Below are positions 1 to 64,000 of a stretch of 64,000 bases of DNA, one piece after another (position 1 is the stretch's first letter; every line of letters begins with the position of its first letter). Under the pieces are notes generated by a model that saw nothing but the letters and a program-made list of their open reading frames with translations, had not been told where the DNA came from and ran no database searches. The stretch is from Boletus sp. NGJ (lineage: Eukaryota > Basidiomycota > Agaricomycetes > Boletales > Boletaceae), in the NCBI GenBank assembly GCA_019096195.1, contig JAGTXK010000229.1, forward strand, positions 1 through 64,000, written 5' to 3'. The position numbers and the translations under genes are program-made.

Positions 1-273
1 CTAAAATGTGTCTTGTTGTTGTTGCTTATTTCACACACACATGCGCCATGCGCGCATGTGCGCGCTGTATAACTACACTCAACATATCCCTCGTTTTCAT
101 CTGTTCATCGTTTATGCCGCACTCGTCGTTATCAACACTCGATTGTTCATGTTTTATTGCGATGTTGTTGTGGACGCACACATGCGCCATTGGCGCATGT
201 GCGTGGTTTGCTATGTTGATGTTACCTGTACCCTATGGTAGCCCTTACCCAATTAGATTAGATCCCTTAAAAT
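1..273. repeat. subtelomeric repeat unit A, copy 1
   Basis: This stretch recurs in the same orientation at 1469-1741 (offset 1468) with only about four mismatches in 270 bases by eye. It is rich in self-complementary GCGCATGTGCGC motifs and short runs of GTT, and all reading frames look non-coding. It sits at the left edge of the window next to telomere-type repeats, which fits a recently duplicated subtelomeric unit. The copy may start to the left of the window. Confidence 0.9.
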
Positions 274-429
274 GACACGTGATTGCGGGGTCTGAAAGCG
301 GCTGCGTGGGAGAAATTCCTTAGTATGGCGGTCATAAGTCCTGAAAAGGAAATTTCATGAGCCAGTCTGCCCAGGACAATACAAAATCATGGTGAGGTGT
401 ACATAAGCCGGTTAGTATGTCCTAAGGTG

Positions 430-486
430 GTGTGGGTTTAGGGGTGTGCGCCCCTACTGATGAGACCAAAAGGTCGAAACCCATGA
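430..486 (+). ncRNA. hammerhead ribozyme, type III topology
   Basis: The conserved core is complete: CTGATGA at 457-463 and GAAA at 476-479. Stem I is a perfect closed hairpin, TAGGGG (439-444) with CCCCTA (451-456) and a 6-nt loop. Stem II is GACC (464-467) with GGTC (472-475) and an AAAA loop. Stem III is open and pairs about 431-437 (TGTGGGT) with 479-485 (ACCCATG), with two G-U wobbles. The cleavage triplet is GTT, so cleavage is predicted after base 438. All invariant core bases are present. The RNA would act in cis to process transcripts of the surrounding repeat. Confidence 0.88.
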
Positions 487-509
487 TCGGGCCTTTAGTG
501 TAGATAAAC

Positions 510-680
510 ACTAGGGTGGTAGCTAAGGCTATACACCGCCGGCGTTTGGTTAACGACCGGTAGACAATATCTCTAGTGTGACCCAAAAAGGTAATCCCTT
601 GCCGAGGCAACAGCGTTATCGCCTTACCGCCGGTAACGCCTCGCCTCGCCGCTTCGCGGCTCGGCTCGGCTCCCTAACCG
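510..680. repeat. repeat block C, copy 1 (second copy at about 1741-1905)
   Basis: The segment runs from the TAGGGTGG/TAGCTAAGGCTA motif through GACCGGTAGACAATATCTC and GTAATCCCTTGC to the GC-rich CGCCTCGCC hairpin region and a final CCCTAAC. It recurs in the same orientation at 1741-1905 with several differences. Both copies end at a CCCTAA unit, which suggests the block has repeatedly been joined to telomeric sequence. Confidence 0.8.
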
Positions 681-983
681 GTTAACTTAGGAACCTTAAC
701 GGTGGCACACCCCCGGCAAGGGGTGACGATAATATTACGTAAGTGATCTAGACCGATCCCGGAGATAGCCGAAGAAGCACCGGCCCGAAGTCCTCGTCGG
801 CCCGTCTCGGTTACTACGCCACCCGGTCTCGGCAATTTAATTACCGTCGACCGTGAGAGAACTCTCACGTAGAAGCGCAACCGGAAAGATCCGAGTGTTA
901 CCGGCAAGATCCGGTTTAATCTCCGTTGCGTCTATCTCCGCTTCTCACGTTATTATTAATGGTCCGTGCGCGATTCTTTCCCG

Positions 984-990
984 TATAAAT
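984..990 (+). promoter_or_regulatory. TATA box upstream of the second hammerhead
   Basis: TATAAAT lies about 40 bases before the first base of the 1026-1102 ribozyme. With usual TATA-to-start spacing, transcription would begin just 5' of the ribozyme, so self-cleavage would define a transcript end near the start. This is an inference from position only. Confidence 0.45.
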
Positions 991-1025
991 ACAGGTAAGA
1001 ATCAAGAAATTCTTTTCTACTATTC

Positions 1026-1102
1026 GCCAGAGGTCTGATGAGTCCCCGGACGAAATAGGTGGTGTTGGAAGCGGAGGCTCCAACGCCTATTACCTATCTG
1101 GC
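1026..1102 (+). ncRNA. hammerhead ribozyme, type I topology
   Basis: The core is CTGATGA at 1035-1041 and GAAA at 1052-1055. Stem II is GTC/GAC around a CCCG loop (1042-1051). Stem III is a closed hairpin: ATAGGT (1055-1060) with GCCTAT (1085-1090), and an inner GTTGGA/TCCAAC helix with a 9-nt loop. The base after stem III is T1091, giving the cleavable triplet ATT. Stem I is open: GCCAGAGGT (1026-1034) pairs with ACCT-AT-CTGGC (1092-1102), leaving a 2-nt bulge on the 3' strand. An alternative stem III using ATAGGT/ACCTAT also exists and would compete. Confidence 0.85.
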
Positions 1103-1155
1103 CCCCCATCCTACACATATCCCCCTCGCTGCTCGCTTCGCTCGCAGCTCGGCCC

Positions 1156-1182
1156 CCCTAACCCTAACCCTAAACCTAACCC
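1156..1182 (+). repeat. interstitial telomere-type repeat (CCCTAA, about 4.5 units)
   Basis: Three perfect CCCTAA units are followed by a slightly degenerate unit and a half unit. CCCTAA/TTAGGG is the usual fungal telomere repeat. The C-rich strand reads left to right, as it does at the left end of a chromosome. Two further CCCTAA units lie at 1900-1905 and 1911-1916. Confidence 0.9.
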
Positions 1183-1284
1183 TTCAGAGTGTAAATATAA
1201 GGTACTAAAATAATGTACACAGGACATGTATGTGAAAAGAGGAATGCAATGCATTCCAGGCGCAGATGACAACGACGCCATTGT

Positions 1285-1400
1285 CGAGTGTTGATAACGA
1301 CAACTGCGGCATAAACAATGAACAGATGAAAACGAGGAATATGTTGAGTGTAGTTATACCGCGCGCACATGCGCACATGTGCGCATGTGCGCGCTGTCTA
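1285..1400 (-). repeat. inverted partial copy of unit A
   Basis: Read on the minus strand, this stretch matches the central part of unit A, from the GCGCATGTGCGC palindromes through the segment around TCGTTTTCATCTGTTCAT up to the CAACACTCGA motif, and then diverges. Together with copy 2 it makes an inverted repeat with arms about 100-180 bases apart. It lies immediately to the right of the CCCTAA tract. Confidence 0.8.
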
Positions 1401-1468
1401 TAGTACGACACACCTATCAACTGAGCAGATGCTCTCATGGCGCATCGGCGTGTTTGTCGTATAAATGT

Positions 1469-1741
1469 GAAACATGTGTCTTGTTGTTGTTGCTTATTTC
1501 ACACGCACATGCGCCATGCGCGCATGTGCGCGCTGTATAACTACACTCAACATATTCCTCGTTTTCATCTGTTCATCGTTTATGCCGCAGTCGTCGTTAT
1601 CAACACTCGATTGTTCATGTTTTATTGCGATGTTGTTGTGGACGCGCACATGCGCCATTGGCGCATGTGCGTGGTTTGCTATGTTGATGTTACCTGTACC
1701 CTATGGTAGCCCTTACCCAATTAGATTAGATCCCTTAAAAT
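1469..1741. repeat. subtelomeric repeat unit A, copy 2
   Basis: Near-identical direct copy of bases 1-273. Here it is followed directly by a second copy of the block found at about 510-680, so the roughly 235 bases that carry the first hammerhead ribozyme are missing from this copy. The high identity points to a recent duplication or to ongoing exchange between subtelomeres. Confidence 0.9.
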
Positions 1742-1905
1742 AGGGTGCTAGCTAAGGCTAGACACTGCCGGCGAATTGGTACTCGACCGGTAGACAATAT
1801 CTCTAGTGTGACCCATAAGGTAATCCCTTGCGGAGGCACAGCGTTATCGCCTTACCGCTGGTAACGCCTCGCCTCGCCACTTCACAGCTCGGGTCGGCTC
1901 CCTAA
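1741..1905. repeat. repeat block C, copy 2
   Basis: Second copy of the block at about 510-680, fused directly to the end of unit A copy 2. It ends in CCCTAA at 1900-1905, with another CCCTAA at 1911-1916. Confidence 0.8.
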
Positions 1906-1916
1906 CTCAACCCTAA

Positions 1917-2150
1917 GGAGAACCTCTGGAAGAGCCAGAAGGAGAAGAGGTTGATGAAGAGGAAGAATGGGCCGGGATAATGGAAACTGGCGACGACAGT
2001 GACAATAATATCAGTGATGGTGACGAAAGTGAGTCGAGTGATGACGAGGAGCCTGATCGAGTGGTTGCAGATGGAAGGGGAGGAGCTGGACATGGACATT
2101 CTCGCTCGCAAGGGTTATGGTGCCCTATAGGTCACTATGATATGACATGA
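1917..2150 (+). CDS. open frame with very acidic tail, 5' end missing (fragment)
   Basis: An open frame of 77 codons starts immediately after the last CCCTAA unit and ends in TGA at 2148-2150. It has no ATG near its 5' end. The peptide is very rich in Glu, Asp and Ser for its first 50 residues, then Gly, His and Arg, ending in CPIGHYDMT. Acidic tails of this kind occur at the C-termini of several fungal transposases and helicases. I cannot name the family. The abrupt start at a telomere-type unit suggests a gene truncated by breakage or insertion. Confidence 0.35.
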   Translation, partial: GEPLEEPEGEEVDEEEEWAGIMETGDDSDNNISDGDESESSDDEEPDRVVADGRGGAGHGHSRSQGLWCPIGHYDMT

Positions 2151-2376
2151 TATTCTATGGTATGATGAAAGGCCGGGTCAGTAGCTCTGCTCTCGTTCGC
2201 ATCAACAATATCAGCACCACGTGGGAGCTGTAACGAGGCGCCAGAGTTTATCACACTTTTGCAATATTTGTGATGCAACAGCAAGCAAGTTGCAGCAGTT
2301 GACGCGACGTCCTTCCTCGTGGGAATTGACACTGACGCGTCGACTTCAGTTAGGGTACAGTTCAAATCATACCACC

Positions 2377-3897
2377 ATGTCGGAGGATGCGATCCTACCC
2401 ATCCCTAATCTGAGTCTTCCTCAGCATGTTTTCATCTTACTTTCTCCGTCGCTCAAACACCTCCACGACAACGCCCAGAATTCGTTGTTAGACGGGATCA
2501 AAACGGACAGTACGTCATTTCGTTCGCTGACAAGAAGCCGTTCCACTAGAGCCTCCGTTTGCGATCAGAAATGGCCCCATACTATCGACTTATCACGTCC
2601 TCGAATGCTCTCATTTCCGATCCTGCACTTCTTGACGAGATGGAGAAGGCGAACGAGGAAGAGCTCAAAAAGCTGGACGAACGGCTCGCCGAGGCTGAGA
2701 AGACGGAAGGAGAGTCAGAAATATCGGATGCGCTCAAAGCACGCGCGAATCACCTGACGCGAATAGGTGACAGGGTATGCCTGTGACTCCTACCCCACAC
2801 AGCTCAGTTGACCCCTTTAGCAGGAGCGTGCAATTGCAGCGCAGAAGCTGGCCCTTGAGAAAACCCCCGGGCTTGGATCAAGGATAGATATATCCCTCAC
2901 TCTCATCCGGATCGGCTTATTTTTTGGGGATAACGTTCTCATTACCGAGAACCTTGAAAAGGCGGAAAAGTTGGCCACCTCTCTGATGCATCACGTACCA
3001 CTTAATAGCACCCTGTAGATTCATTGAAGAGGGCGGTGACTGGGACAGACGAAATCGCCTCAAAGTTTACCGCGGACTGCACGCTGTCTCTATTCGTCAA
3101 TTCAAGACCGGCAGCGAGCTCTTGCTTGACGCGCTGTCCACGTTCACAGCTACAGAACTAATCTCCTATACCGACTTTGTCGCTCTCACGATCATAGTCA
3201 ACTCATTGACCCTCAAGCGACCAGATCTCAAGAAAAAGGTAACTGTCTTCCATCATGCTTCGTACCATAAGCTGGGAAGGCTGATTGTTGTTTCAGCTCA
3301 TCACCGCCCCAGATGTTATCTCCGTCTTGCCCGAACTCCCTGTCCTCGGTGACCTTGTAAACAACTTATACGACTGCCATTACGCCAAGTTTTTTGTCGC
3401 ACTAGGTACGCACTTTCTGTGCCCACAATAGTGCAATGACTGATCGATCCTCATTCACCTTTACCCGAATGGTTGTCCTCCACCCCTTGACCACGCCCAC
3501 AGCTACCCTCGAGCAGACTTACCTCCTGCCCTCGCGGTTATTATCTTCGCATACCCGTTACTACATCCGAGAGATGCGAATCCTCGCATACAGTCAGCTG
3601 TTGGAATCGTACCGTAGCGTCACGCTGGAGAGTCTCAGTGGGGCATTCGGAGTCAGCGTTGATTTCATTGACAGGCAAGTTGAAGTTCATTTCCGGAGAA
3701 TACGATGACTCAATGAGGGATTCAGCGAGCTGTCGCGGTTTATTGCCAATGGACGATTGCACTGCACGATTGACAAGGTACATGGAATTGTGGAAACGAC
3801 GCGACCGTCACTCAAGAACGCTCAATATGAGAAAGTAATAAAGCAGGGTGATATTCTCCTCAATTCCATACAGCGATTGAGCAAAGTGTTGCATTAA
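2377..3897 (+). CDS. rpn7: 26S proteasome regulatory lid subunit Rpn7 (PSMD6)
   Basis: Rpn7 is a PCI-domain scaffold subunit of the 19S lid that helps assemble the lid and positions Rpn11. Predicted exons are 2377-2509, 2569-2774, 2824-2969, 3019-3238, 3297-3405, 3503-3674 and 3726-3897. They join to an open frame of 385 residues, matching the usual family length of about 390. Family landmarks are present in order: MAPYY near residue 46, LLRIGLFF-like helices (here [11 protein letters not shown]), [15 protein letters not shown], the TPR-like middle, [20 protein letters not shown], and the winged-helix end [15 protein letters not shown]. The intron at 2970 uses a GTTGGC donor and the one at 3675 a GC-AG pair (GCAAGT). 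The start ATG at 2377 matches the family N-terminus. Confidence 0.95.
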
Positions 3898-4158
3898 TGA
3901 ATTACGTCGTTGTCGTTTCCTGCATGATGAATGTTTGTGGTCGTCTACCTTATTGGATTGACATCAAAGTGGATGGAAGTGGGAATTTGACTTGCTGATG
4001 GCCTCTTGCTGCCATGCATACTCGTAGTTTCAACGTCCAGAACCACCGCGGTGCTAGTCGGCTCCATCCTTTTTGATCGCTCACCACACTTATCACACAA
4101 TCAGCCGTTGCTGTAGCCTGTAGGGTTTAGCTGGATCCGGAGAAGCAAAAGTCAGAGC

Positions 4159-5442
4159 ATGGTAATCCACACAGATTCACAAGTCCTTCGACATCCCATT
4201 TATTGGTTCGATGACGGGTCAGTAATCGTGAGGGCATCTAACTACCAGATCGACGGCCGAGACAGTATCATGCTATTCAGGATCCACGAATGTTTGTTCC
4301 GCCGACATTCCAAGGTTGCTTTGGAGCGAGTGTTGGAGGACGGATGCGACGTTCCTACCCTAACCATTCCGCTTGCACTGGGCGTGCAAGTCCAGGATTT
4401 CACGTCATTGTTGGCGCATCTCTACCATGATACGTGAGCATCCACTTAATGGATCATCCGTTGTTCTTACCCGGAGGCCTCGTGTATCCAATACAGTCCG
4501 CTGTCACTGGAAGCACCCTTCCAACATGTCGCTGCCATCCTTCGCGTGTCTTCGCCGGAGCAGCTGGATCTCCCATCTGTACATAACCTGGCGAGATCTT
4601 ATCTCCTAGCCATGTTTCCCAGCGGACCGTCCCCTTTTGTTCATCCCGATCATCTCGAGGAGGCATTGAGTCTCGCGCTGTGGTACAAGATTACATCGGT
4701 GAGTGTTCAACCTACATGTCATCAAACAGGCGGACGCGCCGTCTGTGTCCGTGGCTCTCCGGGAATCGTTGTACGCGTACTCACTCGACGACTCACAGAT
4801 CCAGAAAGGCATTTATTACAGCCTTGTGACAACGACCGATTTTGAGCCCAGCTCGGCAGCCGCCTCAAACAAAAATGCAGTACCCTCAAAACCGATGGCC
4901 CTGACACCTACAGACATCGAGCGTTGCCGAAATCTCATGAACGGCATCGTGGAACACTTCACTCCCGTCTTATTTGAACCGGTGTGTCCAATCCTCTCAA
5001 TCGCCTTTTCGTGATCTGTGTTTGTCACCGCCTGGCTTCTTTGGTGGGAATGGAATCGATTATCAGTGGCGTTCATGCTCATCTTTCAGCGGCATAGGCT
5101 GTGTGCACAGAACGTGTATTTTTTTCTTCATCTCCCTTCACTATTTAAAGTTCCGCTAATCTGTTTATTTGTTTTTTTTTTTTCTAGCCTGTGACACCAC
5201 ACATGGCGTGTACCAACCTAATGGCAGACAAATGGTTTCCTTTGGTCATACAATCGGCAATAGCAGGGGATAGCGTGTACAAGCCCCTCGAGGCCCTCGA
5301 GCAACTCAAACAAACAGACTGGGCAGCGGAGGGATTGTGTGCTGCTTGTGTCAGAGAAAAAAGAGAAGAATGGACAAATGAACAGGAGGACATATGGAAG
5401 AAGATGGACGCTTGGCTAAAGCTGGACATGATATCAGAGTAG
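4159..5442 (+). CDS. BTB/POZ domain protein, fungal lineage-specific family
   Basis: The N-terminus reads HPIYWFDDGSVIVR and then LFRIHECLFRRHS, the start of the BTB fold shared by hundreds of Agaricomycete proteins that open with HP.(Y/F)W.DGS. The BTB core occupies about residues 1-130, followed by a helical region ending in DLPSVHNLARSYLL. Predicted exons are 4159-4433, 4497-4698, 4730-4981 and 5188-5442. The second intron would be only 31 nt. A 99-nt alternative using the acceptor near 4797 would also keep the frame. The C-terminal exon has a CxxC-like pair (LCAACVREKREEW) and a Trp-rich helix. Molecular role is unknown; BTB proteins usually dimerise or recruit cullin-3. Confidence 0.85.
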
Positions 5443-6594
5443 ATTGGGTGATCCCTGAGAAATGTTCGCCAGATGCATCTGCGAAATCGGCGTGGTTTGC
5501 GCAATTGCTCCCTACAGGTCAGGATGGCACTTGCAGGTGACAACATTAATTTGCAACTTGTCAACTGCTAGCTAGTAATTGTGTGTACGAGAGCTCCCGA
5601 GTTTTTAATGAACGGTAGGTCCTTGTATCCCTCCTTTTGAATTGCCGAGTCCCGACGCCGATTCAGACACGTTGGACAGGACTGCGAACAGCACGAAGCA
5701 GCAGTCTCTGAACCTCTTCACGCCGCAGCTGTGACAACATGTGCGTCCGAGGCCATTGTACATGAGTAACTCGAGGACCCACCACAGAATCCACCATTTC
5801 TGACGGTCTCGTTTTCTAATGCCCGTGACACCTCGGCCTCAGGGATAGGCTTCATAATCTCATGACACACCTTCGTTGTGGGCGCGAGCCGCTGCCTCAC
5901 ATGAGAACACCCCGAACAACATGTCATCCACTCCATCATGATATGTACCACACGTCACTCCTCAAAACCCATGTGCCGAAGTGGGAATACCCAGCTCAAG
6001 ACATACGTACGGGGCATCCCGTTGGCAATGCGAATAGTAATGCACTGGCAAGATACGGTTCCCCCGGTTGTCGCGTTCAAAACCATTTTCGGAAATTTCT
6101 TGCCATGACAAGGAAAGTGATCTCATACACAGTGTGTGCGCGTCACATTCAAGGTCGTGTCGTTCATTAAACGATCGAGCGTTGGTAACGCGAGACCCGG
6201 GTGTCTAATATGACGGAAAAGGTATTCCATGCCTTCTTCCGTTTCTTTGGTCACATTGGTCTTCAACCAGTTCATTACGGTGTTGATTCTATTAGTGGGT
6301 GTCTTCTGGATTTCTATCAGATGCGTTTGATAGTTCTTCCGGAATAGACAAGATGGACGCCTACAGATGGTGACGAAGGATCTGTCTCACGTTCGTCTGG
6401 GGTGGGCCCTCGGATACATTACTCACAACCCCACGCCAGCTGCGGTAGCCGAAAGAGATGCACTTGGGTCGTCAGAATAGGGTATAAAGGTGATGTATCT
6501 CAGCAGAGATTCAATTCGTGCTTTCTGATTTTGTACCTCACTGTCTAACATAACACGCACAAAAACCTCGAAATAAATCGTTACGCTCAGGAAG
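5443..6594. other. 1.15 kb without a convincing gene
   Basis: The minus strand shows short open stretches (about 6325-6175 and 5951-5718) with peptide-like composition broken by stops. I could not join these with plausible introns or match them to a family. They may be remnants of a gene. No RNA gene, tandem repeat or transposon end was seen. The right end should hold the promoter of the ABC transporter gene. Confidence 0.4.
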
Positions 6595-9280
6595 ATGGAC
6601 GTCCCAGCAGGAACGGCCTCGCGTAGCCGATTTCGGCGTCGTAGGTACAGCGTGTACGACCTGACGTACGAAGACACTATTTCGCCTACACTTACATTGC
6701 GCATATACTCACTGTTGGATTGGTTTCGAGCGATCTACAAGATGACACCCTACGTGAGGAGACACTTTTGGGACACGATCAAGCTCGCGCCGGCAGAATT
6801 CATTGCGTATATCGTGACCACCATTTGGGAAGGCGTTTATTCTGCAATCAATCTTTACTGGCTAAGTACCTTGTTCGAGAGGGTATGTCGTCCTTGTCAT
6901 CCACACAAGTAGAGCTTCCCTCATTCCCATCAGCTCGGGGATAGTTACATAAATGGAACGCTGTCCCCAGAGGTGTACCGGTCTCTTGCTACTTCCTGGG
7001 CTGCTTGCGCTCTGATCAACGTCGCCGCTCGACGCATACAGTGAGTGTTTCCAAAGGAGTATATGCGTGATCGTTGACTCTATGCTCAGCGCTCGGTCGC
7101 TGGAAGTTATAACCCAGCGGTTTAGAGCACACTTTATACCTCAGTTCATATGCGGTAGATCAATTCATTCCATTATCGTACCTTTATTGAGTTTCTCGCT
7201 TTTAGCAAGTCTGAGGTTGGATCTACTCTCGATACAGGGTACGCCTTGTGCTCGCCGTATTCCAGAAAACTAACTTACGACCAGACTTGCACTCCATCTT
7301 TCCTCTCCCGGGACGGTTCGGGTCCGTGTTTCCGGGCGGCACTTTTCTGATGCAACTATGTTGGTCCGTAAAATGCACCCTTGATTTGACTTCTCAGGTA
7401 TTCGTGTTGCTACACGCCATCTCTTGCAAACGGACTCCGGAACGGCAAGTGTTATTGTGTTCCTGCGTCGCGCGTGGACTGGTTTGGTGGTTGGCTCCGT
7501 TAGATGGTATTGGCTGTTCAGGTTTGTTGATTATGACTGTATTTTGTTGTTCATTCACAGTGTCGGAACAGCGTACATCTACTGGCCAAACAATCTGCAT
7601 TTCCAGAAAATGAAATCCCTTTTTGGCCTGGCTTTTTCGATTGGATACAGAGCCGACATTATGCTAGACGGGATAGCAAGCTCCATCGAAACCGGTGCGT
7701 GCGACCCCTATCTAGTTTTCTTCGATGCTTAATTCCTCCCACAGAATATAAGAAATCTGCAGAGCGACTTGGGGATATCGAGGTCTTGGAACCTACTCCC
7801 TGGTGTACCGAACTCCTACGAAATTGGTACTGGGATTTTCTGACGCGCATCACCTTGGATCTCCCGATGGTAAGACATTTTCAGTTCCTTTTCTTTGGCT
7901 TCTTAACGGGCTTCTTCAGGTTATCTATGTGTTGATACCCGCGACCTATCTGTCTCCGTTGTCCATCGCTACGATGGCGCTTCTGCAGGAAGCCACCAAA
8001 TCCGTTTCGTCGAGCATAGGAAAATATACTCGAGACGCTACGCCGTCCTTGCTGGAGATCTGCCGGCAGGCCAAGCGGTTCTATAATGCTGTCGACTACC
8101 AGAGCGCGATGCCACAGGGTACAGAACCCTTCCCTCGTCCAATCGACAGGTCCTATGACGCAGGCATGAAAATCTCCTTTAGGTAATGTCATCCTCTCCA
8201 TGGGCGTCGTGTATGTAACGCTCATGTTCGCATGCTGGTACGTCAAGACACGTTTCATTACGATATCCGAAAAGGGATCGAGATGCGCTCCACACTGTTT
8301 CCTTCGACATCCGGCCCGGCGAGCTCGTCCTCGTGGTGGGCACTAACGGCAGTGGAAAATCGTCCATGGTTAAGCTGTTGGCACGACTATTCGATCCGAC
8401 TGCGGGCGATATCCTCATCGACGACTTGCCTCTCGTCCGTTATGACATGGACCAGCTCCGCGCCGCCATGGTATTCCAGTCACAGTCTCCAGTCGTCTAC
8501 CCCGTCACCGTGAGGGAAAACATCGCGTTTAGTCTCCCGCACAAATCTAACGTCGAGCGGGAGCACGTCGAGGAGGCGGCACGAATGGGCAATTGTTCTG
8601 AGTGGATATCGAAGCTCAGCGATGGTTATGACACGTGGCTTCAGCCCTCGTTCGACATCAACCATGAATGGATCGACGACATGTATGGATACCCGTCCGA
8701 GGCACTGAGAGAAGAGCTGACTCGACACAAGGGCCGTCTGGTGTCGATATCAGGTGCGCCACCGGAATGTTATCTAAATGGGAAACAGCACGTGTTGAAG
8801 CCATACCCACAGGTGGTGAGAAGCAACGCCTCGCCACGTAAGTGCCGTCCCGCCCCATCCACACACATACCATTTACCTACAATGTAAAACGCAGCGCAC
8901 GCACGTTCATGCGCGTAAACAATCGCACAACACGACTCGTCGTCGTTGACGAAGCGATGTCCGCGTTGGATCCCGTCGCCGAGCGCGACATCCTGAGCGA
9001 GTTCCACAAAGTGCGCACGGGAAAGACAATCGTCTGTGTCACGCATCGGTTTTATCACCTCGCCCATGAAGCCGACCGTATCTTGTACGTCACCCCTACG
9101 TTTTTCTGGGCGCACGATCGGCTGGGAACGTGTTTACTGACCCACCCTCTCGATAGATGTATGAAGGACGGGCGCGTCGTCGAAAACGGCACCCATGCTG
9201 AACTCCTCGGTGTCAATGGAGACTATGCCGCTTTGTACCACGCCCAGGCCGAGTGGACCACTGACCGCCCACCTCTCTGA
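6595..9280 (+). CDS. ABC half-transporter, basidiomycete-type (one membrane domain, one nucleotide-binding domain)
   Basis: The C-terminal half is a complete ATP-binding cassette: Walker A GTNGSGKSS (from about 8337), Q-loop MVFQSQSP, signature SGGEKQRLA created by splicing 8754-8812, Walker B RLVVVDEAMSALDP, and H-loop CVTHR. The N-terminal part has poorly conserved hydrophobic segments typical of the membrane domain. Exons start with 6595-6882 and 6934-7040. The NBD entry joins 8182 to 8248, giving ISFRHVSLRYP before DALHTVSFDIRPGE. Later introns lie at 8838-8895 and 9085-9156. Junctions between about 7090 and 7560 are uncertain, including a 39-nt intron at 7522-7560. The substrate is unknown. 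The gene appears intact and probably acts as a homodimer in a membrane. Confidence 0.88.
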
Positions 9281-10520
9281 CGCGATGACGTTGACTGTGA
9301 AATGCTCGTCTGACAAAACCTCTGCCGCTATGCCGCTTTTTCTTTGTTTCTGCACACCTCTCCCCCTGTGTACTCTACGTGTCATTACAAATCGCGTCGA
9401 TCGCTATTCCACAGTACGTTGTCGACTCTGTATGTATTTCACCGTTCGTCGCCCGCACGAACCACGGGAACGAATGTAGACGTTTGTTGTTATGGCTATG
9501 CTCGGCCGCGTTGTGCGATCAAGTTTGTATGGTCTCGACCACGTCCGCTGTAGACCAACAACGTCGAGCGATATCGATCGGAAAAGGCGCCATTTCAATA
9601 TTGTCCTTGACCTAGAAAATTGAAAAAGAAATTATATCATGATTCCATCGTTTTTGCGACAACCTCATATTCTCAATTCCAGAGGCACTACGGGTGGTTT
9701 GAAGTTTTGAACGAAGGCAAGTTTCATCGATGTTGACTTGCAGGTGCATCACGGCAATACCTGTAGGGTGAATACTACGTGTTCACTCTTGCCCTACCGT
9801 GGGTCTCCGATTACCCATATCACCTCGTTCTCCAGTTACAGGGCATGAAGCTCAATTGAAGAAACGAACATGTGCATGAGCAACTTTGGTAGGCCCGGGT
9901 TACGCTACCTCCCGTTATGTACCGGTGGTGGGCCTTACGTTTCTAGCTACTGTACTCTGCGCCTATGGTGCCTTACCTCAAGCGGACTCGTGCCCTCCTC
10001 TATGGAGAGTCCATTTGGTCCACAGGCTCTTATAAACCAAGTGACGATGCCCACCCCACTTACGATGCATTTCGAAAAATCCTCTTCAACGCCATGACGA
10101 TTCCATCCCCAATACCTGTCATGCGAAAAGCCCATACCCATGCGGTCAAACACTGCATCCGGCTTCGTTTGAGGACCAACTTTCACGCCGGTCCGCACCG
10201 CACCCCCGTCCTTGTCGGCCTCGACCACTCCGGAAGGGTCCCTAGCAGCGAGATATCCGCCATCCCCATATCCCGAGGGACTATGATTGACTCAACGTAT
10301 CTACCATGTCCGAATTCCCGTCAGCAAACCATATCTCGTGTATTCTCCCTCAAAATGGAGTGGTTAAAGGCGCAATACTTCAGCGCTTCAGCGCCAAGAA
10401 GGCTTGATTGGTGGGCGATTCAGCATTAATATTGCTGATGATCCCCCTTTCCTTCAATAATAACCACCAAATGGCATATCGCATCTATGATCTCTAACTC
10501 TACCGACAGGTGATTGATGA
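9281..10520. other. intergenic region with unassigned open frames
   Basis: The longest frame is 9965-10429 on the plus strand (154 codons). It contains the stretch YGESIWSTGSYKPSDDAHPT, which looks peptide-like for about 50 residues and then loses that character. An overlapping minus-strand frame (10228-9947) is similar in length, so neither can be preferred. No domain is recognised. Bases 10453-10560 resemble 37508-37600 (listed separately). Confidence 0.3.
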
Positions 10521-10560
10521 TCATTCAAGTTCATCATCGACCCCGTCGTCATCCACCACC
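10453..10560. repeat. dispersed segment similar to 37508-37600
   Basis: Both copies share ACCACCAAA, then CTCTA(A/T)GA-type text, the exact block CTACCGACAG and the block GATGATCATxCAA, with about three-quarters of bases agreeing by eye. This copy overlaps the 3' end of the Atg14 gene. The second copy lies in gene-poor DNA, so it is either a decayed duplicate of this gene end or an old repeat found at both sites. Confidence 0.5.
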
Positions 10561-12198
10561 TCCCACCCCTCCTCTTCTGTGATCCGTTCCGGTCGTCTCC
10601 GCGTCGGAGACCGCACGCCTGAAGCCCCATGGTCATCCCCTACCCTTACCAAGGTGTCCTGCACCATGCCTGTCCCCGCCCCCACCATTGCAACACGCCG
10701 CCTACCCCGCGCTGGACTCGCCGTCGTCGCTTGAAGGACCTGTGCAAAATCAAGTGGAAACGTAGAGGGCGTCGGAGGCGGTAAACTGGGCGTCGTTTCA
10801 TGCGAACGACTGATAGGTATCGGAAATGGATGGGATGGAAGGACGATGAGAAAACGAACAGCTAAAGAGGGAAGGATTGACGCACCGTCCCAGCTCGCCG
10901 CTACAACACACCGCCCAGAGATTTCCGAGTGCATCGCCCGCTTGTGAGAGTGGTATTTCGACACTTTGGGTATGGGCAAGGTAGCACACGTTGTACAACA
11001 GCATCGCAAATGCTGTCGTAAAGGATGCTTTGGGTTCTGTTGGCGGTGCGAGGGTCGCCGAAGACGCCATTGTCGATGCTGCTGGCGGCGCAGGCGTCGG
11101 GAGAAGGGTTTGTGGAGACGAAGGTGACGAGGAGGAGGAGGAGGAGGCTGTGAGACATAATGGGTGTTTCATCGTCCATCTAGATACCCGATCCACATAA
11201 AAACCACATATACACCTCGCATGCAGTATGAAAGGGGAAAGGGAAGGACATACTTGGCCCAGCTGCCGGACTCCCCGCCTGTACCAGCCCCGATCGACGG
11301 TTGCCCAACCCCAAACTTTTTTCCGCTCCATTCTGTTTCAAAAGGGAGTTTGACACCTAGATAAAATGTGAGTAGTCCAAGGAAATGGATTGTATGTGTG
11401 ATAACGGCATTGATATGGTCTGGGGGATAGCCTGTACCGTGACAATATTCGAGCGTGAGGACGATTGATGGAGCGGGTTTAGTGAGACGAGCATACGTCG
11501 AATATCCCCCGGAACGGGCAGAATCAGATCGCCGATGGTCCATTCTCCCTTTGTGCCCGCCTTCCCCCCAATTGGGGGTCGTCCGCCTACCTCGACGACG
11601 TGGAAGACTTCGACGAGCTCTTGGACGAGCCCCGAGCGTGCGCGCGCAAGCGCCGACGAGAGTGCATGCAACTCTTGCGTCTCTTTGACCGTCAATGTGT
11701 CCAATGGTGGTGCGGGTATGAGACGGGCGGCAGAGAGGGTCCGTCGACGCGCTGCGAGGGATTCACGCAGTTGCCGTAGCCGCTCACGTTCTTAAAGACC
11801 AAAAAAAAAAAAAAAAGAATGGATCAAATGAGGATGCAACACGTCGAAAAAACGAGTTCATTGAGTTTATGTAGGGGATGGCGAAAAGTACGCACTGGCA
11901 TCGTTGTCCCGCCTCAGCCTCGCCAATCCCTCTGCGAACTCCTCCACCCGTCTCTGACAACTCGCCAGTTCGGCCCTCGTCATTCTCGATCCTTCGGTCC
12001 CCTTGAGAGCGCGCGATGCCCTGGCGACTTGCTCATCGCGATCCTTGGTAAAGCGCTGCGTTTGCAAGCGGATGTCACGTAGGCTGTTTCGGGGAGGGTC
12101 AGTGGGAAGCAGATCGAGGCACGTTTGACTTGCTGGTTCCGTAGACAGTGTTCGCAATAAAACTGGCGTTGTCTGAGCTCACAATTTTTGCACTCCAT
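10521..12198 (-). CDS. atg14: Atg14-family autophagy subunit of the PI3-kinase complex (Atg14/UVRAG-like)
   Basis: The N-terminus carries two CxxC pairs (MECKNCELRQRQFYCEHCLRN), the cysteine repeat that marks Atg14. A coiled-coil stretch follows (RFTKDRDEQVARASRALKG, about 12080-11890), then RERLRQLRESLAARRR, and the conserved module WTIGDLILPVPGDIRRYPP plus INAVITHTIHFLGLL...FYLGVKLPFE. Splicing 11432-11496 joins IRR to YPPDH in frame; another intron joins SWAK to WTMKHP. The C-terminal exon ends at 10521 with an acidic tail. Length is about 370-400 residues. The protein directs Vps34 to autophagosome formation sites. UVRAG/Vps38 shares the middle module, but the N-terminal cysteines favour Atg14. 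The first intron border is uncertain. Confidence 0.85.
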
Positions 12199-12425
12199 GG
12201 CATTACGATGCCCGTTGTGTGATGAGACCTGATGCCCTTCGGTGGAACTGACGCGTTATGTGCTGTACCAGCTAGCGCAAGCCAGGAAATTAGTCACGCA
12301 CAAATTTGGACAGCCCCTATAGGGCGCTGACTGGTTATTGGACTACGCCCTTTACAGTGGGGAAATACAGTAAGATGAGAAGACACACGTCGATAGATAG
12401 ATACACTGTTCATCCCTTCTTCTGG

Positions 12426-14295
12426 TCATGCTTCCTCAAACCCCGCGTCCCGCACGCGGCTCACCTTGGTTAACCGCTGCGTCCAGACATCGTGGGGGCC
12501 TGCTCTCCGCCACACATACCCTGCCTTCAGTTGTATCTCCCTCAACGCCGGACAATACCGATTCCACGCGTGAATGAGTTCTTTCAAGATGACCTCTTCG
12601 GGTTCCTCCGGACTTGCTGTCCACCCCACACGCGATGAAGACGACGACGACGCCGCCACCGCACCAAATTTGGCTTCTTCGAATTCGGCATCGTCCAATT
12701 CACCCCGTTCAGGTCCGTCGACACCGATGAGTTCCCCAAGTGCGAGTTGGATCGACCGATGTGGATATCCACGCGCGCTGAGACTTTCTGCGATCGCGCC
12801 GACATTGTCGACGCCGGGGGGTATGACTTTGAACACGCGGACAGACCACAAGCGTGGCATCAGCCCAAAGAAATGGGCGCCCATGCCCAACACCACTTCC
12901 TGTATGTATCGCTCCTTTTAGCGCCGCACGTCGTGATGAGAACACAAAGTGAGAACGTACTTCGGTTGGATCCCCTTCCTTGTACATGATCTCGAGTCGC
13001 TTTAGGCGACTAAAATGGTGGAGAACGGCGTAGAGAATTTCGTCGTCCCACCAGCCGATGAACACGGAGAGACTCTCGAGATCGAGGCCACCCCCGCTTG
13101 CCTCGATTTCTTTAAAGGCTTTCTCCAATGCAGCCAGGCCACCCGTAGGGTCCCTGATGGTGAGGTGTTTTAGTCGACGTGGACCAAAGACGACGGACTT
13201 GATTGTAGTCAATGGCCCCTGGTAGTACGCTAGATTCGGAAGTGCATTATCAGGTAAGCGGAGCCAGGGGAGGTAATTTCTGATCCGCAAGTCGGTGACG
13301 CGGGGGCACTTGGCCAAAAACTCGGCAAATGGGTTGATAAGTTGGTCATGTGGTTCAGAGACATAAGACTGCCATGATTTTTGAGTGGGGAACTTGACGT
13401 CGATGGTATGGATGTGGGGAGATGGAACTGGATCGTGGTGAGAGGGTAGGAAGAGCTGCGTTGTTGGCGTAACGTCCGGGGGATGGAGGGTGTGCAAGGT
13501 TTGTAGGGCGGTCATGCCGGGGGGCAGAACGACGACGAAGCCCTGGGCCCAGTTGTTTGGGGGGTTGAGCATTTCGCAAAAGTGTTTGTAGATGTAGCAG
13601 GTCCAGTCGAAGCGAATGACACGGAGGTGCTGACCCTCTCCGAATGCGCGGAGCTCGCGTGGATCTCGGCGGCCGCGTAGGCCGAGGATGGTGAGTTCAG
13701 TGATGGGGAGGTCTCGGGGGTGGAGATTGGTGTGATGAGGGCGGAGAGGTGGAGTGCAATTTTCGATAACGAGTTTATCGAGTGTAGGGAAGCAATGTAC
13801 AAGGTCGTAAAAGGTGTCCGGGAGTACCATGCTGTTGAAAGTGAGTTCTCGGAGGTTGGAAAAGGCCAAGGCGTGGTTGTACATGGTGTCGGTGACATGG
13901 TCCGAGGCAAGAAGGTCGACGGGGCTAGCAATACCGACTTCGTCCAAGATGCGCGCTTCATGGGCGCGATTGGGCCTGTGGATAAAGGTGATGTCGCCAG
14001 AGAGGTGTATGATGGCTCTAGCACGGCTAATTTGCTCGATGCGATCAAGCTGCGAGGTCGCGGTGGATATACCGAGGGTGAGTGCGCGAGTGACGGAGCG
14101 CAGAGCCAGATTTTCCTGTAGAAACGCGTGGTTCCTGATAAACTTGAGCGGGTCTGACCAGATGATATGTCTGTAAAGGACTCTGACGCCGAGGGACTTG
14201 AAGCGTCTGTTTGTGCGTACGACGGATGCGAGGTCTCTTGGAGAATCGAGCTCCTCAAAGACAGTCATCCAGAGTTCGTTGGGAAATGTCGCCAT
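12426..14295 (-). CDS. F-box protein with a large C-terminal region
   Basis: Exon 1 is 14295-12961 and exon 2 is 12899-12426, joined across a 61-nt GTACGT...CAG intron to give about 603 residues. The first 45 residues are an F-box: FPNELWMTVFEELDSPRDL, then RTNRRFKSLGVRVLYRHI. The rest has leucine-rich, irregular repeats (for example LRELTFNSMVLP and RRLKHLTIRDP) as in substrate-binding F-box proteins of Agaricomycetes. It would act as an SCF ubiquitin-ligase adaptor; the substrate is unknown. Residues near the C-terminus include a run of serines. The start is fixed by the F-box. Confidence 0.9.
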
Positions 14296-14370
14296 GATGG
14301 TAGTGATTCATAAATATGTTTCAGGTGGCTGTGAGCCTCTTCTAAGCTACTGCATCCGTGTGCTCTCCTA

Positions 14371-15004
14371 ATGGCCCTCCCTCGTTCCATGCACCTCTCC
14401 ACTGCCCCTCCTCGACGAGCAAGTGGACGCGTCACGCAAGCACCTCCTCGTCGTATTCGTCGAGTCCCTTCTTCGCCAGCCCCATTTGTCGCGCACAATG
14501 TCTCTGCGTCAATACGTCCCAGCGTGAGCGAACAAGACCGTTTCAACGCCCCTCTCTACACCTTCAAAGCCTTTGCCATCGCCACCGCTATCGTCATGTC
14601 GAGTGCAACCGCTTCCGTCGCGGGTATCATGGCCTATCTGGATGTTCGCAACGTGGGCCCATCCTAACACATCCCCTCACTACCACTGACCGAGGTCAAA
14701 ATAGACAGCAGAGTTTGCTACACGCATGCGAACATGGGTATCACAATCCATGCCGCTGTTGACAGCTCAAATCTATCGTCTCCCTACCTTTCACGATTCG
14801 GTCGATGGTGACCCCGTTCTCCTTGCTGCAGCAACGCCACGCCACGAGTCCTCAACACCAACGGCCTTTAATGAAGATGCAGCCCAGCAAAGACTCGCAG
14901 AGGCATTCGACAAGGGAGGGTTTGACGCCTGGGGAGAGGCTGCCGCAAGGGAGATGGAGGCTGAAACCGAGGTAGAGCGTTCGCGAAGGAGCAAAACAAC
15001 CTAG
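14371..15004 (+). CDS. small single-pass membrane protein (possibly TMEM242-like), two exons
   Basis: The first exon starts at 14371 with a basic, proline-rich leader of about 60 residues. A hydrophobic segment follows, FAIATAIVMSSATASVAGIM, and then AYLDVRNV. The second exon, from about 14711, reads AEFATRMRTWVSQSMPLL and ends at 15004 in a Glu/Arg-rich tail. The order of a hydrophobic helix, a short LxVxxV stretch, F..(R/K)M and a P-containing end recalls TMEM242, a mitochondrial inner-membrane protein, but the match is weak. I could not find a splice pair that joins the two parts in frame without losing residues, so the intron (about 14660-14710) is not settled. Total about 170-180 residues. 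Confidence 0.55.
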
Positions 15005-16014
15005 AACGTTCAGGGTATACTACTACATCAATTCTCCAGTCGTGGCGGCGAACCAATCTACTACATGTCGACTATTCGTCGATTTGCATCCTCTCAGAGT
15101 ATACAAAACCTCGTCTACTCTCTACCTCGGTAGATCATACCAAATCCACATTGGCTGTGTCGATAACGTCTCCGGTTCATACATCAGGACTGTACTAGAC
15201 GGCGTTACCTGCAGATCATCCGATGTTTCCATTTCGCACATCTGGAAACAGACCCTCGTCGGATGGAACAACTTCGCAACAGACACAACGGACCCTCTGT
15301 GAACATTTGCGATGTGTGCGTTTCGGCCGTCCGGAAACTGTCCCTCTTCGGCGGCAATGGACACGGCGGCGGGTACGTACCTTCCACGACTTATGGTCCA
15401 ATCTCCCCAGGGGCAACGCTCGACATATCTCTTTCAAGCGGAATTCGCAAGATGTATTGAAGTACTTAACCATACCAGACATGAACAAAGGCTCACTCGA
15501 AAGCGCATTTTTCAGGTACTCATCTCGCGCCTGCCAGGACTGCAATATCATTCCTCGACGACCCGTTTGACACCGTTTGCGGACACCGACATTGTCTCGC
15601 AATCGCAACTTAATTGGAATTGCACAGGTAGCTACTGGCTACGAATGTTTAAACGTTGAAGCTTGATACGTTGAAGGCTGTGCTGGGCACGGAAGAGAGG
15701 CCTCGGTGGTATATGCCTACTATTGTCATAGTTCCCCGCAGGTTCGTAGCCTGCTTCTTGAGATAGAGATATTCAATCTTGACAGTGTCTAGGTGATATT
15801 TTGCTACTCTATGAATCGAGCCTTGTCCCCCTCTGGGCGGGGTTGTTCGTTTTTCGGCTGCAGGATCGCGTTCTCCCAATATCATTTGATATTACATAAA
15901 GCATAGATTGCACTAGTCTAGGCCGTCTGATAGAAGGATAGTCTATTATGTAAGCAAGCTTGATCATCATGATCTCCAGTGGTCATAGTAAGTATCTCTT
16001 GAAATTCTAACATC
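15005..16014. other. 1 kb without a convincing gene
   Basis: Both strands between 15216 and 15610 carry overlapping open frames of 115-130 codons with Arg/Ser-rich, low-complexity peptides, which is a sign of chance frames. No RNA gene or transposon end was seen. The last 200 bases should contain the promoter of the kelch gene. Confidence 0.4.
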
Positions 16015-19000
16015 ATGGCCAAGGATAAGCCCGGTGAGGCATCAACCAAAAAAGCGGCTGCGAAGGCGCAGAAGAAAGCCAAGGCCGCCGAAAAGACTAT
16101 ACGCAAAGAAAAGAAGAAAGCCACGAGATCCCAACGCCACAAAGATGACCAAGACGACGAAGATCTCGAAGATATCCTCGAAAAAGTGCGTTCAACTGGT
16201 CCGGACACCCACGATCGTCGTCATTATGTTGTGTTCCCGTAGATAAGACAAGAATGGGAGGCGGTACATACGGTCACGGAAGAACTTGTGGAAGGACCTC
16301 CGAGTAGACGTGCTAATGCCACTCTAACGCCATGTCCGAACGGAAGTCACCTTTGGTGTATTGGAGGCGAGTACTTTAGCGAAGACGGGAAAGCGGCGCG
16401 TATCGTATCCATTGCCTCTTGCAATTCCTGCTGACAATCCGCGCTTTAGTACTTCTACAATGACGTGTTTCGCTACTCGCCAGACAAGGTACGTCTTAGA
16501 GTGACCCAAGTTTATACCTTATTGAATGCAGCCTTGTCCTCACAGGGCGAATGGCGAAAATTCGTTTCCCAAACCTGTCCCGGTCCCCGTTCTGCGCACA
16601 GCGTCGTCACGTCTCCCGCCGGAGGTGGAAAACTCTATCTATTTGGTTCAGTCCTGTCATTCGGAAGCCTTGCACGTTGTTGACGGCGATCGCTCTCGCC
16701 CTCATGTTGTAGGTGGCGAATTTTCGTCCTTGTATCAAAACAGCTTTCACCACTACCGCGATTTTTGGGTTTTTGATATTCCGACGCACACCTGGGAAAG
16801 AATCGAAACCAAGGTGCGGCCCAGCGCACGGTCAGGTCATCGGTAGGGTGGGGTTGGATATCTTGTAAGTTGTGTCGCTTAACTGCGGCCTTGAATGTGA
16901 ATAGGATGGCCATGTGGAAGCATATCATTGTCTTGTTTGGCGGATTTTACGATCCTGGATATCGAAGTGAGTATATGTCATTCTAGTCATCACCGCAACT
17001 TAGCCTGCGCGGACTTGCATAATAGCGCAGTACCTCAACGATACGTGGATATTTGACACCCAAGAGTACAAATGGCGTCAAATCGAGTTTAAAGAGTCCC
17101 AACAAAAGCCCTCGTAGGTGCCCCCCCAACGTGCGGTTCCGATACCACTGAAAACGCCTTGGCTAGTCCTCGCAGTGGTTTCTCCTTTTTGCCTACACCA
17201 GACGGCATTGTTTTACACGGTTCGTCCGTTCCATCATGCTCCTCCTCCAGCATGAGCATATGATCTGAAAACGACTCGTGTTCTATTCTACAGGTGGTTA
17301 TTGTAAGGAATATTCCAAGGGGAAACGTCCCGTTGGCATCATCCTCGACGACACCTGGTTCCTCAAGTGCGTCTCAGTCCACGCATTGATGGTTACGCGG
17401 GTGCACCGACAGCGGATGCAGGATGAGCCTCGATCCATCTCTTCCGACCCCCCTCATGCTGAAATGGGAGAAACGCAAGACGGTATCATCCACGCATACG
17501 CCGACGGCGCGGGCAGGGTGTACGATGGCGTTGTGGTCTGCCAAGGGGACCGGGGTGATGTTTGGAGGGGTGACGGACGAAGAGCAGGGAGAAGAGAGAT
17601 TGGAGAGTGTGTTCTGGAATGACCTGTACGTGATTGTTGGCGCGCGTATGATGAATGCAGGATTGATGTACTTTCTTGGATGGAAGGTATGGATACCAGT
17701 TGGGAGGTCGCGGACGATGGATCGCAATGCATCTCAAAAAGCCGAAAAAGAAAGGAGGCGGGGGGAACAAGAAACAGGTGAAGGACGGTGGAGCGATTCC
17801 GTTCGCACAAGACCTCGATGACCACGGCGATGATGAGTCTGGAGAAGATGGAGAGAAGACACAGGCAAGTCTAGAGCCACGCAGTCACGCAGAGTGTAGG
17901 CTCAGCCTTCATTACAGACTAGATCACCGGTGGCGAAACGACCCGTTCCGGAACCCAAACGCGACGACGAGGTCGATCTCGACGACCCAAACTTGACGAA
18001 ACCGATGCCACGCTACAACGCTATGCTCGCGGTGCTCCGAAATACGCTGTACATGTACGCTTATTTTTCATGTCCTTGTCAATGTCATGACCGTTTCGCA
18101 CGGACCCTAACGCTACTGTCCTAGTTATGGCGGCATCTTTGAACTTGGTGCACACGAGTATACGCTGGATGATTTCTGTACGCTCCAGTTGGATAAATTG
18201 GAGCGGTTCGTGTGTCTCAAGCCGAGTGGAATTGTTATTCCGACCGAGGTTGAGGAAAGCAGTGATGAAGGGGAAAGTGAAGGTGAAGGGAGCGATGAGG
18301 AGGATGAAGACAGTGTAGGCGAAACAGAGTCAGAAGACGAGAGGAAGAAGAAACGGAAAGGAAAGGAGAAGAGGGGGAAGCGATGGGAGGTGGAGAGTGA
18401 AGAGGAACCAGAGGAACAAGTAGCAGCCAATACGGATGCGGAAACAGAAATAGAAACACAAGGAACGGAAGCTGGAAAGCCGGTCAACAAGGTACGCTGA
18501 AAGCTGGTCACCCTCTCCAGATTACCATGGCTCACTCGTGCCACGGTAGGATGACCTAAGAGTCCGAGCGACAGCGTTCATGGATATCTCTGCGAAAGAC
18601 GCAACGCGTTCGGCAGAAGACGTGATCGGTACGCCAGCGTCGGGAGAGACACTGGCTATGTTCTATGCGCGCTCACGTACGCCCTCTCTTGGTGCGCTTT
18701 GTTCAACTGAGACTGATGTCTGGGTATAGGCGAATACTGGGCACAAAAAGCCCATCACGATCATGCGAGAGATAGTCGTGGAAAGCAATTACGACGGGAT
18801 GGATTCGGGCTGGCCGAGGCGCGGTATGGTGAGTCGGACAGGTTGGGTTCTTGGTTGTCTCACGCTCAATCGCACCCCACAAACTTCATTAGCGGAATAT
18901 AAACCGATCTTGGAAGAGGTGGAGAAGATTTTGGCGGAGGCGGGGTTAGATGAGGACGAGATGAAGCTGCAGGGTAAGAGGGAGGTTGCTGGTGTGGGTG

Positions 19001-19026
19001 ACGGGCAGAGTCGTAATCGTCGTTGA
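16015..19026 (+). CDS. KLHDC4: kelch-repeat protein of the KLHDC4/Kel3 family
   Basis: The N-terminus is a Lys/Ala-rich coil (GEASTKKAAAKAQKKAKA) followed by EDLEDILEKIRQEWE, as in human KLHDC4. Kelch blades follow: WCIGGEYF, YLFGGEF(SSLYQNSFHHYRDFW), SGHRMAMW...LFGGFYDPG, SGFSFLPTPDGIVLHGGY, and GVMFGGV.DEE. The junction FYNDVFRYSPDKGEWRK is made by splicing out about 16404-16449 and 16487-16554. After an acidic linker the family-typical PRYNAMLAVLRNTLYIYGG returns, then a long Glu/Ser/Lys-rich stretch (about 18240-18490) and a C-terminal helix with EYKPILEEVEKILAEAGLDE. Roughly 700 residues in ten or more exons. The cellular role of the family is poorly known. Confidence 0.9.
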
Positions 19027-19268
19027 TGGGGATTTATATAACTCTACTGCGCCGGCACTTAGCTTGTATACTACGTACGGATGTGTCGATATATCAACCC
19101 GACAAAATTCCCGATCTTGGTAGGTCATCAGGTGTTGTCGTTTATCTAGAACCACGTGCGTACAGCTGCAGGCCGGAAATTAGCCCAAGCTTTCTGACTC
19201 GCACTTGTTATGGTACGTCCCGCACCTTGTGCCTTGGACAACTTCGCACCCTGAACCCTTTACAGGCT

Positions 19269-19863
19269 ATGCAAAGCATATCGCCCACCATGAGCGCCTC
19301 TCTCGTAGGAGCCACCACCACCACCACTGAAGCCTCACCTGCGCGACCTTCCTCTTTCACCTCGACGCCCGGCACGCACACCACACCTGCGCACACGCCC
19401 ATGCCACCCGAACTCGAGCAAACCCTTGCACTAGTCTCGGCCCATCGCTCCGTCCTCGGCTACCTTCTCCTTTCGCGCGGCGACCAGGTCTCTATCATCC
19501 GACACTCGGGCGTCGTGTTCGAGGGCGAGCAGGGGAAAAAGTATGCGAGCGTGATCGGACGAATTGTGGAGAGCGTGCAGGCGGGATTGGAAGAGGTCAG
19601 CGGAGAAGAGAATGATGGGGTGCGTGGTCATTTCCGTCGTCTTGTGCCCACTTTTTGTTGGTTTCTGGCTTGTGGATCGTCTCATCGAATGCATTTTTTT
19701 TTGCAGGATCATATTCGGTTTATGAGGATTAGGACGAAACGGCATGAGTTGATGATTTCACCAGGTGTGTTTGTTTTCCTCCGCTCGTGGTCGCGTAGTA
19801 GTTGATGTGTATGGCACAGACGATCGATACCTTCTTGCTGTGTTACATGACCCAGCCACTTGA
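19269..19863 (+). CDS. DYNLRB: dynein light chain, roadblock/LC7 family
   Basis: Exons 19269-19619, 19707-19764 and 19820-19863 join to 150 residues. The roadblock core is clear: LEQTLALVSAHRSVLGYLLL, a strand with IIRHSGVVFEG, KYASVIGRIVESVQAGLEEV, FMRIRTKRHELMISP and DDRYLLAVLHDPAT at the end. The human protein is about 96 residues; here a Thr/Pro/Ala-rich leader of about 50 residues precedes the domain. A second ATG at 19290 would shorten it by 7. It should dimerise and bind the dynein intermediate chain for cargo transport along microtubules. The gene starts about 240 bases after the kelch gene on the same strand. Confidence 0.92.
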
Positions 19864-19977
19864 TTCCGGGACTGTGTTTGACTTGGTTCTCGCATCTGTA
19901 TTCTTAGGTATTTTCTTTTTTGCATAATCCAGGCTATTTCTCGGATCGCTAGTAGATTTGCTATATGATGGTATTGT

Positions 19978-20035
19978 TGCTACAATACATCTACGCCCAT
20001 CCACGCCTTTAGAGGTGACCACGAACAGCCGTCGA
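19978..20035 (-). pseudogene. relic of an aldo-keto reductase 3' end
   Basis: These bases match 22860-22920, which hold the last codons (VRGHL), stop and 3' flank of the neighbouring aldo-keto reductase, with a few differences including TAA in place of TAG. Only the end of the gene is present, so this is a broken third copy. It lies just beyond the 3' end of the FunK1 gene. Confidence 0.75.
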
Positions 20036-20221
20036 TGTCCTGGACTTGAACCGGAACATCGGTTGCAAAGCTCGTCGCCCCGCGATACTCTGCCCGAATA
20101 ATCGAACTGCTAACGTTGACGCGTTGACAGCGCACAGGTTGCGGCTGATTCCGATACAAACGAGAAATACAATAAGACAAATGTATCTATGTGGAGACCT
20201 CTTAGCCGCCATCCATTGTTA

Positions 20222-22530
20222 CTATGCTTGTTTCGCCTTCTTTTCCGGCTGGTGAGTGGGCGAATCATCAATATTCCTCTTCCTTCCCTGAAGTTCACGT
20301 AGAGATTGTAGGTGGATGTTGGACTCCTTCAGCTGCTCTACAGCATCCGATATTTTCTTGTGTACATCCTCCAGCAGATTATCGTTGAGTGAGAGAAGGG
20401 GATATGATTTCTCCGCCTTCTCATAGCATTCTTGGAGAGTGATTGCCAGATCGATGACAGGGTACATTCATGTCTGTATGTCATCGAAAGGGTTGTGTAG
20501 GCCGTATAAAGTATGGTAGATACGGTGAAGAAGTTCTGGCGAGATGCTCGACCAATTTCACAAGGGAACGCCTGATTAAAGTACACCAGCTGGCCATCGG
20601 GGTCTTCAGTGGGTGAATTCGCGTCGGTGTAATGAAATAGAACCATATAGCCGCCCACCATAGAGATTCGAGATCATGGAGGAATTTCATACGAAACGGA
20701 GGTTTGTCGGTTGATATTTGATCTGAGGGTGCAGCCTTGATGTTTGGTCTCGGCAGAAAAAGGTATTGCTGGCATTCCACCTCAGCAGCCATAAAATGCA
20801 TTGTTCCCTACCCATCGTGAGTATGGGGTATGGCATATTTGATAACGCCTCACCGTTCGAACTTTGTGCGAGACCTCAGAGGAGTTTTTCGCATATTCAA
20901 AATCCATCAGTTTGCCAATCCACTGGCCATCCTTTTCGACCCATAATACGTTGGCGACACTGAAATCGCGGTGCACCCACCCTGCTTTGTGCAGATAATA
21001 CAAGGCTATTTAATCAAATAAATAGTCAGGCACAAAAGGAATAATCGAACTGCTTACCTCGCAGTGCGCCGGACAAACAGCTGAAAGCATCAGCCAGACG
21101 AGTTACATTCATGAGACTGGTCCCGACTTCCTCAAAGACAGTGCGAGTGTGTACTCTGCATGGGACTTCAACACTGGGTGGGCGGACCCTCCATTGCGCT
21201 AGTTCGGTCGGCGGGCGAACAGAGTCCGGGATGCTGAGTAAATGTCGTTTTTCAGAAAGGATGGGGTCGACGTTGATGGTGATATGCTCCAAGGGGGTAT
21301 CTCCTACCTCCCTCAGATCGAGTGTTTCATCAAATGCTCCAGAGATGACGACGTCTTCGTAAACCCGGACTCTAACAAAGTATTTCTCCGCCTCTGCTGC
21401 TTTTTGCTCTCCTAACTGGTCCCGAATGCCCTTGAAGATTTTCTCCAGGATCGCGCCCTCCAGCTCACGGTCTTCGTCCCGCCACGAGTCCTTTATTGCA
21501 ACGATATTTCTGTTCTCATCCCGGGTTTCGTAGACTCGGGTGCCGCGCCCGACAATCGCATCTGCACCATACATAGCAAGCGGACGCGTCGTGATAAAAC
21601 TTTGGTTGTCAATCTCGAACTTGTATTGAATTTCCTGTCCAACGAGGACGCGCTTGACAGTGGGATCCCATCCGAGCTTCTCTTTGTTCGCACTCCCAAT
21701 CAAGTAAAAGAGAGATATGATGTCGTTGATGCCCTAGATAATCACAATCAGGATGGAAATCGAAAGGTAGCGAACTTATACGCCGTACCGTCGCGAAATC
21801 AACAGGCACCGACACGGCGAGGAAAGCGCGATTACTATACCAGATTCTCATGTCCATATCCTCAATCGTGATTCCCAAGGCAAAGCGGCGAAGGGGATCC
21901 TCACGCATATGTGATGCAGGCTCCATATCAACTTTTGTTCGTTCTGATGCAGTGGAGTCTGTAAAGCCGAGCTTAAGAGAGGTATCCGGGACATACGTCA
22001 CGCTTTGCGCTACAATCTTTCGTCTTCTTAAACTCGAAAGGAATGGCAGTGTCGAACCAATGTGTCTCATTCTTGGCAGGATATATGATGTGTGCATCCG
22101 GTCGGGAGGTGTTTCTGCGTTCGGAGAGGGGTGTCGCAGATGAGTTCGCGGCGAAAGCGACTTGGCAACTGGGTATTTGATTGAAAACCGTCGAGATGAT
22201 CTCAACGAGTGGCTGAACTTGAAACGCCACACTCTCGAGGACACTGGCATTGATACTTCCGGAGGCGCCCAATTAGGCCGACATAGCCGCAAACCTCGCC
22301 CATTGTGACGTCTTGCCATCCGGGAGGACGTTCAAAATACCGTCCTCTGTCAATTTCTGGCGTATTTGCGAAGTATCAGGGGGAGAACCGAATGCCAAGC
22401 GGATAAGGGTGGCGTAGGGGACCTGGAGATACCTCCCAAGAGCCTTAAGGACCGTTTGGTGTCCTAGAAAGAGGTGCCCGGTGCGATAATCACTCTGTGA
22501 AGAGAATGGCTGTGTATCCGCAGGAAGCAT
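20222..22530 (-). CDS. FunK1-type fungal protein kinase
   Basis: FunK1 kinases are an expanded family of multicellular basidiomycetes with unknown substrates. The C-terminal half has the catalytic loop HRDFSVANVLW, then KLMDFEYAK in place of the usual DFG motif, and MHFMAAEV in the APE position, followed by the family-typical DLESLWWAAIWF. The N-terminal half includes FDTAIPFEFKK and GWDPTVKRV, both usual in the family. In-frame splicing includes a 44-nt intron that removes an otherwise in-frame TAA between WA and SINASVLESV. The end is a basic, coiled tail (QGRKRNIDDSPTHQPEKKAK). The start at 22530 is the first ATG that keeps the conserved leader. At least seven exons. Confidence 0.85.
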
Positions 22531-22901
22531 CTGCGATTTCGATTTTGGCGTGCTAGGAGTGGCACTAGCAACGATGAATCCCGCTGTTGAGCAACGGCAA
22601 GCTTGGTGTTCAAAAACAGAACTCCAGGCTGCCAAAGTGTGTATGACTGCCAAGAACACAACACACTTTAACACTAAGATTGCTGAACGTACCTACGACG
22701 TAATTCGCGGTTCGAGAGCAAATATTATCCATCCTCTGCCAATATCCGACGCAAGGTCGGCAGTTCCCGGCTTTCCTAACCTGGACCTAAGAGCGGTGTT
22801 TGACTTGGTTTTCACCGATCTGTACGTATTTTCTCTTTTTTTTGTAGGCTCTTTATAAGTTGCTACAATACACAGCTATACATCTACGCCCATCCACGCC
22901 T

Positions 22902-24242
22902 CTAGAGGTGACCACGAACAGGCTTGGCGACATATCTGTGGACAAGAATCAAACAAAGGGCATGAGTGAGAAAACAAAGGCATGCGTACGGCTCTTCCAG
23001 ATACGTCACTTCCTCCGGTGTCAACGTGATGTCGGTCACGATGCTCTCCTTGAGCCGTTCGATGGAGTTGACACCCACAATGGGACTCGCGACTTTTTGA
23101 CCGACCCAGGCCAGTGCGATCTGTCCCATCTTGACACCCTTTTTATTCGCGAGTTCCTCGACGCGGTTGATGATGGTCTTGTCAGCCTCTGAAAACTTCT
23201 TCTCGAACTTGGTGCCTTTAGCGGCGGTGTGCCGCACACTTTCGGTCCCAATGGGACGGGCGAGGTCTCCTGCTGCGAGAGGTGCCCATGGAATGACGCC
23301 GATCCCATTGAATCTGCAGTATGCCAGCATCTCGCGTTCCTGGGTCACGTCAAAAGGTGCCCCATTAAAGTGACGCATGCGATGAGACATACCTCCTCGC
23401 GGTAAAGCAACGAGTACTCGTCTTGCATGCTGACAAACTTGGTCCAGCCATTCTTCTCGGCCACCTCGTTGAGGTGGGCGAATTGCCAGCACCGCATCGA
23501 GCTTGCGCCAATGTAGCGCACTTTACCGCTTTGAATGAGGTCGTGGAGGGCTTTCATCGTTTCCTCGGCAGGGACCTCGGGGTCGTATCGATGGATTTGG
23601 AGGAGATCAAGGTAAGATGTCCCCAAGCGCGTGAGAGAGGCTTCGACCGCGTTGAAGATGGCTGCGCGGGAGAGACCACTTTGGTTGACATATAGTGGTG
23701 ATTCTTTGAGGTCAGGAATGAGCCACGAGGAGACGCTGACATCCTCGGCGACTATGCCATAACATTTCGACGCGATCACGATCTGGTGACGGGGGATTTG
23801 ATACTAGCAAAAAATGGTGAGATGGGTCCAGGGAGAGAGAACACAGGGTTACCTTTTGGATAAACTTGGCCACGATGCGTTCGGATTCACCGTTGGAATA
23901 GAGGTTGGCGGTGTCGATCGTGTTGACGCCGAGGTTCCATGCGGCTTTGAGGATCTTGAGGGAAGGTTCTTCCTCGAGGACCCACGGCTAGATGAGGGAG
24001 TTGTGGATATCAGACTACGAATCATGGCACGGGACGCGGGGAAGAGGATGAAATCAAAGAAGGGGAGTACGCACGCTCCATTTCGATGAACCAAAGCTCA
24101 TGGCCCCCAGCTATAATGATACACACACGTTTGGTTCAGCAGTCATGTTGCAGCTGGATATTCGCATGGGACTTACAACGGGGACGGAGACTCTGAGACC
24201 AGATTTTCCGAGCTGACGGTATTCGACTTTGGGGGTGGACAT
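22902..24242 (-). CDS. aldo-keto reductase, tandem copy 1
   Basis: NADPH-dependent reductase of the AKR superfamily (fungal YakC/AKR13-like). The N-terminus [20 protein letters not shown] is followed by the catalytic Asp and Tyr in [15 protein letters not shown], the catalytic Lys in VIASKCYG and the catalytic His in [12 protein letters not shown]. The nucleotide-binding end has [21 protein letters not shown]. The last exon is only eleven codons; splicing joins EEP to [10 protein letters not shown]. About 350 residues in five to six exons. It lies head-to-tail with copy 2, about 320 bases apart. A TATA-like element, GATAAATAC on the minus strand, lies about 60 bases upstream of the start. The substrate cannot be told from sequence. 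Confidence 0.93.
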
Positions 24243-24559
24243 GACAGGGGAATATGATGAGGACGTTGAACGAGGACAAGAATGAGTGACTCTTGTATTT
24301 ATCTTCCCCTCTTGCCGATGTGACGCATTCATTGCGGCACATGTGCAATGGCTTACGACACAGGGGCTACGAATGCCCGAAACTAGTATAGTGGCCGCTC
24401 GTAATCAAACCAACGTAAGCGCAGTCATTCGACTCATCATGCGGGGTTGCGGCGCAGTGCTGACTGTAAGTATGTATAGAACTATAGCATCGTGATGCTG
24501 GTCGCTACAGATACACAGATACGCTTACGTTGACTGCACACGCCTCGTACAATCCCGCC

Positions 24560-25863
24560 TTAATCGTGACCACGAACAGGCTTTGGCAAGTATCTGTTGC
24601 AACGATCAGTAACAGCATGATGTGAACCCGGGAATACATACGGCGCTTCAAGATAGGCAACTTCCTCTGGCGTCAACACGATACCGGTCACGATGCTCTC
24701 CTCCAACCTTTGAATGGAGTTGACACCCACGATGGGACTCGCAACCTTTTGACCAACCCAGGCGAGAGCGATCTGTCCCATCTTGACACCCTTTTCATTC
24801 GCGAGCTCCTCCACGCGGTTGATGATGGTCTTGTCGGCCTCTGAGAGTTTCTTTTCGAACATGGTACCCTTGGCGGAGCTGAGTCGGACGCTTTCGGTCC
24901 CAATGGGACGGGCGAGGTCTCCTGCTGCGAGAGGTGCCCAAGGTATGACGCCGATCCCGTTGAATTTACAGTACGCCAGCATCTCGCGCTCCTGTGTGAG
25001 ATCAATAGGACGTCAAAACGATCCATGCAAGGCGACACCCACCTCTTCGCGGTAAAGCAACGAGTACTCGTCTTGCATGCTGACAAACTTGGTCCAGCCG
25101 TTCTTGCTCGCCACCTCGTTGAGGTAGGCAAATTGCCAGCACCGCATCGAGCTTGCGCCAATGTAGCGCACCTTGCCACTTTGAACGAGGTCGTGAAGGG
25201 CTTTCATCGTTTCCTCGGCAGGGACCTCGGAATCGTATCGGTGGATTTGGAGGAGATCGATGTAAGGGGTTTCTAAACGCGCAAGCGAAGCTTCGACCGC
25301 ATTGAAGATGGCTGCGCGGGAGAGTCCTTTTTGGTTGATGTACTTTGGCAGTTTGTCGAGGCCGGGTACGACGCTCGTGCGGATCCCTGGATCATCGGCG
25401 ACGAGACCGAAGCATTTCGACGCGATCACAACCTGGCGACGGGGGATTTGATACTAGCAAGGATGGTGAGAAATGTTCAGGAACGAGTACACAGGTACCT
25501 TTTGGATAAATTTTGCCACGAGACGTTCGGATTCACCGTTGGAGTAGACGTTTGCTGTATCGATTGTATTAATACCAAGATCCCATGCGGCTTTCATGAT
25601 CACGAGAGACGGCTCTTCGTTCAGGACCCAAGGCTGAGTGGGGGCGACCACATGAGGCTACGATCTCTCAGCGCAGCGAAGAGGGGCATACGCACACTCC
25701 ATTTCGGTGAACCAAAGCTCATGGCTCCTAACTATGTGAACGACACGTTTAGTCAGGTCGACGGCAGTCATACTAAAACCTTTTGCATGGGACTTACAAT
25801 AGGGACGGAGACTCGGAGGCCAGTTTTCCCTAGCATGCGGTACTCGACTTTTGGGGTGGACAT
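24560..25863 (-). CDS. aldo-keto reductase, tandem copy 2
   Basis: Paralogue of copy 1 with the same exon plan and the same catalytic residues: Asp and Tyr in NTIDTANVYSNGESE, Lys in VIASKCFG, His in [12 protein letters not shown]. Most of the protein aligns with copy 1 without gaps (roughly 85 per cent identical by eye). The largest difference is the loop after VIASKC, where copy 2 reads DDPGIRTSVVPGLDKLP. It ends in LPKPVRGHD. The minus strand has an AT-rich TATA-like run (ATAAATATAA) about 70 bases upstream of the start. All key residues are present, so both copies look functional. Confidence 0.93.
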
Positions 25864-26846
25864 GATGGATAACGAAGACAAGAGTGAGCGAGTGGGTGGG
25901 TGAGCGACTTGGAGTCGGACTCTGGGTACAGGCTATTATATTTATGCTATCCTTGACTTCGCAAGCCATCTAACTGGTCTTCTGATTGATGGTGGAATTG
26001 ACCATGAGGGGGGACGGTTGGGACCAAGATTAGTACTGGCGCTGGTAGCCAATAAGCCACGGAATATTTTTCCGAGTAATTTCCTCGACTAACGAGCTCG
26101 GGCCGTGCTCCGTGGCGCCCATTACAATGGCTCTGCAGAACGTTTGGGAGAATGCAGCGTCCCGGGTTATACTTGCCTACGCCAGGTGTGCTCCACCATC
26201 GCCAGTCCTCCATAACTTTGCGCCATACATCCCCTAGTGTGACATTACCCACTGGTTCTCCTATCTCAATAACCATGAACAACGCAACCTGGACAAATGC
26301 TTGAACCTAACCTTCATCAATATTAGCTCGATATGAGGTTGGAACTGCACCGTTATATGTGTCTAATCTCTCTACGAGTAAATCCCGGAGTCACGGGATT
26401 CCGACATAGAAAAAGTCTCGTTTAGGTTTTTATTAGCAATTTTCCCACGTGGCCAATTACTTGCCTGACTGTAAGCTGCTGAGAGTTTACAGTACGTACT
26501 ATAGCACGGGAGATGTTTAATTTTGTCTTCACTCCACGACCTTCGTTTCCTTGGACCCCTTCTCCTTGGTGCTTATTGTATTCACGCCAAAGCATTGTAA
26601 CAACCACTTGTGTAAGCGCCTGCCTCGTTGTCACGAAGCTCGTGTCTTATTTGTGTTGATTTGTTTGTACCTGAACCCGCTTGACGACTTGTACGAACCT
26701 ATCAACGACGAGATCAGCGTTGCGGTTGTTGATACCTCCTTGGATTTGTCCCGGGGATACCCTCTATCATCTCCAAACGGAACCGACGCGCATTTTTGCA
26801 TTGTCTTTTTTCTCTACACCTTGTGTTCTCCTCGCGCCCACTCAAT
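25864..26846. other. intergenic, one unassigned minus-strand frame
   Basis: A minus-strand frame at 26282-25947 (111 codons) begins with IEIGEPVGNVTLGDVWRKVM, which resembles the start of small Agaricomycete domains of unknown function that read (V)TV.DV. It loses that character after about 35 residues and no second exon was found. The rest is AT-rich. The promoter and leader of CHS7 must lie at the right end. Confidence 0.35.
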
Positions 26847-28186
26847 ATGCATTTCGGCGATTTTTCAACGCTCTGTTCTCGAGTACCGTCATATACTTGG
26901 TGCAACCTCTTTTACCGGCAGGTGAGCTTCATTTTCAACCGCGCAAGCCTCGTCGATGTCATTGATCATCTCGATCAGGTACTCCAAAATGACCCTACCC
27001 TTCTCAGTGGTTTGTCTGCCAACTCAGCAACGGCCCCCGTGGGCGTAAACCCACAATGTGGGATACCACTGGTGCAGACGAACGGCTCACTCGGAAACAT
27101 TGCCAACATCATTGTGTGCGGCCTAAGTGCCATCGTGGTCGTCGCTCTCATCGTTTTCTCCAGCCGGAGAAAGGCAGCGGTCGGTACGTTTCCCGACCCT
27201 CGACTCATCTTTGAAAATTTATTACCGTGGACCCCACTGGGGTATTCGTCATTCGCTCTTTCAAGTTGTCTCCATCTCTCCGCGACTCACATGGTCTGCT
27301 TCTACAGGACGCACTGAGTTTCGCATATTCCTTGGCTTATACCTAGTGACACTGATATTCCAAATCCTGACGAGTGGCTCCGTCATCCAGCAAGGCACCA
27401 CAGGCTTGGTCGTTATCACTGCCATTCACGCAGGACTTGTTGCTACTCTTTTTTGGACCTTGCTTAGCAATGCTATCGTAGCGACACAAATCGTTGAAGA
27501 CGGTACCCTAAGCTCCATGGTGGTACGTTTTTCTCGTCTCCAACGTGATTTCAACCTTGTAACGTGATTTCGAACAGCCTCTTGGCATTATCAGTATCTT
27601 CATCTTTGTTGCGACCACGTACATATCTCTTGATATCGCACTGCTGTTCAACAATACCTTTGGACCTTCAAATCCACAGCAATCGCTGAGTAGTATACCG
27701 CTCTTCGTGCTGACGAGCATATGGCCTGGAGCGTATGTATTTTGCTTTCGATTTCGACCCATGCGTGCCTGACGTGGTGCACTCTTCAGTGCTGCTCTCA
27801 TCTATTTCGGAATGATGCTGTACATTGTACTAGGCGTCCTCAATGAGGTCAGACCCGTGTGGTATTATGTGATATCAGCTGTCCTCTTCGTTCTCAGTCA
27901 ACTGGATTACTTCCTCTTAAACAACATCATATGTCTGGTACGTCACCGTGTCCTTGGTATCGCAATAGCGGTGTTTCATAGCGCAATTGTCTCCAGGGTG
28001 CATCAATGAAAGTTGATGGTTCATTTATCGCGACATTATTAGAAACTGCAGCTGTTGTCTGCCTATACTTTGGGTGGCGGGGCATAACGGAAGGTGCGTG
28101 GATAATAGTCAGGCCATGCGTGTTTTTTTTCCTCATTGACGATGCATGATGCAGAGGATTGGGACGTGGACTACTACCCGTCATAG
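26847..28186 (+). CDS. CHS7: chitin synthase export chaperone Chs7
   Basis: Chs7 is a seven-helix ER protein needed for exit of class IV chitin synthase (Chs3). The start MHFGDFSTLCSRVP matches the family N-terminus (FGDF..(I/L)C), followed by PQCGIPLVQ and seven hydrophobic segments, for example IVCGLSAIVVVALIVFSS and FRIFLGLYLVTLIFQIL. The family motif region VATQIVEDGTLSSM and the end GRGITEEDWDVDYYPS-like are present. Predicted exons are 26847-27183, 27308-27522, 27578-27732, 27790-27937, 27997-28093 and 28155-28186. The frame runs through a possible 72-nt intron (26922-26993) whose removal is optional. Confidence 0.9.
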
Positions 28187-28971
28187 CGGAGCGGAACAGT
28201 TGTCAGAATCTCATTAACTGTATCTGTTATGCTTTTTGATTTCCTCCTCTGCTCCAAGAACTCTTTTACCTGTTGTCATCCTTTATGGCGTTACACGTGT
28301 TATCACGCGTTTTCCTTGATCCAATTGTGTCAGTGCACCTAGGTTTTTAAATACCTTGACTCTTCTCTCCTTATCCTGTTGTTACTCCCAGCCCTTTGTT
28401 CCTGCGTTACCTTCTGACCATGAGGTTTTGGTTCCTGTCTCGTGGTTAATTATAGGAGTCCGTTAAGTAGTTCTCGCTGGTACATAAATTTCCCTGTTTA
28501 CTCTAAACGATGTCAATGACCTCTCGCCGAAGTTGCTTATATCCGTTCACTTTATGTCATGGCGGAGACGTTTGGAGCTTCGGCACTGAACGAGAAGAGG
28601 AACCATCGACAATGTTGACTTTTCTCGACTAAAGTACGCATTATTTATGTACCAATTACGGTCGTAATAATTCAGGCGTCGTAGACGAGAATCTTAAAGT
28701 AGAAGAAAAAAAAAACAAGTGCCTAGCGCACGTACCAATGTCATCATCGTTTATAGTCGACCGCGGGGAAAGTAAAGACGTCCCTGATGAAACGTGTTTC
28801 ATATGTCGTTCGATAAGGAAGGTGTCAGCTGCCAGATTCCTCGAACACCGCCTTCGGGAACCTGAAACGTGTCTCGAAACACAACACCCCATATGTCCGT
28901 TCACATACTATCCAAGCAAAAAAAAAAAACGCAAAATTCAACAAAAAAAAAAACGATACCTCGTTCAATCT
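28187..28971. other. intergenic, no gene recognised
   Basis: The region is AT-rich with A-runs near 28705, 28918 and 28940. A plus-strand frame at 28741-29046 (102 codons) has a Lys-rich low-complexity end and overlaps the 3' end of the opposite gene, so it is probably not real. A pair of related short segments, each with AAACGTGT, lies at about 28788 and 28864. Confidence 0.35.
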
Positions 28972-30357
28972 TCAATCTTCGCCGAGGTCCGCTATCAAGC
29001 GCTGCTTAATGATGGGCGTGACGTCGATGCAAACCCACCCGTCTGAATCAGGGGACGTCTGGCGTGATTTCCACTTTGGGAGAAACGTGAACCGTGACTT
29101 CAAGTTGAGTCGCGAGCTCCTCTTGGACGGGGTAGTCGGTGGCGTTGGTGCCTGAGTGATCGATCCAGGGATGAAACGGGAGAACCGACCACGTCGCGCC
29201 CCCCCTATGACTGAAGCACTCGACGAAAACACCGTCGTGGACGGGTATTGGCAAGAGGAGGATGGGGAAACAGGGGATGAGGACGTCCACGGCTTCGACG
29301 CCGCTTTCCTGGGGGTGGCTGGCATGGAATTCGTGCCAGTTGGGGTGGCATCACGATCCCAAGGTCGACGTTTGCGGAACAGATTTCTGTGGCGGGGTAG
29401 GTATGGCCACGAGCCGGCAGGAGAGACGCATTCGTTCGGCCGGGTCCATTCGGGGACGATGTAGGTCTCACAGATGCGCGTGCTTTGGCGAGTGCTGTTT
29501 GCGACATCGACATAGTCGGACGTGGAGGTCGTCGTCGTCGAAAAGCGTGAGTTCTAAGTCCAAGGAAAATGATCAATGATAAAAGACAAAAATCAAAAAG
29601 ATCGGGGCAAAAGGGCCTTTGATGAGAGGGCCTCGACCGATCAAAGGCTGAGATGGACTTACGAGATTCGCGGGTCTACTCCCCGAACTCAAGTCGCTCT
29701 CCGAGTCTGAGCGACACGAATCGAGCATCAGGTCAGACCCCACTCGAAGTCTTCCAAACTCGGACGGCATGCGGAAAGTGGACTCCACGTCCAACAGATT
29801 CATGCACGAAAGTTGCAAGGATCGTTTTGGTTTGAGTTGAATGTCGTGGGAATATACGTCCAACCCATCAAACGTCGAGGAGGCACGCGTTTGCATGCAA
29901 CGTAAGGTGTCCTGCCCAGGCTTCGCGTGGAGGTGCTCCGAAGGTGCGCGATGTAGGAATGCGTTAAAGGCGTCCTGAAATGTCGCCAGCGTTGCAGTGT
30001 TTTCACCCGTCATGGTGACTTCGTCGGTGTCTCGATCGACGGAGATAAGCTGTGACTCGTCGTCGTCGTCAAATGCGTCAGGCGATGTCCCTGATAAGCT
30101 TTCAGACTCGAGGAGCTCTGCGCCCGAGAACGTGACCATCCCTTCATCTGGGTCCCAAAGTGCTGCAAACGTCAATGCAGTCTTTGGAGGCACGACTTCT
30201 GACCAACGACTGAGGTAGGCGGTGCTGGAAGTATTACCGGTCGGGTTATCTAGCGAGAGACAAAACTGCGAGGCAAACCGGGGCATGAACGGAAAGAAGG
30301 GGCCTACGTAGGAGCACCGATGACTCATACCTTATTGCGACTTCGACTGGAAGACAT
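28972..30357 (-). CDS. unknown protein, Ser/Thr-rich with a conserved-looking C-terminus
   Basis: Three predicted exons: 30357-30331 (MSSSRSRNK), 30265-29663 and 29553-28972, joined by GTATGA...CAG and GTAAGT...TAG introns in frame, about 400 residues. The first part has YLSRWSEVVPPKTALTFAALW and many Asp/Ser runs. The second is Ser/Thr/Arg-rich and probably disordered. The last 25 residues, beginning DGWVCIDVTPIIKQRL, are more ordered in character. No domain or membrane segment is recognised. The long last exon without stops, while other frames are broken, supports real coding. Confidence 0.6.
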
Positions 30358-32145
30358 ACTGGAGGGAAGGCTGGCAGGCTGAGTGACAGCCTGAAGGAAC
30401 GGGAACGGGGGTCCGAGCAAAGCGCGGCGGAGTTTCGGGGACAAGGACACGGTGGCGGGGCGGTGTACAAATGATGAAACTAAACGGACCGCCTAAGCAT
30501 ATAACGAAACGGGGGCTACTGGATCTGTGACCGTGGATCCAGTCTCGTCGTATGCTTGCACATGTGGCGGGAGGAGTAAAATTGCTGCAAGGAAGGACGA
30601 GCGAGTTGCCTGTATGATCAAAACTTTATGTGACACGCATTGATAACTGCTCCACCCCCTCGTGCATCAAAAGAAGCAACATACCGGGAAATCCCTTCTT
30701 TATGAGAACACCCCTTGCGGGAGACTTGTGCAAAAGCGCAAAACCTTCAAGTTTTCGACGAAGACTGTATCTGATAACATCATTTCGAGTCAAAGTCTAG
30801 CATTTACAGTATGCCGAAAGGCTGGATCCTCATTGCGAATATCCATGTCGGGCAGATCTGTAGTCATATGCATGACACGTGGTCTGCAAAGTCATCTCCG
30901 TGAATCCACAAACGGGACACACGGCGTACGTTGGATCCCAAGAATGGGACATCACAGAACCAAGCATCGATTAGCCAGGTCGCCGCAGCATTCAGTGGGA
31001 ATAAGTGGGTGATCTCTCCTTCATGTAGAGGGTTTCTCGTTATCATGAACGCCGACTGTGCGGGGGAGTGGACGACTAGGAAGTACGGATCATGACCATG
31101 AACGGCTCATAGGAGAGGGGGTTTGCACACGACGAGGAAATTTTAGTCCAGTGACTCTTGGAGGCCAGTCCGAATGCGTGGGTAAAAAGACTTTATAGCA
31201 GGCCCTGCAGGGTGGTGGTTCATCGTGAATAGCGTTTGAATCAATCGGCCGCACGCGGATCAGATGGAGAAATAGGAGTGTGAACAGAGGTCAGGGCTCA
31301 GTGCTCAGCAGTGATGGACGGTGTGACTTTAGGAAGGTTACTGACTGAGTGAGCCAGAGGAGGCAGTATCAAGATCAAAAATCAGTGCCTTCTTGGACGT
31401 GTTGGCACCGCAGCCAGCAATGCAGGCGAAACCGACGTAAGATGGTTGAAATAGTGAACCGAACCACCGAGTGCAACCGCAGTTGAATGAAAGCAAACAA
31501 GTCTGCCTATGAAATTATTGTCAGTTGGAAAGGTAACCAGTGCAGAGGCTTTCGAAACATCGAACCATGGCGCACTGGTCGACAGTCGTACTAGTGGTGG
31601 CGGCGGCTGCAATCTGGGGAGGACAGCAAACTGTCACATGTCACACGCCTACATTGACACTTTGTGGCGATGACCGCCCCCAACTGGTAACTTACTCTTC
31701 ATCTCATCCTTCACTCGCACCCAAACGAGTGCGCCGCCATCACTGTCTACATTTCAAAGGGCACCGCGATCTACACAGCTGACCACCCGGAATTTCCCCT
31801 CTTGCACAGGGACTTCGTCATGGCCAGCCCCCTCGAGCAACGTCGCAAATTGCCTCGTTATCAATCTCAATATCATGGTAGAATCTCGCGCCGGACACTG
31901 CGTATACGTTTGAGCCTGAACGTTTGGCAACGTCGAACTACGGCGTTAGCCTTGAGGTACCTCTTCCCGATGGTTGATTGAAGTAATTGCGATATCGGAA
32001 GGTAACCATAAACCTGACGAGTACGCTGGCCAGCTTAGTATGACCTCACGTTAACGAGTGACAGCAAGACGGCGTTGAACATGTTGGTGAGCAGTGCATA
32101 CTGGATGGTCGACATGCCTTCGTTGATGGAATGGTAGGCAAAGGA
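30358..32145. other. 1.8 kb without a convincing intact gene
   Basis: Short open frames exist (30662-31012 plus, 31540-31782 plus, 31382-31612 minus) but none has a recognisable motif or splice partners. The right part, from about 31800, probably belongs to the degraded kinase gene listed next, because weak peptide similarity continues upstream of its activation segment. Confidence 0.35.
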
Positions 32146-32296
32146 GCTATCGGATTTTGTTTATATGGCGCTGCCGAACGTCTTTCTACCTTCTGCGGTT
32201 CATAATACTTTGCAGCCCCCGAGTTATTGAATGCAAACGTTTATACTGGTCTCCGAGGTCGATGTGTGGAGTTTTGGTGTCGTCCTTCATGTCTAG
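32146..32296 (+). pseudogene. fragment of a KIN1/PAR-1-type Ser/Thr kinase
   Basis: Read across frames, the piece gives RLSTFCGS, a stop, YFAAPELLNANVYTG and then, one frame on, EVDVWSFGVVLHV and a stop. This is the activation segment and subdomain IX of fungal Kin1 kinases (the family reads TFCGSLYFAAPELLNA.VYTGPEVDVWSFG). There are at least one in-frame stop, one frameshift and loss of the rest of the kinase domain. It is a host gene relic. Its functional parent must lie elsewhere in the genome. Confidence 0.75.
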
Positions 32297-32600
32297 TACC
32301 TACCACTTGCCGGACTCGCCGTTGTCACATGGAGGACCCGCGCAACTTCTAGCAAAGTTTTAGATTATCGGTCACTCGCATGCCTTGAGATGATATTTGC
32401 GACGGTCGATACCGGCTGCAATCTGGGCGTGTGACACTCTAGTACAGCTTGTCGCCGACAAACTGCGTACGTTGAAACACCTTTGCACGCTAGCACCGTC
32501 TTCAACCATTCGTTCATACCATTTTTTTTTACTTATTTGCACCTCTCCTTTCGTTCTCTCACTTGACCCGCCGCGCCCGTTTTATGCAACTTGTCGGACG

Positions 32601-34017
32601 ATGAACTCTGCGACTGGGCTATCTCGACGACGTGTGGCAACCGCCTCCACTTCTTCGGTTTCCGGAGAAGAACTGACTAGCCCAGGCCGGCACACGAACG
32701 GCTCAGCATCAAATGGTGCAGCAGCTACCCACGCGGGTTCTGCATTCGAGGGCGGAAACAAAATTGCGTTTGACCCGCGCGACCTTGATCAAGACAAAGA
32801 GGACAACCGCCATGGTGGAAAAATCCCTCGTCTCACCATCATGGAGGAAGTTTTGCTGTTGGGACTCAAAGACAAGCATGTACGTAGCATGACACCTTGG
32901 TTGTTTGTTTGCCGTATTCCATCATTTGCGACCCATGGTTGCGATTTCCGCAGCACGAGCGCTAGATCATGTCCCTGCGCGGATAATTTCGAGTACATAC
33001 TGCTTTCGTGGCATCCTACCTCCGTTGTCTTTGGCACTTGTAGCTGACCGTTGAACAGGGCTATCTCTCTTTTTGGAATGACAGCATATCTTACGCCCTC
33101 CGGGGATGCATACTCATTGAACTCGCGCTTCGCCGTCGGATAGCACTCGTCAAGGACGTAAATCGGCGGAGAAACCCCCTGCCGGACCGCCTAGTGGAGG
33201 TCATTGATGATAGACACACAGGCGAGACAATACTCGACGAGACACTCAAAATGATGAAGGCCCAGGAGGGAGACAAGTTTACAATAAATAGCTGGATTGA
33301 TCTTTTGAGTGGTAAGTATTTTAAGCGCCGTCGCGAGCAGGCTATGAAGGTGCCTTTGCGATGCGACAGCCTTTCTATGTCGCACAGGGGTGACTTACCG
33401 ACTGCCCATCTTCAGGAGAAACGTGGAACGTCATGAAAATTGGATACCAACTCAAACAAGTCCGGGAGCGCCTCGCAAAGGGCCTCGTGGACAAGGGCGT
33501 TCTTCGCACAGAGAAACGGAATTTCCTTCTTTTCGATATGGCCACTCACCCCGTTGCCGATGTCCGGACCAAAGAATCTATCATTACACGCATCGTATCG
33601 CTCCTGACGGCGACCACGTCCACCGTCCCACCCAACGCGCTCGACAAGGAAGGCACGCAATGCAGAGTTACACGTGCCGTGTGCCTTGCCTGCGCAGCGT
33701 ATGCTGCGAGCGTTCTCGATAACGCGTTTGGCCGGTTAACCTATGAGGACCGCGAAGCTGCTTTTCAAAGATGTGACGAGGTATTGGCAGAGTTTGCATG
33801 TTGGCCGTTTGGCAGTAACGCCGGCTCTGGCACTGCGAGCGGTCGGAGGCGGGAGGCGGTGAGAATCGGTATGGGGAGTGCTTTACCCAGTGGACGCGAG
33901 AGCATACTCGGTCTCGTGCAGGAAGCGAAACGGGAGATGAACGGCGAGGAAGACCTCGGATTCGAGTTGGTCGCTGGGGTGTTGGAGGTCCTTTCGAAAC
34001 TAGACTCACTGTTGTGA
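32601..34017 (+). CDS. vps74: GOLPH3/Vps74 phosphoinositide-binding Golgi protein
   Basis: Vps74 binds PI4P and cytosolic tails of Golgi glycosyltransferases to hold them in the Golgi. Exons 32601-32879, 33059-33311 and 33416-34017 join in frame to about 377 residues. The family core is intact: [98 protein letters not shown]-type text and [10 protein letters not shown]. The N-terminal 70 residues are Ser/Gly/Ala-rich and probably disordered. An insert of about 35 residues ([20 protein letters not shown]) near the C-terminus is longer than in yeast. Confidence 0.95.
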
Positions 34018-34145
34018 GAAGCCCGTCCACAGTGAAACGATGCATCGCCGCCGCATATTCTTTGATCGACGCGGCGGGTTCTATGTTTCACTCTACTTAT
34101 CGAATTCCGGTCCGTTATAATGAATCTTTTTTTTTTTTGATTTCC

Positions 34146-34200
34146 CCCATAAATGGTCGTTGGTTTGAAATGGGAAGGCTTCGTGGTGCAGTCACTCTGG
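34146..34200. repeat. dispersed segment similar to 37846-37905
   Basis: The block ATGGTCGTTGGTTTGAA, then ATGGGAAG, and GGTGGTGCA-like text are shared with 37846-37905 in the same order and orientation, about 80 per cent by eye over 50 bases. This copy lies 130 bases downstream of the Vps74 stop codon. Confidence 0.5.
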
Positions 34201-34452
34201 CACTGCCCAATATTCATCAGGATGTTGATTTGGGAGAACATTTTCCTCCAGCCACGGCAAGCTGCTTTTCGTCGTGCTAAGGGGTCCGATTAGGACCAAA
34301 GGCACTCACCAAACACGAGCATATGGTTTCGACTCCTCGAGTTCTTCAATTGCCCCTAAGTATTTCACCACCGCCATGTCTACCACTCGAGTGTGGTATC
34401 TTCTTAGCGATCACCGAACAAACGTTATCGGACGGCCGAAGTCCAGGACTTG

Positions 34453-36902
34453 ATGGAGAACATTAAAGAAGACCATGCGCTTGCCGACATTGATGCCAAC
34501 ATGTTCCATGCGTGGAAGTTACTCGATCCACCAGACCTCGAGCATCTCGAATTCGAAAAAAATTTGAAGGCGTTCGTCACCAAAATCAGCCAGCACCTGT
34601 CTGCCTCCATGATCGAGAACGACACGCAGGCGAGGTGGCTCTGGCATGCAGATACGATTTCAGAACCTGGAGACTGGCCAAAGGAGAAACTTCATACTAT
34701 TGTTCAGCTGCCTGGTGCGTGCGCTGTCCTGTGCCGTTCTACAATGTTAGTTGTCTCAAGCATTCCCCATATTGTGCCATCGCGGTGTCCGATCGTATTA
34801 ATTCCACCGCTTCTTGTCTTCTTCGTGCGGTGGTCACGTCGTTTTACAGGTGACAACCAGCCACCCTTAAGAAAGCTCAACACTGCCGTGGATCGACCTG
34901 AGCTCATAATCAAGCTTCTGATTTTTACGAGCTTGAATGATCCCAGTGCAGATGATTTGCACGCCAATAGTGTCAGCCGTGTTGAATCATCACCGTTCCT
35001 CCAAAAGCTTGAGGAACATTTACGGCGTAAGCGCTATATTGAAAAGGATGTACGTACCGTGCCTGTCTGTTGTAGACCACCTGATTTGTTCGTTCCAGGA
35101 TTTGTCCAACAATCTTCTTCCACAATCAGTCCGAGATCCTTTGAACCGATATTTCGAGAGCTCCGTCCCAGTGGATACTGACCCATTGGACCGCGTGACG
35201 AAAATTGAACCCACCCACTATCTCAATATCTTTGGCAGTTCGCAGTTGTCAAAAAGAGCCACATTTGAACGAGGAAAAGAACCTCACGTATATGCCCTCT
35301 TGCTGTATTTCTTGGGAATAGTGGAATCGGTGGGATCTGACTGGGATTTGTCAGTGAATCGATATTTCGCGTGATGTTTAGGTTGCTTAATCCCGTGTTA
35401 CAGCGGAACCAAGATTCCTTTTCACCTTGTAGTCAAACGATCCGGAGAATTTTTCAAGTACACTCCCCGACCTGACTTTCACATGTGTATCCGGGACTTT
35501 CCACACATCTTACTTGAAGTTACCTCCCAAAAAACTGAAAGTGATCGATACCGTATGCTTTTGCAGGCATCCTGCCTTGCTCGGTCAGGCAACACGCTAC
35601 GGGCCTCGAAGTTCAAAGAACCGGTTGTCATCATGGCAATCTACATCGACGATTTCTTTAGGGCTTCTCTGCATCTTGTGTATCAGCCTGTAAAAACGTC
35701 CCGCGAGGTATCGTGTTCAACTAGCGCTGACAGAATTAATGACTGACACAATATCTTTCAAGGTTGAACTTTTCACCAGAGAATTCGATTTGACGGCTCC
35801 CCTATCTATCATTCATCTTTCAATTGTACAACTTCGTCTCTGCAGCCAAAGCTGACAATGACAATTTTGAATCCCCCAGAGCGCGGCTGGCAAGTGCGAA
35901 GCAATCAGTGGACAAATAAGGATATAGGACTGTTTCGACGGTCGAAAGCGAAGACGTGGTCCCACCGAAGATTCCTCTAATTCCTCTGGTCATCGATCCT
36001 CTTCTGGGGCGGCACAAGACAGTTTCGGAGATCCATCAGTCCAGGAAGATCTTGTGACACCAGGGTATACGTTCAGTGTGATAATCTCAGACGAACTCAC
36101 GCCACTGACACCTGTAAGTCATAATTCACGCTGCTTTGCTAGATAGTCGGTCTGATAAGCGGTTCTCAAAAGCTCCCACCCACGATGCATCGAGCGACTT
36201 CACGAAGTGGCGTTTCTGTCGTCCTGAAGATAATTCGTGGCTCCAACGAGCGTCGATTGTTGGAGTACCTTAACGACATCAAGGCGCCATTGAATCATAC
36301 CATCCCGTTGCTTGAAGTCATCGACCTCAGTATTGGCAAAACGTACATCGTGGAAAACACCCCTTGATGAGGTCCTGCGATTTTGTGGCCGCCCTGACGA
36401 CGTCGAGTTCTTGTGCACTCAATTCATTGAAGGCGTGGCCTTTTTGCATCAGCACAAGGTTGCGCACTGTGACATCAAGCCCGGGAACGCAGTCGTCGAT
36501 ACCGAATTGGATTCGAAAACGTCGCCGCAATTGTACATCATCGACTTTGACATCGCCCAGTTTTTCGAGAGCGAGGAAACAATGATACAAGGTTGGTGTG
36601 GGACGCCATCGTGGACGGCGCCAGAGATTGGATCAAGACACGGTCAGATCAAGCGGTACAGTCCAATCCTGGCTGATCGGTGGGCTTGCGGGCGGATGAT
36701 CCAATACTTTGCAAAGTACATTCCCACCCGTGTGAACAAGGAACGTCTACTGGCACTCGCCCAACAGCTCTTCAGTGTTAATCCTAGAGCAAGGCCACCA
36801 TTGAACCAGCTACGAGCTATCGGTGGACCCACAAAGCGAAGATCAGCAAGAAGTCAGGACGAACCCGTACGGAAACGTGATGATATCGGACATCATGCCT
36901 GA
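34453..36902 (+). pseudogene. large fungal protein kinase gene with one reading-frame break (gene or young pseudogene)
   Basis: The N-terminal half is a fungal regulatory region with FSYT-like motifs (PRPDFHMCIRDFPHILLEV, then TRASKFKEPVV-like text). The C-terminal half is a kinase lobe with the catalytic loop VAHCDIKPGNAVVD, metal motif YIIDFDIA (DFD instead of DFG) and WTAPEIG. Splicing is consistent over introns at about 34714-34849, 35050-35098, 35349-35403, 35708-35761, 35890-35927 (38 nt, GC-AG) and 36114-36142 (29 nt). Between TYIVEN and TPLDEVLRFCG (about 36350-36365) the frame shifts with no room for an intron, giving an early stop. This could be a sequencing error or a true lesion. 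The start is uncertain; an ATG at 34377 may belong to an earlier exon. Confidence 0.6.
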
Positions 36903-37507
36903 TTGACTCCAAGCCTATCACGAGTGCGGACTTCATCGAATTGTAGTAGGTCGGATAAGTCCGAGTGGCTATATAAGAGTCGAACGTCACACTTGAGATG
37001 GTACGTAGGTTGAGTTATTGAGTGAGTATACGGAAGAGAATGAAGAGACCCGTTTGTGCCCGCAGGACACCGGTAAATGCGAGACGAAGTAGGAAATAAA
37101 CACGAGAAATCGAGTCCATGAAACTGCAGCTTGAGCTCTTAAGCGGACGAACATGGCAGCGACGGTCGTAGTGACTCACATTTGCGTGTGCGATGGTATG
37201 ATATCATCATAGTTTGCTGCCTTGAAAACGGTCACTGCCCCTGCTCTCCAGAATATCATCCACAAGATCATCCTAGCATATCCGTAGTACTATTGAACAG
37301 TGAAATAGTGTGTAGGCTAGCGAATTCAATCGTCACTGGATTCACAGAGAGCACTACACGCTGCCGAAAATGTCCACATCAGCGTCACGGAGGACACTAG
37401 TTCATAATGCCGGACACTGTACTATACTAACCACGACAATACTGGAGAGTGTAACAGACACTGTCGACTATCGACTTTATTCTTCGTAGTAGAGGCTGTC
37501 ACTGCGC

Positions 37508-37600
37508 AGTCAACCACCAAACGGTATCTTGCCTCTCGCCTCTATGACCTCTAATTCTACCGACAGATGATGGATGATCATCCAAATCCATCGTGGGCCC
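37508..37600. repeat. dispersed segment similar to 10453-10560
   Basis: Shares CTACCGACAG and GATGATCAT with the segment at the 3' end of the Atg14 gene, in the same orientation. It lies only 250 bases from the copy at 37846-37905, so this part of the gene-poor region is a mosaic of segments also seen beside two different genes. Confidence 0.5.
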
Positions 37601-37845
37601 GCCACCTCATACGGGGACGCTACAGCCTACATCCCAGACGATGATTCAATGTTCAATGACCGTCTCAGCGTCACGACAGTCTCGCATCCCCACTGTTCAA
37701 ACGTTCACCATGCGCCGTACCAGATGACCCCACTGGCACTAACCACCGCTCGTCGTTACAATGCCATTCCGCACCCCCACGGTTCAGGACGACACCACTC
37801 CACTCGTCCCAGACAACGACGCCGCCACCTCTCGCCGGATTTCCT

Positions 37846-37905
37846 CCATGGATGGTCGTTGGTTTGAATGGGAAGACATCGTGGGTGGTGCAATAACCTA
37901 GGTTA
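37846..37905. repeat. dispersed segment similar to 34146-34200
   Basis: Shares ATGGTCGTTGGTTTGAATGGGAAG-type text (broken by one base) with the segment downstream of Vps74. Both copies are followed by GTGGTGCA. No coding function is apparent. Confidence 0.5.
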
Positions 37906-39224
37906 CGGTTGATTTAGGACGGAGCCGAAATCGACGGTCTGTCCTGACTAGCTGCCAACTAGGTGTCGATTTACAAAATGACGACGAAATCACCTTAGGG
38001 CTGCTCGATTCTTTTGCGCACACTAAAATGTCCACTCCAATGCTTCTAGCACAACGAGAGAGGCTTCCCCAGTGCTCTTCATCTTTTCTTGTTCACCATA
38101 CGGCTCAGTGACGACTGTTGCAAGTTCTGAGGCTACTGAGTCATTGAATAGGTCAGGTATGCAAGCCAATTGTCTGGTAAGTACCACCCTTCGAGAGTGA
38201 ATCGAGTCCGCTCCACCAAGGTCGAGGGCTTGTCATGCCCAGTTGGCAGATTGGAGTCAAGCCAATATAATTCTTCTGTGTGTGGTGTCTTCACAGTCGC
38301 TCACTGGGGCCTCCTGCAGAGGTTTACTGATATCATCAACTTGGCGCATACTGAGCACGCTTGACGTGCCTCACCACTTGACGGCAGGAACATGACATGG
38401 AGATGTCAAATTTGACTGCATGAAGGCTTCCTTGATTCCTGCGTATAGGATGTACTCAATGATCTACTGTCGAGTTGTAACGATGCTATTGGTGGATGTA
38501 GATATGATGTTGAATGGTTAACACCTCTTGGCAGTTCCGTTTGGTTAAGCCCAGTAGTTGCTGACATCTGATCATACGTTCAAAGCCAGCCATTGTCAAT
38601 GAGTTTCGGGACAATCGAGAATGTCTTGATTGCAATGGTCTGTCGGTGATTCTGGATAAAGGACTTGGATTATCAACAGGAAACATTATTACAAGAATTC
38701 TTGTTGAAGTGCTTCCCACCAGTTCTTTGTTCTGTTGTAGCCTGTGGGTTAATCTTCTGGTGCTTGGAAGCTTGCTCGGGAGAACTTGGGGCTCAGTACT
38801 CAGTGATAAATCGAGTTGTTCCATCGCTCACCAACTGATCGACAGCTTTGCTGCAAAGGTCATCAGGTAGGTAGTAGTTGCAGGCTGGCCAATCCTTGAT
38901 CAAACCAAGTTTTGTGGGAGTCCTTGATAGCAAGACAGCGGTCGGGTTTCTGGGTGGTGTTGTTCTCAAGGGCTTGTTTGGGTGTTGATTCGCTCGGGCC
39001 GCAAGGTTTCAAAATCTTCAGCAGGAGTATCCGGACACCACCCAATCGAGTATCCTCGTCTCCATTGGAGGAGATGTAGTCTGGATCATCGAATTTTGTG
39101 ATGACCTTCGTGGTGGGTTTCCCTTGCTACTAGGAGTGTCTTTCGACTTGCATTGCCAGTGGTAGCTGATGTCTTTTGTTCTCTAGCTCCGTTTGATGAA
39201 TTCACGTAGGGTATAGCACGGGTG

Positions 39225-39345
39225 GGAGCAACACCACGGGTGGCGGGTGTACGGGTATGGCGGGTACGAGTACGGTGTGCGATTTGCAAACCCGTGGTTA
39301 CGCCGTACCCGTATGCATACGGGTATGTCACGGGTATGTGGCTGT
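39225..39345. repeat. cluster of CGGGTA/TACCCG palindromes
   Basis: The stretch contains at least eight copies of CGGGT(A/G) or its complement, a perfect palindrome CCCGTATGCATACGGG near 39310-39325, and the inverted pair GGGTACGAGTACGG/CCGTACCCG. Dense palindromic CGGGTA sets of this type are common at ends or subterminal parts of fungal DNA transposons. No matching partner end was found in the window. Confidence 0.55.
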
Positions 39346-41652
39346 GCCCGGAGCGCAGTTGCCCAGGTTACATGATCCACTCGGCTACCACAGTGATCAC
39401 CCGCTCGCAACTCCCAAGATTCTTACCTCTGCCTGGAAGTTGGCACCAAGTTTCGTATGGCACGGAAATTCTTTCGTAGCCAGATCTGTCCACCGAGAAA
39501 GTGCAGATGCCCACTTTATGAACGAAATCCACTCGCAAGAGTTTGCGCACTATCAGAGGGCAGTGCTGGATGAATATCAAATTTTAAATTATCCGAGGAC
39601 AGTTCTACCCAATCAGCTAAACGCACTGTCAATTTCCTTGACCTAATCAACCCAATCTTAACTTGGTATCGGGCACGCTATCACCACAGTTCGAATTGTG
39701 TGTAACACTCCCAAGCTCTACATCCGCTCACCTCATCTGGCAATGGCATATCGGAACTGCTTTGGCTCACCCGTCAGACCGTATCTTGGCGACGTTTCCC
39801 CTTTCTAACGTTGTCTTTCCAAGGGGGAAGCTGACACTGCATTCACTGCAGGTTTCCAGGCTAGTCTTGCATCCATTGTCTGGTCTTCACCCTCAACTGT
39901 AACTGCGGGTGATTCCCCACCGCGTCCGCAAGGCCAACGAAGAGGAGAATCTTGTATTGGAAATTTTACATTGTGCACCTCGCCGAGGGCTCGGGCCCAT
40001 CGCACTGGTTTTCTCAAACCCATGAGTGCCAAGAAGATGCACGGAACAGAACCATCCGTTGATCCTCCCATGGACGAATTCAAATACCGGGAGGTGTGCC
40101 CATATCCCACGTCGTTAGGGTATTGGATTATGCGCTACGCATTTGAATAAAACCACGCGTGTTCTCGATCGAGACCCAGGTGGTCAGGTCGTCGTCATCG
40201 CCGCTGCTTGACAGGAGGGAACGACGTGACGTATCGCTAGCACTTCCGACGGGGGGCGGTGAGTAATCCTTTCCTGACGGTTTAATTGTCGTCCACCGAC
40301 ACGGACATGTGACTGACCCATCGTTACTGTTAAAGTATGTGGCCAGATCTATCCCACATCATGTGTGATATGTCAAAGCTGATTCACATAGGTCGTGTGC
40401 GGTATGTCGGACCCCGTGTGGTATAATAGACGAGATGGGCGGTGAGCTACTTTCGCGTTACGTTTGGCGCGTTTCGGAGACACGACCAAGCATGGTGCCT
40501 CGAGTGTATATTCGAAATGGCAAACTTCTCCGCCAGACCAAGAACTATCCCAATGACAAGCAGAATCCCTATGGCTGGTGTCTTCAGTCCCCAAAAGTTT
40601 TAACCTCATGATCGCTGAAAAAGCTTACAACTTCTCGGATGCAAAAATATGCTTCCGGAGCGGCCGGAGGTGCGCGGACTCATTCGGTCAAGGTACCGGA
40701 ACGTGCAGCCTGACGCCTCTGTCATCAAGATGACAGAGCCCTGGTTTGTTGACCTCGAGGGGTCGATACCACCAGATGTAGATGACACCGCCGTTAGGTT
40801 GACGATATGACAACTTGTACCTGCTCGGAGAGTACCTGTCAGCAAGATGAACAGGATAACGGGGACTGCGACGGGCGGAGCTCTATCTAGTGGCAGGCGG
40901 CGGCAGGTCGTGTTTCAGGACCGTTGATGATGATAACAGGCCCAGGGAGGTACGAAGTCAAGTGAGTTACAGACATTCCTGTGCTAGGGGTACGCGCCCG
41001 TGGGTATATACGATGGCAAAGGTTTGATTGCATGAACTCTTGAATTGTTGAGCGCTGCTGGGATGATGATGGCAAAGCCTCGTGCGCTTCGGGGAGATCG
41101 CATTCGAGTGTTGAGGGTCTAGCCTCCGAACTCTCATGTAAGAAATGTGATGATCTCTGCAATATGGTCAATGATTTCTTGATCATATTTGCAGTGCCGC
41201 GCACTGTGTATACGGTTTGACTCAAGCACCATTGGATCAGGGATGCTGTGCCCTGTGAATCCTCAGTGCAGCACGCTGCCCTGACACATGACTCTCAAGG
41301 CTCTATGCCATTGCATTAGCCTATCTGTCCTGCATGGGCATCCAAGCTTGATATAAGAAATACGCATCTTCGTCACCTCTCCATGCCAGTTTTGGTAGGA
41401 AAAAAAAAAGTGTTGATAGCCAAGACGCGCAGTAGTGCATGTACGACATCGGACAAACCCGGTGGAAGTAAGTCTTTCCCAAAATGGACAATCCATAAAC
41501 ACATCCAAAATAGTAAGAAAACAAACAAAGAGGGATTCCGACAAATTAATTGGTCGCTTGTCGTGATGTGATTCGCTTTGGCACTTGTCCGTCCCTTTTA
41601 TCATCTTCCCCTCCATTTCCTTGTTTTACCCTTCCCATACACACTCTTTAAA

Positions 41653-43609
41653 ATGGGGTTCAACTACGACTCCTCAGACCCATTGGCCGTCGTCACCGCA
41701 CCGCCCCCCAACGAGGCCCCAGACGAAAAAGCCGCGCGAGAGGAACGCGAAGCCGAAGCGCAGAGAATCAGCGACCAGATCGACGAGGAACTCCGCGTAG
41801 AGAAAGCCGCGCTCAAGAAAGAGGAACAGATTGTCAAAGTCCTATTACTCGGCCAAAGCGAAAGTGGTAAGTCCACCTCAGTATCCAGTTCGAAGTATTT
41901 CGGGCCCTCTCGGTCGGCATCTCGGTCCTTCTCCAGAATCACAGCTGACGGTCTTGTTGTTCGGATGCACAGGGAAATCTACCACCCTCAAGAGTTGGTG
42001 ATACGCCTCCATCCGAGCCTTTTGGAGTGCTGAAAACATGTGCCAGATTTTCGGATGCGATTCGCAAGGGACAAGTGGGTGCAAGAACGTGCCTCTTGGA
42101 GAACTGTCCTACAGCTTAACCTCGTGCGTTCCGTGAATACGATCCTCGAGGCACTTCAAGAAGCCTTCGACAATGATGACGAGGAAGATGCCCTTCCTTT
42201 CACGGACAAACATCATTTGCTTCGGCTTCGGCTTCGTCCCCTCCGCGGTGTTGAGAGCGACTTGAAACGATTACTTGGTGTAAGAACTGAGGATACGCTA
42301 GAGTGTTCTCAGACGTCACCAGGGCTTTCACCTAGGACGTCCTCTGAATTCTATGTTCGATCTCACAACTGGCGCAGTTTCCTGCAGGCTTCCCGCCTAG
42401 GTGATTCAGAGAGCTCCCGCAAACCGATTAAACACGACGGCGTGAGCACTCAAGATATCACCGAAGTCATTGCGAGCTGCAAAAATGACATAGTAGCACT
42501 GTGGACGGACCGCGTCGTTCGCGAAGTGTTACAGAGATACAAGGTCCGTCTAGAAGACTCTGCCAGTTTGTTCGTCCTGTTCTCTTTGTTTCTTGAGACG
42601 TCCTTTGTTAAGTCGCACGCGATCTCCAGTTTTCTAGACAACTCAGAGCGTCTCGCCGCTCGTGATTATGAACCAACGGACGACGATATCGTCCGTGCAC
42701 GCCTACGTACGCTAGATATCCAGGAACACGAAATGAACGTTGCAGAAGGTGAGTGGATGTTCTCATTGGTCCACATCAATGCAAGAGACATTCCCAGATG
42801 GGGAATTGCAAACGTGGAAGATTTATGATGTCGGCGGTTCGCGTACGCAGGTATTTCCACCTTTTCCCTCCTAATTCTATACTGCCGTCATTGATCGCTA
42901 ACAATTTCACAGCGGAATGCGTGGCTGCCGTACTTTGATCAAGTGAATGCAATCATCTTCCTAGCTCCTATATCATGCTTCGACGAACGATTACAAGAAG
43001 ATCCAAGGGTGAACCGGCTCGAAGACTCGTTTATTCTATGGAAGGCCATCTGTTCATCCAAGCTCCTGAGCCAAACGACCCTTATCATCTTTCTCAACAA
43101 GGTTGACATCTTAGAACACAAGATCGCGAACGGCGTCATGGTGAACCGGTATCTGCCTTCATACGGGGACCGCCCCAACGACACCCAATCTGTCGTCAAG
43201 TGTGCGTGCGCCACTTCCCACTCCACCTTTGTTGGCTATGCCACCGCGTGAGGTGTCTGATAGGGATTGATTATATCTTATGGCGGTTGTTCTCCACATA
43301 GACCTCCGTCAAAAATTCAAGGATACCGTCAAACACAACTCCCCGGAGCCGCGGATGTGTCATATTTATTCCACGTCGGTCATCGTTGAGTCGATTTCCC
43401 CCCTCCTGTATTTATTGTCTCATTGATCTCGTGCTCCTCTTTTTTTTTAAAAAAAAAAACGAACAGGATACACGAACGACGGCGCAAACTTTATTATCTG
43501 GTATGTAGGCAGATCTTTTTTGCTATTTCTCTGGGCAGGTTTAATTCTGGGTGGTTTAGTACGCGATGGGATCATACGGGCACACCTAAAGAAAGCTAAC
43601 CTAGTATGA
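41653..43609 (+). CDS. heterotrimeric G-protein alpha subunit, expanded basidiomycete type
   Basis: The N-terminal helix (EAPDEKAAREEREAEAQRIS) leads to VKVLLLGQSESGKSTTLKNF, the P-loop, which is split by an intron at 41877-41972. Switch I has VRARLRT with the catalytic Arg. Switch II reads KIYDVGGSRTQRNAW, with Ser where almost all Galpha proteins have the catalytic Gln. NKVD and TSVID (for TCAT) complete the guanine pocket. The C-terminus VRDGIIRAHLKKANLV is reached by splicing to the acceptor just before 43562. The helical domain carries an insert of about 100 residues, usual in the expanded basidiomycete group. There is no Cys at position 3 and no clear MGxxxS motif, so lipid anchoring may differ. 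Confidence 0.92.
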
Positions 43610-43879
43610 GACACTTTTCCCGATCACTTGTTCTACGAGCTAGATACTTAGCCGAGTAATTTAGATCAGGTGATGCTTACCCCTACGCAAAAACAAAACA
43701 AAATCTACGGATCAAGAAGGCGGACTCGATTTCACGCTATTTTTACACATACATGCTTGCTAGGTATCTTTCAGTGTTAACCATTGGTGTATAATACACA
43801 AGTTCCGAGTACCTGCTCTGTGGTTGCCGCTATCACCTTCTATGATTTATTTAAATTCATACTCGCTGGCCTTGTAATA

Positions 43880-46004
43880 TCACAATGGATTCCAACCTTC
43901 TCCCATGGGCCACTTAAGATTGTCAGATTCTGTCAAGAAATCCCGATCTGGTCCGGCTCTCCTGCGTGCGCTCCGGTCCTCCCCCGAACTTGGCTCCTCA
44001 TCTGTCGTCGGCTCAGAACCCGGATCCCAGTCCACATTAGCAGCGGCCCACCGCGTATCCGTCATCAAACCTTGTTCGCCTTCTTCGCGCCACCGGGCCC
44101 CGCCAAGCTGTGGGTGATGGACGTAACCCCGCCTGCTGATGCCCGCTTCAGCCTTGTATCGCACGGCGTCAAGTTTGGGCTGGGCTCTGAGGTGGAGGTT
44201 GGTGAGCGTTTTCTGGATATTGGCGATGGGCGACGAATCGGTCGGATCTCGCTCCCTATCGCGCGTGAGCGAGAGATGGCGAGAGAGACCTTGGAACGAG
44301 GCGGTGCGTCCATGCGGTCCGGCGTGTACAGGTAAGATGGGGGGGAAAGTGGGAAGGTCGCCCATGTCCGACGTCGGCGTCAGCTGCATGCTTTCTGGGC
44401 GTTTCCGTCGGGGAGGTGGAGGCGGGACGGATGGCGAGGACGTGACAGATCTAGAACGCGCGACGCGGGGCGAGGAGGGGGAGGACGACTGGGAGTCGTT
44501 TACGTTGGGCTCTGTTGATGTGGATGGTCGGCGGCGTGGGTGCGTCGGCGGGGGGACCGGCCCGGGACCGAAGACAGCGGGTAAGCCAGGGTAGTCGGTG
44601 TGGGTCGCTGACGCACCAAGCGTGTGGTCCCGGCTGGGTAGTGGTGGTCTAAACGGTGCAGCGGTCGACGATGCAAGTGTCGCACTCGCCACTTGTTCAA
44701 GCGACAACACCGAGCTCGACGTCGACGAGGGTAGACTTGGTTTCCGTCGCCGCGGTAAAGGTGGAATGCAGGTCGTGTCGTCTGATCCCCCAGACCCAGA
44801 CCCGGGACCGTACCCGTTGGGTGGCTTTTGAACCTGCTTGGAGGGGCTGAGGCTGCGCGTCCGCGTCCGCGCATTGGATGTATTACTGGCGGAGGAACTG
44901 GACGAGGACGTTTTGAGGACTTGGAGGACACGTTCTCGATCGAGTTGTTCTTCGGCGCGTTTCATCGACTGTGCGTGTTTACTCGCTTCGAGGGACTGCC
45001 TCATGAGGGGACTCAACACATGGGTTGGTTTCATAGGAACCAAAGGGGGGCCAGAAGGCGTCGTGTTCATCGTCAATGTGCTTGGCGTCGGGACAGATTC
45101 CGAGGGTCGACGGAGAGGGGCGGCGAGCAACGCAGGCTTGCGGGGAAGTGGCGGCGGGAGTCTACCATGGTTCGAAACATTCGTGGGCAGTACGGTCTTG
45201 TCCTGACCGATGTCGGGCTTGTCGAAGGCGAGAAACGGGTTATGACCACTCTTACTGAGGCGCTGCTGGGGAAATACGGGTACAGGTTCGGGATCCGCTG
45301 GTGGCACAGGTGCCGAGGCGTGTTCCATCGATCTGCGCGTGAATGGATTCGTTTCTGGGGAGGATATGATGAGCGGGGGTAGTTTCTGACGGTCGGGGTG
45401 AGACGGAGGTGCTTGGGCGGGTCGTTTAGGAGGGGAGAGTGGTCGTGGGACCTCTGGGACATTGTCTGATCTCGGAGATGCTATATAGAGTTGTGATAAG
45501 CAAGCCAAGTTGTGCACAAGATACGAGGAAGAAGCGTTGATACCCGATCACCGGTCGAGGCAGACACGAAACCTACTCACCCTGAACGAATGCGAGTGTT
45601 CGGTCAACCCCTTTACCCGACTTGGCGTGTATAACAAGACGAAATGCAGCAAAAAATTGGCCGCCTGTGAGCGTGTCTGTAGGCAACATCTTGGGACAGA
45701 ATAATTTGAGGATCTATATGAAAGAGAGAGAATGGTGTTAGTTGGTGGGGCGCGCTGGTGTAACGCTAGAACTGACAGCATCGATGTCTGACGCTGGGAC
45801 ACCAGAGTATCTACCACGGAGCCAAGCTCGTGCTTCACGTGCCCCAACGGAAGTTCGTTCGTAGCGAGCGTCGTCACGGACGTGGGTGGAACTTGGGATG
45901 TTGTTGCCGTCAGCGGAGTCTGTGGCGAGATCGCTGAGCGATGCAGTGTACAGGTTGTATTCGGAGTCGCTGAGAGCAGAGACATGAAGCGTAAGTGGAC
46001 GCAT
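43880..46004 (-). CDS. EH-domain protein with a long proline-rich tail (probable endocytic or actin adaptor)
   Basis: Exon 1 (46004-45779) and exon 2 (about 45715-45580) encode an EF-hand-like EH module: ARAWLRGRYSGVPASDID, then ILKLFCPKMLPTDTLTGGQF and FAAFRLVIHAKSGKG. Exon 3 (about 45479-43880) is an uninterrupted frame of about 530 residues rich in Pro, Ser and Arg, with polyproline runs such as SVPPPPPRRKRP and two NPF tripeptides (ETNPF, HNPF), the ligands of EH domains. The C-terminus has SRRGYVHHPQL and DWDPGSEPTTDEE. Introns are GTCAGT...TAG and GTGAGT...TAG. EH proteins bind NPF partners in endocytosis. An in-frame ATG at 46085 would add a hydrophobic leader but probably lies in the 5' UTR. 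Confidence 0.75.
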
Positions 46005-46257
46005 GGTCACTGCTCTGCGCTGAGCGTCGTCGTCCTCGCTCGTGGGTAGGGACAAAAGAAAAAAAAAGAAGTATAGAAGTTTCAAGAAGAGGTGGACAAT
46101 TGGAGTGTGACTTGACTACCAGCGCTTAATACTAAGCCGCGGCACGTGTTGACTTTACTGACTCTACTCCCCACCGTCATGTAGAGACCCTTTGCAAAGG
46201 TATGTATCATCACTGTATCGTCGTCGGCGTTGACTTGGGGCTGACTGAGCGTCGTAT

Positions 46258-46926
46258 GTGCAGAACATGTCACACGAGTCGTTCGATCCGTATATCCGGT
46301 TCTTATTGGCGCAACCGCCAGCTGACACAAGTCTGGCAGCGGATGTGCTTACAGCACCACGCTGGCACGAGTCATCCTCGCTCGACGATCCTCCACCATG
46401 GGAACCGCAATTCGAGGATCTCCCATCCCCGTCGCCCCTACCGCTACTACACAGGCGTCCCCTCGATCCACCCCCACCCTGTTTCTCCATTCCCTCCCCA
46501 CTGCGCATCAGATCCCACCAATTCCCACCCTTTCGCATTCCTGCGGTCAGCGACAAGCTCACGGACGGATTCCGCGTGCTCTATCCCCACAACATATTCG
46601 AGAGACACGGCATCAACCGCGCAGACTGGGTCCGTTTTCTGGAAGACCTAGGTATCGCTGCGCGTCTCTCGGGTGAGGGCCTCAGTGCCGTCGGATCGCG
46701 CGTGCCCGTCACACCCTTGCTCGCCCATCGCATATTTCCCTCGCGCGCCATCGGTACAGTCTACGACAGCCATTTCGCACGAAACCCAGCGGAGGAAGTC
46801 CGTGCGCTCATCCAGATATGGAATCAGTGTGCGTTCGAGCGGCGCAAGATCAGAGTGTCACTTCATGTACAGCCGATCGGGACGAGCGGAAAGAAGGGCT
46901 ACACATTGGTCGTCGAATCGTTGTGA
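46258..46926 (+). CDS. unknown fungal protein
   Basis: An uninterrupted frame of 222 residues. The first 100 are Pro/Ser-rich and probably disordered. The second half is ordered in character: LYPHNIFERHGINRADWVRF, LEDLGIAARLSGEGLS, then helices ending in KKGYTLVVESL. I do not recognise a named domain. A later start at 46267 (MSHESFD) is possible. The gene is transcribed away from the EH-domain gene and shares a 250-bp intergenic region with it, which may act as a divergent promoter. Confidence 0.65.
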   Translation: MQNMSHESFDPYIRFLLAQPPADTSLAADVLTAPRWHESSSLDDPPPWEPQFEDLPSPSPLPLLHRRPLDPPPPCFSIPSPLRIRSHQFPPFRIPAVSDKLTDGFRVLYPHNIFERHGINRADWVRFLEDLGIAARLSGEGLSAVGSRVPVTPLLAHRIFPSRAIGTVYDSHFARNPAEEVRALIQIWNQCAFERRKIRVSLHVQPIGTSGKKGYTLVVESL

Positions 46927-49900
46927 CCGGACGTTTGTTCGTCTGTTCATTGTACGATGTATTTCTAACATGGCACATGCGTCCTGTATGTCTTTATGCT
47001 CATCTTCATTCTCATTTGTCTGCTTATGGGTTCTGGAACACGATTGTCATGGTCGCATTCTCTGGTGTGCATTTCATAGGCCACTTGTGGTGCCTGCTAA
47101 GCGGTGCGGATCAATGTTTACCGATCGTGCTGACTCTGGATTCAGCAAACCGGTGGTTTCATCATTTCTGTCGGTTATGTGTTGGCCTCGGGACGGTGGG
47201 GTGGGCCATGGGTCAGGTCTGCATTTGAGTGGACTCCAGGAAGTATGCAAGATGTCCAATCGAGCACCGAGATAAACTTTCCCGGCAAGTAGCCTCGCTC
47301 TGCCGTCCTCTCAGAAACACTGACTGTTCTTGCCTACTCAGTCAACCCCATGACGCTGCAAAAGCTTACCAGACTCAACGGCCTCTCTAGCTGTCCATGG
47401 CTAGTGGCTGGTGATCTTGTCACGGGTGCGCACAGGAACAAGCTGCTCAAGTTTCCGTCTCATCATCCGTCCCAAATGAGATATGATCAACGCGTGTGGG
47501 TTCCAGGGCAGAAGGCCGAATTCCATCGGCGGCGCGACCAACGTCGCTGCTTATTATGCGGCCAAAATTTCTTTACCAGACGCTTCAAGAGGTCGTTGGG
47601 GCGGTGAATGTTCTTCCCGTCGTAACTTTGGAGACCCTCGGCAGGACGATGGCTACATTGTATGTGCGCATTTTTCAAGCTATGAAAACTGATGCAGTGA
47701 GCTCCTACTCGCGAAGTGGCCGACGAACCGAGCTTGTTTGTGAAAGTGGTTTGTAAGGCTTACCACCGCACGGTCAACTGTCTTTATCGCCTCACCTTTT
47801 GGTTGTTAGCGAGTATCCTCGAGAGGGGAAAATTATGGGTGTTCGTCTTGTTAACGGGTCACTACGCTCTGTTTAATCTTACCGCAAGCCACCAGCCTAG
47901 GGCATGTCCAACGTCATTGCGGCCGACAGCAAGGCTCGCCTATGGACTATGTTTTAGTCCCACATATCTCTGGGACGCACGCCTGGTAACAGCGCTCAAT
48001 TGTCCCGATCGTGCATTGATAATAAAACCATAAACGTTAGCTCTGCTTTTACAAAGCTCGACTCATCATGCCATCAGGTCTAGAACAATCCTATTCGGTT
48101 GAAGATGGGCGCAACAAAGTCTTTGAGGCAGACTTCCTGACTCCATCAAATGGTGTTTGCTTCCCATATGTGATAAGATGCTGGGAACCATCATGACGAC
48201 ATGCACCCTCCAACTTCTTATCATTTCATCATTCGTTATCACCTCATTCCTCAGCGATGCTGCGCTTTGTAACTAAACGGAAATAAATTAGCGGTGTGAA
48301 GGCAACTACAGCAAATTTGCACATACCCGAATTCATTAAACTATCCCATATGTCTTCCATTCGACAAACACCCATCTCACGTGTCTGAGTTTGTCGCTTG
48401 TCGATTGCAAATTTTCCACAGATGAAATCAGTATTTCCATCTCGAGCACATTTCGAAGGACCGCTTAGATCGACTTTGGGGAAGACTGATCGAGCTGGTG
48501 AACACATAGCTTTTTGGTGGTCCCCAACCGTATGTATTATGACCGATTGTACTGTATATCGTCACTCCATTGCCCAGCTCCGTGATCTCCTTGTCGCTCG
48601 GGCATGAACGAACACGCATAACTACCTTTTATATACTGTAGCTATGGAGGAAGTTGTATCGTTATCTTTTTGTAGCACGACCAAAATAGGAATTTGATGT
48701 TCAAATGTTCACCGGCAAACGTTCGTCTTTTGATTGCCAGCAACGTTTTTTCCGTCAGGCAAGGCAAGGCCACTCGGTTGGTCGTCTGGACTGGGCCGAG
48801 CCGGAATTCGATGAGAGGACCTTGCGAGCAATCTGCAAGGGGAGGATCCAAAAACTGCAGTGCCGTTTTTGGGCACGGTAGTATCGAATCTACGGAGGTG
48901 GGAGGTGACCGGTGATGGATTGATGGCGAATCAAGCCTAGTTCTGGTGAAAGCGACGAGGACCAAGCGGGAGGCCGGCACGCCGGGCGGTGGTAATCAGG
49001 TTGATACGCCTAATCGGAGCTGGCCCAAACGGTGGTGAAGCGGTGATAAAGGCCCACTCTGTTGATCTGCACGCAGTCCACGAAGCCTCATGCGAGCAAT
49101 GCTTGCCAATACTTGCAGTACAATCGATGTCGTGTACCGCGATCCAAGGACTTCAGTTCGGCCGAACCCCATAGTGAGTCTTGGCCTGGCTCAAACGGTC
49201 TAGAGCTTGGAAGATGAAACAGTGCTTTAGGGAAAACTGTTGGCAAGAGATTTGAGACCAAGTCAGTCAGCATATCTCACGTGACTATTTACAACACCTT
49301 CATGCCAATTGGAATGGTGCTCGTTTTGTGTCCTCCTGCCAGCTCACAGCTCCGGAAATCCGTGGCTAAGAACTAGAATCAGGTAAAATGCTATTCATCG
49401 TGACCTTGGAAAAACATTATAACCTGCCCGCCCATGTCCGACGACCGGTATCGCGGAAAGCCTCACAATCACCTCAAGGACAGACCCATGATGCATGATG
49501 AATCATGATGAAGGATGATGCAGCTTACCGACTGATACGCAGAACGTCTGAGTTTTCTCTTTTTTTTTGTACTGCTATACAGAAGATATGGAGCTCATAT
49601 CGATTCAACCAACACTGCAGTTGACGCTATTCTCCGAGAGCGTTGTCAATCGATTTCATGGATCACCCCTACCTAATAGTACCAGAATTTCTTCCCCGAC
49701 TCACTGTTCCTACGCGTCGGGCGCTGTTAGCAACAGCGTAGGTTTGACTGGGCTGGCTTGGTGCAGACTATGAAAAACGTGCAAATTTTCCTTTTCAGAT
49801 ATGATCAATCAACAGTCGTCGCATTTCCCTTTTCGTCTGGCAGTCCTGCAATCAGAACCACTCAAATGACTCGAGGAAAGTTGCTGAGCGACAACCACTG

Positions 49901-50938
49901 TGTCGTTCGTGACGACTTGCGGCATGCCCCGTCCCCCCCCCCAAAAAAAAAAAAAAAAAAAAAACAGAACAAAACGATGTTCTGATCCAGGAATCAAAAT
50001 AACACCCCCAAAAGACACGTGTGTTCGAGACGGCGGAAAGATCTTCATTTGCAATTGCGCAGCTGTGCTGCGGACGGAGATATTCGATTTTTTTTTATCA
50101 ACCGACGAGGGATAATATCTCCCGCTCGTGTCGTGGCGTGCTGTAACAGTCGATAAAAATATACTTGTTCAACGGCGCTGCGGAAAAGTTGGCCTCTTCA
50201 ATTTCGATACAGAACATTCGCGGGTCAGATAACCCCATCAGTAAAACGTTGACACGAAACGTTTAATACTTGCGATGTTCGGATGCTGCGGAGTCGCCTT
50301 CGTAATACAATACTCCTCCGAAGCTTGCTGCGGCGGAAGACGTATCGTCACGAAGGTGCGAGCCATTGTCCTCACATGGAGTTGTATTACGTCCTCCGAA
50401 GTCGCGCATCAAACCGACCTCTCGTTGGTACATGAAAAGGACTGCGGAGAACCAGGGTTTCCTCGGAGCATGTTCACGCTGTGCCAACTTATCCGCGGTT
50501 CGTACCACGGAATTGGTATATGCATCGTCTAATGATACGGCTTATCGGTGTGCGTCGGCGTTTACCTTGCCAATGGTGGTTTCGTTGTTTTGGGTGAAGA
50601 TCTGTGATTTATGTAAAAAGTGGACGAGCTTCACCCATACTGTCTTTTAATAGATCCATGCTAGCCAGATAATCGGAACGATGCCGGTATTTTTGGCATT
50701 GGTATATTGCATCATTTCAGAACAAATGTGTGCGGGACAGAACTGTGACACGGGTTGTTGTAATACACTAGGAATACACGGTAAGGATCTGTACAAATGC
50801 AACTGTCTGTCGCGACAAAACTGAAGAGTATGGGTGGGTAAAGACGGAAAGAAGAGAAAAAGAGAAGAAAAGGATGCTCGAGCGAGAGATTGTCGCGGGG
50901 AAGCCACGCTGTCACATCACCATAGTAGCTGTAGAACT
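46927..50938. other. 4 kb gene-poor region
   Basis: Overlapping frames near 47340-47760 in three phases have peptide-like stretches (for example MRPKFLYQTLQEVVGAVNVL) and may be a degraded gene. A plus-strand frame at 47716-48033 is unassigned. A C10/A20 homopolymer pair lies at about 49938-49966. An imperfect inverted repeat with arms GTAATACAA(TA)CTCC lies at about 50301-50316 and 50377-50392. Nothing here supports an intact gene. Confidence 0.4.
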
Positions 50939-52187
50939 TTAACTGTGCTTTCTAGCGAGAATTGATCGGAGGGTCACACGGTCGCTAAATTGCAAGTAAA
51001 GTTCTTCATCCTCTTTGAAAAGTTCCGCAGGAGTCTCAGGAAATGACGGGTGTGGGACATATCCGTGGGTACCATCGAGTAACGCGTAACCCTGGTGGGC
51101 ACCGCCGACAACGACCTCCGTGAGGGAGACGAGTTCCTCCTCAAAGCGCTTCCAAATCGTAGACCATCTCCGGATAGAGTTTGTTACGCTGGGCACATAG
51201 CTTGCGCATGAGCGAAGCTCCAGACGGCGTAAGCTCCCCTTGTGACGGATGATAAACTCTTCGATACCATCAGCAGAGGGTGTAGGATCGAAGACGATGT
51301 TCTCAAGAACGAGGGTCTCGAGTGCAGGGTAATGGGAAGAACGAAGCTGCGTGTTGAGGCTATGATAGAGACCTTCAGGACTCCGTAGGACAAGGGATTT
51401 CAAGTTGTCGTTCGAGACAGGAAGCAGCGAGCTGATTGAACCATTGAGAGCCTTGGAGCCTGACCAGGCGCCAAGCTCCGAGTTCGCGACGACGGACATG
51501 GAGAAGTGATGCAAAGGAGAGTTCGTCACAGACGAGACAAAGTCGTAACAGGCTGGCGACCTTAGAACGACATTATTCAGCCTGAGGGAGCGAATGCAGG
51601 ATGACTTTATCGCATGATGAACTGCGTGCAGAACAGCGACCTGACGGTCGGTAAACCAAAAGGGGTGCTCGTGGATTTCTGTTCCATGTTGGGAGCGGAA
51701 TGAAGGCCAAAAGTTGAGGACGACACTCTCGAGGCTCGCGAAACCTGGGAGGGAGCAAAAGGTCTCTGTGAGAAACTCTTCGAGTTCTGCGATCTCGAGT
51801 TCGTCACAGACGTCTGCAGATGCACATGAGTTAGTTGAAAAGGGAACACCGATCAACAGGGTACATACCCTGAACGCCAGCAGGGAGAAGACAAAATCTC
51901 GCATGATCACGTTGATCATAGACGACTTCGTGTACATGGGCAGCGAGAGAGGGAGAAGCAAGGATGCTTCGACAATTTTGTGCGCTTTCTATGCTGTTCT
52001 GGATGTGAATCTTGCGGAATGCATGTGGGGTGACTAGATCATGGCAGGTAGAGTTGACTGATCGCAGTGAGAGGAGATCAGACGAAAAGGAGATGTTCTC
52101 GACCACGACACCGACGAGTTCGATTGGCAGGTCCTTCATGATAGCGGCAGTTTGACTGGGCGATGGCGGGTGACGGGATGAATTCAT
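50939..52187 (-). CDS. F-box protein, Agaricomycete LRR-like type
   Basis: Exon 1 (52187-51868) contains the F-box DLPIELVGVVVENISFSSDL, then RSVNSTCHDLVTPHAFRKIH. A 54-nt intron (51814-51867, GTATGT...CAG) joins AGVQ to DVCDELEIAELEEF in frame. The second exon holds irregular leucine-rich repeats such as SLRLNNVVLRSP and ALETLVLENIVFDP, and ends in VTLRSILARKHS. About 398 residues. It would serve as an SCF substrate receptor; the target is unknown. A second possible start is the ATG at 52139, directly before the F-box. Confidence 0.85.
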
Positions 52188-55100
52188 GGGTCTTCTTATA
52201 GGATAGATGTTCTCGCGGAGACAATAACTCCTGCACGTATATAGCGTGTCATAAGACCCAGGCGGGCAATAGAACCGGATCCAAAAACGGGCTTGAAACA
52301 AGGTTGGAACGGGACCGGCCTGAGTTCGACGGATATGTCCCTCGTAAAGGTGGAGTATCAGGCCGCACTTGATTTGGATGTCACGTAAGGTCGGAAACGA
52401 GGAAACCTTTCCGTAAAGCGGAAAAAAAGAGCGTCAAAGACGCCCTCAATTCAAAGCGTTGACTAAGCTGTTATTTGGTGATCAGCTGTGCCATCGGCGT
52501 CAATGCCTGCTGCAAATGGCGACCCATGCGGAAAGCAAGTAGGAGTAACGCGCAGCGCGCTGTCCCATACCCTGCGTAGGTCGCACTCTCATTTTCACAG
52601 CTGTCAGTGCGCTTTCTCAAGTCAACCTCTTACAGGGGGTCTCGGCTCACGTCGGTTTCGAACGCCAGTCCGCCCTGAGCCACCGTATCTTCGCAGGTCC
52701 CCGACACCAAATTGAAATGTGTGTCTTCCCCGCAAGTAGTCAGATTAGTGGTGTACCTGCAACGGTATAATTTACTACCAAGACTCCTGAATATCAAGAG
52801 TCTCTTGATCTCACCAACATCTCGACACGGTACTATTACCCAATTGGGTGATGCGCGGCACTCACAGAAGTAGCATTTTCTCTTGGGGTGCCCTAGGGTG
52901 GTTTTAGTACACAGCTACTCTACGGGCCCACTAGATCATCTGATGGATTTTTTTTTTTCCCGTGTCCTGTTCGGATAAACTCAGGTGAGTCTCGATCCCT
53001 GATGTGAATAGCCATAGTATACTAGTGAACAAAGGGACTGGCATTGGTCTCATTTGTTCCACCCTGCGCAGGTCCTTCCGCCTGTTATAGGAGGCACAAA
53101 TAATAGGGCCTGCCAAGACATATAGATCACTGCCCTCAGAATCCTCTTACGAGCGGTGGGAATTGCAAGAAAAGCATCTGGAAGCTCGCTGGCCCTGCTT
53201 CGTCAACGTAATCGTTGGTCGGCGTTGAAAGAGGCAAAGGACAATCTCCACGAGATCCCCTCCTCATGCAAATCCTTGGTCTCTGGCACATCTTTTAGGT
53301 GTGTTCTTTGTCAGCCCGATGCGTGTCCACCCAACACGAGTCGTTGCGGTGAGGCGGCATACCACAGCAACTCAATCCAGAGGAAAACCGCCTCGTTGAC
53401 ACGATGCACAGTCCGGAGCACATACTTTTCGACACAATTTTCGGTTCGACACTTCGTTGATGAATTGGAGGTTTCTGGGTCAACCAGCAGCAGGGCCGGG
53501 CGTGGATCCACCACCTTGGAAGCCAGTATTTTCAGACAAGGCTGTGCTCTCGTTGCTTCTTCCACCTTATTTCTGAGCGGCATATCACGAGGCAACATCG
53601 CGCGTGAATGATTTGATTGCTCTTGTGAACGAATACTCACTGATCCCATTCACGAACATCGGCAGTGGAGTGTTTCGCAGGCCCTCCCGTGGAAACCTGT
53701 ACATGAAAGTGGGAACCTGTGGCAATGCAAATAATCGTGTGTACAGGTTGCAACAGCACCACCCCAAATCATGTCCGTCTGGTGATGACCTCATGTAGTA
53801 AACTCTACCTCTATGAGTCCATTTCGTTTCTTGAAGATATCTGGCTGGCTTTTTGATGCGCTCAGAACCATGGTCCAGCGATATCAATGCCAAACCCTGT
53901 ATGCCGCCTGTATACCGCATGTCGTGCGCAGGAGGCCGCGTCGCCGTCGCGGTCAAACCTTAAGTGAGGAGGTCTGAGCGACTCAGGAGGCCACGTATTA
54001 GCCTGCCGATGCCCTTTCATCAAACCAAGTTGGTTGACGTGGGGTGAATGCCCTTCATTAAAAATCACGAAATGCACTAGCACTGCCAAGACAGCAACGG
54101 ACCACGATATCCTTGATGATGATACCATTATGCAATACCCTCTCGCATTCTCCCTTGATCATTTCTCCCTTGCAAGTCTTCTTGTGGATGGATCACCTGA
54201 TCACGAGATTTATGGTATGTATTCCCTAACGGTTATATATTGACGAAAACTTGTCTCACCACGCCAGATCGACTGTAGGGGTTGATAAAACGGTTCGCGA
54301 AAGCTTCTGCATGTGTCCAGTCGTGCTGGTCGATTATCAGGACCGGTTACCTTTATGATCACCTGCGCGCATGCGGATATCCAAGGGGAGCCGACCGTCA
54401 AGGAACATCCTCCACGATGACGACCAGGCACGCATTGTATCGTACAGGTGGTCAGACGAACATTCCCAATACGTCATGTTCTCCCACGTCCGGGGGATCC
54501 TTCCATACGTCTTGTTGACTTGGTCAAATCGTCATCCTGGGATCCGAACTCTTTCGCCACAGAGCGGTAAACTTCACAGCTTCTATGAACCGACCATCCG
54601 ACACGGTGCACGCACCGCATCAGTAAGACTTGCAATTCATCGTTGAACCAGTCACTCAAACCCATGTACAAGTAATACGAGGAACCAGTGGCCACGCTTG
54701 CTTTCCTTGCGTCCGTCGGCGGTAGAATTTGCTTCTGGATCTGGGCGCTTCAAGAGCTTTTCGCAGACAGTTATCTGATGCCGAGAACGAAAGTAGTACC
54801 TCAACGACTCCCCTGCCACCATGCGGGAGCCGCCGAACCCCATCCAGATCCCCTGAAACTATCGCCGCTTTTCGTTCAGTTCTCCTGAAATTTCGTGAGA
54901 AACCTATTGACGCTCAACAGGAAGACGACGTTGCATATCTAGCTCTCCTTTCTCCTAACATCGAGCTTCTCTCTCTGATCGGCGTATTCGAATGCAATGG
55001 GCTATCTCTGGCCAAACTGCGGTGGGAGAGAGATTGCGCTCGGCAATCTTCTTGAAGAAGATTGTGGCTACGGAGAGAAGTCACTCTACTCGCGTGGACC

Positions 55101-56963
55101 GGGAATAAATATATTCCCGTTCCACGGTCCTCTCCGCCATTCTCGTTGTTGACTTCACAACACCCACCATCTCATCATGCGACGTGGAAACGCGCGTCGC
55201 AAGAATACCAGAGGTATTCACCGAAATGATGTCTGATCGGATCACCTATCGCCGATCGTCGTCGCATGTATCACTTTCTGCGTCTGACACCCTACCATTG
55301 ATCAAGGGAATATCGAATATTTATGCTCGACCAAGACGGGAGGCTTACTTCTGCTGACAGAACCACGCAAGTTCGTCATTGTGTATCCCTGTATCCGTGA
55401 TCTCTTCGATCCACTCAGCGGCATCACTGCCGCCAAGGACTGAGTCCATGCGAGTGCTGGCTCACCGAACAGACTTCGCATCACGAATACGGGCGAGTAG
55501 CGCGGCGACCACGAGGTCACCTTGTTAGGGTTTGGGCGACCAATCACTGCAGAGAAGAAAATACACCACAGGGGGGGTTGCAGAGATGGTTCGATTCTTC
55601 AAGAGTAGATTGTTGCTCTTTGTGTGTTAATTCCCATCATTGGACGTTGAGGAGTAACTCTCATGACCTACCCCCGTCTGCAGGTCTTCATATCCGCGAC
55701 CGTCTGTCTGGTTTAGCTATACCCGACTCTCTCACGATATAACACGTTCGCATTCGTTGGGTACGCCACACGTGCCACCAGCGTAACCGATACTCGCACC
55801 GTTGCTATACTGGTAAAATCCTCCGTCGATGCTTTTATACACAAAGCAGCTCTTTCGGTTGACGTACAGTCTCGGTCTTTCAAGTTGGTAGCGATCGGGT
55901 AACCAAGTCGATTCACGTTCTCCCCACGCAAGCGCAGCATCGCGACGGACTCTTGATTGTCCCGACGACGAAAGAAGCGCTACCCCGAGGCGCAGTGTGC
56001 GGATCAATCCAGACACTGCTTTTTTCCGTACATTGAGAGAGGTACTGCGAACAGCGCATTCCGCAATGGCACCACGGTGAGATGCAGTCGATCGGCAAGC
56101 AGCCCGCCCAACAGAGGAAACATAAAATCGGGTTCCCCAGATCATCCGAAGATTGTTGGCAAAACACAGCAGCAGTAACCCGGAGATACTGCGCTCTACC
56201 CGATACTTCCCGAGTCAAGGCTGAACACGCTCGCTTCTGGCATATCGTCCGTTCCGCCACACACGCCATCGTCTCTCCAACCAAAGAGAATACCCGGATC
56301 GAGCGGAGAAGTCGTGCGTTCGGGAAGGCCACTATTACATCCGGCCTCAGCGGGGCAGTCCCGGGCGCGAGAAATGTATCCGAGCAGTGTGCCAGAGGAC
56401 GATGCGAACCTTTAAGGGCATCCGGATACGGTGTGGGTCCTCTCGCCCATGTCAGCTCGACGCGAACGCCGGTTGCGGTGGTAGTGTGTGATGATGCCGG
56501 TGTCGATGGTGGTTTGGGGGTGCACGATTGACGCTTCAAGCTTCAAGCTTCAGCCTAGAGGTAAGCCAGGATAACATACCTTTCCGACCTTATCATTACG
56601 CTGATGTCGTCCTCGTTCGACGCAGGCTCCCGATCGACGGGTGAACGGGGCGGTTCAATCCTTCATGCATCGTTCAGACGTTTATCTTCGGAGGGGGGCA
56701 GCACGACGCAGCGGGTTCTTCTTAATGTTGGCCGAATCATCACCTCGAGGGTTAGGCTCTATCCAGGTGGTTATGGATCGAGCGGGAACAAAGGGCAAGC
56801 GAGGATTGGTATGTAATTACGCTCATGCCAACAATTCAGATCAGCGAGAACCATGGTGTACGTAGTATGTGTTTGTGTGCGTATACGTTCATGCAAGACA
56901 GCTTTTTTGTTCCGTAGTGCGGTGAGTGGTGGCGATGCGTTCGAGTGGCTATCGATGGTATTG
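52188..56963. other. 4.8 kb without a recognised gene
   Basis: Several open frames reach 70-210 codons on both strands (53156-53611 plus, 53956-53585 minus, 54729-55055 plus, 56539-55913 minus), but they overlap each other antisense and none has a recognised motif. The plus frame at 54729-55055 ends in a regular-looking helix (KPIDAQQEDDVAYLALLSPN) and is the best candidate for a real exon. No tRNA or clear transposon end was found. Confidence 0.35.
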
Positions 56964-59735
56964 TTAATGTATCAATCCCTTGAGCCAGCCCTTGGCCGAC
57001 AACCCTTCCAGCTCTAGTGAACCGATCCCGGTCCGTTTTCCTTTTCGCCACACTTCCACGAGACCTCTTGCTTCGTATGGCAGGATGTCAGTGTTGAGGG
57101 TCCCAACAGTAATATGAAGGGTGTCTCGAACATCAGCCGGCAATGTGGAGACGAACTCATGCTTTTCTTGTCCTGGATCAGCTTCGTTGTCGGCTTCTTT
57201 GGCAACTTCCAAGTCTTCGACGGTCAATGCCATAACCCTGTTATTCCAAACAAGGTGTCCGAGAGTAAATGAGAAGATGGGGTGTGTCGGCAATCGATCA
57301 AGTGCGGTACACCGATCCCAAAGGTCTACGTCCGCGGGCAGGCCAGCCCTGTGTGCGATGGTGATATGAGGTCGATCGACGACCCGTTTATCGCTGACCA
57401 ATTTGAGCCAAAACGTCTTGCCATCATACGGGAGGTCTTCTTCTTGTTCCATCTGGGGTGCGACGATGGCCCCGAGGTCTATTTCGGGCAATATCGCAAA
57501 GTATCGTGGTGATGTAGGCGCTTTCGTCTCCTTCTCCTTCTTCTCTGCCCCTTTCTTCGTCGCTGGCGTATATCCTTTTGCGACTGCCACGGCTTCGTCG
57601 ACTTTCTCCTGGCTGGGTCGCTCCAAGCCAAGGATGTTAACGCATCCATCGACCGCACGAGCCACTGCCGCTTCGAGCAGCTCGCTAACATTCATCTTGA
57701 TGCTGGCGTCTACTTCGGAGTCAGCAAGCTTTTCCGTGTCGTGGAGGAATTGCCAGATAACGTCTTCATGCGACTTTCCAACCTTGTCAAATTGTAGGGT
57801 CTGGTGTTTGTCGCCACGATCTGAGATACGATTTTCACATACTCGAAATATTGTCGCTCGCGGCTGGTCCAGAGTCCAATATAGCGCGAGTAGGCGGACT
57901 GGTGGATGGATTTTGGCCACAGCGTCGCGCAATGCCTCTCGGTGCTGTCGCAGATGGTTGTTCCTACATATGAATTTTGTGAACAAACACTCCATGAAGT
58001 GAAATCGTAAACTAACTTGTCAGCGATAACAACATCATGTTGTTTGAGGAGATTGGTAACATTTTTGATAAAGCTGTGTGCCGACTTCTTCTTGGTTTGC
58101 AGGTCATCACTTTGGGTATGTCCGAACCCAAAAAGATGGCTGAGTGCAACAGAGACCGACGTCTTGCCTGGGTTTCGGCAAGATCAACTTCATGACCATC
58201 GAGAGAGCAGGGATCGACTCACCACACCCTGGGACAGCAACGGGCACGATGATGGTCTTACCAAACTCCTTAACGACGTGCTCTGGCTCCGCGAGGTCAG
58301 ATAGATCCGTCTTCCCATGCCCGGCGCTCAGCCACCTCAAAAATCGCTCTCGAGTGGCTATGATTCCCTTTCCTTGCGCATACCCCTGGAAGGCACTACG
58401 GTTTGCTCGAATCTCATTCTTGACCCACTTGAGATAAATCTGCGTCTCCTTGCGCTTCATCTTGGACGTGGGAAGTTTGGCGTCATCGAGTGAGCCCCCG
58501 GTGGACAAGAGCGACTTTGTGATTTCCCGCCAATCGCGGTACATCATATACGGCTCGTCAAACTTCACCTTGAAGAAGAACGAAGAACCAGGTGGATACG
58601 GTGGTCGTTTGTCACGAGACGTCGAGCCAGGTTTCGGGTCAACGATGCGGGTGCGAACGACGAACCCTTCCAGCGGCTCTCCTTTCCATTTTCCCGTTTC
58701 GGCAATCCCGTCAGTGAATGCTTTCACTTCTGCTAGTGTGTCGTATGTAATGGTCGCCGTCTTCAAGAAGCCCCACTCTTCTGCGAACGCATCGATGACT
58801 TGCGTAGGGAGGGTGTGGAAGTCCTTGCGAGTCTCATTTATGCCATGTAGATAAAGGCCAGACTTCTCTAGCGGATAAGCTAATACGTGTTCCTCAAAGT
58901 CGTCATCGCAGAGCTTGCACGAATCATTAGCTCGCGAATCCAAACAATCTCCGGGCAAAGATCTACCTCTGCTATTGCAGTCCAGTTCTTCTCCCAGAGG
59001 GCGGCTGCGAGTTGCTCTTCCGTTTTCCCCTTTGATGCGATATGCGTTTTGAGCCATCTATGACCGGCTTGTGAATGTGTCTCTAGGACGCCACCCATCT
59101 CTCCTAGGGCGTGTTTGGACGTGACAATCAAGTCGGAAGGCGAGATAGCAGCAACAAATATGATGCAGCCATTTGACTTCATCGACAACGTGTATTCTGG
59201 ACCAGTGTGCGCCTCCAAGGACGACCACTGCCATGCACAAACGACAAACGACAAAGAAAGGAATGGAATCAGGAACCACTTTCTTCGCAAATCAAGACAA
59301 CTTTGAGCTTACGTCCGTCCAAGGCACCTCCCCGATGTTGAAGAACTTGTCATATCCACGGGCGACAATCTGATATCGAGGTTGATCGCTACCTGCCTCC
59401 TTGTTCAGCTCTCTTGTGAATAGACCTCGGGCGAGCGTCGGGAACGGCGAAGGAACGTCATAGTACTTGAACTCGCTCATCTTCCAGCTCCGAATCTTGA
59501 CCGTGGGGTCCGATGGCACGGGATAAACAGTCGATCGAATGAGCTTGGGTGACTTTTGTGAGATCCGATGCAGGTCAGCGATAAGCTGAGAGTCTTGGAC
59601 GTTGAAACGCGATTCGGTCATCGTGGAATGTGCCCAGCGAAAACGAGACGCGTCAAAGCGGACGGATGTACGTCTCGTTGTTGGGCATATGTACTGAAGA
59701 AAACGCGGTGCTGATGAAGTCAGAATGTTGGGCAC
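56964..59735 (-). CDS. trl1: tRNA ligase Trl1 (ligase, kinase and cyclic phosphodiesterase)
   Basis: Fungal Trl1 joins tRNA halves after intron removal and splices HAC1/XBP1-type mRNA in the unfolded-protein response. The ligase domain has SWKMSEFKYYDVPSPFPTLA, RYQIVARGYDKFFNIGEVPW and the nucleotidyl-Lys motif KSNG (SMKSNGCIIFV). The kinase P-loop VAVPGCGKTSVSVAL is made by splicing out 58168-58222, which interrupts the Walker A motif. The C-terminal phosphodiesterase has two HxT motifs, RPHITIAHR and LHITVGT. About 850 residues in at least five exons, normal for the family. The first ATG (59735) adds a 38-residue Arg/Ser/Thr-rich leader before a second ATG at 59621 where family similarity starts. 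Confidence 0.95.
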
Positions 59736-60182
59736 GAGTCAGGTAATAGGTTGGGTTCGCTTACCAGGCGTGACTCGGGTTGACTAACTAAAACTTGTAA
59801 ATGCTCCCGAAAGAGGATGGTAGTGGGTTCCAATCCTGTGTCAAAACGGACGACTCGGCGTGATAGTCCAGCTACTATTACGGCCGACTGTCGAGGACTG
59901 CTTCAACAGCGTCATATAGCAGGCACTGCCACGAATTCCTTATAAGTTATGGTCCACCTGCTATATACTACGACAGCGCACGGGACGTGATTTTCACTGG
60001 GAAGAATGACTCAACTTAAGGTAGGCAGTCCAAACTATTCTCGACTTGTCACGGTCAGTGGTATGATAATATTTGACACATTCAGTGTTCGTATAACTAC
60101 ACCTGCAAGCAACCAGATCGACCGAAACTGAAGAAATTTACAACCGCATAGTACACTGTCATGACACAATCATCAAAAAGTC
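59736..60182. other. short intergenic region
   Basis: About 450 bases between the Trl1 start and the 3' end of the RBR ligase gene. It contains the divergent side of the Trl1 promoter and the RBR terminator region. A GGTTCCAATCC motif near 59828 resembles a tRNA B box, but no tRNA fold could be drawn. No gene is seen. Confidence 0.5.
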
Positions 60183-63100
60183 TCACATAATCGCACACCA
60201 GCCCCCACTCTCTCGTTCTTGTTGTGCTCTGCGCCTTTCCTCTGCTTCTCGACGCAGACGCTGTTCTCTCACACGTCTCTCCTGCTCCTCGAGCTCCCGC
60301 TGCTGTCGCAACCTGAAGAGGCGCAGTCTCTCCTCTTCCTCACGTAGGCGTTCCCTTGCCTGGTGTGCTACGCCGAGATAGTCTCCACCTAACATGGCAG
60401 CGTCCCGGAGCCATGCTGGACGTGGTTCGTTTGCATTTCGCAACGCAGCGGCCCGACGCTCCTCCGCCTGTCGAATAAGCTCTCGTTGTTCTTCGATATC
60501 GACCGGAAAACCAAGGTGCATGGGTGGCTCCGGAACAGCCGGCACGTCGTCGTGGATCGTCCCATGGGCAGTACGCATGTGGGTGTAAATCGTCTCGTGG
60601 GTAAAGATACCCATACATCGCCAACAAATGTGTGCGCCACACCTAACGATCAAGGAGTTACGTGCCGACGAGTTAGTCAAACTTTTTGGAAAAAAAAATA
60701 GGGATGGTTGTTGCGTACGCGCATGTCATGTGGTTACACCCCTCCAGTTTCTCGATTGGCACGCTGCACCGTGGACATTTTTTCACCCGTCCGCCTTGCG
60801 AAGCAATCCAGGCATCGTTTAGGCGCTCCATTTCTGCAGGATCTCGTCGTGCTTTGCTTTCAGCACAAGACATGCCATCGTGCCCATCTTCGTGACATCC
60901 ATTACACACAGCGGAGAAACAAGATGGACAGTGCAGCGTTTGAGCAGCCGTGCCAGCCTGAACCGCACGATAGATTTGCGTGCAGTCCGGAGTTCTACAG
61001 TGCTTGAACTCCTCGGGGTGTTTCGCGATATACACGTCGAATGCTGCTTCCAGCAGCCGATTGAATGATGCTGGGGGTAGGAACTGTTGGATCGTAGGGA
61101 TGGCGATCGGAACGCGACACCGAGTTTCATCTCCGAGGCAGGTCAGAGGTACTTGATCCGAGTCAAGAGCCGACGAAATGAAATGGCGGAGACAGGCAAC
61201 ACAGTACATATGACCGCAGCCCAGCTGATGCGGAGAAGAGACACTATCGTAGCAAATTGGGCAAGTTTGGCTACCCTGTGATGCATTGGGGAGGCCACGA
61301 TCGCCTTTCTGAGAGAGCGTGATAAGACGATCTAGAGCATGCCGTGCGTCTTCGCCGCCTGAAACCGTTACTTTCCTGGAAGACATTGCAAACCTGACGT
61401 TGTTTTCTCCGAGTGTCTCCTTCAGCTGCTGGATCCCTTCTCTGACAAAGAAGCCCACAGAATGCCGCGCGAGAGTGACGGTGTAGTCCAAAGAAGCGAG
61501 CCTGTCGAGCTCGTCCTTGATCATCTCGCGAGCTTGATCGACAGCTCTTGACGTCCCGTAGACCTTCAAGGATTGGCGTTTCCAATCGGCGCGCAAGCAC
61601 GCTCCAGTTTCCGAATGGACGCGGAGGACGAACGGATTGCCGGGATTGCCCAATGACCGATGCCAACCCTCTACTTTATCTCCCCTAGCTAGATTCTCGA
61701 CCCTCACCTTCAAGGCACCTGTCGCTTCCTTAACTGATCCAGAAAGTTGAATGCGAACAATGTTCCCAGACTCGCGCACATTGAGTGTGCAGGCTCTCCT
61801 ATCCTTTATCGAGCCCAAAAGGGATTCCCACTGTGCCCTTTGAGCCTTGTACTGTTCCACCGGAATAACAAGCGTGAAGTGCATCGGATCGGGAAGTCTG
61901 AGCCAAACAGGTTGATGGCCATATCGCTTATCGGAAAGACTTGTGTAGGCGGTGTGGGCGTCATCCCACGAGGAAAAGTAAGCACGTGCAGAAACGACAC
62001 CTTCCATGGTACAGGTGCCAGGAGGGTCGTCGAATTTCGTGAGTCCTCCTGGCACAGCCAGCTCGATATCGCCCCGAACTTGTCTAGCAATTTGGTCGAC
62101 GGAGTAAACGATGCCAAAGGCACCACCAATAGGTAGTCGCTTGACGGACGCCGAGCCCGTGAGTCCAACGACGTCCTCATCGGTCACAGAAGGTGGAAGA
62201 TTACTGATTTTGACCGCGTTAAGTCGCAAATTGGGTACGAAACGACCACGGGGTTGAGAATTCATCTCAACTTTGATGCGACGACCGCCATAAACAAAAC
62301 GGTCGAGTTCTTTGACCTTGGCATTGGCTGCAGCCATATCGATATACTCCGCAATATAGCGCGTGGAGGAGGCACGCCAGGATATGGTGAGGATGTCGGA
62401 ACTTTGACCAGTGGCAGCGCTCATACCCTCAAGGGAGTTGGTAGCGGACATTTCGACCGTTAGAGTTTCCTCGTGAAACTCAACACCATCAAGACCCAAG
62501 GCAAGTGCGCGTCCAGCAACAATGTCTGTGACGATCTGTGCCTCGGGCCTGCGATCGGACCTTTTCTTGATGAAGAAGTGGATATGATTGATATCTAATC
62601 CCTGGCCCCTGAGTAAAGCGTGGATATCATCCTCTTTTACATCGACAGGGAGGTTTCCAACGCGTAACGTGCATGTCTCGAAACCTGTTACTAGATTGGA
62701 AACATCTAGCCCCGCACTGTAAGCCACGATGGAACCAAAGACGACTTGGCTGATTGTTTTGGCTGCTTCTTCTCTGATAGTGGCGTTTGCACGCTCACGA
62801 GCAGCAGCAGCTCCGGCTTCCTGCGCCACCCGAATAAGGTCAACACGTGGCAAACATGCGGAGGTGCTGGGACCGTCCTCCACTAGGAGCGGTACTGGAC
62901 GTGAGGCAGCACAGAATTTCTGCTTGTCTGCTCTGAAGGACTCGAGCACTGGTTTCTGTACCTGTGGTTCAATGACATGTGAGTTCCGTTGTACAAACAA
63001 GAAACATACATCAACATCGTGACGAAACCAACACTTTGACCCTTTGGTACAAGTCCCAGCCTTCCAAGCACGGCAAGGGATATCCCCACGCTTGGGTCTG

Positions 63101-63461
63101 GGGCGAGCATCAGAGGCGTCGTGGGAAGGAGGACTAGACGCCGGGTCTGAAAAAGCGGAGTCGTGGCGCTGGCAAGAGCATTCAGTGTCGTCAATATATC
63201 CAAAGAGTTGAATCGAACTACTGGCAGATCCGAATGCGTAGTATCTTTCCCTGTAGTCTGGGGGCGAACAGCGTTGGAGGAGTCAATGGTCGGCGCTTAT
63301 GGACGGCACAGGAGCGGGTCTACCTGCACGGGCTGCACATCCCCCTCATGACTGAACTTGCACTTGTCTCCAAAGCGACAATGTCCTTGACTGTAAAAAC
63401 GGCACGGTGCAGGCTTGCGGTTACGAACCCCAATGGAGCCTGAGTGGCTGGAGGAGTTCAT
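60183..63461 (-). CDS. RBR (RING-IBR-RING) E3 ubiquitin ligase with two CCCH zinc fingers and a CaaX end
   Basis: The N-terminus holds two CCCH fingers of C-x7-C-x5-C-x3-H spacing: CRFYSQGHCRFGDKCKFSH (about 63347-63405) and CRAWKAGTCTKGSKCWFRH (about 63020-63077). A large middle follows with RRM-like strands (TCTLRVGNLPVDVKEDDIHA; AVKISNLPPSVTDEDVV) and a KH-like part. The RBR unit starts at CPICYDSV (about 61265), with the IBR ending VCNGCHEDGHDGMSC, and RING2 KKCPRCSVPIEKLEGCNHMT, where the Cys of EGC is the expected catalytic residue. RING2 is completed by splicing into RCMGIFTHETIYTHMRTAHG. A 100-residue Arg/Glu coiled coil ends in CAIM. About 1000 residues, at least four exons. It probably ubiquitinates RNA-bound targets; this is inferred from domains. 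Confidence 0.92.
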
Positions 63462-64000
63462 GGTGGGGCAGGTTGAAAGAACGTGTTCACTGCTTATACA
63501 ATTTGAATCGCCACCCAGTAACGATACCATGAACACCGATTTGGTTCCACCTGGTGGATCAGCGCATGCCCCATGCAGCCATGTCATAAGACAGCTGTTC
63601 AGGAGTCCTCATGGCAGAGAATAAGCGTTACCCGTGATGATACTTGAAAAACTTTTGGGCCAATGAGTCGAGTTGCCACTGGGAAACAACTTGAAGACAG
63701 TTATCTTGCTGCAACCCTCCAATCCATCTACTCATCAAAGTATAGGATAAAATCAAGTAATTAGGACAATCCGCAATTGATCTCCGCGGTCACCAAATTA
63801 CCGGTGTTTAAAATTTGAATGAAATCTGAAAAATACAGTAAAATGCAATTTCTTTGTTGCAGCCACTGTTCGAGTCGTATATCCTCGTAATAAAGTTATC
63901 GTTAATTCGAAGGCCCTGGCAGCGTGACAATCATTCGAATCAACTCTGAGCAGGAACACCTCCGGGGTCTGGGGTCTCCAAGCAAATGATATAGCAAAGA
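63462..64000. other. promoter side of the RBR gene, no gene seen
   Basis: The stretch becomes AT-rich from about 63640 and shows no coding frame, RNA gene or repeat that I can support. It should contain the RBR ligase promoter. Confidence 0.5.

Follow-up and report, generated by a model that had tools for sequence, protein, structure and literature searches.

A type III hammerhead motif in a probable telomere-attached, retrozyme-like non-coding element of Boletus sp. NGJ

Introduction

Penelope-like elements that lack an endonuclease are described as telomere-associated in rotifers, fungi, protists and plants, where they apparently prime at exposed chromosome termini, the truncated 5' end then gaining telomere repeats (PMC3846280). 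In the button mushroom, Penelope-like elements have been linked to telomeres as well (PMC7473861). Terminons are portrayed as carrying a hammerhead and then reverse-complement telomeric repeats at their end (PMC6431247). The hammerheads of Penelope elements and Terminons are given as minimal type I forms, the role of which was called a mystery (PMC7761336), and minimal forms are described also in PMC6155905. For a lizard Penelope element, the hammerhead was reported to cut only with protein and to be dispensable for insertion in vitro (PMC11167929).

Plant retrozymes, according to PMC4918200, contain type III hammerheads, and circular RNA may be the source of their solo, monomeric and multimeric cDNA; for the metazoan non-LTR retrozymes LINEs or Penelope-like elements have been proposed as helpers (PMC11722881). 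According to the available passages of reviews, type III hammerheads are found mainly in plants, prokaryotes, phages and infectious circular RNAs; one passage adds insects. No telomeric element of a fungus with a type III hammerhead came up in a literature search, which is weak evidence of absence given that key papers on Penelope hammerheads and Terminons lay outside its coverage.

Here we analysed a stretch of 64,000 nucleotides from Boletus sp. NGJ (assembly GCA_019096195.1, contig JAGTXK010000229.1, positions 1 to 64,000 of the forward strand), hereafter called the window. An original prediction, made from the letters of this DNA, had placed a type III hammerhead ribozyme in a subtelomeric repeat near its start and had assigned the DNA to a fungal chromosome.

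Results

The type III hammerhead motif

Direct reading confirmed the core bases, the coordinates and the three stems named in the original prediction. The motif (Table 1) reads TGTGGGTT up to the predicted cleavage position and continues with TAGGGG-TGTGCG-CCCCTA-CTGATGA-GACC-AAAA-GGTC-GAA-ACCCATG; stem I consists of six perfect pairs and adjoins CTGATGA, stem II of four pairs with an AAAA loop, and stem III of U16.1-A15.1, GGG/CCC and extensions. NUH is the rule for the hammerhead cleavage triplet, and the CUGAUGA...GAAA core is accompanied in the sequence by the NUH-type triplet GUU at the predicted site, which differs from the fast GUC triplet. The Rfam model RF00008 (Hammerhead_3) aligned over its full length (1-54 of 54) with 43.0 bits in a search of 3 kb, corresponding to E 2.3e-7 for 3 kb against 4227 families and to E 5.8e-7 genome-wide (32.8 Mb). 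This alignment, together with a fold of three helices in which stems I and II are closed and stem III is open, bore out the type III topology. The covariance match anticipated by the prediction was thus significant, though 5.5 bits short of the curated gathering score of 48.5, and it is this cut-off that explains why a whole-window Rfam scan at gathering thresholds returned no entry.

Genome-wide, at least 11 matches to RF00008 were obtained at E<=0.001, ten of which, including that of the window, had the identical score of 43.0 bits (E 5.8e-7); the count is a lower bound, 67 of 6600 candidates having been scored. The same model gave no match in any of 14 control genomes. Over seven fetched stretches it recovered seven copies at 43.0 bits and an eighth at 31.3 bits, and the old copies L058 and L059, both located in these stretches, yielded no Rfam match at E<=0.05. 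Folded as RNA, positions 427-490 formed all three stems (-24.6 kcal/mol, z -2.17), an energy that by itself is modestly unusual since 7 of 200 shuffled sequences were equally stable. Judged from its sequence, the motif is a real type III hammerhead motif, for which self-cleavage is predicted.

The hammerhead arms at 434-482 resemble telomere repeats (GGGTTTAGGGG on one side, CCCCTA and ACCC on the other), with one T more than TTAGGG. The idea of trans-cleavage of telomeric RNA, prompted by these arms, was unsupported: GGGTTTAGGG occurred 22 times and GGGTTAGGG 114 times in the fetched stretches, and 21 of the GGGTTTAGGG places are the hammerheads themselves.

Copies and conservation of the motif

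A genome search with positions 1-1200 of the window gave 122 matches and divided this region into module A (3-270) and modules B and C (Table 1). An isolated motif was ruled out, as the hammerhead is a constant component of a repeat: its core was present at 21 distinct places in the fetched stretches, window included, after an earlier pattern scan over 20 fetched stretches had located 19 places, one with an altered stem III.

Table 1. Features at the start of the window, with positions counted from its first nucleotide
Feature	Position	Strand	Remarks
Module B	271..671	+	5'-truncated copy, the 3' 401 nt of a non-coding 931-933 bp unit
Type III hammerhead motif	431..485	+	Rfam RF00008, fold; predicted cleavage between 438 and 439
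GC hairpin, 3'-terminal, of module B	638..670	+	fold
CCCTAAC junction	672..678	+	complement of the telomere G strand; putative priming site
Module C	672..1169	+	terminal repeat (pLTR-like) of the reverse-transcriptase element
TATAAATA box	984..991	+	upstream of the second hammerhead candidate; direct reading
Second hammerhead candidate, type I-like	1026..1102	+	possible cleavage 1091/1092
3'-terminal hairpin of module C	1124..1152	+	fold
Interstitial telomeric repeats, CCCTAA-type	1156..1184	+	after module C; direct reading
Second, shorter 5'-truncated module B copy	1741..1899	+	without the hammerhead, ends in CCCTAAC

Variable sites were compared in the module B rows that were at least 150 nt long and at least 94% identical (21 of 29 rows); 18 of these span the motif and 15 of the 18 are distinct, including the row of the window. 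Among the rows of at least 94% identity, the motif contained no variable site in 55 positions, compared with 29 in 346 elsewhere in the module (Fisher p 0.022). Single tests of three older copies gave 1/55 versus 52/311 (p 0.0015), 1/55 versus 29/195 (p 0.008) and 6/55 versus 54/254 (p 0.09), and all of these p values are to be taken as indicative because the copies have a common history. A core base was changed in one old copy, L058 (GAAA to GGAA). C-to-T plus G-to-A changes made up 21 of 46 substitutions in L060, 16 of 28 in L058 and 35 of 60 in L059. Stem covariation across six sequences amounted to one pair with a double change, a value reached by 90 of 500 shuffles, and the sole double change comes from L051, at a doubtful site where the homologous stretch ends.

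A chance resemblance to a hammerhead would agree with the score under the Rfam threshold and with a folding z of only -2.17, but it is scarcely credible in view of the full-length match and its genome-wide E value, the absence of matches from the control genomes and the conservation of the motif among copies.

Subtelomeric setting and assembly

The prediction was right about the subtelomeric repeat setting, since the motif lies in a repeat beside CCCTAA-type tracts. As a raw count over contigs of known length with module B or C, 11 of 18 carried a copy no more than 6 kb from one of their ends; the copies on contigs C20 and C114 and at one site on C81 are located deep inside. The interstitial CCCTAA tracts served to set TTAGGG as the telomere unit. 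A four-fold telomere repeat was found 11 times in the genome, always on C20 and C107, and the backward control pattern (GGGATT four times), i.e. another simple repeat, 33 times, so that the telomere-repeat count proves nothing. Mosaic and inverted stretches occur in the assembly around these repeats.

Module A, present at 3-270, 1284-1389 and 1471-1738, is a subtelomeric repeat with abundant GCGCATGTGCGC-like palindromes and often has an inverted partial copy nearby. On C107 (495981-496075, L063), a telomere tract lies about 23 kb inside the contig beside a truncated module C. Deep in C20, two reverse-transcriptase regions stand head to head, minus then plus (L041 at about 7118, L043 at about 6550), representing either fused chromosome ends or a misassembly.

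An open reading frame piece at 56967-57995 of the window matches Pfam PF08302, the fungal tRNA ligase phosphodiesterase domain, in support of the assignment of the DNA to a fungal genome. Enzymes of this class seal 2',3'-cyclic phosphate and 5'-OH ends, which are the ends that hammerheads leave. The presence of this piece in the same window as the hammerhead element is probably a coincidence.

The non-coding unit and its junctions

The motif is situated in the 3' part of the 931-933 bp unit, the longest open reading frame of which encodes 78 amino acids, and no TATA[AT]A promoter element was found in the unit. As in retrozymes, a non-coding unit is combined with a hammerhead in each repeat and with truncated and multimeric genomic copies.

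The junctions were surveyed in 25 module B rows of at least 150 nt, two of them from the window itself; the mosaic copy L040:3864-4206 was retained in the row counts. The same 3' end was reached by 24 rows, the 25th being cut by a contig end, and 22 of these 24 complete ends were followed directly by CCCTAAC. Twelve of the 25 rows started internally, at 12 different positions, and by eye telomere-like repeats could be read directly before six of these; the 12 take in one mosaic row and two rows meeting at an inverted junction. Four older rows of at least 150 nt (two of them identical) all reached the 3' end, with CCCTAAC after one, and the short old copy L051:844-988 is without the 3' end. One recurrent 3' end combined with variable 5' truncation is expected if reverse transcription began on telomere G-strand ends. 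No listed module B copy has its 5' end at the predicted cleavage site, so that retrocopies of cut linear RNA are not seen among them.

C107 carries a tandem array of four whole units, and C20 a single one. The upstream part of the unit gave 12 matches in the genome, of which five reach the 5' edge, and all five are fused head to tail to the hairpin of the preceding copy; in one case, the first C107 unit, this hairpin belongs to a mosaic copy. On C20 the insertion consists, in this order, of telomere repeats, the last ~118 nt of the unit, a full 931 bp unit and again telomere repeats, and thus exceeds one unit in length. Judging by the five head-to-tail joins, a multimeric or circular RNA probably served as the template, much as in plant retrozymes. 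Taken together, the recurrent 3' end, the 5' truncation and the length above one unit are the pattern expected of reverse transcription at chromosome ends on a multimeric or circular RNA. The tandem units could also come from successive insertion or unequal exchange. In the mosaic copies (L040:3864-4206 and L050:1958-2501), short segments of module B take turns with segments of module C; these copies are probably consensus errors of the assembly, otherwise products of repeated template switching, and apart from the row counts and the one C107 join they enter no conclusion.

Unequal exchange and break-induced replication commonly spread subtelomeric repeats, and a passive satellite that moved between chromosome ends in this way, with the hammerhead as an inactive relic, would suit the array, with its two identical units and a third that departs from them by one base, as well as the inverted stretches on C20. 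Such a satellite is, however, an unlikely explanation in the face of the many 5' truncation points opposed to one recurrent 3' end at CCCTAAC, and of a motif that is invariant while the module diverges.

The neighbouring reverse-transcriptase element

An element of about 5 kb that encodes a reverse transcriptase, with no endonuclease detected, has copies adjoining module B. Its region R (4.5 kb) has an open frame of 1282 codons (L047:2054-5899) with the motif YIDD, and a genome search with the reverse-transcriptase part of R gave 18 matches. In every surveyed stretch that holds the 3' end of R, module C comes next and has the same polarity. C46:1682-7185 holds a complete C-R-C arrangement in which the second C is followed by telomere repeats; R plus C thus has a telomeric complement at its 3' end and terminal repeats in tandem (pLTR).

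The PADLOC reverse-transcriptase models (bacterial UG-type) matched about 65 residues in two of two proteins (E about 1e-6), and NCBIfam Drt3a reached only E 0.013-0.028 against the R protein. Searches with the Pfam reverse-transcriptase model, PHROGs and single PDB sequences gave no match to the R protein, and Pfam GIY-YIG none at E<=10 in three R proteins. A PDB profile match of the R protein was rejected, since it pointed to a designed repeat protein and no single stretch passed. The protein contains the motifs DK, YGIPKIHK...RPI and RYIDD, which we take to be Penelope-like, and given the lack of a Pfam match and AF2 models of low pLDDT (36 and 33), the Penelope label rests on these motifs. 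At the level of its sequence, the reverse transcriptase of R looks Penelope/telomerase-like. Module B and the R plus C element have a 3' end of like design, and the enzyme of module B is probably that of R plus C, which would then mobilise it in trans.

The 3' end design common to module B and this element also bears on an origin in which a viroid-like or mycoviral circular RNA equipped with a type III hammerhead was copied into DNA and integrated. Such hammerheads are stated to characterise viroid-like RNAs (PMC11722881), but the common 3' end and the telomere junctions make this origin very improbable, as do the absence of a minus-strand RF00008 match from positions 1-3000 of the window and the lack of matches to the motif pattern, with the stem I loop left open, in one exact-pattern scan of the IMG/VR viral contigs.

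The second hammerhead candidate in module C

Most module C copies are 82-89% identical to that of the window. The module contains TATAAATA and, about 40 nt further on, the motif CTGATGAGTC[C/T]CCGGA[C/T]GAAA. In the fetched stretches, the wider motif was present at 37 places including the window, with TATAAATA at most 60 nt upstream at 35 of them, and its 10 distinct sequences share 55 invariant alignment columns. A type I reading gives stem I as GCCAGA-GGU/ACC-UA-UCUGGC, stem III as AUAGG/CCUAU and the triplet as AUU. The energy minimum differed from this hammerhead fold in all 10 sequences and was one common alternative three-way fold in eight; a second alternative fold also beat the hammerhead fold in six of the 10. 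Given that competing folds are preferred over the hammerhead fold, we call the module C motif a candidate only. The type I model RF00163 gave no match to it, a weak test as its controls likewise were without any match, and RF00008 scored 19 bits (E 1.4) at this place. The TATAAATA box runs straight into a 5' splice-site-like ACAG/GTAAGA (984-1000), which varies between subfamilies.

Discussion

We consider it rather probable that module B of the window is a 5'-truncated copy of a telomere-attached, retrozyme-like non-coding and non-autonomous retroelement that is added to chromosome ends. In the mechanism we propose, the arrays would be transcribed from telomere to centromere, and the type III hammerhead would cut the read-through RNA once per unit at the predicted site, giving unit-length RNA that is perhaps ligated into circles; both the cutting and the circles are suggested by the motif and the tandem units. 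The 3' hairpin would present CCCUAAC for pairing with an exposed TTAGGG overhang, and reverse transcription, probably by the Penelope/telomerase-like enzyme of R plus C, which is without a detectable endonuclease, would start at CCCUAAC, internally in a multimer or circle; the corresponding 3' junction is observed in the genomic copies. Synthesis would halt at variable points, and telomere repeats would then be added to the truncated 5' end, junctions of this kind being found in part of the module B copies.

The hammerhead might instead serve a linear RNA only, by trimming read-through or helping to expose CCCUAAC without forming a circle, in a Terminon-like manner. For Terminons, the folded ribozyme is described as making the telomeric complement accessible (PMC6431247), and the lizard Penelope element was inserted in vitro without ribozyme cleavage (PMC11167929). 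In this unit, however, the type III motif is separated from CCCTAAC by about 190 nt that contain a hairpin of their own, and copies longer than one unit fit a circle or multimer better. A linear RNA is a reasonable possibility, albeit one we lean against.

A further step beyond a telomere-attached, retrozyme-like element would be a fungal telomeric retrozyme in the strict sense, i.e. a circular, hammerhead-processed RNA satellite that borrows the telomerase-like enzyme of a Penelope-type element without endonuclease and adds tandem units to telomeres by rolling reverse transcription. We put this forward tentatively and regard it as somewhat doubtful; if true, it would constitute a ribozyme-dependent route of chromosome-end growth. 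An invariant type III motif in a telomere-attached non-coding element of a fungus brings retrozymes together with telomeric Penelope elements in a single genome, and with a helper candidate that has its own hammerhead-like motif next door, the role of the ribozyme becomes experimentally approachable.

Compared with the described systems, the unit is like the plant LTR retrozymes in being non-coding, of similar size and non-autonomous, with a type III hammerhead and both tandem and truncated copies. It differs from them in its fungal host, in copies that end at telomere-complement repeats and in its helper, which is Ty3-gypsy for plant retrozymes and probably a Penelope/telomerase-like element here. 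Metazoan non-LTR retrozymes are likewise short non-coding units for which LINE or Penelope-like helpers have been proposed, but in the available text of their descriptions they have type I hammerheads, measure ~170-400 nt and are not described as telomere-linked. With Terminons/Athena and other endonuclease-deficient, telomere-associated Penelope-like elements, the locus has in common the telomere-complement repeats at the 3' end, the 5' truncation by telomere repeats, head-to-tail arrays, a hammerhead motif and the lack of a detected endonuclease. In contrast to the minimal type I ribozymes reported for Terminons/Athena (PMC7761336), the ribozyme here is of type III and the unit is non-coding. 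As the hammerheads of Penelope-type elements are of type I in the available passages of the reviews, the type III element of Boletus sp. NGJ departs from the known Penelope-type pattern.
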